Source: an uncultured bacterium
Lineage (GTDB): Bacteria; Planctomycetota; J058
Direction: 5' to 3'
Assembly: GCA_937911525.1 (NCBI GenBank)
Contig: CALDQK010000390.1
Span: forward strand, 1-41,194
DNA length: 41,194 nt
Made by a program: the position numbers and the translations under genes. A model generated the notes under the pieces. The model made no database searches, was not told where the DNA came from, and saw only the letters and a list, made by a program, of their open reading frames with translations. Shown here in pieces: positions 1 through 41,194 of this stretch. How positions within the stretch are numbered: position 1 is the stretch's first letter; each line of letters starts with the position of its first letter.

Positions 1-1246
<1,246 letters not shown>

Positions 1247-1352
1247 GCTGCCTCGCCCCGCAGCTTAGCTGCCGCGGTTTGCATAGGGTATCCGTGAGCG
1301 AGCCCTCGAGGTGACGAATCCGCCCGAAGTCCAGCGTTTGCGAGGCCCGAGC

Positions 1353-1766
1353 CTACTCCTCCTGCAGCCGCTCCCGGGCCTCGCGCAGCCGGCGGCTGAT
1401 CTCATCTTCGGCGCTCAGGGCGGGAGCTGGAGTCGGGGACGCGGGGGCGGCCTTCTCCTGCTGGGCCCGAGCCGCCGCCTCGCGGCGCAGCTGGCGGAGC
1501 CGGCGCAGGTTGGGCTTGACCAGGATCACGACCTGGGCCCTGGGTCGGGCGAGCTGGCGGCTCTGCTTGCGCTCGAGGGCCGCGGCCATGCGCTGCCGCT
1601 TCGCCTCGATCGGATCGAGAGGCCGCTCGCTGCGGCGAGTCGGCGGGACGGGCGCAGGCTGGGCTTGTCGGCCCTGGGCCTCGAGCGCGGCCAACTTGGC
1701 GCGGCGCACGCGCTCGGTGTCTGCGATCCGCTGCCGCTGGGCTGCGAGCGGGTCTAGGTCGCTCAT
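1353..1766 (-). CDS. Small charged Ala/Arg/Gln-rich hypothetical protein
   Basis: A 137-residue protein beginning MSDLDPLAAQRQRIADTE. It is rich in Arg, Ala, Gln and Glu, with heptad-like stretches (near residues 10-35 and 70-135) that suggest helices or a coiled coil. No signal peptide, membrane segment or catalytic motif is seen. The frame is open further upstream, to an ATG at 1826, but that extension is low-complexity Arg/Ser, so the start at 1766 is preferred; its ribosome-binding site is weak. The gene lies 106 bp upstream of the kinase on the same strand and may be cotranscribed with it. I do not recognise a family. A basic nucleic-acid-binding or scaffold role is possible but unsupported. 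Because high-GC DNA throws up long spurious frames, there is some doubt that it is real. Confidence 0.5.
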   Translation of the reverse strand: MSDLDPLAAQRQRIADTERVRRAKLAALEAQGRQAQPAPVPPTRRSERPLDPIEAKRQRMAAALERKQSRQLARPRAQVVILVKPNLRRLRQLRREAAARAQQEKAAPASPTPAPALSAEDEISRRLREARERLQEE

Positions 1767-1933
1767 GCCTTCAGAATAGCGCCTCGAGAGCCAGCTAGAA
1801 CTCCTCCTGGGCGTCCGATTCCGCACCGGCGGGGGCTGAGGTGCCTCCGATTTGCTGGCCCTCCTTGCACGAGAGCCAGGCTGGCGCCGAAGATGGCCGC
1901 GTGAGTCTCCAAGGTGGCAGCTCCGAAGACCTC

Positions 1934-4900
1934 ATGCTGAGCTCGTCCATGTCGGGCTCGGTGGTCGGCAAGCGTCTGGGCCCCTACGTCCTGCGCAAGC
2001 TGATCGCCGAAGGCGGCATGGGGACCGTCTACGACGCCTACCACGAGCGCCTCGAGCGCGAGGTGGCGCTCAAGACCCTCCGCAAGGACCAGGAGCAGTC
2101 CGAGGAGGACCTGCAGCGCTTCCTCAACGAGGCGCGCGCCGCCGCTCGGCTCAACCACCCCAACGTGGTCTCGGTGTTCGACGTGGGCGAGCACAAGAAC
2201 GTGCGCTACCTCGCCATGGAGCTGGTGCGCGGGCGGAGCCTCTTCGACCGGATCAAGAACGAGGGCGCGCTCGACCTGGCCGAGGCGGCCGAGATCGTGG
2301 CCAAGGCCTGCGACGGGCTGCAGCACGCGCACGACCTCGGGATCCTGCACCGCGACCTCAAGCCGGCCAACGTGCTCCTGCAGGCGCCCAGCGGCTTGCC
2401 GCGCCTGACCGACTTCGGCGTGGCCCGCGCGCCGGGCAACCAGCGCCTGACCAAGACCGGGATCGCCCTCGGCACGCCCAACTACATGTCGCCCGAGCAG
2501 GCCATGGGGCTCAACTCGGAGCTCGATGGGCGGAGCGACGTGTGGGCCATGGGAGCGGTGCTCTACGAGTGCCTGACGGGCTTCCCGCCCTTCAACTTGC
2601 CCAGCCAGCTGGAGACGATGCAGGCGGTGGTCTCCGACCCCGTCGTGCCCCCCAGCCAGCACCGAGGCGAGGTCGACGCGGACCTCGAGGCGATCGTGAT
2701 GCGCTGCCTCGCGAAGGAGCGCGAGGACCGCTACCCGGCGGCCAGTGAGCTGGCCGCCGACCTCCGCCGCTACGTCGCGGGCGAGCCCGTCCACGCGCGG
2801 CCGCGCGGGGCCTTCGAGCTGGCTCGCGACGGGCTGCGCGAGCACGTGCTCCTGGGGGCCGTCGCCGGCGCCGTCGCGGTCGCGGTCCTGATGCTGGCCT
2901 TCCTGGGCGGCGTGGTGCTCGGGATCCGGCGCGGGGGGGCTGAGGAAGGCGGCGGAGCGCTGGCGTGGCGGAGCGCGCGCCTGGCGGAGGTCGGGGCTGC
3001 CCTGGCCAAGCCCGGCCTCTTGGCCGACGAGCTCGGCGCGCTGCGGGCTCAGCTCGCCCCCGACGCGCTGCGGGAGAGGGCGCAGGCCGAGCTGGGACCC
3101 GTCGACGACCTGGAGGCGGCGCTGGCGCCGGAGGCCTGCCGCGCGGCGACCCGGGCGCTGCGAGCCCGGATCGCCTACTTGCTCGGGCGGGAGGGCGAGG
3201 CGAGTGACCTCGCCGCCCTGAGCGAGTGTGTGGAGGCGGCGCGCCTCGACCCGCGCAGCACCAGCGGCCGGGCGGCGCGACTCGCCGTGGCACGGGCGCT
3301 GGCAAGGCGCGGCGGCGAGGCCCTCGAGGTGGCGCGTGACGCCCTGGCCGCCCTGCGCGGCCAGGACGCGCAGGGCCGGGCGGCCGCGCTCCTCGAGGCT
3401 GAGCTGCTCCCGCCCGCCGAGTGGCGCGTCGCGGGGGCTCTGGCCAAGGGCGCGCTGGCGGGGGAGCTCGAGCCGGATGCCCGGGAGCGGGCGACCTTGC
3501 TGCGCGCCCTCGGTGAAGTGCTCGGCGCGGGCGCGCCGCTCCCCGCGGGCGAGGTGTCCTTCCTCCGCTCCAAGGAGGGCCCGCGGGTCGTCTCCCTGGA
3601 GAACGAGAAGCTGCTGCGCGTCTCGACCCTGGCGGGGGTGGAGGTCCAGCGCCTGCGGGTCGCCGCTCCGGTGGCCTTTTTCCGCACGGGAGACACCAAC
3701 GGCGACGGCACCGGCGAGCTCGTGATGGTCGTTCAGGGCAAGCAGAACCAGGTCGGGATCGCCGCGATCGGGCTGGGCGAGAACGCGGTCAAGACCCGCT
3801 TCGCGGTCAAGCTCCCCACGCCGACGGCCTTCGCGCTCGGCCAGCTCGACGGGACGGGCGGCGACGAGCTGGTGGCCCTCAGCGACGACGCGCAGCAGTG
3901 CGGGGTCGTGTGGAGCAACAAGGCGGTGAGGCTGATCGAGGAGAGCGAGCGCGGCCCCACGCTCGAGGGGCTCGCGATCGCGGACCTCGACGGAGACGGA
4001 AAGGAGGAGGTGCTCTGCGGGAGCGGTCGCGCAGGCGAGGGAGACCTGCGGGTGTTCGGCTTCGCCAAGGGCGCCATGACCGAGCAGGCGCGCCTCCCCC
4101 TGGGGAGGGTGCGTTGGCTGCGCGCGACGCGCCTCGTCGGTGGTCAGGGCGCGCTCGCCGCCTACGAGGGCGAAGCCGGGCTGGAGCTGGCCGTGATCGG
4201 CGCGGGCCAGAGCGGGCCCGCCGTGCTGGCGCGCTGGCCGCTCCCCCAGGAGGGCCTGGTCACCGACCTCCGCGCGGCCGTGCTCCACCTCGGCGACGCG
4301 GGCACCTGGCTGGCCCGGGCCTGGAGCTCGCAGCTGGGCTGGCACCTGCAGCTCGTGTCCCTCGGCGAGCTCCTCGCCGGCGGGCCGCGCGCGGTCCTCG
4401 ACCAGCGGCTCCCGAGTCCCCCGCCTGGGTATCCGCGCTTCTACAGCTGCCAGGTCGACGACGACCCCGAGAGCGAGCTGGTGATCGGGGATCGGCTGCT
4501 CGGCGTCGGCCCCAAGGACCTGCCCAGCCCGCCCGCGGCGGTCGAGCTGCCGGCGGCCCCAGATCTCCGCCTCGACGAGGAGGCGGCGCGTCAGCTCAGC
4601 GCGTTGGGCGCCTCGGGCGAGGGCTCTGAGCTGCCTTTCGCCGCGCGGGCCGACGTGTGGCTGCGGGCCGCTCGCCTGAGCGAGGACCAGGCCCGGAGGG
4701 CCTTTGCGCTCGGGGAGCTGGAGTCGGCCCGCCGAGCGAGCGAGCGCGCTCAGGGGGAGGCGCGCGCGCTGCTCGCCAGCGCGCGAGAGGCGATCTCCAA
4801 ACAGGGCGGCTCCTTCGAGGTGCTCGTCCTCGCGACCCTCGCCGCAGAGCTGGCCGAGGACGAGCCCGCGGCCCAGGAGCTGCTCAGTCAGGCTCGTCAG

Positions 4901-6589
4901 GCGGCGCGTACCCTGGCCGAGCGGGCGGCCCTGCGCTCCCTGGAGGAGGAGGTCGGCGGACTCGCCAGCCCGCAGCGAGCGGAGGTCGACCTGACCCAGC
5001 CCAGCGGGCACGCGCTCTTTGGCATGACTCAGGCCCTGGACGGGCGAATGGACAAGGAGGGCCTGACCCTCTACGCCAGCGGGCGGGGGACCCAGTGCGT
5101 GTTGACGCCCCTGGGGACCTCTTCGGCAAATGCCCTGCAGCCGCCGCTGGAGCTCGAGGCGCAGGTCACGCTGCAGGGGCACGCCCACGACTGCCGCGTG
5201 CTCGTGGGGGCCTTGCCGGCCTTCAGCGGCACGACCAGCGCCGGCGCCGCCAGCGGCGCGCTCAGCTTCTACGAGCGGGGGACGGGGATCGAGCTCTGGC
5301 TCTACGACCCCGAGGGCGAGCGCCGCGCCCTGGCCCGGATCCTGGTCGACGGGCGCCCCCTCGGGGGGCTGCACCCGCTCCCGAGCCTGCGCGGGAAGCT
5401 CCAGCTGAGTCTGGTCCTGCGGCCCCTCGGGCGCGAGTTGGTCGGAGAGCTGCGCGTGCGCGACGGCGAAGGTCGGGAGCTGCTGCGCGCGCGCGACCGC
5501 CGGGCGCTCGCCTTCCCCGCCGAGCTGAGCTACCTGGGGATCGTCTCGCCTGGCGGGGGGAGCTCCGTCGAGACGCGGGCCTGGGCTCGCGAGACGCGCC
5601 TGCGCCTCGAGCGGCTCGAGCTCGGGCTCGGGAGCGCGGTCACGCTCTCGACGGGTCCACCTGCCAACTACGTGCCCCAGTCCTGCTTCGCCCGCGGCGA
5701 CGACGCGGGGGCGATCACTGCCGCTCGTCCGGGGACGGGCACCGCGGGCATCGCCCACCTGCTCGTGAGGGCCCTGGCCCGGGGCCGGAGCGGCGATATC
5801 CCGGGCGGGTTGACCGACCTGCTCGCGGTGGGCCAGCGCTCCCCCATGCACCTGGGGCTCTTCCTGGATCAGAGCGCGACCTGGATCCAGCGCGACCCCC
5901 GCGACCGCGAGCTGGTGGCGCGCTTCCTCCTCCAGCTGCGCGGCGCGAGCACGAGCGCGCCCGCCCTCGCGACCCTCGCGCGGCAGCTCCTGGGAGAGGT
6001 CAGCGCCTACGTCTCGCCCGACGACACCCCCACGGCCTCGGGCAAGCTCCTGGCGGCCTATCTCTCCTTCCGTCGGATCGGCGTCGACGACACGGAGCGC
6101 TGGCAGCACTGGCAGCGCTACGGGTCGAGCTTTCAGCTGGACAACCTGCCCTGGACGCGGCTGCCCAACGTGCTGCCCTCTCTCCCAGGCGAGCTGAGCG
6201 ACGAGGCGGCGGCCAAGCTCTGGGACAAGGCGCCCGAGGGGACGCCGCTCGCCAAGCGCTGGGTCCAGTATCAGCGCGCCCACGCGGGGCGCCCCGGGCG
6301 GCCTGAGCCCCTGCTGCGCCTCGCGGAGCTCTGCGAGGAGCTCGAGCTCTACGGCATGGCCGAGGACTACTACATGCAGGCCTTGGACTCGGCGGGAGCG
6401 GGCGCGCTGCGCCAGGAGATCCTGGTCGCGATCGCGCGCTGCTACGTGGAGCTCTGGGTGCCTCAGCGGGCGATCGACGCCCTCGAGCAGGCGATCGAGA
6501 GCGGTCGAGGCGTCGCCGGGCTCGAGACCCAGTTCCCCAGCCTGGCCTCCCGGGAGCGCTTCCGAGCCCTGCTCGAGAAGAAAAGGTGA
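1934..6589 (+). CDS. Giant receptor-type Ser/Thr kinase with FG-GAP, concanavalin-like and TPR regions
   Basis: About 1551 residues from the ATG at 1934; a GTG at 1841 in the same frame would add 31 residues. The cytoplasmic kinase domain spans roughly residues 14-285, with AEGGMGTVYDA, VALKTL, HRDLKPANVLL, DFGVARA and GTPNYMSPEQA all intact. A strongly hydrophobic segment near residues 303-330 is a single transmembrane helix, placing the remaining ~1200 residues outside the cytoplasm. That part holds FG-GAP/VCBS-like calcium-binding loops (GDTNGDGTGE near 585, then LDGTGGDE and DLDGDGKEE), a probable concanavalin/LamG-like sandwich (about 1020-1235) and TPR-like helices at the end (about 1456-1535). 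This layout suits a receptor kinase sensing an envelope or extracellular ligand. The lipoprotein gene follows 35 bp downstream. The ligand and the substrates are unknown. Confidence 0.9.
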   Translation: MLSSSMSGSVVGKRLGPYVLRKLIAEGGMGTVYDAYHERLEREVALKTLRKDQEQSEEDLQRFLNEARAAARLNHPNVVSVFDVGEHKNVRYLAMELVRGRSLFDRIKNEGALDLAEAAEIVAKACDGLQHAHDLGILHRDLKPANVLLQAPSGLPRLTDFGVARAPGNQRLTKTGIALGTPNYMSPEQAMGLNSELDGRSDVWAMGAVLYECLTGFPPFNLPSQLETMQAVVSDPVVPPSQHRGEVDADLEAIVMRCLAKEREDRYPAASELAADLRRYVAGEPVHARPRGAFELARDGLREHVLLGAVAGAVAVAVLMLAFLGGVVLGIRRGGAEEGGGALAWRSARLAEVGAALAKPGLLADELGALRAQLAPDALRERAQAELGPVDDLEAALAPEACRAATRALRARIAYLLGREGEASDLAALSECVEAARLDPRSTSGRAARLAVARALARRGGEALEVARDALAALRGQDAQGRAAALLEAELLPPAEWRVAGALAKGALAGELEPDARERATLLRALGEVLGAGAPLPAGEVSFLRSKEGPRVVSLENEKLLRVSTLAGVEVQRLRVAAPVAFFRTGDTNGDGTGELVMVVQGKQNQVGIAAIGLGENAVKTRFAVKLPTPTAFALGQLDGTGGDELVALSDDAQQCGVVWSNKAVRLIEESERGPTLEGLAIADLDGDGKEEVLCGSGRAGEGDLRVFGFAKGAMTEQARLPLGRVRWLRATRLVGGQGALAAYEGEAGLELAVIGAGQSGPAVLARWPLPQEGLVTDLRAAVLHLGDAGTWLARAWSSQLGWHLQLVSLGELLAGGPRAVLDQRLPSPPPGYPRFYSCQVDDDPESELVIGDRLLGVGPKDLPSPPAAVELPAAPDLRLDEEAARQLSALGASGEGSELPFAARADVWLRAARLSEDQARRAFALGELESARRASERAQGEARALLASAREAISKQGGSFEVLVLATLAAELAEDEPAAQELLSQARQAARTLAERAALRSLEEEVGGLASPQRAEVDLTQPSGHALFGMTQALDGRMDKEGLTLYASGRGTQCVLTPLGTSSANALQPPLELEAQVTLQGHAHDCRVLVGALPAFSGTTSAGAASGALSFYERGTGIELWLYDPEGERRALARILVDGRPLGGLHPLPSLRGKLQLSLVLRPLGRELVGELRVRDGEGRELLRARDRRALAFPAELSYLGIVSPGGGSSVETRAWARETRLRLERLELGLGSAVTLSTGPPANYVPQSCFARGDDAGAITAARPGTGTAGIAHLLVRALARGRSGDIPGGLTDLLAVGQRSPMHLGLFLDQSATWIQRDPRDRELVARFLLQLRGASTSAPALATLARQLLGEVSAYVSPDDTPTASGKLLAAYLSFRRIGVDDTERWQHWQRYGSSFQLDNLPWTRLPNVLPSLPGELSDEAAAKLWDKAPEGTPLAKRWVQYQRAHAGRPGRPEPLLRLAELCEELELYGMAEDYYMQALDSAGAGALRQEILVAIARCYVELWVPQRAIDALEQAIESGRGVAGLETQFPSLASRERFRALLEKKR

Positions 6590-6624
6590 CCCGCTGGTGA
6601 CGCAGGGGGGCTAGGATCCGCGCC

Positions 6625-7389
6625 ATGAAGCGACCCCGCCCCCTCTTCCTGCTGCTCCTGCCCCTCCTCCTCCCGCTCTCGGGCTGCTTCGGCGGCGACA
6701 CGATCGAGCCGATCTACGAGATCCCCGACAACGAGTACTGCGTCGTGTTTCCGGCTCGGGAGCCAGGCTCCAAGTCGCCCTGGACCTCGACGATCGGCCA
6801 CCAGGTCAGCGAGGCTGCCTCGCGCCGGCTGGAGGCGGCCGCGGAGTTCCACACCGTGCCCTACGGCGAGGTGATCGAGCTGATGTACGCCGAGCCGAGC
6901 AAGGAGGCCAAGAAGGGCAACGACGACGAAGTCGGGGTCGACGTGACCAAGATCACGCCCGAGAAGCTGGCCGAGCTGACCGGCGCCGATTGGGTGATCG
7001 TGATCGACATCGTGGCCTTCCAGGAGAAGGACCCCAACACGATCAACCTGACCAAGGCGACGGGAACCGCCGACGTCAAGCTGTTCAAGATCGTGAAGTC
7101 GACCAAGGAGCGCAAGAAGGCCAAGGAGCTCTCCGAGCGGGAGCGCAAGCGCGACGAGGCCCGCCGCAGGATCGGCCTTCCGCCCGTGGGCGCGGCGCCC
7201 GACGGCGGCAAGTGGGTGGCGCAGGAGACGGTCAACGCGCGCTATCCCAAGAACTTCTTTGGACAGTACGGCGAGACCTTCATGGATCCCGTCGAGGCTC
7301 GCCGCGGCCTGATCGAGGCCCTCGGCAAGAAGTCGGCCGAGCTCTTCTACGAGCACGAGCGGGAGGACACTCCCGGGTCGGGTAACTAG
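6625..7389 (+). CDS. Putative envelope lipoprotein
   Basis: 254 residues. The N-terminus is a classic lipoprotein signal: basic MKRPRP, a Leu-rich hydrophobic core, and the lipobox LSGC with the lipidated Cys at about residue 21. The mature part is soluble and charged. It contains the segment TGADWVIVIDIVAF, which resembles the beta strand of a nucleotide-independent alpha/beta fold, and a Lys/Glu/Arg-rich helix (about 150-180). Similar proteins of unknown function are frequent in planctomycetes, but I cannot name the family. It lies 35 bp after the giant kinase and ends in a strong hairpin terminator, so the two are probably one transcription unit. It may be an envelope partner of the kinase; that is inference. 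Confidence 0.8.
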   Translation: MKRPRPLFLLLLPLLLPLSGCFGGDTIEPIYEIPDNEYCVVFPAREPGSKSPWTSTIGHQVSEAASRRLEAAAEFHTVPYGEVIELMYAEPSKEAKKGNDDEVGVDVTKITPEKLAELTGADWVIVIDIVAFQEKDPNTINLTKATGTADVKLFKIVKSTKERKKAKELSERERKRDEARRRIGLPPVGAAPDGGKWVAQETVNARYPKNFFGQYGETFMDPVEARRGLIEALGKKSAELFYEHEREDTPGSGN

Positions 7390-7420
7390 GGTTCGAGTCA
7401 GCCCGCTGCGGGCAGCACGA

Positions 7421-7449
7421 GGAGCCGTCGCGACCCGCGACGGCTCCTT
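7421..7449 (+). terminator. Hairpin terminator after the lipoprotein gene
   Basis: A perfect 12-bp GC-rich stem (7421-7432 with 7436-7447) with a 3-nt loop lies 31 bp after the lipoprotein stop codon. Only two T residues follow, so it is not a canonical T-tailed terminator, but its stability and position fit transcription termination. Confidence 0.7.
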
Positions 7450-7496
7450 GGCGTTGGTTGAGCGTCCCACCGCGACGAACCGCACCTGAGATCGGG

Positions 7497-7552
7497 TGGG
7501 CAGATGTTGCCCGTCGACCTCCTCGACGAAACGAACGCCCGTTCGTTCGTCG
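7497..7552. repeat. REP-like palindromic element upstream of the RAYT gene
   Basis: Two hairpins lie side by side. The first is GGGCA/TGCCC around a 5-nt loop (7498-7512). The second (7524-7552) is a 12-bp stem with one bulged A and a 4-nt loop. A clearly related sequence lies at 27476-27520, after another gene, sharing TGGGCA, TTGCCC, CGAC and CGAAACG blocks in the same order. A RAYT-type transposase gene starts 60 bp downstream, the usual association of REP elements with their transposase. Confidence 0.6.
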
Positions 7553-7611
7553 CCGTCGCCAAAGGGATTAGGTCCCCGCCCCTCGGCCCCCCCTTTGCCC
7601 GCCCCTCCGGC

Positions 7612-8094
7612 ATGAGCCTCGCCCGCCGCCTCTTGCCCAACCAGGCCCACGCGATCAGTCGTCGCTGCGCGGGCCGGTGTTTCTTCCTGGTCCCGAACGA
7701 GTGGACGAACCAGCTGGTCGGCTACTGCTTGGCCGTGGCCAACGAGCGCTACCACCGGGTCCAGATTCACGCCCTGGTGGCCATGTCGAACCACTTCGAG
7801 ATCGTCGCGACCGACGCCTACGACGCAGGCCAGCAGAGCCACCTGCCCAGGTTCTTCAACTACGCCAATTCCTTGATCGCCAAGGCCATGAACCACCGCC
7901 TCGGTCGCGGGGAGAACTTCTGGGCGCCCGGTTCCTACCGCAGCACCGAGATCCACGGCGAGGAGGCGCTCCGGGATCGGCTGGTCTACAGACGATGTGC
8001 CCTCTCCGATAACAACGGCGACGTCGAAGAAATCGATCGCAATCGCATGCGGTGCAAAGGCTTGAGGACTCGACTCGGCTTTACGCCCTCGTAG
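7612..8094 (+). pseudogene. REP-associated (RAYT/Y1-type) transposase, 3'-truncated
   Basis: The frame from ATG 7612 encodes the N-terminal two thirds of a Y1/HUH-like transposase: RRLLPNQAHAISRRC, a family-typical VQIHALVAMSNHFEIV segment, then LPRFFNYANSLIAKAMNH, ENFWAPGSYRS and ALRDRLVY. Homology stops at about 7988, where the family would continue with a Tyr-Thr-x-x-Asn-Pro-type motif. The last ~35 residues are unrelated, so the gene is cut there by the left side of the accessory island. The usual HUH motif (His-x-His) reads His-Phe-Glu here, which would impair metal binding. REP elements (7497-7552 and 27476-27520) are its likely substrates. Inactive in its present form. Confidence 0.7.
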
Positions 8095-8986
8095 TATCAG
8101 TTGCGGACAGCCGAACTCTACTCGAGAGGCCTCCAGTCCAAGCCATGTCTCCCTCGACCCAAGGGCAGCTGATTGGAGGGAAACAGCTTCGCCCCCACTA
8201 CACCCAGGCAAACTGGCCGCCAGGCTGTTCGCTATTTGGCCAGGTCTCGCCAGCTAGCCCGCTTGCCTCGTGGCAGTTGGCTAGTAGCGTCCGGCTGCGT
8301 CCCTCGGACCTCGTCGCCTGCGCAGGTCGAAGCCAGCGAACCCGCTGCGCCCCACCGGCCGGTGCCTGCTGTGGGTGCCAACTCATCCTGGTGCGGCACG
8401 CCGTCCCGCGTTAGGGGCAACCGCGCACGCGCGATTACTGAAGCGATATCGCCGCTGTCGACAGCTGCCGTGTCAATAGTTGCTGGTTCCAGCCAGTAGC
8501 TGGTTAGTGTCGTCGATCACGTTGTCGTAGTGAAGCAGCGATATCCTGGGATTGCTCGCTCTCCGCATGCGTCTGACGCGGTACGTGCGTTCATTGAAAT
8601 CGCTGCGCCGTCCGGCGATCACGACGTAGTGGAACCTAAATGGACCTGTCGAAATGGCGAAACTCACCTGGCAGAGATGCTTCAGGGCGCTTGCATTTCA
8701 CAAGTACCTGCTCAAAGCCCGGCATAGTGGGCTTGAAGCCACGAATCCCAGTTCTCGATCTGCCTGATCCCCTTCCGGAATGCGTCACCTAGACTAGCCC
8801 GCTTCGCTCACCATTAGTGCTCGAGCGGTAGCAGCGCCTTGCCAAGGCGCTCGCCGAGGCCAGGCGGGAGGCGGCCGAGTCGATCACGCTCGGTGATGCG
8901 CATATGGGACAGAAGTCTGCCGCGGCAGACAGTCCTCTGGCCCGACGCCCTCGGGCGCAGGGATCGTCCCGCTTGCGTCGCGTGCA
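8095..8986. other. Low-coding, degenerate stretch at the left of the island
   Basis: About 900 bp without a convincing intact gene. Composition is less GC-rich than the flanks by eye, and there are many stops in all frames. Two perfect palindromes are visible: an 8-bp stem hairpin at 8833-8851 and a 16-bp palindrome at 8915-8930. A possible protein remnant is listed separately (8473-8667). The stretch looks like decayed accessory DNA between the broken RAYT gene and the IS1380 fragment. Confidence 0.5.
8473..8667 (-). pseudogene. Possible C-terminal remnant of a DUF4263/Shedu-like protein
   Basis: The reverse strand encodes 64 residues. FHYVVIAGRRSDF, a basic helix (TYRVRRMRRASNPR) and ISLLHYDNVIDDTNQLL resemble the end of DUF4263-type nuclease domains, which finish with a conserved Ile-x-x-(Leu/Ile)-Thr-Tyr-Asp-Asp-Leu-type strand. 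No catalytic residues remain and there is no upstream gene body. This is a weak resemblance made by eye; the frame may be meaningless. Confidence 0.25.
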
Positions 8987-9415
8987 CTACATAACGACTA
9001 CAGGGCGCATAGAGAGTCGTTCATGGACTTCCGCGAACGCTCTTGCGAAGGGACATGTCGAGGAGAGCCTGACCCAGACTCTTCGGACGGTGACCTCGAT
9101 CCGCGCAGCGATCTTCAGGAGCTTGACGCGGATCGTGTCCGCTCTTGACTTGCTCAGGCTTGTTCCTGTCAGCCCCAGGTCGCGAAGGGCCTGGACAAGG
9201 ACGTAGGCGAGGCCTGAGAGGTAGAGCCGGATCTGGTTCGCGTGGATCGAAGCTGAGCTCGTCCGCGTCCCGAAGAGATAGAGCTGCTGCTCCTTGATCC
9301 GGTTCTCCATTTCGCCGCGAGGGCAGTAGCCGTGCTCGTAGAGGACGTGGTCCGCAACTTCTTCACGGCTCAGCGAGGTCACCACGAAGCGCGGGTTCCT
9401 GCCGGTCCGCGTCGC
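8987..9415 (-). pseudogene. IS1380-family transposase, C-terminal fragment
   Basis: The reverse strand encodes the typical end of an IS1380 DDE transposase: RNPRFVVTSL, then YCPRGEMENRIKEQQLYLF carrying the conserved Glu of the E-N-R-I-K-E block, ANQIRLYLSGLAYVLVQALR, and the C-terminal VKLLKIAARIEVTVRRVWV. The N-terminal two thirds, with the first catalytic Asp residues, are absent. Homology stops near 9415, where IS66 sequence on the opposite strand begins, so one element was inserted into or recombined with the other. Not functional. Confidence 0.85.
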
Positions 9416-9437
9416 GCCGCCGCTCGCGCCGCCCTCG

Positions 9438-9551
9438 TCAAGAGACTTCGAGCTCTCCCTCCCGGGCGGCCTCGAGCTGCGAATTCCCGCCGGCTTCGAC
9501 TCCGGCGACTTCGACCGCCTGCTTGGTGTCCTCGCGCGTCACTCGTGCTGA
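9438..9551 (+). pseudogene. tnpA: IS66 accessory protein TnpA, C-terminal fragment
   Basis: Only the last ~37 codons remain: FELSLPGGLELRIPAGFD followed by a Leu-rich helix, ending at a TGA at 9549-9551. This matches the usual end of IS66 TnpA (Orf1), whose N-terminal HTH is missing. The stop overlaps the GTG start of tnpB by 7 nt, the normal IS66 arrangement. Confidence 0.7.
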
Positions 9552-9913
9552 GCGTCGCGCCGGGCGTCCGGGTCTACCTGGCCGTCGGGATTACAGACAT
9601 GCGGAAGTCCTTCACGGGGCTCGCCGGCCTCGCTCAGCAAGCGATCGGTCAGGACCCGACCTCGGGTCACCTCTTCGCCTTCTGCAATCGGCGGCGAAAT
9701 CTGGTCAAGGTCCTGTTCTGGGACGGGAGCGGCTTCGTCCTCCTCGCCAAGCGCCTGGAGCGAGGCACCTTCGCCTGGCCCAAGCCCGAGAAGGACGCCG
9801 CTCACGTCATCCTGACCGGTGAGGAGCTGAGCTGGATCTTTGGTGGCTTGGATCTCAGCCAAGCTCAGCGCCGGACTTGGTGGCGGCGCGAGCCACGGCT
9901 GGCAGGAGGATAG
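9545..9913 (+). CDS. tnpB: IS66 accessory protein TnpB (Orf2)
   Basis: 122 residues from GTG 9545, which overlaps the end of the tnpA fragment. Diagnostic IS66 Orf2 features are GVRVYLAVGITDMRKSFTGL at the N-terminus, HLFAFCNRRRNLVKVLFWDG in the middle and FVLLAKRLERGTFAWP after it. The length is close to the family norm (about 115 residues), so this is the one apparently complete IS66 gene here. TnpB is required for transposition of IS66 elements, but its partners are fragments, so the element is immobile. The C-terminus (TWWRREPRLAGG) differs from the family consensus and may be altered. Confidence 0.85.
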   Translation: MLSVAPGVRVYLAVGITDMRKSFTGLAGLAQQAIGQDPTSGHLFAFCNRRRNLVKVLFWDGSGFVLLAKRLERGTFAWPKPEKDAAHVILTGEELSWIFGGLDLSQAQRRTWWRREPRLAGG

Positions 9914-10030
9914 CTCTCGCCCAGATCCCGAAATCGAAAGCTCGTGTGGCACGCTTCTGAGGAGCAGGCTGGCGGAAGGACGCCCGCCGTGTGATTTCGA
10001 TTTGGCATCCTTTCTGCAAGGCGTCTTCGC

Positions 10031-10180
10031 GTGACAGACTTCGAAGCCCAGATCGCAGAGCTCCGGCGCGCACTTGCTGACAAGGACGCCAAGCTCGCCG
10101 CAGCCGAAGCCAAGCTCTCGGCGCAGAAGGCCGTCGCGGCTCGCCTGGGCAAGGACGCGGAGGACAAGGCCGCCAACTAG
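10031..10180 (+). pseudogene. tnpC: IS66 transposase TnpC, N-terminal fragment
   Basis: 49 codons from GTG 10031 encode the coiled N-terminal region typical of IS66 TnpC, with the heptads FEAQIAELRRALADKDAKL, ending at TAG 10178-10180. It sits about 117 bp after tnpB, the expected location. The zinc-finger and DDE domains are missing and the sequence after 10180 is unrelated. This marks the right limit of the IS66 relic. Confidence 0.6.
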
Positions 10181-10378
10181 GCGCCTTCCTGCTGCGCCGG
10201 CTCACCTTCGTGCTGGACGCCAACGCTCGAGCTCAGGCCGAGTAGATCCACGCGAGCTTGGCGGGCCCCTTCCAGGCCGCCTCCACGCTAACGAAGCTGA
10301 CCAGCGTAGTCGGCTTCCCCTCTTGGCTCGCCGCCTCGAGCTTGGCGGTCGTCGAGGACGCCCGGAACCACGAAAGAG

Positions 10379-10404
10379 GGCCGTCAGGAGCGTTCCTGAC
10401 GGCC
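10379..10404 (-). terminator. Hairpin downstream of the tRNA-Gly remnant
   Basis: A perfect 11-bp stem (10379-10389 with 10394-10404) with a 4-nt loop. Read on the reverse strand it lies just after the 3' end of the tRNA-Gly fragment and is followed by CCTCTTTC, so it is likely the original terminator of that tRNA gene. Confidence 0.65.
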
Positions 10405-10415
10405 TTCGCGTTACA

Positions 10416-10460
10416 AGCGGGCGAAGGGGATCGAACCCTCAACCCTCAGCTTGGGAATAC
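10416..10460 (-). pseudogene. 3' fragment of tRNA-Gly(CCC); probable integration attachment-site remnant
   Basis: The reverse strand reads TTCCCAAGCTGA (anticodon CCC with the 3' anticodon stem), a variable region, a T-arm (GAGGG, TTCGATC, CCCTT) and the acceptor 3' strand ending GCCCGCT. This is the 3' half of a glycine tRNA. Upstream of the anticodon loop the sequence no longer matches a tRNA: no D-arm and no complementary acceptor 5' strand are present. A break in the anticodon loop is where tyrosine integrases often cross over, so this may be an att half-site left by an integrated element. Confidence 0.6.
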
Positions 10461-10563
10461 TGCCGAGCGAGTGTGCCCAGCCGTGCCCCAGTGAGGATAA
10501 ACGTGAAGTGGGCAAAGCGTTGCGCGCCTTCGAAGCGCGCCCCCATGGGCCCCATGGGCCCGT

Positions 10564-11793
10564 TCATGCCGATGGAATGGCATGAAAAATGGCCTGTACG
10601 ACCCTGGTCCAGTCAGTGGTCTGGGTCGATGTAGCAGCTGAAGCCGGAAGCTTGCCAGAGGGCGTCGAGTGACGGGCGCAGCATGCGCAGGACGTCCGCC
10701 CGGTCTCGCGGGAACTCCTCGAACACGGCCTCGGGCAAGACCACGGTGTCGCGCTCAAGCAAGTGGCTATCTCCATCGTGTAGCGCGGGGACATGTAGAC
10801 GTGGCTCCCGCGTGCGCCAGTGAGGGCAAGGAACACAGCGACAGGCGGGCACGACCCGAGCCCCTCGAGCGCTTGCATGTACTCCCAGACGGCAGTGAGG
10901 ACGTCGCGGGGAAACGCCACACCAGGGATGACGGGCGTCTCCTCGTCCCGTCCCCAGCACCCGGGGACTGTTTCCCTGAGCGTGTCAACAGCCTCGATCA
11001 TGCCGTGGCGGAAAACCTGCACGTAGCCACGAGCGCCGCCCTCACGGGCGTCGTCGACCGTCGCGAATCCATCCAGGTTGTACCGGTCGTTCCAGCCGTT
11101 GGCGCCTATCGGCCTCAGCCTCACCCGGCTCTCCTCCACTTGCCCGAGGTCGACTCGAGCCCCAGGGTTCATGGCCGAGAAGGGGATGAGGTGCAGTGCT
11201 ACGCGGCGCGTAGAGACGAGGGGGAAGGGCGTATCGTCACCGACGATCCGTCCGAGGCGCTCATCGCGAAACCGTCGGATCCGGTCCGCTACCAGCTGCG
11301 AACCGAGAAAGGCGGCGCGGATTTGATGCACGTCGAGGGGAGCCTTCTGCGCGCCGGACCGCGCGTAGAAGCGGGAGTCAGAACCGCAGGCGGTGACCAT
11401 ATGCGGCGCGTTCCAACTTCGAGGAATCCGCATGACGATCGCCGGGCCCAGACGGAACCCAGCCACTGGTCGGAACTCGACACCGTCGACTCGCGGATCG
11501 ACCCCGCTTCGGAGCATGTTCTGGAGGCGCAGAATCTCCTGGTCAACGTTCTGAACATCAAGGCCGCAGACGTCGACTGCAACACCCTTGTCCTCGGCTA
11601 CGCCGAAGACGATGTTGCCCCCAGCGCTGTTCGCGAAGGAGGCCGCGTCCGCGCTGAACTCTTTGCGGTCCGAGTCCTTCCCGGAGGGCAGGGCGACCTT
11701 GAAGTCCAGGGTCCTACACTCCGCAACAGCCTCAGAGACGAGCAACTCAAGCGTCTCCTTTGAAACCTCGTGAAGTCGATACCTGTCGAGCAT
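10564..11793 (-). CDS. AlbA_2/Schlafen-like domain protein, frameshifted near its C-terminus
   Basis: The start at ATG 11793 is fixed by a strong AGGAGG 6 nt upstream. Residues ~15-150 form an AlbA_2 (Schlafen-type) putative nucleic-acid-binding domain: LDFKVALPSG, DAASFANSAGGNIVFGVAED, VMRIPRSWNAPHMV and FYARSGAQKAPL are its typical blocks. The middle and C-terminal part (about 150-340) is not recognised. Near 10,770-10,800 the reading shifts by one base: the natural continuation (ERDTVVLPEAVFEEFP... ending CYIDPDH) lies in the other frame and stops at 10613, while this frame runs on as low-complexity Ser/Arg to 10564. It is either a real mutation or a sequencing error. The gene starts 17 bp after a Ser/Thr kinase stop on the same strand, so the two form an operon. 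Confidence 0.75.
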   Translation of the reverse strand: MLDRYRLHEVSKETLELLVSEAVAECRTLDFKVALPSGKDSDRKEFSADAASFANSAGGNIVFGVAEDKGVAVDVCGLDVQNVDQEILRLQNMLRSGVDPRVDGVEFRPVAGFRLGPAIVMRIPRSWNAPHMVTACGSDSRFYARSGAQKAPLDVHQIRAAFLGSQLVADRIRRFRDERLGRIVGDDTPFPLVSTRRVALHLIPFSAMNPGARVDLGQVEESRVRLRPIGANGWNDRYNLDGFATVDDAREGGARGYVQVFRHGMIEAVDTLRETVPGCWGRDEETPVIPGVAFPRDVLTAVWEYMQALEGLGSCPPVAVFLALTGARGSHVYMSPRYTMEIATCLSATPWSCPRPCSRSSRETGRTSCACCARHSTPSGKLPASAATSTQTTDWTRVVQAIFHAIPSA

Positions 11794-11810
11794 GCTGCCT
11801 CCTGGGCTAG

Positions 11811-12737
11811 TCAGGTCGTAAAGAGCGACGCGACCTTTCCCTTCAACCACTCCCAATCCAGACTCCAGGGTCGCGAGGTGGAGTAGGTATCGCACAGGAT
11901 GGAGTCGAGTTCCGAGAGTACGTCCGCACAACTCGTGAACCGCGCTTCTGGCCGTGGATCCGTCAACCGCCGAAAGAAGGCGTCTACTGGCGGCGGGATC
12001 CTCGGGTCACGATGAGCGAGCGGCGCGCGATCAGGCCGGCCAGTGAGCATCTCACCGAGCACGACGCCAACCGAGAAGAAGTCTGCGGCGGCACTGCCGT
12101 CACCTGTTGCCCACTGCTCGGGGGCGCAGTACGTCTCGGTACCGAGGCCGCCCATGGTGAGGACCATGGAGTGCCGGTTCACAAATTCTCCCAGACCGAA
12201 GTCTGTGAGCACGAGACGACCGGCATCGTCAATCAACAGGTTCTCCGGCTTCAGGTCACGGTGGTGGACGCCTGCGTCGTGGGCGATCTGCAGTCCCTCG
12301 AGGATCGTCGCCGTCGCGAGGAGCGCGCGGACCTGGTCGAAGACCAGGCGACGGCTTGCAAGGGCAGCGATGTGCCCGCGGAGGGAACCGCGCTTGAGGT
12401 AGGGCATGACGTAGTAGGGCGGGACGTGCGCCAGGTCCTCGTCCAACACTCGGATGATGCGATCGGAGTGAAGGGCTTTGGTCCCCTCGACCTCTCGGCG
12501 GAAGCGCGCCTGGTGGGTTCCCCAACCCGGCGCCTTCAGGAGCTTGATGGCGACATGCTGATTGGCCACCGAGTCCTCGGCGAGAAGCACGACACCGAAG
12601 CCCCCCTCCCCCAGCTTGCGAATCGGCCTGTAACGCGACGGAACGTCAGACTGGGAACGATCACGCTTCGAACGCCGCATGTGTGCCTCACTCGTTCTGG
12701 GGAGGGAAGCGCGGTTCACACGCGCTGATCCAGCCAT
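11811..12737 (-). CDS. Small soluble Ser/Thr protein kinase
   Basis: 308 residues, nearly just a kinase domain. KLGEGGFGVVLLAED (glycine loop), VAIKLL (lysine), HHRDLKPENLLI (catalytic loop), LTDFGLGEF and GTETYCAPEQWA (activation segment) and DFFSVGVVLGEMLTG are all present, so it should be active. There is no transmembrane helix and no sensor extension, unlike the two kinases at the left of the window. Two starts are plausible: ATG 12737 (AGGGAG 5 nt upstream) and ATG 12680 (GAGG 5 nt upstream), 19 residues apart. It is followed 17 bp later by the AlbA_2 protein. Stand-alone kinases in islands include phage-defence kinases such as Stk2; that role here is inference from context. Confidence 0.88.
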   Translation of the reverse strand: MAGSARVNRASLPRTSEAHMRRSKRDRSQSDVPSRYRPIRKLGEGGFGVVLLAEDSVANQHVAIKLLKAPGWGTHQARFRREVEGTKALHSDRIIRVLDEDLAHVPPYYVMPYLKRGSLRGHIAALASRRLVFDQVRALLATATILEGLQIAHDAGVHHRDLKPENLLIDDAGRLVLTDFGLGEFVNRHSMVLTMGGLGTETYCAPEQWATGDGSAAADFFSVGVVLGEMLTGRPDRAPLAHRDPRIPPPVDAFFRRLTDPRPEARFTSCADVLSELDSILCDTYSTSRPWSLDWEWLKGKVASLFTT

Positions 12738-13203
12738 AGCCGCTCCCTAACAGCAGGAATTCAGACTCGGGGGGAGCCTGATGGTGTCAAGCGCGCGCAG
12801 GTTGGCAGCCACTGGTCCTGCCCTAGGCTTTACGGCGCAAGGCTCTGCGGTGCTGGGCGTACGTACCAACCTAGCGGACGTGTTTGGGTCGACGCGCTAT
12901 CGGCTCAGCACTTCCGTCAAGGAATCCGACGGTAGCAGCGGATACCGACAAACCGCGCGGCCTCTTCAATCAATGGGGCTGCCAAACTGACTGCCCCAGG
13001 AGGCCGGTCCCGCGCGGGGGTGGATGCCCATTTGGGGCTGCTGATACGCCGCTCTTGCTCGGCTGGTGAAGACTCTGAGCCTCGTCACCCCCCAGGACAG
13101 AGGACGCCGAGACCTGAGCTTTCTGCCAGCGGCCTCTCTACCCTCGACTTCCCCAGCAGAGAAGCTAATGCTCTCCAGCAAGGCAAGTTAGTTTCCCCTT
13201 GCG
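12738..13203. other. Intergenic stretch between the divergent kinase and efflux operons
   Basis: About 465 bp with no supported gene. It should contain the promoters for the leftward kinase/AlbA_2 operon and part of the rightward efflux promoter region. An interrupted inverted repeat (CAAGG with CCTTG, about 13181-13201) lies just left of the operator palindromes. Nothing else was recognised. Confidence 0.45.
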
Positions 13204-13248
13204 CAGTCTAGACTGGTGGTCTAGACTGCCAGTCTAGACTGGTGGTCT
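13204..13248 (+). promoter_or_regulatory. Tandem palindromic operator of the efflux operon
   Basis: The 19-bp sequence CAGTCTAGACTGGTGGTCT occurs exactly twice, at 13204-13222 and 13230-13248 (26-bp period). Each copy contains the perfect palindrome CAGTCTAGACTG, and a third overlapping GTCTAGAC lies at the join. It is 33 bp upstream of the TolC-like start. A TetR-family repressor is encoded third in the same operon and is the obvious candidate to bind it. Confidence 0.75.
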
Positions 13249-13280
13249 GTCAGGTTTGGCGGATCCGTGGAGAGAGCCCA

Positions 13281-14714
13281 GTGGCACCCATACTCGGAGT
13301 CCGTTCCACCCTCCTCTTGTCCGTCACGCTGCTACTGAGCAGTTGTGCTTGGGACGGCGTCGGCGCAAGCGACGCGCTCCACACGGAGCTCGCGCGCGAC
13401 CTTGGAGGCCCCGAACGCGACGACGTCGGGGCGCTCTCGCTTGGTCGGCGGCTGTTGGCTCAACGAACCGCGCCGGTCTCCAGCGACTCGCTCACCCTCA
13501 CCCATTGCTTTCGTCTAGCGCTCACCAACTCAGACTCCCTGCGCGCACGTGGCGAGGATCTATTTTCGAGCGAACTGCAGGAGCGCGAAGCGATCGCGTC
13601 GCTTCTTCCTAGCGTCTCTCTGTACGCCAACCACACCAAGGACTCCAACGCGATCCGATTCTCTGGGTTCGGCAGCTTCCAACCGAGTGAGCGGACCGGC
13701 TACGGATTCACTGTGACCGAGACCCTGGACCCGACGGTCTTCCCCAGGCTCGATGTGATCTCCGAAGTCCGTCGCATCCAGGCGCTCTCCCTGCGGGACG
13801 AGCGAGATAGGCTCCTCTTCGCCGTCGCATCCGACTTCTTCGCAGTGCTCGCGCTGGAGGCTGACGTTCGTGTCCTGCACGAGAGCTTGGTGAGTGCTCG
13901 CGAGTCAAGCCGAGTGCTCCGCGCGCGGAACACCAATGGCACTGCGCGGGAAGACGAAGCACTGCTCGCTGAGGCTAGCGCAGCGGAGGCCGAGTCGCGG
14001 CTCATTCGCGCGAGGGCAGAACGTGACCGTGCACGCGCCCAGCTCTCCACCAAGATCGGTCAGCCGCTTCCAGCCCGTCTCGACGACACCTACGAGGTGA
14101 GACCCGGACCACGAGACATTCCGCGGCTGATAGACCTCGCCTTACGGCAACGCTATGACCTCGAGGCGGCTCGTAGAGGTGTCGCAGAAGCCACCGCGCG
14201 AAAGCACTCGGCGATCGCCAGCTATCTTCCTCGCGCAGAGCTGATGTTCAACCACCTGACTGAGACCGAGGATGGCTTCAACAGCCAGTTGGACTGGACC
14301 TTGGGGCTCAACCTGAGCTGGACGCTGTTCGACTCCGGCGGCCGTGAGGCGAGGCTCGCCCGGGCGTATTCCGCGATTCGCCAGCGGGAGCACGAGCTGC
14401 GCGAACTGGAGAAGGGCATCCGTCTCGAAGTCGAAGACGCTGTGCTGGCATTCCAAGCCCTGGAGCAGGCGCTGCCCTCGCTGCGTTCGCAAGACCGCGC
14501 GGCAGGCGCCGCTCAGGAGGTGGTCAAGGCGCGCTTGGCGCTGGGCTCCGCCACGCAGTTGGAGGCGCTCGCGGCCAGCGCATCGCGAGAGAACGCGGCG
14601 CGGGATCTGACGCGAACGCTCCTGGCCCGAAAGCTCGCGGCGCTCCGCATTCGCCTGGCGGTCGGCGATCTCCGGCGTTCGGCCCCCGTCGCGGCGTTGG
14701 TGACCCATGAGTGA
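13281..14714 (+). CDS. TolC-family outer-membrane efflux lipoprotein
   Basis: 477 residues from GTG 13281, chosen because GGAGAGAG lies 5-6 nt upstream; an earlier frame start at 13242 overlaps the operator. The N-terminus is a lipoprotein signal (STLLLSVTLLLSSC). The rest is the OEP repeat structure of TolC/NodT-type channels: LTLTHCFRLALTNSDSLR, a long helical hairpin with EAEALLAEA-like heptads (about residues 195-265), a second repeat starting IPRLIDLALRQRYDLEAARR, and beta-strand LDWTLGLNLSWTLFDSGGREARL. The trimer would form the outer-membrane and periplasmic tunnel for the ABC transporter encoded downstream. Its last codons overlap the next small gene (ATGAGTGA). Confidence 0.85.
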   Translation: MAPILGVRSTLLLSVTLLLSSCAWDGVGASDALHTELARDLGGPERDDVGALSLGRRLLAQRTAPVSSDSLTLTHCFRLALTNSDSLRARGEDLFSSELQEREAIASLLPSVSLYANHTKDSNAIRFSGFGSFQPSERTGYGFTVTETLDPTVFPRLDVISEVRRIQALSLRDERDRLLFAVASDFFAVLALEADVRVLHESLVSARESSRVLRARNTNGTAREDEALLAEASAAEAESRLIRARAERDRARAQLSTKIGQPLPARLDDTYEVRPGPRDIPRLIDLALRQRYDLEAARRGVAEATARKHSAIASYLPRAELMFNHLTETEDGFNSQLDWTLGLNLSWTLFDSGGREARLARAYSAIRQREHELRELEKGIRLEVEDAVLAFQALEQALPSLRSQDRAAGAAQEVVKARLALGSATQLEALAASASRENAARDLTRTLLARKLAALRIRLAVGDLRRSAPVAALVTHE

Positions 14715-14859
14715 CCCGAGCGCGACCAGCCCCGCGTTAGGCGTGTACGTGAGCCGGGAGTGGCTCGGAGCCGATACCCGGGTCGTGGTCGAGGAGTCCG
14801 TTGGCAGTCAGCAGACGCTGCGGCAACTCCAGGCAAGCTATCGGCGGGTGACGCCATGA
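14707..14859 (+). CDS. Small translationally coupled ORF (50 aa), unknown
   Basis: ATG 14707 overlaps the TolC-like stop (8 nt) and its own TGA overlaps the TetR start (ATGA at 14856). It encodes 50 residues beginning MSDPSATSPALGVYVSREWL, soluble, with a charged C-terminus, no signal peptide and no recognised motif. It exactly fills the gap between tolC-like and tetR-like genes, so it is either a coupled small protein or a spacer translated by chance. No family is recognised. Confidence 0.4.
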   Translation: MSDPSATSPALGVYVSREWLGADTRVVVEESVGSQQTLRQLQASYRRVTP

Positions 14860-15575
14860 GCGAGGCGCTTCGCTACGCTAGACGCCGTCCCCGAGAGGCG
14901 GTCCTCAGCATGCCCCGTGAGAGCTTTCAGCAACTTCCGCCCGAGCGCCGCGAGCGTCTCCTCGATGCAGCAGCAGAGGAGCTCACCGCTCACGGCCTTC
15001 TCGACGCGTCCATGAACAGGATCCTCAAGCGAGCTGGGTTCAGTAAGGGGGTCGCGTACCACTACTTCAATGACCGTGAGGACCTCCTCGTCACGGTCCT
15101 ACGCGACCGGTTCTTGGGTGCTGTATCGGATCTGGAGATCGACCTCGAGGCCCTGTCCGCGGAGTCGTTCTGGGAAGACCTCAGTCGGCTCGTGGGGGCC
15201 GCCACTGAGCCCGCGAGGTGGGACTCCTCAGCCATAGAGGTCGCGAGGGCAGTGTGGCACCTCCCCCTGGAACACCGGACCCGAGGGGCGATGGGTGAGT
15301 TCTGGGAGGAGATGACCGGGTTGCTGCGCGGGATCATTCGTCGCGGGCAAGACCTAATGGTCGTCCGCTCGGACTTGCCGGAAGAGCTCCTCGTCTCCGC
15401 AGCGATGGCCGTCGGAGAGGTCGGGGACCGTTGGTTCGTGGAGCACTGGGATGCCGACCGACCTGCGGAGATGGAGCGATTGGGCCTTCAACTCGTCGAC
15501 ATGGTCCGCCGAGTCCTTGAACCAGGTGACGCGCTCCACAAGAACACTGCCTCTGCCGGAGAACGGCAGTCGTGA
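14856..15575 (+). CDS. TetR-family transcriptional regulator
   Basis: 239 residues from ATG 14856. The N-terminal DNA-binding domain (about residues 20-80) has the typical pattern [20 protein letters not shown] and the helix-turn-helix [20 protein letters not shown]. The C-terminal helical part is the ligand-binding/dimerisation domain and is not assignable to a specific effector. It lies inside the efflux operon, between the outer-membrane channel and the ATPase gene, and its stop overlaps the ATPase start (GTGA). The duplicated palindrome at 13204-13248 is its likely operator, giving autoregulation of the whole transporter operon with relief by a transported drug or toxin. The regulatory link is inference. 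Confidence 0.9.
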
Positions 15576-16321
15576 CCTCTGGGGTCGTGCCATCGCAGAG
15601 TGCCACGCCAGACGGCCGAAGGGCGGTGTTCCACATGGAGCAGCTCTCCAAGACCTACGACATGGGAGCCGTTCAGGTACTGGCGCTGCGGGGCGTGGAC
15701 CTCGACCTGTATGCCGGTGAACTCACCGTGCTCCTCGGCGCCTCTGGCAGCGGGAAATCGACGCTCCTCAACATCTTGGGGGGGCTAGACGTCGCCTCCG
15801 CCGGGCGAGTCTGGTTCTGCGACCAGGAGCTGACGAGCGCAGATGACGAGGTGCTCACCCGCTACCGCCGCGAAAACGTGGGGTTCGTGTTCCAGTTCTA
15901 CAACCTGATCCCAAGCCTCACGGCCCGCGAGAACGTCGCCGTCGTGACCGAGATCGCGAAGGACCCCATGTCACCCGAAGATGCGCTAGCTCTCGTCGGG
16001 CTGGCAGAGCGCCTCGATCACTTCCCGGCTCAACTCTCCGGTGGGGAGCAGCAGCGGGTTGCGATCGCCCGCGCGATCGCGAAGCAGCCGACCGTGCTGC
16101 TCTGCGACGAGCCCACAGGTGCGCTGGACTCGAAGACAGGGGTGCTCGTGTTGCAGGCGCTGGAACGCATCAACACCGAGTTGGGCACGACGACAGCGGT
16201 CATTACCCACAACGCTGGCATCGCGGCCATGGCAGATCGGGTGGTCCACATCAGCGATGGCGCAGTGGCGGAGGTCGAGATCAACACAGCCAAGACGTCT
16301 GCTCGGGAGTTGAGTTGGTAG
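15572..16321 (+). CDS. ABC transporter ATP-binding protein (MacB/LolD type)
   Basis: 249 residues from GTG 15572, overlapping the tetR-like stop. Complete ABC ATPase: Walker [10 protein letters not shown] (about residues 56-64), Q-loop [18 protein letters not shown], signature [16 protein letters not shown], Walker [13 protein letters not shown], and H-loop VITHN. The Q-loop and the DEPTGALD box are characteristic of the MacB/LolD/FtsE group that works with FtsX-like permeases, which is what the next gene encodes. It should hydrolyse ATP at the inner membrane to drive a mechanotransmission-type efflux pump. The stop codon overlaps the permease start region. Confidence 0.92.
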
Positions 16322-18681
16322 TGCGGAGCCTGGACCGCAAAGTGCTGAGGGACCTCTGGCAGATTCGAGGGCAGGCCCTGGCGATCGTCCTAGTCATCGT
16401 CGGCGGCGTCTCGACCTTCGTCATGTCCCTGTCGGCGGTTGACTCTCTGGAGAGCGCCAGGGCGCGGTTCTACCGCGACAATCGCTTCGCCGACGTGTTC
16501 TCAGACGTGAAGCGCGCCCCTGAGGGCGTCAGCGCACAGCTCGAGGGGATTCCGGGAGTCGAGCAGGTCGAGACGCGGGTGGTGGCGCCCGTCAGGCTCC
16601 GGGTGGAGGGGTTCGGCGACCCGATCACCGGCCAGTTGGTCTCCGTCTCGGGTCAGCCGGACGCGCTGAATCGGGTCTTCGTCAAGGCCGGGCGCATGCC
16701 CGCTCCCCACCGCGGGGACGAGGTCCTGCTCAGCGATGGCTTCGCAGGAGCCCACGGCCTGGGCCTCGGGGACACGCTCAGCGTTGTCGTCAACGGGCAC
16801 AGGAGGGACCTGCGGATCGTCGGGGTCGCGCTCGCGCCGGACTTCGTGTTCCAGTTGGGCCCAGGCACCCTCCTCCCTGACTTCAAGCGCTACGCGATCC
16901 TGTGGATGGAGCGGGAGCCCCTCGGCACAGCCTTCGACATGGATGGCGCGTTCAACCAGGTGTCCATCTCGCTCGCCCCGCGCGCCTCGCCGGAAGACGT
17001 GCTAGAGCGTGTGGACGCGGCCTTGGCGCCGTACGGGGGCAAGGGGGCCTACGGCCGAAAGGACCAGCTCTCACACCGATACCTCAACGAAGAGTTCAAG
17101 ACGCTCGCGCTGATGGCGCGGGTGCTGCCGCTGATCTTTCTCGGCGTGGCAGCCTTCCTCCTCAACGTGGTCGTCGCTCGCCTCATCAACACCCAGCGCG
17201 AGCAGATCGCGGTCCTCAAGGCCTTCGGGTATCGAAACGGCGAGGTAGGGTTCCACTACTGCAAGCTCGTAGTCGCGGTGGTCTTGATCGGGACGACCTG
17301 CGGGACGGCGCTCGGCGCAGTGCTCGGAGCAGGGACGACCAGCGTCTTCTTGGAGTTCTACCGGTTCCCGAGCGCCCCCTACGAGGTACGGGCATGGATC
17401 GTGGCCAGCGCGGCGCTAGTTACGCTCATGGCCGGGATCTCCGGCACACTCTTCTCCGTGTCGCGCGCCGTGCGACTCCCTCCCGCGGAGGCCATGCGAC
17501 CGGAGCCTCCCGCAACCTACCGGGTCTCCCTCGTCGAGCAGCTGGGTCTGTCGCGGTTCTTCTCCCAGCCTGCGAGAATGGTCGTGCGCAGCCTCGAGCG
17601 ACGCCCGGTCAACACCCTCCTCTCCGTAATCGGGGTCTCCTTCGCGGGGGGACTCGTCGTCCTTAGCGCCTCATTCTCTGACGCCGCGGACTACACGCTG
17701 AACGTCCAGTACAACCTCGTCCAACGGGAAGACCTGACCGTCGTCTTCACCGAGCCGACCTCACGTCGCGCCCTGTTCGAGATTGAGTCCATTGCCGGCG
17801 TGGAGCGCGGCGAACCCTACCGCGAGGTGCCTGTAGTCATGCGGCACGGACACCTGAGCCGGAGAACTGGGATTCGGGCCTCCGAACCCAAGAGCGTGCT
17901 TCGGCAGCTCATCGACGGTGACGACCGCGTCCTTCAGCCCCCACCTGCCGGCCTGTTGCTCAGCGCCGCGCTCGCCGACCTTCTGAAGGTCCGGCCCGGA
18001 GAGACGGTGACGGTCCAAGCCCTCGAAGGGACTCGCCGCGTCACCGAGATCCCGGTCGCAGGGCTCGTACACGACTATCTCGGCACCTCTGGCTACATGT
18101 CTCTGGACGCCCTGAACCGGCTGCTTGGGGAGGGGCACGCCGTCTCGGGCGCCGACCTGGCGATCGACCCGGGCCGTCAAGAGGAGATCCAACGTGCGCT
18201 CCTCAGACGACCTCGCGTCGCGGGAGTCACCAGCAGCGGAGGCTCCCTCGCGTCCACGCGGGAGGCCATGGACCGTCAGATGCTGACGTTCGCCTTCCTG
18301 AGCACGCTCTTGGCGGCCACGATCTCGTTCGCTGTCGTCTACAACGCTGCGCGAATCGCCCTCTCGGAGCGTTCGCGGGAGCTCGCCAGCCTCAGGGTCC
18401 TGGGATTCACCCGCTGGGAGGTGTCGACGATCCTCTTGGGCGAACTCGCGGTCATCACCGCGCTGGCGATTCCCTTGGGGTGGGGCCTTGGCGTGGTGTT
18501 GTGCTACGGGACGGTCCAAACGTGGCAGAACGAGATCATCCGCATCCCATTCGTGATCGAGCCCCAGACCTTCGCATTCAGCGCCGTGATCGTCGTCGCA
18601 TCGGCCGGGCTCTCGGCGCTGATCGTGCGCCGTCGCTTGGACAGGCTCGACCTCGTCTCCGCGCTCAAGACTCGGGAGTAG
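16315..18681 (+). CDS. FtsX-like ABC transporter permease (MacB/LolC type)
   Basis: 788 residues. Two starts are possible: TTG 16315 (GGGAG 5 nt upstream) or GTG 16321 (overlapping the ATPase stop). Layout: an N-terminal transmembrane helix ([19 protein letters not shown]), a large periplasmic MacB-like domain, three helices around residues 265-385, a second helix near 430-450 and a second periplasmic domain, then three C-terminal helices with [19 protein letters not shown], a typical FtsX motif. The duplicated FtsX domain in one chain is the ten-helix arrangement of larger export permeases. With the ATPase, HlyD-type adaptor and TolC-type channel it would make a tripartite exporter. Confidence 0.9.
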
Positions 18682-18684
18682 GCT

Positions 18685-19875
18685 GTGAAGTGGATCCGTG
18701 GAATCATCCTAGTGACATTGGGCATGCTGTCGCTCATCGCGATCGCGTACGCCTTCATGCCCCGTGGGCCACTGGTGGACGTCGCCCAGGTGGAACAGGG
18801 TCCGCTCCGAGTCACCTTCCGAGAGGAAGGGAGGGCGCGTGTGCAGGACCGCTTCCTGGTGTCCGCCCCCGTCGCAGGAGTGGTCCGGCGGTCGAAGCTG
18901 GAAGTCGGTGACACCGTTCGACCAGGCGACGTGGTCGCCAGGCTCGCACCCCCTCCTCCGCGGCTGCTCGACCGCCGGGCGGAGGCGGAGGCCGAAGCCA
19001 AGGTCGCCGGCGCGACCGCACGCTTGGCTGAGTCCAGGCAACGCGCGGAGGCAGCGACCAGTGAGGCCTCGCTCGCCAGGACAGAGCTCGAACGAGCCCG
19101 GAGGCTCCTCGAGCAGCGGGCGACGACTGACGCCGACCTCGACGAAGTCCGAACGCTGTCAGGTGTGAAGGACGCGCTCCATTTAGCAGCCCAGTCCTCA
19201 GTAGCCGTAGCCCAGCACGAGCTACAGGCCGCTCAGGTCTACGGGCAGCGCTACGGGCTAGAGGGCAGTACAGCGGAGGAAGGCGCCGAGATCTGCACTC
19301 CAGCTGCAGGCAAAATCCTCCACGTGTTCCACGAGAGCGAAGGCGTCGTTGCCGGTGGATCCCCCTTGGTGGAGATAGGTGACCCAGGGGCGCTAGAGGT
19401 CGAGGTCGAGGTGCTCTCATCAGACGCAGCCCAAATCCACTCGGGGACGCGAGTGGTCCTTGACCGCTGGGGTGGGGACCCGCTCGAGGGCCGCGTCCGG
19501 GTCGTAGAGCCGGTCGCGTTCAAGAAGGTCTCGGCCTTGGGAGTCGAGGAACAACGTGTGTTGGTCATCGTCCAGATCACCACGGACCCGAAGAAGTGGA
19601 GGAGCCTTGGGGACAGATACCGCATCGAGGCGACGTTCGTGCTTTGGGAGCGAGAACAAGTGCTCAAGATCCCCAACAGCGCAATGTTCCGTGGTGATGG
19701 TCACTGGCGAGTCTATGTGCTGAACGGTGAGTCCGTCGAGCTACGCGAAGTCGAGATCGGTCAAAGGGGTGAGTTCGCGTCCGAAGTCCTGAGCGGGATG
19801 CGTGAGGGAGAGGTCGTCGTCGTCCACCCTGACGACCAGGTCGTCGTTGGTGGGCGCGTGCGGGTTCGGAAATGA
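18685..19875 (+). CDS. HlyD/MacA-type periplasmic adaptor protein
   Basis: 396 residues from GTG 18685, 3 bp after the permease stop. An N-terminal transmembrane anchor (IILVTLGMLSLIAIAYAF) is followed by the membrane-proximal strand VEQGPLRVTFREEGRARV, a biotinyl-lipoyl-like half (APVAGVVRRSKLEVGDTVRPGD), a long alpha-helical hairpin rich in Ala/Glu/Arg (about residues 95-180), the second lipoyl half (ICTPAAGKILHVF) and a beta-barrel segment (LEVEVEVLSSDAAQIHSG). This is the adaptor that bridges the ABC permease and the TolC-type channel. It is the last gene of the operon; decayed DNA follows. Confidence 0.9.
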   Translation: MKWIRGIILVTLGMLSLIAIAYAFMPRGPLVDVAQVEQGPLRVTFREEGRARVQDRFLVSAPVAGVVRRSKLEVGDTVRPGDVVARLAPPPPRLLDRRAEAEAEAKVAGATARLAESRQRAEAATSEASLARTELERARRLLEQRATTDADLDEVRTLSGVKDALHLAAQSSVAVAQHELQAAQVYGQRYGLEGSTAEEGAEICTPAAGKILHVFHESEGVVAGGSPLVEIGDPGALEVEVEVLSSDAAQIHSGTRVVLDRWGGDPLEGRVRVVEPVAFKKVSALGVEEQRVLVIVQITTDPKKWRSLGDRYRIEATFVLWEREQVLKIPNSAMFRGDGHWRVYVLNGESVELREVEIGQRGEFASEVLSGMREGEVVVVHPDDQVVVGGRVRVRK

Positions 19876-20047
19876 CGTCACCTCGCAATCTGGCTCTTGG
19901 TGGAGTCCTCAGGGAGTTCTAGCACGGGAACCAAGACCGCCCACCGCGCAGTGACCAAGCGCAAGCAGGAAGAAGCTGGCCAACGCTATGCGACTCGACA
20001 GGAAGGAGCCCATTCGTTGAGGGCTTCACCACCCGGGCCTTGAATCC
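19876..20047. other. Non-coding stretch after the efflux operon
   Basis: No gene or clear terminator is seen between the adaptor gene and the first recognisable piece of the MFS relic. It may be further decayed transporter sequence. Confidence 0.35.
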
Positions 20048-20412
20048 TTCGACTGGCCCGGCCAGGCGGCTGGGCTGGTCGGAATGAGCGCCCTGACCTT
20101 CGAGCTGATCGAGGCGGGAGATGTGGGGCTGCCAGCTCGGCCGTTTGGGTCCGCTCGTGGTCGCAGGCCTCGCCGCCGTCGTCTTCTTCGCGCTGGAACC
20201 CGCGCTCAACACCTGATGGTCCCGCTCGAGCTGCTTGCTCGCGCGCTGCGCGGACCTCCGTGGCGATCGGCTTCACGTTCATAGTCGGCTTCTATGGCAT
20301 GGTTCGTCATGAGCCTCCCCCCAGGGGCAACGAGGCTTGTCCGTGCCCTTCTTGCCCTACACCGGGCTCAACGTGTTCCTGCCGGTCGTCGCACCCCGGC
20401 TCGGAGTAGCTT
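20048..20412 (+). pseudogene. Decayed MFS transporter (DHA2/EmrB type)
   Basis: Pieces of a 14-helix MFS drug transporter can be read in successive frames of the forward strand: FDWPGQAAGLVGMSALTFEL then IEAGD; PLVVAGLAAVVFFALEPAL; a short MVPLEL; VAIGFTFIVGFYGM; FVMSL; and QRGLSVPFLPYTGLNVFLPV. Their order matches the middle of DHA2 proteins, but several frameshifts separate them and both ends are missing. It follows the intact efflux operon and precedes the JetD-like gene on the opposite strand. Non-functional. Confidence 0.6.
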
Positions 20413-20425
20413 GAGCTGCGAAGTC

Positions 20426-21412
20426 TCACTTCAAGCTGTCTTCCAATGCCCACAAGAAGCGCTCGTCCATGACAATCGCCTCTTGTTCGAGCCACATGTC
20501 GCGCTGCGAGAGGTCACGAACCCAGGGGGGAGTGTCCGGGGGCCACTCCATGACTGGCCACTGTCGCATCAATCCCTTCTCATCCGAGTAATCCTCCCAG
20601 AACTCGGGCACGAACCACCTGACCTCCGGCCTCCACCGTCGCAGATGAGAGACGATCGCAATCCCATTTGGATCCAGGTCTCCGAAGTGGATGAGCGGGA
20701 CGTCAGCCATGCCCTCTAGAAGGTCCTTTGTTGTTCGGGTGTTCCAGCCCGGCACGTGAACCACCAGGACATCCTCTGGGGCTGGGCAGTCCAGGTACGC
20801 TCCCAGGTTCTCGATGGTTAGCACAGCGCGCGGGATGTCACCTGCTAGCTGCGTCCCATCGCGAAGGGCGCGATCACTCACAACAAGTTCGCCGAGCAAC
20901 TGGGTAAGGCCACGAGCAGCAGTCACCAGACCATCGCGTTTGACGGCCAAACCTCGACTGGCTCGCATTCGTACCAACCCGTCATAGGTCACGTCAACGT
21001 CCTCTAGGACCAGCTGCTCGAACGGACCCAGGCGAGCCTTGGAGTGCTCAGCCACTGCAGCCGCAGCGGTTCTTCTGTTCAATCGACTCGGGAGTTCGAG
21101 CATGCTCGCAGCCTCGATTCGGTCGTGACGCTCTAGCTCTCGAAGTCCATTCGGCGTATAGGGAAGCTCCAATTCGCGCAGTCGCTCCGCAAAGTCGGAC
21201 CACTCAGGCCATGCAGCGCTCAGCGTCGCTTCGACCGAGTCCCGAGCGACGTTGTCGAGCTCCAATACGCCGCTCCGGCGGCTGCGACGGGCCCAACCAA
21301 GGTCGAGCAAGGTGGACCACGCGCTCTCTTGATTCCTTCGCCGGCGAACCTCGCCCGTAAGCAGAAGCTCTACCAGTGCCAGAGCATGGGGCCTGGTCCC
21401 CCAGAATGTCAT
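20426..21412 (-). CDS. jetD: JetD-like protein (DUF3322/DUF2220, Toprim-type nuclease of Wadjet systems)
   Basis: 328 residues, ATG 21412 overlapping the SMC gene stop (ATGA). The N-terminal half is the helical DUF3322-like part. The C-terminal half carries the DUF2220/Toprim-like core: VLTIENLGAYLD with the catalytic Glu (about residue 201), HFGDLDPNGIAI with the Asp-x-Asp pair (about 243-250), and a terminal LEQEAIV segment. In Wadjet (JetABCD) JetD cleaves circular plasmid DNA once the JetABC SMC complex has extruded it. The key acidic residues look intact, but the partner SMC gene is truncated and the kleisin/KITE genes (jetA, jetB) are absent, so the system should be inactive here. Confidence 0.8.
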   Translation of the reverse strand: MTFWGTRPHALALVELLLTGEVRRRRNQESAWSTLLDLGWARRSRRSGVLELDNVARDSVEATLSAAWPEWSDFAERLRELELPYTPNGLRELERHDRIEAASMLELPSRLNRRTAAAAVAEHSKARLGPFEQLVLEDVDVTYDGLVRMRASRGLAVKRDGLVTAARGLTQLLGELVVSDRALRDGTQLAGDIPRAVLTIENLGAYLDCPAPEDVLVVHVPGWNTRTTKDLLEGMADVPLIHFGDLDPNGIAIVSHLRRWRPEVRWFVPEFWEDYSDEKGLMRQWPVMEWPPDTPPWVRDLSQRDMWLEQEAIVMDERFLWALEDSLK

Positions 21413-24387
21413 GGGTCGTGCCGCCTGGCTCGGCGCCCCGAGACATTCACGACCTCACGTCCCTCAGAATCCGTCGTCCGCTGCAAGGTATAGGTGGTGT
21501 TCCCGCTCGACGTGGCCACCTCTGGGGCTGCGGCCAGCAGCTGGAGATCGAGTGCTGCACACAGGTCGAATAGGACCCCCAGATTGTCGAGCGAGAGGCG
21601 ATTGGCTTCGTCTAGGAACAAGAATCGGAGCGTTCCGGTCTCTCGGCGGGCACGGATCAGAGCAGCATCACGCTCCCACGCGGTCAAGACCACCATCATG
21701 ATGGCTGCACCAACGCCAATCCCCTCGCCAGTAGACATCTGGGCTCCGTCTCGCACTTCCTCCCAATCGTCGGAGTTGCTTCTCCGCGCTTCGACCCTGA
21801 GCTTGAGGTACTCCCGGTAGTCCAGTATCCGCCGCCCGCCGTCTCGACGTCCTCCGTGCCGCCGGAACAGCTCGTCCAATGCCTCCTCGATGGACATGTC
21901 GGGACCGAACAAAGCGCCCTGTTGGTCCGGGTCTGACAAGGCTGAGAGGATCGAGCTCATGCTCTTCTCCCGTTCGCTCTTGACTCGGATCGCCTCGATG
22001 CTGCCGAAGCCAACCCCGCGCAGATCGCGGTTTAGCTTGGTGAGTAGGTTGTTCACCTTGCGGAGTCGTCCCTCGATCGCCCGCGCAACGTCTCGAGAGT
22101 CTCCGCGAAGCCGGTGTTCGTAGCGTTGGAGCTTGTCCACCAGGCGATCCAGGTAGCGGCGCAGCCTGCGCAACGCTTCAACTGGGTCTTCGACTTCACT
22201 GACGTGCTTGGGTACTCGCTCAGCAAGCCAAGCTCGGGTGTCGAGCCACGCGCGCACGTACTGATCACTCCCAGTCTCCGTGCTCGACTCGGCGATGAGA
22301 CGCAGGGCCGCTGCTAAGCTCTCTCCGCCAGTAGCGCGCTGAAGTCGGTCAAGCATCAGCGCCCACCAATGCTTCCGGAGTTGGAATACATCGACACTGG
22401 CGTTCCCTGCGACCTCCTTCAACGCCTCATCCCCAAGAGCGGCCTCGAGCAGCCCCAGTTCGGCGCACCTAGCCTCCAACGCCTCCCAGCGGGCAACGGC
22501 CGGCCCGGCCTGCGCTTCTTGCTCAGTGCGCTCCTTGATCGCCGCCCCTACTCTCGTTTCGGCTGCCGCGACTTGGGGCTCGATGCTCGCGAGCAGGTTG
22601 CCGGCAGCCTTCGTAGCCTCTACTGCTGCGTCGTGCCCTGCGATCGCCGCGCGTGCGGCCGCCTTAGTCAATCGAAGTGCCTCGTCCGAAGCATCATCGA
22701 CTCCGCAGGCTTCGATCTCCGCGTCCATGGCTCGTAGACGCGCGCGACTCCCTTCAACCCTCCCCTCTGCGTCTCGGAGATCCTTCTCCCGATCGTTCTC
22801 GTCTTCCTTCCGTCGGTTGCGCCTTTCCCGAGCCTTCTCCAAGAGTTTCTCTGCTGCCTCGACCTCTGCGTTGAGTGAGGCCAAGAGTTCCTCCTCTGCC
22901 CGAATCCTCTCCTCGGCGTCAGCGAATCCCAGAGCTTCGAGGTCACCCTTTACCGACTCTAGGTCAGCTTGGGGAGCGAGCCATGCGTCCCGAGTCCGTT
23001 GAGCATTCGCAACACGCTCCTCAAGTTCTCTGCGATCCGCAGCGTTGAGTGGAGGCGTGCGGAGATCGTCCAATCCACTGGCGACGATCTCCTGGTCAGA
23101 CAGCAGGCGGTCAACCCGGCGACTCGCAGCAGCTGCAGCCGCGACCTCCTGCTTGAGTTGCGCAGCGCGTTCAGCATGTTCAGGAGGCGGCAAGAGGGTC
23201 GCGTCAGGCCAGACCTCCTCTAGCGCCTGCTTTCGTGTCCTCAGTTGCCCCCACCTGTCGGTGAGCAATCGCAACCTGGCTCGTGAGTCTTCCCTCTCAG
23301 CCTGGGTCTCGACGAGCTCGGCTTCAGCGCTGGCGAGTTGCTCTGCGGGAGGCGGCCCAACAAGCAGGTCACTGTTCGGGAGCAGAGAGCGAACGCTCTG
23401 AGCATCTGCCCCTAGCGTTCTGTGACGCTCACGCTTCTCAGTGAGTCTCTCGTCGAGACTCTTCTGCTGGGCCTCCAACCGGAGGATCACCTGCTCACGC
23501 GCTTGACGTCCAATGACGGGGGCGTCAGGGAGACGGGAGAGCCTGAGCCCGAGCCCTTCTTCTACAGCTACTGAACCTCTAAGAACCTGTCCAGCAGGCA
23601 AGTCCTCCGGAGAAATCCCCACCTCCCTGCCATTCAGGAGCAGAACGGAAGGAGGAGTGTCCGAATGTTGCGCGAGTTCCTGGGCAGCTGAGTCAGCATT
23701 CTCGACGAGGATTGCGTTAACAAGCGGCCCTAGCCGCGCCTCCACTTCGGCTGCTTCCTCTACCCCTACAGTCTCGAATCGTTCAACGAGGAGGCGCCCG
23801 TCTACTCGCTCACATGCCTCAGGGAGCCCCTGGGGGAAGCTCCCCCCCATGCTCCTCAGCTCCTGGAGCCGAGCCTCCAGGGTTACCGCCTCCTGTTCCG
23901 AATCGTCGATGCTCCGTTGGGAAAGGACCCGCTCCGACTCCAAGAACGCCAGCAAGGCGGACAAGTCCGCGGGGTTGTAAACTGACTTCTCCCACCTTCC
24001 AGCGAGTGACGTGACGGCTGCACTGAACCTCCGGTGCTCATCAACGCGCTCCTGTAGAAACTCCACCTTGTCTTGGATTGCCTGGATCGCGGCTGCGAGT
24101 CTCTGAAGGTTGGTCTTCTCTGCTGAAACTTCGTCCTGAGCATCAGACTCTGCTGCTGACGTGTCTCGCCTGGCGCGCTCAACGTCCTGGGGGTCATTCA
24201 GAGGCATGTCTGGGGTTGCCAGCCCTGCCCCAACGGTCGGGCTGCTTACGCCCTCCTGAGGCGGGCCTGGGGAAAGGACGGGCTCAAGGACCTCGACGCC
24301 TTGGGCGAGACCCTGACGGCGCGGGGCCGCGGGCGCCTCTTGGAGCTGGCCTACGAGCGCTACCGCGCCAAGGACGCGAGCGCTCAC
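21409..24387 (-). CDS. jetC: MukB/JetC-type SMC ATPase, N-terminally truncated
   Basis: Homology to SMC proteins covers about 930 residues and begins near 24,230. The first ~50 residues of the open frame are antisense of the next gene, and an internal ATG lies at 24207. Visible in order: coiled coil, a hinge-like region (LGPLVNAILVENADSAA and VLRGSVAVEEGLGLRLSRL, about residues 215-300), a long Glu/Arg/Ala-rich coiled coil, and a C-terminal head with signature MSTGEGIGVGAAIMMVVLTA, Walker B LRFLFLDEANRL and QLLAAAPE. The signature and the Ala-Ala-Pro-Glu box match MukB rather than canonical SMC. The N-terminal head with Walker A and about 500 residues are missing, so it cannot form a working ATPase. 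Its stop overlaps the JetD-like start. Confidence 0.75.
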   Translation of the reverse strand: MSARVLGAVALVGQLQEAPAAPRRQGLAQGVEVLEPVLSPGPPQEGVSSPTVGAGLATPDMPLNDPQDVERARRDTSAAESDAQDEVSAEKTNLQRLAAAIQAIQDKVEFLQERVDEHRRFSAAVTSLAGRWEKSVYNPADLSALLAFLESERVLSQRSIDDSEQEAVTLEARLQELRSMGGSFPQGLPEACERVDGRLLVERFETVGVEEAAEVEARLGPLVNAILVENADSAAQELAQHSDTPPSVLLLNGREVGISPEDLPAGQVLRGSVAVEEGLGLRLSRLPDAPVIGRQAREQVILRLEAQQKSLDERLTEKRERHRTLGADAQSVRSLLPNSDLLVGPPPAEQLASAEAELVETQAEREDSRARLRLLTDRWGQLRTRKQALEEVWPDATLLPPPEHAERAAQLKQEVAAAAAASRRVDRLLSDQEIVASGLDDLRTPPLNAADRRELEERVANAQRTRDAWLAPQADLESVKGDLEALGFADAEERIRAEEELLASLNAEVEAAEKLLEKARERRNRRKEDENDREKDLRDAEGRVEGSRARLRAMDAEIEACGVDDASDEALRLTKAAARAAIAGHDAAVEATKAAGNLLASIEPQVAAAETRVGAAIKERTEQEAQAGPAVARWEALEARCAELGLLEAALGDEALKEVAGNASVDVFQLRKHWWALMLDRLQRATGGESLAAALRLIAESSTETGSDQYVRAWLDTRAWLAERVPKHVSEVEDPVEALRRLRRYLDRLVDKLQRYEHRLRGDSRDVARAIEGRLRKVNNLLTKLNRDLRGVGFGSIEAIRVKSEREKSMSSILSALSDPDQQGALFGPDMSIEEALDELFRRHGGRRDGGRRILDYREYLKLRVEARRSNSDDWEEVRDGAQMSTGEGIGVGAAIMMVVLTAWERDAALIRARRETGTLRFLFLDEANRLSLDNLGVLFDLCAALDLQLLAAAPEVATSSGNTTYTLQRTTDSEGREVVNVSGRRARRHDP

Positions 24388-27300
24388 GCCAAGGCCTGCA
24401 AGACCGAGGGGATCGAGGCCGAGGGCCTGAGCCAGGATCCGGAGGCGCTGGGCGGCGAGCTGTGGACCGAGCGCTACGAGGTCTTGGCGCGGGGGGCAGG
24501 AGGCCTCCAGATCAAGAGCCTGATGAACGTGAAGGCTCGCGGGAAGGGCGGGAGCGGGGACCTGCGGCTGGCGATCGGGCGAGTCAACTTCGAGGTGCCC
24601 TTCGCCTTCGCTCGAGACGAGTCGGGCTGGCGGGTCGACTTCCCCCAGCCTCTCTACCCTGCCCTGCGAGCGATCGAGGGATTGGATCAGGCTCTAGCGC
24701 TGCTCAAGGAGGGTGACGCGGCCAAGGCCTTCGAGCTCTTGCGAGACGCGCCTGCCAGCAACGCCAAGGCCCGCCGAGCCCGCCTGGACGCGCTCCAAGC
24801 CCTCGCCCAGGCCGCGGTCGACAAGGCCGCCAAGTCGTCTCTCGAGGACCCTCTAGCTGCCGCCAAGGAGCTGGAGGCCTTCCAAGCCAAGTATGGCGAC
24901 GCGATCGCGGGGACGGGGCTCGACGAGTCGATCCGCAAGGTCCTGGTCTCGCTCAAGGGTCCTGAGGCGACGACCGAGGAGCCGCCAGAGCGTGTCGCCG
25001 CGGCCGAGAAGAAGGCGGCCGCTGGGCGCGAGCGAGTCAAGGCTCTCCAGGAGCGGATTCGCTCGGAGAAGGGCGCGCTGACCAAGGCCCTGAGCGCCGA
25101 GCTCGAGCGCGCGCGCTCCGAGTCACGCAAGGCCCCCTTGGACATCAAGCTGACGCAGGGCTTCTCTCTGGCGGGCGCGGTGTTGGAGGATCGAAACGAG
25201 CAGGGGTTCAAGGTCAAGGCTGCGGAGGGTGCAGCGGCGCGGTCTTGGAGCAGCGTCCCCGAGGCGGTGGCCCTCAAGCTGCGCCAGCTGGGTGTCCGCG
25301 AGGACGACGCTCAGGACCAGCTCCGCTTCGGCTACTGGGCGCTCAAGCAGCGAATGTTCAAGGAGGCGGATCGAGCCTTCGAGCGGGCGATCAAGCTGGA
25401 CGGCGCGCTCTCGAGCAAGGTCCCGAACGTGTCGGAGCTCGAAGAGGCCTCGCGCGTCTTCCAGGGGAAATATAGTCAAAAGGGGACGAGCGTCACGATC
25501 GAGTATCCCTTCCGCAAGCAGGACGAAGGGAAGGACTGGGCCTTCACGCCCTTTCGCGGGACCTCCGCCAAGGTCGTGGGCGGCGCGCTCGAGGCGACGG
25601 GCCGCGGGATCTTCCTCGTCGGGACCCAAGAGATCGGGTTCGACGGGCGCTGCGATCTCCAAGCCACCATCGAGAAGGTCACGGGCGACCACGGCGGCTG
25701 CTTCGGGATCGGGTTCGACTGCGACGGGAACGACGCAGTCTGGTATCTGGTCACGGTCTACCCCAAGTATCGCGCGCTGCGACTCCTCCGCTATCGGAAC
25801 GGGAACCTAGAGACGCTCAAGGAGAAGCGGAAGGCTGTTCGCCCGACCGGGAGCACGGACATCCGGGTCGTGATTCGCGGGAACTCGCTCAAGGTCAGCT
25901 CACGGGGCCAAACGCGGATCGCGGTCAACATTCCCACCCCGACTTGGAACGGGACCCGGGTCTTCGTCGGCGGCGCGGGTCCCATGAAGTCGGCAGCGAT
26001 TCGCCTGCGCAAGGTCAAGCTCCAAGGGCACGTTCGCTTCGCCTGGCTGCGGAAGTCCTTCGCGCGCCTGGACGCGCTCTTGTTCAAGGCGCTCAGCCGG
26101 GCCGGCGAGCTCCCGGTGTTCGGGGCCAGCGCGGCGGACCGTCCCATCGACACTTCGCTCTCCGCCGAGGACGAGTTCGGGCTCTCCAAGGTCTCGCCCC
26201 AAGCCCTCCAGGCCTACCGGAAGGCGGTCTCTCAGATCGGCAGCGAGGACTACCGGGTCCTCTACACGGTGGCTGACAACATAGGCAACGCGATTCGCCT
26301 CAGCCCTGACTTCGCCGCTGCTTACTACGTCCGCGCGCGACTTTTTCACAAGATCGGCAGCGCCTTCCTGGCCGAGCGCGACCTGGAGATCGCGTGCCGC
26401 CTGGCCCCGCGCTTCCACGAGGCCCAGGCGCTTCGGGCCCGGGTCCTGCTCGACATTGGCCGTCCCAAGGAGGCCCTGGTTCAAGCGGAGGCCGCGATCA
26501 AGAGCGCTCCGGGGGCTGCCGAGGGTTACATCGCGCGCGGTCTGGTCCGCTTCTCTCAAGACGAGTTGGAGGTCGCCCTCGAGGACCTCGAGTTGGCTCG
26601 GGCCCTGGCTCCTTGGGAGGAGGAGTTGGTGGGGCTGACTCGCAACGTCCAGAACGTGATCAACGGCCCTCCTTGGGCGCGGCGCTTCGAGGCCAAGACC
26701 GAGAACTACTTCGTCCAGACGAACGTCTCAGCGACCGCTGCCCAGGAGTATGCGGAGCTCTTGGAGGCGGGCCGGGCGCACTACGCCAAGACCTTCCCGC
26801 TTCCGGCGGACGGTCGTCGCTCCAAGGTCCTGATCTTCGACACTCAGGAGGGTTACCACGGCTATTCGGAGCTCAGCATCAACGATCGCGTGGAGTCCAC
26901 CCTCGGGTGCTATCTGCCTCGCTACCGCCAGCTGCTCCTCTTCGAGGAGAAGGGGAGCAAGACGAGGGACAAGACGATCCAGGTCTTGCTCCACGAGGGC
27001 TTTCACCAGTTCATGCACCAGCTCGTGCCCGACAACGCGATTCCTTTCTGGTTGAACGAGGGCCTCGCCGAGTTCATGAGCGCCGTAGAGGTCAAGGGAG
27101 GACGTGTTGGTCGCACAGGCCTCGTCCTAGAGGGACGGCTTGACAACCTTCGCTACTTCGTCAAGGCCAACGGCAACCGCCCGATGTCCTTCCCCAAGAT
27201 CATGCAAGAGACTCCGCAGGAGTTTTACTCAGGCACCGTGTGGGCCAAGTATGCCCAGGCCTGGAGCATGGTCCACTTCTTCAACCTCGGCGCGACGCCA

Positions 27301-27444
27301 GATACCAAGAGCCGCTACCAGCGCTATCTCAAGGCCTTGAGGGAGGGGACTCCAAGCAAGGACGCCTACGCTCAGTCTTGGAGCGGAGTGGACTGGAACG
27401 CGATCCAAAAGCGCTGGTGGGCCCACGTCGAGGCCATGAAGTAG
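24301..27444 (+). CDS. TPR and concanavalin-like protein with DUF1570-type metalloprotease domain, 5'-truncated
   Basis: The frame is open from 24160; the first possible start is TTG 24301, but homology-like sequence (YALLRRAWGKDGLKDL) already begins near 24,245, so the true N-terminus, probably a signal peptide, has been cut off. In order: a helical Lys/Ala/Glu-rich region (about 130-270), a concanavalin/DUF1080-like domain (about 395-580), TPR repeats (about 660-775) and a C-terminal gluzincin-like domain with HEGFHQF (HExxH, about 898-902) and the third ligand in LNEGLAEFM (about 917-925). The HExxH plus downstream Glu indicate a zinc metallopeptidase fold, common in planctomycete DUF1570 proteins. 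Codon use matches the left-hand resident genes. Probably inactive unless the TTG is used. Confidence 0.75.
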   Translation: MGETLTARGRGRLLELAYERYRAKDASAHAKACKTEGIEAEGLSQDPEALGGELWTERYEVLARGAGGLQIKSLMNVKARGKGGSGDLRLAIGRVNFEVPFAFARDESGWRVDFPQPLYPALRAIEGLDQALALLKEGDAAKAFELLRDAPASNAKARRARLDALQALAQAAVDKAAKSSLEDPLAAAKELEAFQAKYGDAIAGTGLDESIRKVLVSLKGPEATTEEPPERVAAAEKKAAAGRERVKALQERIRSEKGALTKALSAELERARSESRKAPLDIKLTQGFSLAGAVLEDRNEQGFKVKAAEGAAARSWSSVPEAVALKLRQLGVREDDAQDQLRFGYWALKQRMFKEADRAFERAIKLDGALSSKVPNVSELEEASRVFQGKYSQKGTSVTIEYPFRKQDEGKDWAFTPFRGTSAKVVGGALEATGRGIFLVGTQEIGFDGRCDLQATIEKVTGDHGGCFGIGFDCDGNDAVWYLVTVYPKYRALRLLRYRNGNLETLKEKRKAVRPTGSTDIRVVIRGNSLKVSSRGQTRIAVNIPTPTWNGTRVFVGGAGPMKSAAIRLRKVKLQGHVRFAWLRKSFARLDALLFKALSRAGELPVFGASAADRPIDTSLSAEDEFGLSKVSPQALQAYRKAVSQIGSEDYRVLYTVADNIGNAIRLSPDFAAAYYVRARLFHKIGSAFLAERDLEIACRLAPRFHEAQALRARVLLDIGRPKEALVQAEAAIKSAPGAAEGYIARGLVRFSQDELEVALEDLELARALAPWEEELVGLTRNVQNVINGPPWARRFEAKTENYFVQTNVSATAAQEYAELLEAGRAHYAKTFPLPADGRRSKVLIFDTQEGYHGYSELSINDRVESTLGCYLPRYRQLLLFEEKGSKTRDKTIQVLLHEGFHQFMHQLVPDNAIPFWLNEGLAEFMSAVEVKGGRVGRTGLVLEGRLDNLRYFVKANGNRPMSFPKIMQETPQEFYSGTVWAKYAQAWSMVHFFNLGATPDTKSRYQRYLKALREGTPSKDAYAQSWSGVDWNAIQKRWWAHVEAMK

Positions 27445-27461
27445 GTCCCAGTTCCGTCCCA

Positions 27462-27520
27462 GCGTTTCACGCCCATGGGCAAATCTTGCCCATGCGACTT
27501 CATCGGCGAAACGCATTCCC
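27462..27520. repeat. REP-like nested hairpin downstream of the metalloprotease gene
   Basis: An inner perfect hairpin (8-bp stem, 5-nt loop, 27474-27494) is enclosed by GCGTTTC (27462-27468) and GAAACGC (27508-27514). The block 27476-27520 aligns with 7497-7540 upstream of the RAYT gene (shared TGGGCA, TTGCCC, CGAC, CGAAACG). It lies 17 bp after the stop codon, so it may also act as a terminator. Confidence 0.6.
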
Positions 27521-27533
27521 CTTCTAACTCGAA

Positions 27534-27980
27534 GGGTTCCAGAAGTCGTCCAGGCGAGAATCCCTGAATCTGAGTCGTCTGTAGGGATGATTCGGAGGAT
27601 CGAGAGAAGGGGCGTTGAGCCGAACAGCGAGGCACAATCACACGAGCCGTCCTCCCCAGACACGCGTCCGGGCCCGTAGGGTTCCAGAAGTCGACCGAGT
27701 CGGAATCGCCGATTCCAAGCCGCTCGTGAGGAGCGTTCGCGGAGTCGAGGAGGTGCGTTTGAGCCGAACGGCCGAGGCAGCCACACACGAAGGGTCCTTT
27801 CTGGACGCCACCAGAGTTCCAAGGCGCGCTTCAATCAGGCTCGAAGGGTTCCAGAATTCATCCAAGGGAGAATCGAGGATCCTGAGCCGTCTGTGCCGAG
27901 GATCGCGAAACCGAGGGGCGGAGCGTTGAGCCGAGTTTGGGCGAGGATCGACACGACGCGTCCTCCCTGGACACTTCCAG
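27534..27980. repeat. Three tandem imperfect ~135-167-bp non-coding repeats
   Basis: Units start at 27534, 27679 and 27846, each opening with GGGTTCCAGAA. Shared landmarks follow in the same order: GAATC about 20 bp in, (C/T)CGTCTGT or a variant, GAGCCGA near the middle, CACACGA or a variant, and a closing GTCC/GGAC inverted repeat (best in units 2 and 3). Overall similarity is roughly 60-70% by eye with small indels. No conserved reading frame was found on either strand. The array ends 30 bp before a transposase gene. Confidence 0.7.
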
Positions 27981-28013
27981 GTCTGCTCGCGGGCGCAACC
28001 GGGCTTTCCCTAA

Positions 28014-29075
28014 CTAAGCAGCCTCCCGGTGGTAGTGGCGCAGGAGCCCGCCGAGGCGGGATCGACAGAGAAGTCTGCCCTCCTGCTGGCCGACGGTCGG
28101 CCCAGGGTCGATCAGGGCGCTATCGAGGCCCTGGTGGTTCCTCTCTCGGTGGTAGTGCTCGACGTATTGAGCAACCGCGTGGCGGAGGTGCCCTTCGCCC
28201 AGGATCACCATGCGACCGAGGCACTCGTGCTTGATCGAGCGCACGAAGCGCTCGGCGTAGGCGTTGAGGTTCGGGCTTCGGCGAGGCAAGGTCACGACCT
28301 GGACTCCGCTGTGCCTAAGAAGTTCCTTGAAGGCTGCGGTGAAGAGCGGATCCCGGTCGAGGATCAGGTGGGTCTTGCCCTGGAGGAAGCCGTCGAAGTC
28401 GTTGAGCAGGTTGCGAGCGACCTGAAGGACCCACTGGCCGTCGGGGTCGGGCTGGATCCCTGCTATATGAACTCTCCGCGTTCTGAGCTCCATGACAAAG
28501 AACACGGAGTAGCGGACGATTCCCCGCAGGGTCAAGACCTCGACCTGGAAGAAGTCACCAGCGGCCAAGCCTTCCCAGTGAGCAGCCAGGAATTCTCGCC
28601 ATGAGGTGGAGCGGTTTCGCTCCGGGGCTGGGACGACGCCCTTGTCGTCCAGCACTCGCTTCACGGTGCTGCGGCTCGTGGAGTATCCGAGGTTGTGGAG
28701 GACGTCGCGGAGGCGGGTGTAGCCGAAGCCAGGGTTCTCGTGAGCGAGGCGGAGGAGGAGGGGCGCCAGCTGCTGGCGCCTCCGGGGGCGACCCAGGGGC
28801 TTGGAAGAGTGTTTCTCCGCAGCGAGGTTGCGATACCAGCGCAGGATCGTGTCCGGGGTCACCAACGAGGCGTAGCGAGCCAGGAGCGCCCTCCCAAGCG
28901 CCTTGCCAGCCTGAGCGAGCCGGTGACGCTGACGAGGCGTGTAGCGCAGCCTGCGGCCTCCGAGCTGCTCTCGGAGGGTCTCGTTCTCGGCCTGGAGGTA
29001 GGCGATCACCGTCTGCTGCTCCCGAGAGACCCAACCGACGGCCAAGAGGAGGAAGAATCGGACGACGTGAGGCAT
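28014..29075 (-). CDS. DDE transposase with integrase core (IS3/IS481-like)
   Basis: 353 residues from ATG 29075. The N-terminal region is a helix-turn-helix-type segment ([34 protein letters not shown]); the C-terminal half is an rve integrase core. Catalytic residues are visible: Asp in [15 protein letters not shown], Asp in [10 protein letters not shown], and Glu in [14 protein letters not shown]. The open frame is intact and full length for this group, which is widespread in planctomycetes and acidobacteria. It is a complete single-ORF transposase, but I could not define terminal inverted repeats or a target duplication, so element limits are unknown. It lies between the tandem repeat array and the ATPase operon. 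Confidence 0.9.
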
Positions 29076-29775
29076 GTCCTCGGGGTAGCAGGCGGAGACG
29101 CCTCGTGCCTAACCAAGAGGATTCAACCGCACCAACGAGCAAGAGCACACGGCGGACCACGGCCCTCCGCGGCGCTATGGGCATTGCACCGCGTTTAGAT
29201 GGTCGGGTGTTGGGAGGGCAGGAGTTAGGAGGGCAAGAATTCGGCGAGCTGATCGCGAATCATGTCTTCTCGCTGCCGCGAAGCGGCTTAGTTCAAGGCG
29301 AGCTGTCGGCTGCGCCGACAGCTACGCAGGGGTCGCGCGCGTGGATCCGCAGGATCCGCGCAAGCGGCGTTTTGGTTTCGACAGTTTGGCGAGCTGTCGG
29401 CTGCGCCGACAGCTACGCAGGGCCTTCCCGCCCGAGGCCCGGTTTTCTTGGCGATCTCGGCGCTTTGGCGCCACAAGTCTAGACTCGACGGCGAATCGGG
29501 CCTCAAAGCCATACTGCCTGGGGCCCTGAGCATACCGCCCCCGTCCCGGTGGTAAGGACTTACGGCAGGGACCGTACCGCCTTGGCGCCACGCCATACTG
29601 GGGTCGAATTGGGCGTCCTGGGTACCCAGAACTGGGCGCTCAGAACGGAATCCGAGAAGGGTTCCCTCGAATCGCTTCACCCTCTTCGTGTAGTCGCCGA
29701 GGGCGCGGCTGTCAATGTTCGCTCGCTTGGGTGAGCGCGATGGCCCGCTCGCGCTGCGGGTGCCATGATCCCTCC
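29076..29775. other. 700-bp non-coding stretch between the transposase and the ATPase operon
   Basis: No frame is convincing. It contains a duplicated perfect hairpin (separate entry), an interrupted GGATCCGC repeat at 29343-29358, and TAAGGACTTA at 29553-29562, a 10-mer that recurs at 33737-33746. It should contain the right end of the insertion sequence and the promoter of the downstream operon; no -35/-10 pair could be assigned. Confidence 0.45.
29297..29422. repeat. Direct pair of identical hairpin elements
   Basis: The 35-bp block 29297-29331 is repeated at 29388-29422. Each copy contains the perfect 10-bp-stem, 3-nt-loop hairpin AGCTGTCGGC/GCCGACAGCT (29301-29323 and 29392-29414), flanked by GGCG and ACGCAGG. 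Paired hairpins of this kind resemble REP doublets. Confidence 0.65.
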
Positions 29776-31653
29776 ATGAGCTTCCAGCGGATCCGTTCAA
29801 TAGAGATCGACGAGGGGTTCCTTGGCGGCTTCCAGCAGGAGCTGTCGGGCCACCTGAACTGCGTGATCGGCTCGCGCGGCTCGGGCAAGACCACCCTGCT
29901 CGAGTTCCTCCGCTACGCGCTGCAGGTGCCGGTCGAGGACTCGCGCAGCCTCGAGGGCCTGGTGAAGAAGAACCTCAAAGCGGGCAGGATCCGCGTCGAG
30001 GTCGAGACCCCCCTGGGGGTCTTTGTCGTTGAGCGCCAGGCCAAGTCCGCCCCCAAGGTCTTCGACGCCCAAGGCGCCCTGATCCACTCGCCCCCCGAGG
30101 GGCTGCTCAAGACCGGCGCATACGTCTACAGCCAGTCCGAGATCGAGGCCATGGCGAGCAAGCCCATGGATCGCCTGGCCCTGATCGACCGCTTCGCCCA
30201 CGACGACCTCGAGACCGTCAAGGCGACCTTGGAGCGCCTCGACAGCCAGCTCCAAGTCTCAGCAGCGCAGCTCCAGAGCCTGCATGGAGAGGTGGGGGAC
30301 GTGGAGGCGCTCCAGCACGACCTGGAGTCCGCCCGGATCAAGCGAAAGTCCTTCGAAGGAGGCCAGGTCGACACCAATGCGCAGCTTCAAGCCGCCACCG
30401 CTGCCGCTTCCGCCCGAGCTGAGGAGGAGCGCGTCGTCAAGAGCCTGGCGAAGGGGGCCAAGGCCACGGAGCTAGCCCTAGACGAGTCGCGAAGCCGAGC
30501 CCTTGAGGGTCTTCAGCCCCGCCCTGTGGGCGCGGCGTCTCCGAATCAGGACGTCTTGAAGCGGATCCAGGCTGCGCAAGAGCGTCTTCGACAAGCAATC
30601 GAGCGCCATATGGACGCCGCCCAGACAGAGGTGCGGGAGTTCCTCGAGGAGTGCCGCTCGGTTCGGCATGCGCTCTACGAGCGGCATCATGAGCAAGGCG
30701 CGGCCTTTTCGGAGTTGCTGAGGCAGCAGGAGGTCGCCAAGGCAGCCGCAGCGGCGATTCTGGAGGCCGACGCTGCCGTCGCGTCGCTTGAGGAGAAGGT
30801 TCGGGATCAGGAGGCACGCCTCGCTCAGCTCTCGCGACAGCGCCACGCGCGCCAAAGCCAGATCGCCCGACTCTCAGAGGCACGGGATCGCCGTCGCGCA
30901 ACACGCCGCAGGGTCGTTGAGTTCCTCAACGAGAACCTCGTGGGCGCTGGAATTCGTATCGAATTCCAAGGTCAGGGCGACACTCAAGCCTTTGAGCAGG
31001 CGCTCTCCAACTTCTATCGAGGGACAGGGGAGACGGGCCAGAAGCGCGTGATTGCGGGCGTCGTCGAGCACCTAAGCCCTAGCGAGTTCGCGCGCCTCGT
31101 CGCGGAGAATGCAGCGGAAGAGCTCGCGACACTGACCCACGTGGAGCGGGCGCATGCCGAGTGGCTGATTCGTCACCTTCGTGGCAAGCCGGAGCACTAC
31201 CAGATCGAGGTGCTCGACCTCCCTGACGTCCCCTCGATCCTGTTCAAGGACGGAGAGGAGTGGAAGTCTTCCCACGAACTCAGCACCGGGCAGAAGTTCT
31301 CGGCGATCCTCCCGATTCTCCTCCTGCAGAGTGACAAGCCTCTGATCTGTGACGAGCCTGAGAGCCACCTGGATCAAGACACCCTCATGGAGAAGATCGT
31401 TGACCCAATCAAGAAGCTCGCAGGCAAACGACAACTGATCTTCGCGACGCACAACGCGAACATTGTCGTCTTGGGAGACGCGGGGCAGACCCACGTCGTC
31501 GTCCTGGAGTCCACAGGGACCGCGGCCCGCGTGGTTCGCGCGGGGACCGTTGACGACGCCAAGGTCGAGATCGGAGCCCTACTGGAGGGCGGACCCGAGG
31601 CCTTCCGCGAGCGCGCACGCCGCTACGGAGGGAAGTATGAGTCCCGATCTTGA
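29776..31653 (+). CDS. SMC/ABC-type ATPase (TrlF-like, no PHP domain)
   Basis: 625 residues from ATG 29776. Walker A is GSRGSGKTT near residues 32-40. A long coiled coil rich in Ala/Gln/Glu/Arg follows (about residues 150-390). The C-terminal head holds the ABC-type signature LSTGQKFSAILPILLL (about 500), Walker B PLICDEPESHLD (about 520) and RQLIFATHNANIVVLGDA. The signature, the THNANI box and the ending LEGGPEAFRERARRYG closely match the ATPase of TrlF-type proteins, which elsewhere carry a PHP nuclease domain that is absent here. Such ATPases dimerise around ATP and often sense DNA or RNA ends. The last 17 nt overlap the histidine kinase gene, so it heads a coupled operon. Its role as sensor for that two-component pair is inference. 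Confidence 0.85.
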   Translation: MSFQRIRSIEIDEGFLGGFQQELSGHLNCVIGSRGSGKTTLLEFLRYALQVPVEDSRSLEGLVKKNLKAGRIRVEVETPLGVFVVERQAKSAPKVFDAQGALIHSPPEGLLKTGAYVYSQSEIEAMASKPMDRLALIDRFAHDDLETVKATLERLDSQLQVSAAQLQSLHGEVGDVEALQHDLESARIKRKSFEGGQVDTNAQLQAATAAASARAEEERVVKSLAKGAKATELALDESRSRALEGLQPRPVGAASPNQDVLKRIQAAQERLRQAIERHMDAAQTEVREFLEECRSVRHALYERHHEQGAAFSELLRQQEVAKAAAAAILEADAAVASLEEKVRDQEARLAQLSRQRHARQSQIARLSEARDRRRATRRRVVEFLNENLVGAGIRIEFQGQGDTQAFEQALSNFYRGTGETGQKRVIAGVVEHLSPSEFARLVAENAAEELATLTHVERAHAEWLIRHLRGKPEHYQIEVLDLPDVPSILFKDGEEWKSSHELSTGQKFSAILPILLLQSDKPLICDEPESHLDQDTLMEKIVDPIKKLAGKRQLIFATHNANIVVLGDAGQTHVVVLESTGTAARVVRAGTVDDAKVEIGALLEGGPEAFRERARRYGGKYESRS

Positions 31654-32716
31654 GGCGCTCGCGAAGCGACTGGATCGGGGCAGTTGGACCGAGCGCGAGG
31701 AAGCGCTGCGCAAGGTTCGGCGCCTCGCCGAGAGCCTGCCGCCAACAGCCTTGGAGGAGCTGCTCGAACCGCGCTTGAGCGTCCTGGCTGCCGACTCCAA
31801 GTGGGAGGTCCGCCGAGGTTTGGCGCGCGTGCTGGGGCACTACCGCAGCGCGAGTGCGCGAAACGTGATCGAGCGGCTGTGGGGCGACGACAACGCTCAG
31901 GTCTCCAAGACGGCCCAAGAAACGCGGAAGCGCTGGACGGCCGACGATCGCGAACTCGAGCGAAGGAGGGCGCTGGAAGAGACGCTCCCTGAGCGTCTTC
32001 GCGAGCTGCGCGACCGAGACCCCGAAACGGCCCAGGCCGCAGAAGAGCTGGCGTTCCGGCAGTCAGCGCTTTCGATCGGCGCTCTGGCTCACGACCTCGC
32101 GACCACCACCTTCAACCTCGTCAACCTCAGACGTCGCGCCGAAAGCCTGCTCGCCGACACCGACCCCGGCGAGCGAGAGCCGTTCCTCTCTGGCCTGGAT
32201 CGGCAGATCGACCTCCTGAACGCGCTCGTGCAGGACTCGCGCTCCTACGCGGTGAGCGCCAACACCCCCTCGACTCAGACACCGCTCCGCCAGGCCGTAG
32301 AGAACGCGGTCGCGCGAAACCAGGCTCGACTGGAGGGAGTCACCGTGCGACTCAAGATCGGCGACGAGCTCGCCGCCTTCGTGCCTCGCGAGCCCTTCGA
32401 GCGAGCACTCGGGAATTTGCTCCGAAACGCGGGTGAGGCCTTCGAAGAGGGGCCGGGGAGCGTGATCGTTCGGGCATTCGAGGAGGACGAGTGGGTTGTG
32501 CTCGAAGTAGAGGACGACGGCATGGGTATGGAAGACCCGATTCGTTGCCTCCAGCCCTACGCCTCGACCAAGAAACGAGGAGGCGAGATTCACAGCGGCC
32601 TCGGGTTGCCAATCGTGCGCAGGATTGTGGAGACCGCTGGGGGAAGCCTGAGCATTCACTCAACGCTGGGAGCGGGCACGCGGGTTAGGCTGCAGCTCCC
32701 AAGGTGGAGCGCGTGA
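31637..32716 (+). CDS. Soluble histidine kinase with HEAT-like N-terminal domain
   Basis: 359 residues from ATG 31637, fixed by GGAGG 5 nt upstream. Residues ~1-105 look like HEAT repeats (WTEREEALRKVRRLAESLP, SKWEVRRGLARVLGHY, DDNAQVSKTAQETRKRW), a protein- or nucleic-acid-contact solenoid. No transmembrane helix and no PAS/HAMP domain are present. The transmitter follows: a dimerisation helix with ALSIGALAHDLATTTFNL (phosphoacceptor His about 152), N-box NLLRNAGEAF, G1 VEDDGMGM, and G2 SGLGLPIVRRIVE. All catalytic ATP-binding motifs are present, so it should autophosphorylate and pass phosphate to the regulator encoded next. With no sensor domain of its own, it probably receives its signal through the HEAT region from the upstream ATPase. 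Confidence 0.87.
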   Translation: MSPDLEALAKRLDRGSWTEREEALRKVRRLAESLPPTALEELLEPRLSVLAADSKWEVRRGLARVLGHYRSASARNVIERLWGDDNAQVSKTAQETRKRWTADDRELERRRALEETLPERLRELRDRDPETAQAAEELAFRQSALSIGALAHDLATTTFNLVNLRRRAESLLADTDPGEREPFLSGLDRQIDLLNALVQDSRSYAVSANTPSTQTPLRQAVENAVARNQARLEGVTVRLKIGDELAAFVPREPFERALGNLLRNAGEAFEEGPGSVIVRAFEEDEWVVLEVEDDGMGMEDPIRCLQPYASTKKRGGEIHSGLGLPIVRRIVETAGGSLSIHSTLGAGTRVRLQLPRWSA

Positions 32717-33564
32717 TCCTCGTTGTCGAAGACCAAGAATCCATGCGTGGGATCCTCGCCGACCTCTTCCGTGGCGAGGGCTACGAGGTCGAGGTCGCCT
32801 CGGCGCGCAAGAGTGCAGAGAGCCTCCTGGCGCAGGGGGGCTTTCGACTCGCGATTCTGGACTACGAGATCCCCCTCGAGGATCGCCCGACCTCCTTCGC
32901 CTCCACTGCACAGGGCAAGGCCGTCATGGAGGCGGCAGAACGAGCGAAGGTTCCCTTCGTCGTTCTCACCGGCGTCGCCTACGACTGGCAGCAGGCCTTC
33001 GCCGCCCGCGCGGCTCTCGACTACTTGGACAAGTCCGACGCTCGCACCTTCGATCGGCTCCTCGAGATCGCGGCTCAGGTCTTCGCCAACCGCAGCGGAG
33101 GGCTCCCGCTTGAAGTGGAGCGCTACCAGGACGGCAACGTCATGCGGCTCCACAAGGATCGGCTCGTGCGGGTCTGGGTGACAGGCCAGCAGAGGCGCTA
33201 TGAGGTGGTCGTCACAGAGGGAATCGAGCGCTCGCTCTACCACTTCGCGGAGGCGCAGGGCGAGGACATGCCCTGCACGTTCCCACACGTCCCCAATCCA
33301 GATTCGCGCCGCAGCGCAGCGCGTGACCTCCGGGCATGGCTTCGAGAACACTTCGAGCCTTCGACTCCGACCGATCCCAAGGCGCCAGTGATCTCGAACA
33401 ACAGGGGTGGCTACTACTGCGAGGTCACCGTTCTCAACGAGCCCGACCCCTTCGAGTACGAAGAGCGACGGCGAGGCATGCGCGAGGCGGGAACCGAGAT
33501 CAGTCCCGAGGCCAAAAGCGACGACGGGGAGTCAGACGGCTACCAGCGTCGCCGCCCACGTTAG
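32704..33564 (+). CDS. Response regulator with unusual C-terminal domain
   Basis: 286 residues from GTG 32704, overlapping the kinase stop. The receiver domain (about 1-125) has the acidic pair in LVVEDQES, phospho-Asp 53 in LAILDYEIP, Thr in FVVLTG and Lys in YLDKSD, so it can be phosphorylated. An insertion (EDRPTSFASTAQGK) after the phospho-Asp is unusual. The C-terminal 160 residues are not a standard output domain: SAARDLRAWLREHFEPS then VISNNRGGYYCEVTV resembles a winged-helix of the OmpR/Trans_reg_C type, and the end is acidic. A DNA-binding role is possible; TAAGGACTTA copies near the operon and near the next operon are candidate sites. Confidence 0.8.
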   Translation: MERVILVVEDQESMRGILADLFRGEGYEVEVASARKSAESLLAQGGFRLAILDYEIPLEDRPTSFASTAQGKAVMEAAERAKVPFVVLTGVAYDWQQAFAARAALDYLDKSDARTFDRLLEIAAQVFANRSGGLPLEVERYQDGNVMRLHKDRLVRVWVTGQQRRYEVVVTEGIERSLYHFAEAQGEDMPCTFPHVPNPDSRRSAARDLRAWLREHFEPSTPTDPKAPVISNNRGGYYCEVTVLNEPDPFEYEERRRGMREAGTEISPEAKSDDGESDGYQRRRPR

Positions 33565-33980
33565 CGTCGCCACCTCCGCCCGACTCCTCCCCCGCTCGGT
33601 CGGGGCGTGTGGCACACGCTCGCCCACGAATCTTGACGTAACTCCCCTGTTTTCGTTCCGCGGCCGAATCCGTGGGCGAGAAGGGCACTTCGTGTGCCCA
33701 CGCTCGCACACGCTTTGACGCCGGTCAGACGGCGGCTAAGGACTTAGAGAGACTCCGAGGAAATCTCGGAGCGAGATCCAGCCGAAACGGGCCGAATCCG
33801 TGGGCGGGCCCCGCCCACGCCCCCCACGCGCCCACACTTTCTCCGACTGGCAAAGACTTACAGCGACACGACCAGGGAGCGTGTGCCGATCGTGGGCCAC
33901 ACGATCTTGCAAACACTGTGTTCCCAGAGCGTTAGGGAGTTTTCGAGCAAAACCACGGCAGTCCTTAGAGGAGGTGCGAA
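33565..33980. promoter_or_regulatory. Repeat-rich regulatory region upstream of the phage operon
   Basis: About 415 non-coding bp. GGCCGAATCCGTGGGCG occurs twice (33662-33678, 33790-33806) and a related inverted copy lies at 33616-33631, giving a large imperfect inverted repeat (about 33605-33700). A 9-bp-stem hairpin with a 3-nt loop lies at 33799-33819. CTAAGGACT occurs at 33736-33744 and inverted at 33960-33968. Several GTGTG/CACAC elements alternate with these. The region fits an operator cluster or replication/packaging signal for the phage genes that follow; no definite promoter was found. Confidence 0.55.
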
Positions 33981-34157
33981 ATGCACATTACCCAAGGGCA
34001 CGAAACGCTCGAAGAACTGCTGACCCGAATCCACGACCCCGCTGCGGACACCTGCAGCACGCCGCCGCCGTGGGTGACCCAAGACCCGGAGTGGTCTGTC
34101 GCCCTCAGGCGCCTCTCTCCCTTGCTCGAGACGCAGAGCCAGGGGGTGGGGCAATGA
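33981..34157 (+). CDS. Small phage-cluster protein (58 aa), unknown
   Basis: 58 residues from ATG 33981, preceded by GAGGAGG 7 nt upstream, a strong ribosome-binding site that makes it a real first gene. It starts MHITQGHETLEELLTR and contains a Pro-rich turn (CSTPPPWV) before DPEWSVALRRLSPLLE. No signal peptide or membrane segment. Its stop overlaps the next start (ATGA). The family is not recognised; small first genes in phage head operons are often regulators or terminase cofactors. Confidence 0.65.
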   Translation: MHITQGHETLEELLTRIHDPAADTCSTPPPWVTQDPEWSVALRRLSPLLETQSQGVGQ

Positions 34158-34381
34158 CCCGCGCTGGCAAGCGCCTCAGCCAGATTGAGGCACTCAGAGA
34201 GGAGATCTGTCGGCTTCGCCTGCAGCTCGAGTCCGACACCTATCAGTTCGAGGCCCTCGCGGCCTGGGCCTTGGAGGCGGGCGCCGACCCCGACGACGTC
34301 GTCGGGGACCTGCACGAAGCCGCCGAGCGTGCGGTGTGGTCCATGTCGCTCGAGTTCGGGTTCGAGCGAGGTGCGGCATGA
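34154..34381 (+). CDS. Small phage-cluster protein (75 aa), unknown
   Basis: 75 residues from ATG 34154, coupled to both neighbours by ATGA overlaps. The N-terminal half is a charged helix (LSQIEALREEICRLRLQLE), probably a short coiled coil; the rest is acidic and Ala-rich. The helical, leucine-zipper-like start would suit an oligomeric accessory factor. No family is recognised. Confidence 0.65.
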   Translation: MTRAGKRLSQIEALREEICRLRLQLESDTYQFEALAAWALEAGADPDDVVGDLHEAAERAVWSMSLEFGFERGAA

Positions 34382-34968
34382 GGCGCACCGTGTTCTCGAT
34401 CCCTCCCGAGCAGCGGGAGCGGATTCGTCAGGGGATCTTGGAGCTGGAGCGCGAGGGCGAACGCGCCTCGGTCCGCTTGATTCGTGAACGCGTTGGTGGC
34501 TCCACCGACGTGATCGCGTTCTTGGTGCGGGCCGTTGCGGCAGGCTTCATTTCGCCCGAAGAGCCGTGGGACGGGCGGGTGGCTCCCCTCGACCTGAGGG
34601 AGGCGATCCGGGCAGCTACCACCCACGACGACCACGTTCGGATCCACCAAGAGGTGGCCGCCCGAGTGGCGTGCGGGGACATGAAGCCCCAGATCGCAAA
34701 GTCGATCCAGGACAGCATGACGGCGGCGCGGCTCAGCGCGAAGGCGGCCCTGGAAGCGAGCCCGCCGGTTCACGGCGAGGACTCGGTTCAACTCGTCGAC
34801 CGGGCGACCTTCTTGATCTCTCGCGTCGTGAACCGGATCGCCTCGCCCTCGATCCTCGAAGAGGTCCAGGCCTTCGTCTACGACGCCGGACGCCGCGACC
34901 TCGACGAGTTCCCGAACCCCACGATCGACGAGGTCAGCCACCTCCGAGGGGAGGGGCTGCCCTCGTGA
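34378..34968 (+). CDS. KfrA-like DNA-binding protein, small-terminase candidate
   Basis: 196 residues from ATG 34378. The first ~60 residues have a helix-turn-helix-like pattern reminiscent of KfrA N-terminal domains (ILELEREGERASVRLIRERV then GGSTDVIAFLVRA). A helical middle and a C-terminal segment (IDEVSHLRGEGLPS) follow. It is the only DNA-binding candidate immediately upstream of the HNH and large terminase genes, the position of a small terminase subunit in many phages. That function is inferred from position; sequence resemblance to known small terminases was not seen. Coupled on both sides by 4-nt overlaps. Confidence 0.6.
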   Translation: MRRTVFSIPPEQRERIRQGILELEREGERASVRLIRERVGGSTDVIAFLVRAVAAGFISPEEPWDGRVAPLDLREAIRAATTHDDHVRIHQEVAARVACGDMKPQIAKSIQDSMTAARLSAKAALEASPPVHGEDSVQLVDRATFLISRVVNRIASPSILEEVQAFVYDAGRRDLDEFPNPTIDEVSHLRGEGLPS

Positions 34969-35390
34969 ACTCCCCCACCACGTGGGGGCGGGGAGTGCGA
35001 GCGCGGCTCGCACTCCCCGAGGTTCCCCCAATGATCCGCTCGCTCCTCACGGAGCGTGACGGGACCGAGAGCTGCGCAGCCTGCTTGCGGATAGGCCTCA
35101 CGCCGCCTGCCAGCGAGCCGCTCGAGGTCGACCACAAGCAGCCGATCTCGCTGGGTGGCGACAACCACTGGACCAACCTCCAGATCCTCTGCCGCTACCA
35201 CAACCGCAGCCGAGGCAACCGGCCCGTCGACCCGCGTCGGCTTCCGACTTGGTTGGCGCAGTTGGCCCGAGAGCGACGACTCAAGGCACACGTCGCCTGG
35301 TGTGAAGCCTGTGGTCACGTCTGGAGCCCAGTCAGCAAGTGGCTCGCCTCTCAGGTTGAGGTGCTGCTAGCGAACGAGTCGGCGTCATGA
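34965..35390 (+). CDS. HNH endonuclease (phage packaging-associated)
   Basis: 141 residues from GTG 34965. The core is HNH: SCAACLRIG (first Cys pair), LEVDHKQPISLGG, NLQILCRYHNRSRGN. A second CEACGHVW Cys pair follows near residue 115, so two zinc-binding knuckles are possible. HNH proteins next to the large terminase are common in siphophages and assist cos-type packaging cleavage. An internal ATG at 35031 is an alternative start, but the GTG overlapping the previous stop keeps the operon's pattern. Confidence 0.85.
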   Translation: MNSPTTWGRGVRARLALPEVPPMIRSLLTERDGTESCAACLRIGLTPPASEPLEVDHKQPISLGGDNHWTNLQILCRYHNRSRGNRPVDPRRLPTWLAQLARERRLKAHVAWCEACGHVWSPVSKWLASQVEVLLANESAS

Positions 35391-36787
35391 GCGGCTCGCT
35401 CGACGATCTCGAAGACCTCGGCTACCTCCAGGGTGAGCCGCGGCACCGCCAAGGAACCTGCGCGCAGCGCTCGCTGGGGTTTGAGCCCTGGTGGGGCCAG
35501 CGCCTCGTGCGACGCTCCGACGCTCCGTGCCGAGTCCTCGTCGCGGCGCGACAGGTGGGCAAGAGCTACCTCGCTGCACACCTGGTGATCGAGGTGGCGC
35601 TGGGACAGCCGGGGTCCTACTCGGTCCTCCTGACGCCGACCTACCTCCACGCTCGCCCCGCGATCGACACCCTGCGGCGGATCTGCCTCCACCTCCCCGA
35701 CTGCGAGTGGCGAGAGCAGCAGAAGCGACTGGTGTTCGGGAACGGCTCGATCCTCCAGGTCTTCTCGGCAGACCGGCCCCATGCGGTTCGCGGTCCCGCC
35801 CTCTCCGGCATTCTCTGGGTCGACGAGGCGGCCTTCCTGCGGCCAGCCGCCTGGGAAGCAGCCCTGGGTGCGCTGAGCTCCTCGCAGAACCCGCGCAAGC
35901 TCCTGACCACCTCACCGCTGGGCAAGAACTGGGTCTTCAAGGAGTTCGTCACCGGCAACGCAGGCAACGAGCCCTTCCGCTTTCGCTCGGCGGACAGTCC
36001 CTACGTCAACCAGGAGGAGGTCGCTCGCAACCGCGCCAAAATGACGCCAGAGCGAGCCGCGCAGGAGTTCGACGCCGAGTTCGTCGATTCGCTCTTGCTC
36101 GTGTTCCCTGACCTCTCGCGGCTCTTCGTGAAGACCGTGGGGACGCACCCAGAGACCCCCAAGCGAGCGCTTGGGGTCGACCTCGGCAAGGACCAGGACT
36201 GGACCGTCGTCGTCTTGATCAATGAGTTCGGCGAGGCCGAGGTCCTGGGGCGCTGGCGCCACGTCAATTGGCCCGAGACCGAATCGCGGATCCTCGACCT
36301 GATCGAGACTCACCAGGTCTCGATCACCTGCGTCGATAAGGCCTACGTCGGCGGCTACCTGATCGACCGCCTCAAGGCCTTGGGCAAGAGCGTGCTCGAG
36401 CTGGCCACCAGCTCGCGCCAGCTCAAGGCACGTGTCATTGAGACCCTTCGTGCCGACGTCCAGCACCAACGTGTCCACGTCCTCGAGAACGAGCACTCGG
36501 ATCAGCTCCACTATGAGCTGAGCCGCTTCCAGGCCACGCAGCACGCTGTCCACGGACGACTAGAGACGCGCTACGAGTCTCCTGAGGTCCGCGGCGAGCA
36601 CGACGACTGCGTGATCGCGCTGGCGCTGGCGAACTGGGTCCGCCACCACGGCTTGGTCGGGCCCAAGCCCGTCCGGGCCGATATCCGTCGCTACGTCGCG
36701 TCCGCCAAGCGGATCTTCGGCAACGACCACTGGCCGAAGACGCCAGGTCCCGACGGCGGCTACTACGGGCCGGGGTTCCTCCTATGA
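35387..36787 (+). CDS. Phage terminase large subunit
   Basis: 466 residues from ATG 35387 (ATGA overlap). N-terminal ATPase: Walker A-like CRVLVAARQVGKSYLAAHLV (Lys about 59), Walker B ILWVDEAAF (about 144-152) and the coupling motif LLTTSPLGK. C-terminal RNase H-like nuclease: ALGVDLGKDQDWTVVVLI (first Asp about 266), CVDKAYVGGYLIDRL and HDDCVIALALANWV (about 405). All three acidic positions expected for the nuclease are present. It would translocate DNA into the prohead through the portal encoded next and cut it. Length and motif order match the standard large terminase. Confidence 0.92.
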   Translation: MSGSLDDLEDLGYLQGEPRHRQGTCAQRSLGFEPWWGQRLVRRSDAPCRVLVAARQVGKSYLAAHLVIEVALGQPGSYSVLLTPTYLHARPAIDTLRRICLHLPDCEWREQQKRLVFGNGSILQVFSADRPHAVRGPALSGILWVDEAAFLRPAAWEAALGALSSSQNPRKLLTTSPLGKNWVFKEFVTGNAGNEPFRFRSADSPYVNQEEVARNRAKMTPERAAQEFDAEFVDSLLLVFPDLSRLFVKTVGTHPETPKRALGVDLGKDQDWTVVVLINEFGEAEVLGRWRHVNWPETESRILDLIETHQVSITCVDKAYVGGYLIDRLKALGKSVLELATSSRQLKARVIETLRADVQHQRVHVLENEHSDQLHYELSRFQATQHAVHGRLETRYESPEVRGEHDDCVIALALANWVRHHGLVGPKPVRADIRRYVASAKRIFGNDHWPKTPGPDGGYYGPGFLL

Positions 36788-38133
36788 GCGACCCCGCGAG
36801 AGACGCGCGGCCCTTCGGCCGCGCCCCAAGCAGCGGCGGCGACTCGCTCAACGTCCGAGCCTCGGCGGCCTTCGAGCACTTCGTCGGGCAGCAGCTCCGC
36901 CACCCCAATCCCGCCCGCGTTCCCCTGTCCTACCTCCGCGCCATGGACGACCACGCCATGGTCTACCTCGCGGAGCGCACGGTGACCGGCGTCGTTCGGC
37001 GCCCCGACCTCTACTACGTCGCCCACACCGATCCGCGGATCGTGAAGGAGACCGAGGAGTGGCTCTGGCCACTGCTCCCGAGCCTCCTGGGCTCGATCGC
37101 GCGGGCCTACGCCTTCGGCGCGATCCCCGTGGTCTGCAATTGGACCTGCGAGGACCTCGCCCACGACGAGCTGCGCTGGCCGGATCACGTTCACTACAGC
37201 TCGGCCCACGAACTGTGGCCCGAGGACGTTGACGTCGAGACCCGAAACGACGCGTTGATCGCGCTGCGCCACGAGGGCAAGCGCTACCTCGCCGAGCGGG
37301 CCCACGTCTTCGTCTGGGACTTCGCCTTTGGCTCCTGGCGAGGCCGTGCCGCCCGGCGTCGGGCCTGGTGCGACTACTGCCGGAGCCTTTCCACGGAGCT
37401 GCTCCAGCTCCGCTACCTCGAGCGGAGCGTGGACTCGCCTCGCGTCGGCTACGCGCCTGCTGGCTTCGTTGCGACGGGCGGGACCGAGGTCGACGCGATC
37501 GACCACATGAACCAGCTCTTGGGCACCCTCCAAGGCTCGGGAGCAGTCACCTTCCCGTCTGAGCGCGACGAGAAGGGGAACCTCGTCTACGACGTTCGCC
37601 TCCTCGACGGGCCCGACCGCCAGACCGTCTGGGAGCGCTCGCTGAGCCGCTACGACGCGGGGATCCTCCGCGCCTACCTCGTCCCACCACGACTTGCGGG
37701 CCTGGAGGAGATCGCCGCCACGGGGGCCCGAACCCTCGACGGCATGCTCAAGGAGTTCATACAGGACCTGGCGCAGTTCGCAGGCGATCAGCTCACCCAG
37801 CTCGTCGCCAAGGTCCACCGCCACAACCATCCCGAAACCCGCGTCCCGCCGCCCGAGGTCAAGGCCTACGAGGTCCCCGCGTCGGTTCGCAAGCTCTACC
37901 TGGAAGTCCTGCGGCTCGTATCCGCAGCCAAGCGAGAGGAGTCCCCAGCCGACTGGGTCGACGTTCCCTCCCTCCTCGATCAACTCGGTGTCCCCCTCCG
38001 TCGAGAGCCGCTCCGCGGCTCCAGCTCCGCCCCGACAGGGCGACCTCCCGACCTGACAGGCGGGAGGCAAGCGCGCCGCGAAGCGGCGCGGAGTGAGGAC
38101 CCGAGCCCCGATCTAGAAGGAGGTGAGTCGTGA
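36784..38133 (+). CDS. Phage portal protein (DUF935/Mu-gp29-like)
   Basis: 449 residues from ATG 36784 (ATGA overlap with the terminase). No short catalytic motif exists for portals. Support comes from position directly after the terminase, from length, and from portal-like blocks: YLAERTVTGVVRRPDLYYV, IARAYAFGAIPVVCNW, HMNQLLGTLQGSGAVTFPSE, and VPPRLAGLEEIAATGARTLD near residue 300. The last ~50 residues are Arg/Pro/Ser-rich and low-complexity, and the strong ribosome-binding site of the next gene lies in them. It would form the dodecameric DNA entry channel. Confidence in the family is moderate; confidence in the role from context is higher. Confidence 0.7.
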   Translation: MSDPARDARPFGRAPSSGGDSLNVRASAAFEHFVGQQLRHPNPARVPLSYLRAMDDHAMVYLAERTVTGVVRRPDLYYVAHTDPRIVKETEEWLWPLLPSLLGSIARAYAFGAIPVVCNWTCEDLAHDELRWPDHVHYSSAHELWPEDVDVETRNDALIALRHEGKRYLAERAHVFVWDFAFGSWRGRAARRRAWCDYCRSLSTELLQLRYLERSVDSPRVGYAPAGFVATGGTEVDAIDHMNQLLGTLQGSGAVTFPSERDEKGNLVYDVRLLDGPDRQTVWERSLSRYDAGILRAYLVPPRLAGLEEIAATGARTLDGMLKEFIQDLAQFAGDQLTQLVAKVHRHNHPETRVPPPEVKAYEVPASVRKLYLEVLRLVSAAKREESPADWVDVPSLLDQLGVPLRREPLRGSSSAPTGRPPDLTGGRQARREAARSEDPSPDLEGGES

Positions 38134-39323
38134 GTCGACTTATCAGTGTGTTGGTGTTGGTGGTGTGTTTTGGCGGGTTCGCCTGGGGGGCGGACTTGCC
38201 GCCGGTGGACCGAAAGCCCCCTGGGGCGGAAGGGAGTGGGGTCACTGAGGCGGTGACCAAGGAAGAGGAGGGCTTGGACGACTTCTCGTTCGACGCCTTC
38301 CGGGATCTGGTGCTCGGGCGGACGACGGTCCGCGGAGCGCTCAGCGCGGGGTATTCCTACAACCTCGCGGATCCGGAGCAGCACCGAGGCGGGAACGCGC
38401 TTCGGCTGAGCGACCCGGATCACAACAGCTTCGCCCTGACCCACGCGGTCTTGGGGTTGGAGCGTCGGGTCGATCCGAACAGCGACGTGGACGTGGGCTA
38501 TGGCCTCGATCTCACGGTCGGTCGGGTCGTGGACGAGGCCTACGACGACGGCCTCCTCCAGTCGCGAGGGATCGCGGTCGGGCAAGCCTACGTGGACCTC
38601 AAGACGCCGCTCTTCGGCGGAATGAAGTTCCGAGCAGGTAAGGAATACGGATGGTTCGGGCTCGACTCGGTCGACCTGAGCCGCAACTTCCACCAGTCGC
38701 TCAGCTACGCAGCGCTCTCGGCGCCGCGAACCCTCGTGGGGGTCTCGGCCGAGATCGAGCTCCTGGACGGGGTGACCTACGCCCAATACCTGGTCAACGG
38801 GTCTGACCTCGCGATCGACGACAACGACGCCAAGTCGCTGGCGGGCCGCCTGCGCCTGGCCTCGGATCGAGGGTCGCTCACGCTGAGCTACATGCTTGGC
38901 GCCGATCGTTTCGACAGCGAAGGCGAGCTGAGTTGGATCGCGGAAGCCGTCGCGACCTACCAGCTGACGGACACCCTGTCTGTCGGCGGCTTGGTCCGCG
39001 TCGGCCAGGAGGAGGTCAACGGGTCGGTCCGTGAGTTCGGCCTCCTCGAGGCCCAGGCTCGGGTCTCGCTCTTCGACGGCCTGCTCCACCTCGGGGCACG
39101 GGCCAGCGTCCTCCACGACGAGGACGGAATGATCACGGGACGCGACCAGTCGCTCTTCGAGATCACGGCGACGGCTGAGCTGCGCTTGGCTGAGCAGTTT
39201 GGCGTCGGCGCGGAGTTCCGTCACGACGAGTCGTCCGAGGACGACGCTTTCGGCGGGAGTCGAGGTGCTGCCACGCGCAGCAGCCAAGACACCCTCTCGT
39301 TCTTCGTTCGCGTCCGCTTCTAA
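38130..39323 (+). CDS. Outer-membrane beta-barrel (porin-like, bbp2/OmpL type) in the phage operon
   Basis: 397 residues from GTG 38130. A near-perfect AGAAGGAGGTGA ribosome-binding site ends 5 nt upstream, so the start is well supported although it overlaps the portal stop. A cleavable signal peptide is clear (basic MSR, then a Leu/Val-rich core, FAWGAD cleavage region). The mature part alternates polar and hydrophobic residues in strand-like runs (VRGALSAGYSYNL, LTLSYMLGADRF, FGLLEAQARVSLF, LFEITATAEL) and ends with the aromatic SFFVRVRF, the typical C-terminal outer-membrane insertion signal. This is an unexpected product between portal and protease genes. It is an outer-membrane protein by every sequence mark, and phage morons such as Lom are the closest functional idea, but its role here is unknown. 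Confidence 0.75.
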   Translation: MSRLISVLVLVVCFGGFAWGADLPPVDRKPPGAEGSGVTEAVTKEEEGLDDFSFDAFRDLVLGRTTVRGALSAGYSYNLADPEQHRGGNALRLSDPDHNSFALTHAVLGLERRVDPNSDVDVGYGLDLTVGRVVDEAYDDGLLQSRGIAVGQAYVDLKTPLFGGMKFRAGKEYGWFGLDSVDLSRNFHQSLSYAALSAPRTLVGVSAEIELLDGVTYAQYLVNGSDLAIDDNDAKSLAGRLRLASDRGSLTLSYMLGADRFDSEGELSWIAEAVATYQLTDTLSVGGLVRVGQEEVNGSVREFGLLEAQARVSLFDGLLHLGARASVLHDEDGMITGRDQSLFEITATAELRLAEQFGVGAEFRHDESSEDDAFGGSRGAATRSSQDTLSFFVRVRF

Positions 39324-39338
39324 CCCTCTCTTCCGCAA

Positions 39339-39364
39339 GGGGCGGGGCCGTCAGGCCCCGCCCC
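39339..39364 (+). terminator. Strong GC hairpin after the beta-barrel gene
   Basis: A perfect 11-bp stem (39339-39349 with 39354-39364) around a GTCA loop, 15 bp after the stop codon and 14 bp before the next start. There is no T-tail. It may be an attenuator that lowers expression of the downstream head genes, or a terminator of the beta-barrel unit. Confidence 0.6.
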
Positions 39365-39377
39365 GCCTGGAGGCCCT

Positions 39378-40574
39378 ATGCCTACTCAGCTCTCCGCCCT
39401 TCACCTCCCGCTGGTCTCGAGCCGGCTGATCGTTGATCGCACCACCCCGGGTCGGATCCTGGGCGTCTCGATCCTGACCACGGGCCCCGCCAAGGGGCAT
39501 GGGTTCGACGTCGACGAAAACCTCGTCGAGCGCGTCGTCCACCTCGGCCAAGGAATCAGGGGCCGCTGGACCCACGGGGCTCCAGGAGCCAGCGCGCTCG
39601 GTCGCCACCTCGGCGAGTGGTCGAACCTCCGCACCCAACGCTTCTCGGTCTGCAGGTCCTGCCAGCTTGAAGCAGAGACCCCGCACTGCGGCCAGTGCGG
39701 CGCCAAGACGGAGGCCGCCCTGAGGGCGCTGGGCGACTTCGCGTTCAGCGCCAGCGCCTGGAAGCTCAAGCCCGACGGGCTCGACGTGCCTGCCCCCGAA
39801 TACCTCATGACTCGGGCCGAGGAGGACCCGCGCAGCCTGGGGATCTCGATCGTGGCGCCTCTGCGCCTGGAGGCTGAGCCGGGCAACAGCGACACCCCTC
39901 GGACGCTGGCCCGAATCGTGGGCGACGAGCTGCTGCGCGCTGACTGGGTCGCGGACCCCGCCGCCAATCCCACCGGGCTCTCCCAGGACGCAGGCGAGGA
40001 GCCCTTCCTTCCCCACCTGGACCGGCTCGTGGCCACCCGAGGCGAGGAGGGAGCCCGGCTCCACATGCTCGGGGTCCTGGCGCGCTACTTCGGCGACGAG
40101 GCCGAGGAACCCGCTGCCGCGCCGCCTCCCGTGCTCAGCCCGTCGGCGGAGGACGTTGCAGCTCTCCGGAACGAGCTGGCCAGCCTTCGCGCCGAGGTCG
40201 AAGGAGTCCGGCGCGAGACCCGGAGCCTGTCCGTTGGGCTGGCTGCCGAGCGGATCCGCTTCCTCAAGCGCCAGGCTGCGGCCCTCGACGCCCCCGTCAC
40301 GGCAGACGAGATCGCCTCGCTGGAAGCGCTCGCAGACCAGGGCAACTACGCCGCCGTTCGGACACGCGCCGAAGCCTGCCTGGCCAGGTGCGAGGCCAAG
40401 CAGCAGGCCCCCCACGAGGCGGTCGCGGTCGTGCCGCTCCGCGTCCAGCCAACCGCCGAAGACTCACTCGCCGTGCAGGCCCGCGTCTTCGACGCCTCGC
40501 GGCGCGTGCTGCCGCCCCTCCCTTCCCTCTCCCCCACCCCGACTGCCCAAGGAGGCCGCCATGAGAGTTCCTGA
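39378..40574 (+). CDS. Prohead protease/scaffold with CxxC insertion
   Basis: 398 residues from ATG 39378, with GGAGG 6 nt upstream. The N-terminal ~200 residues resemble the phage prohead protease fold: GRILGVSILTTGPAKGHGF, RGRWTHGAPGASALGRHLGEW (candidate catalytic His), and EEDPRSLGISIVAPL (candidate catalytic Ser). Two Cys pairs (VCRSCQ and HCGQCG, about residues 91-107) are inserted, a zinc-ribbon-like element not typical of these proteases. The C-terminal half is a charged coiled coil (VAALRNELASLRAEVEGVRR), as in fused scaffold domains. It would mature the capsid. Its final 14 nt overlap the next gene. Confidence 0.7.
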   Translation: MPTQLSALHLPLVSSRLIVDRTTPGRILGVSILTTGPAKGHGFDVDENLVERVVHLGQGIRGRWTHGAPGASALGRHLGEWSNLRTQRFSVCRSCQLEAETPHCGQCGAKTEAALRALGDFAFSASAWKLKPDGLDVPAPEYLMTRAEEDPRSLGISIVAPLRLEAEPGNSDTPRTLARIVGDELLRADWVADPAANPTGLSQDAGEEPFLPHLDRLVATRGEEGARLHMLGVLARYFGDEAEEPAAAPPPVLSPSAEDVAALRNELASLRAEVEGVRRETRSLSVGLAAERIRFLKRQAAALDAPVTADEIASLEALADQGNYAAVRTRAEACLARCEAKQQAPHEAVAVVPLRVQPTAEDSLAVQARVFDASRRVLPPLPSLSPTPTAQGGRHESS

Positions 40575-41194
40575 GATCACGACGCGGGAGCACCGTCCCC
40601 GTCGCTACCTGGTCAATGACCAGGTCTACGTCCGGCACAAGGACGTGGTCCTCGAGGCGGACACCGAGTCGCCGATGGTTCCCGTGGACAAGATCCGCGC
40701 GGGCACGGTTCTGGTCGCAGCTCAGCGCTCCTCGACCTTCGTGGTCGCGACGGACGACCGCGCCGAACGGTGTCGCCCTGCGCGGCTGGTGTCGCTGGCT
40801 CCCGCCGACGCCCAGTGGGCCAACTCGGTCCTGACGGCCTCGCTGGGCCGGGACACGGGCTTCGCGGTCGTGCTCGACGCCAACGCGGTCGACACCGCTG
40901 CGGTCGTGGATCAGCTCAACCAGAACCTGGCCTTCTCGGTCCACTTCCTCGCGGACGAGGACCCCAACGGCCTGGTGCGAATCCGAACCCGCTCCAGCGG
41001 CGCGGACGCCTTCCTGCACGTCGCCAGCAGCTACGTCCAGGCCTTCGGCCCCAAGGGCACGGCTGCGATCGGTCGCGACCCCGTGGTCTGTGTCGCCGAC
41101 GACCTCGGCGAGCTGAAAGACGTCGAAGGACGAGCGGCCCAGTCCCTCGTTCCCACGATCGCGGCGGGTCACTTCCGCGAGTCCGAACTGATCG
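40561..41194 (+). CDS. Phage head protein, possibly a decoration protein (partial)
   Basis: 211 residues are visible from ATG 40561, preceded by AGGAGG 5 nt upstream, and the frame runs past the window end. It begins MRVPEITTREHRPRRYLVND. The segment VPVDKIRAGTVLVAAQRSS resembles the strand pattern of head decoration proteins, and the position after the protease, just before where the major capsid gene would sit, agrees. The following part (SVLTASLGRDTGFAVVLDAN and later strands) is not recognised. Function is inferred mostly from order. It could equally be an N-terminal extension of the capsid protein. Confidence 0.5.
   Translation, partial: MRVPEITTREHRPRRYLVNDQVYVRHKDVVLEADTESPMVPVDKIRAGTVLVAAQRSSTFVVATDDRAERCRPARLVSLAPADAQWANSVLTASLGRDTGFAVVLDANAVDTAAVVDQLNQNLAFSVHFLADEDPNGLVRIRTRSSGADAFLHVASSYVQAFGPKGTAAIGRDPVVCVADDLGELKDVEGRAAQSLVPTIAAGHFRESELI

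What the first reader, a model, noticed from the sequence alone, without database searches (positions are those of the whole stretch)
29776..33564. Three-gene module: TrlF-like ATPase, HEAT-domain soluble histidine kinase, response regulator
The three frames overlap (17 nt and 13 nt), so they are made together. The ATPase has SMC/ABC motifs and a TrlF-type C-terminus but no PHP nuclease. The kinase has no membrane or PAS input, only a HEAT-like solenoid. The regulator has a receiver with an insertion and an unfamiliar C-terminal domain. A plausible reading is that the ATPase senses DNA or RNA and passes the signal through the kinase to the regulator. It lies between an insertion sequence and a phage head cluster, as defence modules often do. 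I know of no described system with this exact composition; Detocs is a two-component defence system but has a different effector.
Basis: partly seen in the sequence, partly recalled or inferred. Interest (0 to 1): 0.75.

Follow-up and report, generated by a model that had tools for sequence, protein, structure and literature searches.

The report
Prophage-borne ATPase, histidine kinase, regulator switch
Three overlapping genes encode a DNA-repair-like ATPase, a soluble sensor kinase and a DNA-binding regulator; the same set recurs in many bacterial phyla, often in viruses dormant in bacterial DNA and there in the place of their usual on/off repressor, so it is probably an undescribed kind of virus switch.

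Summary
Window 29776-33564 holds a TrlF-family ATPase without the PHP nuclease, a HEAT-repeat histidine kinase and a response regulator, overlapping by 17 and 13 nt. It is a conserved system: the same genome has three more copies, and 59 of 80 related ATPase loci across Planctomycetota, Verrucomicrobiota, Lentisphaerota, Myxococcota, Pseudomonadota and others have the same gene order. The "unfamiliar" regulator C-terminus is an OmpR/PhoB-type winged helix, often followed by a DeoR-like helix-turn-helix: the output is transcription, not a toxin. In one family of Magnetococcales/alphaproteobacterial prophage-like elements the trio fills the slot between recombinase and early replication genes that sister elements fill with a cI-like, LexA-like or XRE+ImmA module; none has both. 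Repeated operator-like palindromes lie upstream of the trio and are nearly absent from trio-less sister elements. A related plasmid branch keeps ATPase, kinase and receiver but ends in a TCAD9/APH-kinase-like domain. Best reading: a phosphorelay switch of mobile elements that senses DNA state (inferred). Defence cargo is the main rival. In the window the trio abuts a phage packaging module; the switch role there is inferred from relatives. I found no described system with this composition.

The parts
29776..31653 (+). TrlF-family SMC/ABC-type ATPase (625 aa), no PHP domain
   Evidence: NF045780 E 3e-74 over model 289-944; AAA_21/AAA_23; motifs invariant in 55 trio ATPases
29869..29895 (+). Walker A GSRGSGKTT (residues 32-40)
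   Evidence: sequence; G32, R34, G35, G37, K38 invariant in 55 relatives
31279..31374 (+). ABC signature LSTGQK to Walker B/D-loop DEPESHLD (residues 502-533)
   Evidence: sequence; S503, G505, Q506, D526, P528, E529 invariant
31637..32716 (+). soluble HEAT-repeat histidine kinase (359 aa)
   Evidence: HEAT_2 1e-8, HATPase_c 3e-18; phospho-acceptor H152, N264, G295, G297, G321, G323 invariant in 58 relatives
32090..32092 (+). predicted phospho-acceptor His152 codon (H-box AHDLA)
   Evidence: sequence; invariant
32704..33564 (+). response regulator (286 aa, GTG start): receiver plus OmpR-type winged helix
   Evidence: Response_reg 4e-7; L6, D10, D53, G71, K110 invariant in 56 relatives; Foldseek best hits are full-length OmpR/PhoB regulators
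32860..32862 (+). predicted phospho-acceptor Asp53 codon of the receiver
   Evidence: sequence; invariant
33139..33420 (+). winged-helix DNA-binding output domain (residues ~146-239)
   Evidence: topology in model (low pLDDT here); high-confidence in relative L061
34336..38133 (+). adjoining phage packaging module: possible small terminase, HNH, terminase large subunit 35387-36787, probable portal 36784-38133
   Evidence: terminase PHROG 2 E 6e-35; no PHROG match for the 34336-34968 and 36784-38133 ORFs; HNH, small terminase and portal by reading and by synteny with L005/L134/L135
28014..29075 (-). transposase-like ORF of an insertion sequence upstream
   Evidence: ORF; homolog near another trio, L035; family not confirmed by a profile

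Best explanation
The three genes form one phosphorelay module of mobile elements. The SMC/RecF-like ATPase is the sensor, probably of a DNA state such as ends, gaps or foreign replication (inferred). It changes the activity of the HEAT kinase, most simply by contact with the HEAT repeats, because the kinase has no other input domain (inferred). The kinase phosphorylates Asp53 of the regulator (inferred from intact conserved residues). The regulator binds DNA with its winged helix (fold shown by model and Foldseek) at palindromic operators in the control region and sets lysogenic versus early-gene expression (position and motifs shown, binding not shown). It therefore does the job that cI, LexA-like or ImmR/ImmA pairs do in sister elements. 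In the window the copy sits in a prophage of a planctomycete; its switch role there is inferred from the relatives.
For: Trio conserved in order and overlap in 59 of 80 loci and four times in this genome. Present in 3 IMG/VR viral contigs; 28 of 50 loci with enough flank carry phage or mobile-element hallmarks, 32 if serine recombinases are counted. Regulator output is a DNA-binding fold: L061 model pLDDT 86 with winged helix plus second wHTH, best PDB hits RpaA, MtrA, VanR, CosR, KdpE; window regulator same hits; HTH_11 domain in 13 and DeoR-type HTH in 6 of 56. Slot test: among 17 elements with recombinase and AAA_24 (Sak4-like) gene on one contig, 10 have cI-like, XRE+ImmA or LexA-like genes, 6 have the trio, 1 neither, 0 both (domains checked). 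No Pfam DNA-binding domain in the other slot proteins tested in L021/L119/L023. Operators: TGATACCGG/CCGGTRTCA 2-5 times within 180 bp upstream of five verrucomicrobial trios, 1 hit in 84 kb of 22 trio-less loci; TGTCTATCATCTGRTGAGACACA 2-3 times upstream of 4 magnetococcal trios, 0 in 13 trio-less elements and 0 in shuffles.
Against: No experiment. In the window's own lineage the trio is not in a proven repressor slot, and prophages of the same packaging family without a trio near the terminase exist in the same genome. Several copies lie beside type I restriction-modification (L012, L033), Cas3-like (L016) or pAgo genes (L061, L087), not beside phage genes. Nannocystaceae copies look chromosomal (L028, L030, L041). 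In Magnetococcales a WYL regulator gene is next to the trio and could own that operator. The slot count is not corrected for relatedness of the elements. What the ATPase senses is unknown. The operator patterns were found in the same sequences in which they were first counted; the trio-less elements are the independent control.
Confidence: 0.58

Rival explanations
1. Anti-phage (or anti-plasmid) defence module carried as cargo by prophages and plasmids: the ATPase detects foreign DNA, the relay switches on a response; in the winged-helix branch the response is transcription of nearby or host genes, in the TCAD9 branch a kinase-like toxin.
For: ATPase C-terminus resembles Ppl, AriA, LmuB, GajA. 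Neighbours include restriction-modification, pAgo, Cas3-like and WYL genes. Plasmid branch ends in a TCAD9/APH-like domain, a domain tied to conflict systems (PMC10910872). Prophages often carry defence genes (PMC13092281).
Against: No toxic or nuclease domain in any of 56 regulators of this branch. Trio takes the repressor slot and never co-occurs with cI/LexA/ImmA there. Operators lie in the divergent control region of early phage genes.
Confidence: 0.24
2. The trio is an accessory sensor; another protein (WYL regulator in Magnetococcales and Lentisphaerota, or an unknown small protein elsewhere) is the real lysogeny repressor.
For: WYL domain in 11 of 90 upstream neighbours and a WYL gene within ~320 bp of at least 11 trios; WYL factors sense ssDNA in DNA-damage responses (PMC11804915, PMC12340889). 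Operator weak where WYL is not divergent (L045).
Against: No WYL gene found near verrucomicrobial or alphaproteobacterial trios, which still have the control-region position.
Confidence: 0.1
3. A host DNA-damage or stress regulator that happens to be spread by mobile elements, with targets elsewhere in the host genome.
For: Chromosomal-looking copies beside a nitroreductase gene in Enhygromyxa and Plesiocystis; orphan ATPases in Nannocystis.
Against: Four divergent copies in one genome and patchy spread with cross-phylum placements in the ATPase tree fit mobile rather than core function.
Confidence: 0.08

Closest known systems
TrlF family / Ppl anti-phage protein (PHP + SMC-like ATPase in one chain)
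   Same: ATPase part aligns end to end with NF045780 (TrlF) after position 289; C-terminus matches Ppl
   Different: PHP nuclease missing; scores 251 against the TrlF cut-off 350 and 101 against the Ppl cut-off 1000; paired with kinase and regulator
ImmR/ImmA repressor-protease pair (ICEBs1-type) and cI/LexA-type prophage repressors
   Same: occupies the same slot between recombinase and early genes in sister elements; DNA-binding output; control of a mobile element (inferred)
   Different: no XRE HTH, no M78 or S24 peptidase; uses ATPase, kinase and receiver instead
OmpR/PhoB two-component systems
   Same: receiver plus winged helix, HisKA-like kinase core
   Different: soluble HEAT kinase without membrane or PAS input, coupled to an ATPase; receiver with an insert; often a second C-terminal HTH
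Detocs
   Same: two-component signalling in a mobile or defence setting
   Different: as recalled, Detocs has another sensor and nucleotide-targeting effectors; here an ATPase and a transcription-factor output
vWA-MoxR-VMAP ternary conflict systems (source of the TCAD9 name)
   Same: plasmid-branch regulators carry TCAD9
   Different: no vWA, MoxR or VMAP domain seen in the three proteins

Membership tests
TrlF family ATPase (NF045780 equivalog) | SMC-like ATPase region aligning to model | tested here: met
   E 3e-74, 289-944 of 944
TrlF family ATPase (NF045780 equivalog) | N-terminal PHP domain and curated cut-off 350 bits | tested here: not met
   251 bits, model positions 1-288 unmatched
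Ppl anti-phage protein | full-length match above cut-off | tested here: not met
   101 bits against 1000; best stretch only the C-terminal ~126 residues
Two-component system, OmpR/PhoB class | kinase with His and HATPase_c motifs | tested here: met
   H152, N264, GxG motifs invariant in 58
Two-component system, OmpR/PhoB class | receiver Asp and Lys | tested here: met
   D53 and K110 invariant in 56
Two-component system, OmpR/PhoB class | winged-helix output | tested here: met
   model and Foldseek for L061; window copy same hits at low local confidence; no Pfam Trans_reg_C match
Two-component system, OmpR/PhoB class | phosphotransfer between the pair | not testable with these tools
   needs biochemistry
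Prophage lysogeny switch | position between integration and early genes | tested here: met
   Magnetococcales, alphaproteobacterial and viral-contig elements; for the window itself inconclusive
Prophage lysogeny switch | alternation with known repressors | tested here: met
   0 of 17 elements with both
Prophage lysogeny switch | operators in the control region | tested here: met
   two lineage-specific palindromes; not seen upstream of the window copy
Prophage lysogeny switch | represses lytic genes / controls induction | not testable with these tools
   needs genetics
PADLOC-listed defence systems | match of kinase and regulator to a listed system | tested here: not met
   no match for the kinase, only weak receiver matches for the regulator
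Detocs | Detocs sensor kinase and effector-bearing regulator | not tested
   no dedicated comparison made beyond the PADLOC scan

The most novel reading that the evidence does not exclude
A general DNA-state sensor (SMC-like ATPase plus HEAT kinase) with a swappable receiver-fused output: a transcription factor that replaces cI/LexA/ImmR as an SOS-independent lysogeny switch in prophages of many phyla, and a TCAD9/APH-kinase-like enzyme that gives plasmids a conflict system. It would be a new class of prophage switch based on phosphorelay.
Probability: 0.42. Interest if true: 0.9.

Novelty: new variant of a known kind. Interest (0 to 1): 0.76.

Why it matters
Prophage induction is explained mostly by RecA-triggered repressors. 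A phosphorelay with its own SMC-like sensor would show how elements in Planctomycetota, Verrucomicrobiota and others can watch DNA state by another route, and would give a defined input (ATPase), relay and operator to test. The output swap seen on plasmids would link prophage regulation with conflict systems through one sensor.

Tried and rejected
Defence-system scan: kinase has no PADLOC hit and regulator only weak receiver hits. Toxic effector in the regulator C-terminus: rejected, none in 56 regulators. Known phages: no complete homolog of the ATPase in 50,697 phage records, only partial matches. Sak4-like gene in 240 alphaproteobacterial genomes: only the query genome, so the slot test could not be widened there. 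Verrucomicrobial elements without a trio: no clear alternative repressor seen beside the Sak4-like gene, so there the argument rests on operators only. Operator in the window: no shared repeat found; the sister copy on contig C938 has CCTTCCC 12 times. Alphaproteobacterial and Phycisphaerae operators: nothing convincing. Literature on TrlF, phage two-component switches and TCAD9 found no description of this trio; a DefensePredictor figure legend mentions an untested system with HATPase and REC domains whose identity I could not determine.
Full report
OBSERVATION. The three reading frames are exactly as reported: ATPase 29776-31653, kinase 31637-32716, regulator 32704-33564, all on the + strand, overlapping by 17 and 13 nt. 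The ATPase matches the TrlF family model from position 289 to its end (E 3e-74) but lacks the PHP part. The kinase has HEAT repeats and a full HATPase_c domain and no membrane or PAS match; its core aligns with solved kinases. The regulator has a receiver.

NOT CHANCE. The same genome (10.2 Mb, 1342 contigs) has three further complete trios at about 35% ATPase identity, on contigs C938, C828 and C149, each with overlapping genes in the same order. A scan of one genome per species with the four ATPases gave 80 loci; in 59 the ATPase is followed on the same strand by the HEAT kinase, and where the contig goes on nearly always by the regulator, mostly with gaps of at most 45 nt or short overlaps. 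Hosts are Planctomycetota, Verrucomicrobiota, Lentisphaerota, Myxococcota, Alphaproteobacteria, Magnetococcales, Acidobacteriota and Neomarinimicrobiota. Catalytic residues are invariant: Walker A, signature and Walker B in 55 ATPases; H152, N264 and glycine motifs in 58 kinases; D10, D53 and K110 in 56 receivers.

OUTPUT DOMAIN. All 56 regulators have a receiver; 13 also match HTH_11 and 6 match DeoR-type HTH. AlphaFold of the L061 regulator (pLDDT 86) shows receiver, then beta-strands, three helices and a wing (residues 160-260), then a second winged helix (301-358). Its best PDB matches are full-length OmpR/PhoB regulators such as RpaA, MtrA, VanR, CosR and KdpE. The window regulator gives the same kind of best matches, although its C-terminal part is modelled at low confidence. 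The output is therefore most likely DNA binding.

CONTEXT. Three IMG/VR viral contigs carry the trio; one of them has portal and head-protease genes confirmed by PHROGs. Of 50 loci with at least 4 kb of flank, 28 have phage or integration hallmarks in my seed search, 32 when serine recombinases, dropped by a label error in that script, are added by hand from its table. In the window the trio is followed by a phage packaging module with a confirmed large terminase. In the same genome two other terminase-bearing modules of this family have no trio beside the terminase, so in this lineage its exact role in the phage map is open.

SLOT TEST. Magnetococcales genomes hold several related prophage-like elements with the order DUF2924, serine recombinase, slot, AAA_24 (Sak4-like) gene, DUF669, PD-(D/E)XK, helicase, primase. 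I collected the AAA_24 homologs in the class and read the slot. cI-like (HTH+S24): L181, L183. XRE+ImmA: L182, L185, L187, L188, L157, L158 (and L190, partial). LexA-like: L159, L197 (and L195, partial). Trio: L162, L198, L199, L200, plus alphaproteobacterial or viral L021 (L120 near-identical) and L119. L189: neither. Of 17 elements with both flanks, 10 have a repressor, 6 the trio, 1 neither, 0 both; by my own arithmetic the hypergeometric chance of no overlap is 7/12376, about 6e-4, not corrected for relatedness (one search printed the same sum for slightly other counts, 7e-4). Pfam confirms the M78, S24, LexA and HTH domains and finds no DNA-binding domain in the other slot proteins tested in L021, L119 and L023; L043 has an extra HTH/sigma-like protein. 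ImmR/ImmA is a repressor and anti-repressor protease pair (PMC8960796). The L068 element goes on into genes that read like antirepressor, lysozyme and tail genes, while the L021 element seems to end in host genes and may be defective.

OPERATORS. In Verrucomicrobiota the trio is divergent from the early operon (Sak4-like or DUF669-like) with 175-380 bp between. TGATACCGG / CCGGTRTCA occurs 2-5 times upstream of the ATPase in L014, L015, L034, L042 and L054; L038 has GGCATCA variants. Twenty-two trio-less loci of the same kind have one hit in 84 kb. An enumeration without a preset motif also finds it: CGGTATC is repeated in 4 of 6 loci against at most 2 in shuffles. In Magnetococcales TGTCTATCATCTGRTGAGACACA occurs 2-3 times upstream of L043, L044, L048 and L068, in none of 13 trio-less elements and in no shuffle. 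There a WYL regulator gene is adjacent, so the owner of that site is uncertain. No such repeat was found for the window copy.

SECOND BRANCH. Plasmids of Klebsiella, Shinella, Vibrio, Phaeobacter and Caballeronia carry ATPase, kinase and regulator in the same order, the regulator ending in TCAD9/APH-like sequence; relatives of that regulator also occur in Piscirickettsia, Leclercia, Pantoea, Rhizobium and Rhodococcus plasmids. The ATPase aligns over its full length with ours (E 7e-71), the kinase core and receiver too. In the ATPase tree the TCAD9 branch is one clade (100) placed beside the winged-helix branch (SH-aLRT 86), while PHP-TrlF and stand-alone ATPases fall outside. The sensor pair thus looks constant and the output exchangeable.

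MECHANISM. Shown: gene set, order, conserved residues, DNA-binding fold of relatives, position, exclusivity, repeated motifs. Inferred: that the ATPase senses DNA ends, gaps or foreign replication (from SMC/RecF-like kinship and from general knowledge that the modules it replaces respond to DNA damage), that it acts through the HEAT repeats, that phosphorylation sets operator binding, and that the target is the lysogeny decision.

RIVALS AND VERDICT. Defence cargo is the main rival because of the Ppl/AriA/LmuB kinship, neighbouring restriction, Cas3-like and pAgo genes and the enzyme-ended plasmid branch. The slot, operator and output evidence favours a switch. I put the switch at 0.58, defence at 0.24. 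Literature in the held library shows no description of this composition, but subscription papers are not covered.

Noticed in passing
L225:6998-11143, L226:6013-10176, L227:4986-9133, L228:4995-9164, L229:4995-9173: Plasmid branch of the trio with a TCAD9/APH-kinase-like output fused to the receiver; a candidate conflict system in its own right.
   Followed up: partly
window 20426-24387 (-): JetD-like and weak JetC-like ORFs (Wadjet-type) without a detected JetA/JetB.
   Followed up: partly
window 38130-39323; L006:4499-5764; L007:3345-4622; L134:3042-4316; L135:12010-13221: A beta-barrel outer-membrane protein family (by reading) is encoded inside or beside prophage modules of this lineage, often with an LpxR-like gene; possible receptor change or superinfection exclusion.
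   Followed up: no
L005:3277-3626: CCTTCCC occurs 12 times upstream of the C938 trio: iteron-like array.
   Followed up: no
L052, L056, L058-L060: Nannocystis and a related genome have the ATPase as an orphan without kinase and regulator, nested beside a trio ATPase (L055) in the tree.
   Followed up: partly
L071:9989-13900; L083:9809-13882: Stand-alone TrlF-like ATPases followed by a ~660-aa protein of unknown kind; in L083 preceded by a HerA-like ATPase (by reading).
   Followed up: no
L135:5148-5828: Mom-like DNA-modification protein (by reading) just upstream of the terminase in a trio-less prophage of the same genome.
   Followed up: no
L006:14207-15509: Polynucleotide-kinase-like and Thg1-like genes side by side (by reading), an RNA-repair pair near the C828 trio.
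   Followed up: no
L063:11856-13010: Kinase gene of the same-genus relative is split into two frames; possibly a decayed copy or an assembly error.
   Followed up: no
upstream of L032, L043-L045, L048, L049, L053, L068, L070, L076, L118 trios: WYL-domain regulator genes sit about 120-270 bp from the ATPase gene, mostly divergent; WYL factors elsewhere sense ssDNA after damage.
   Followed up: partly
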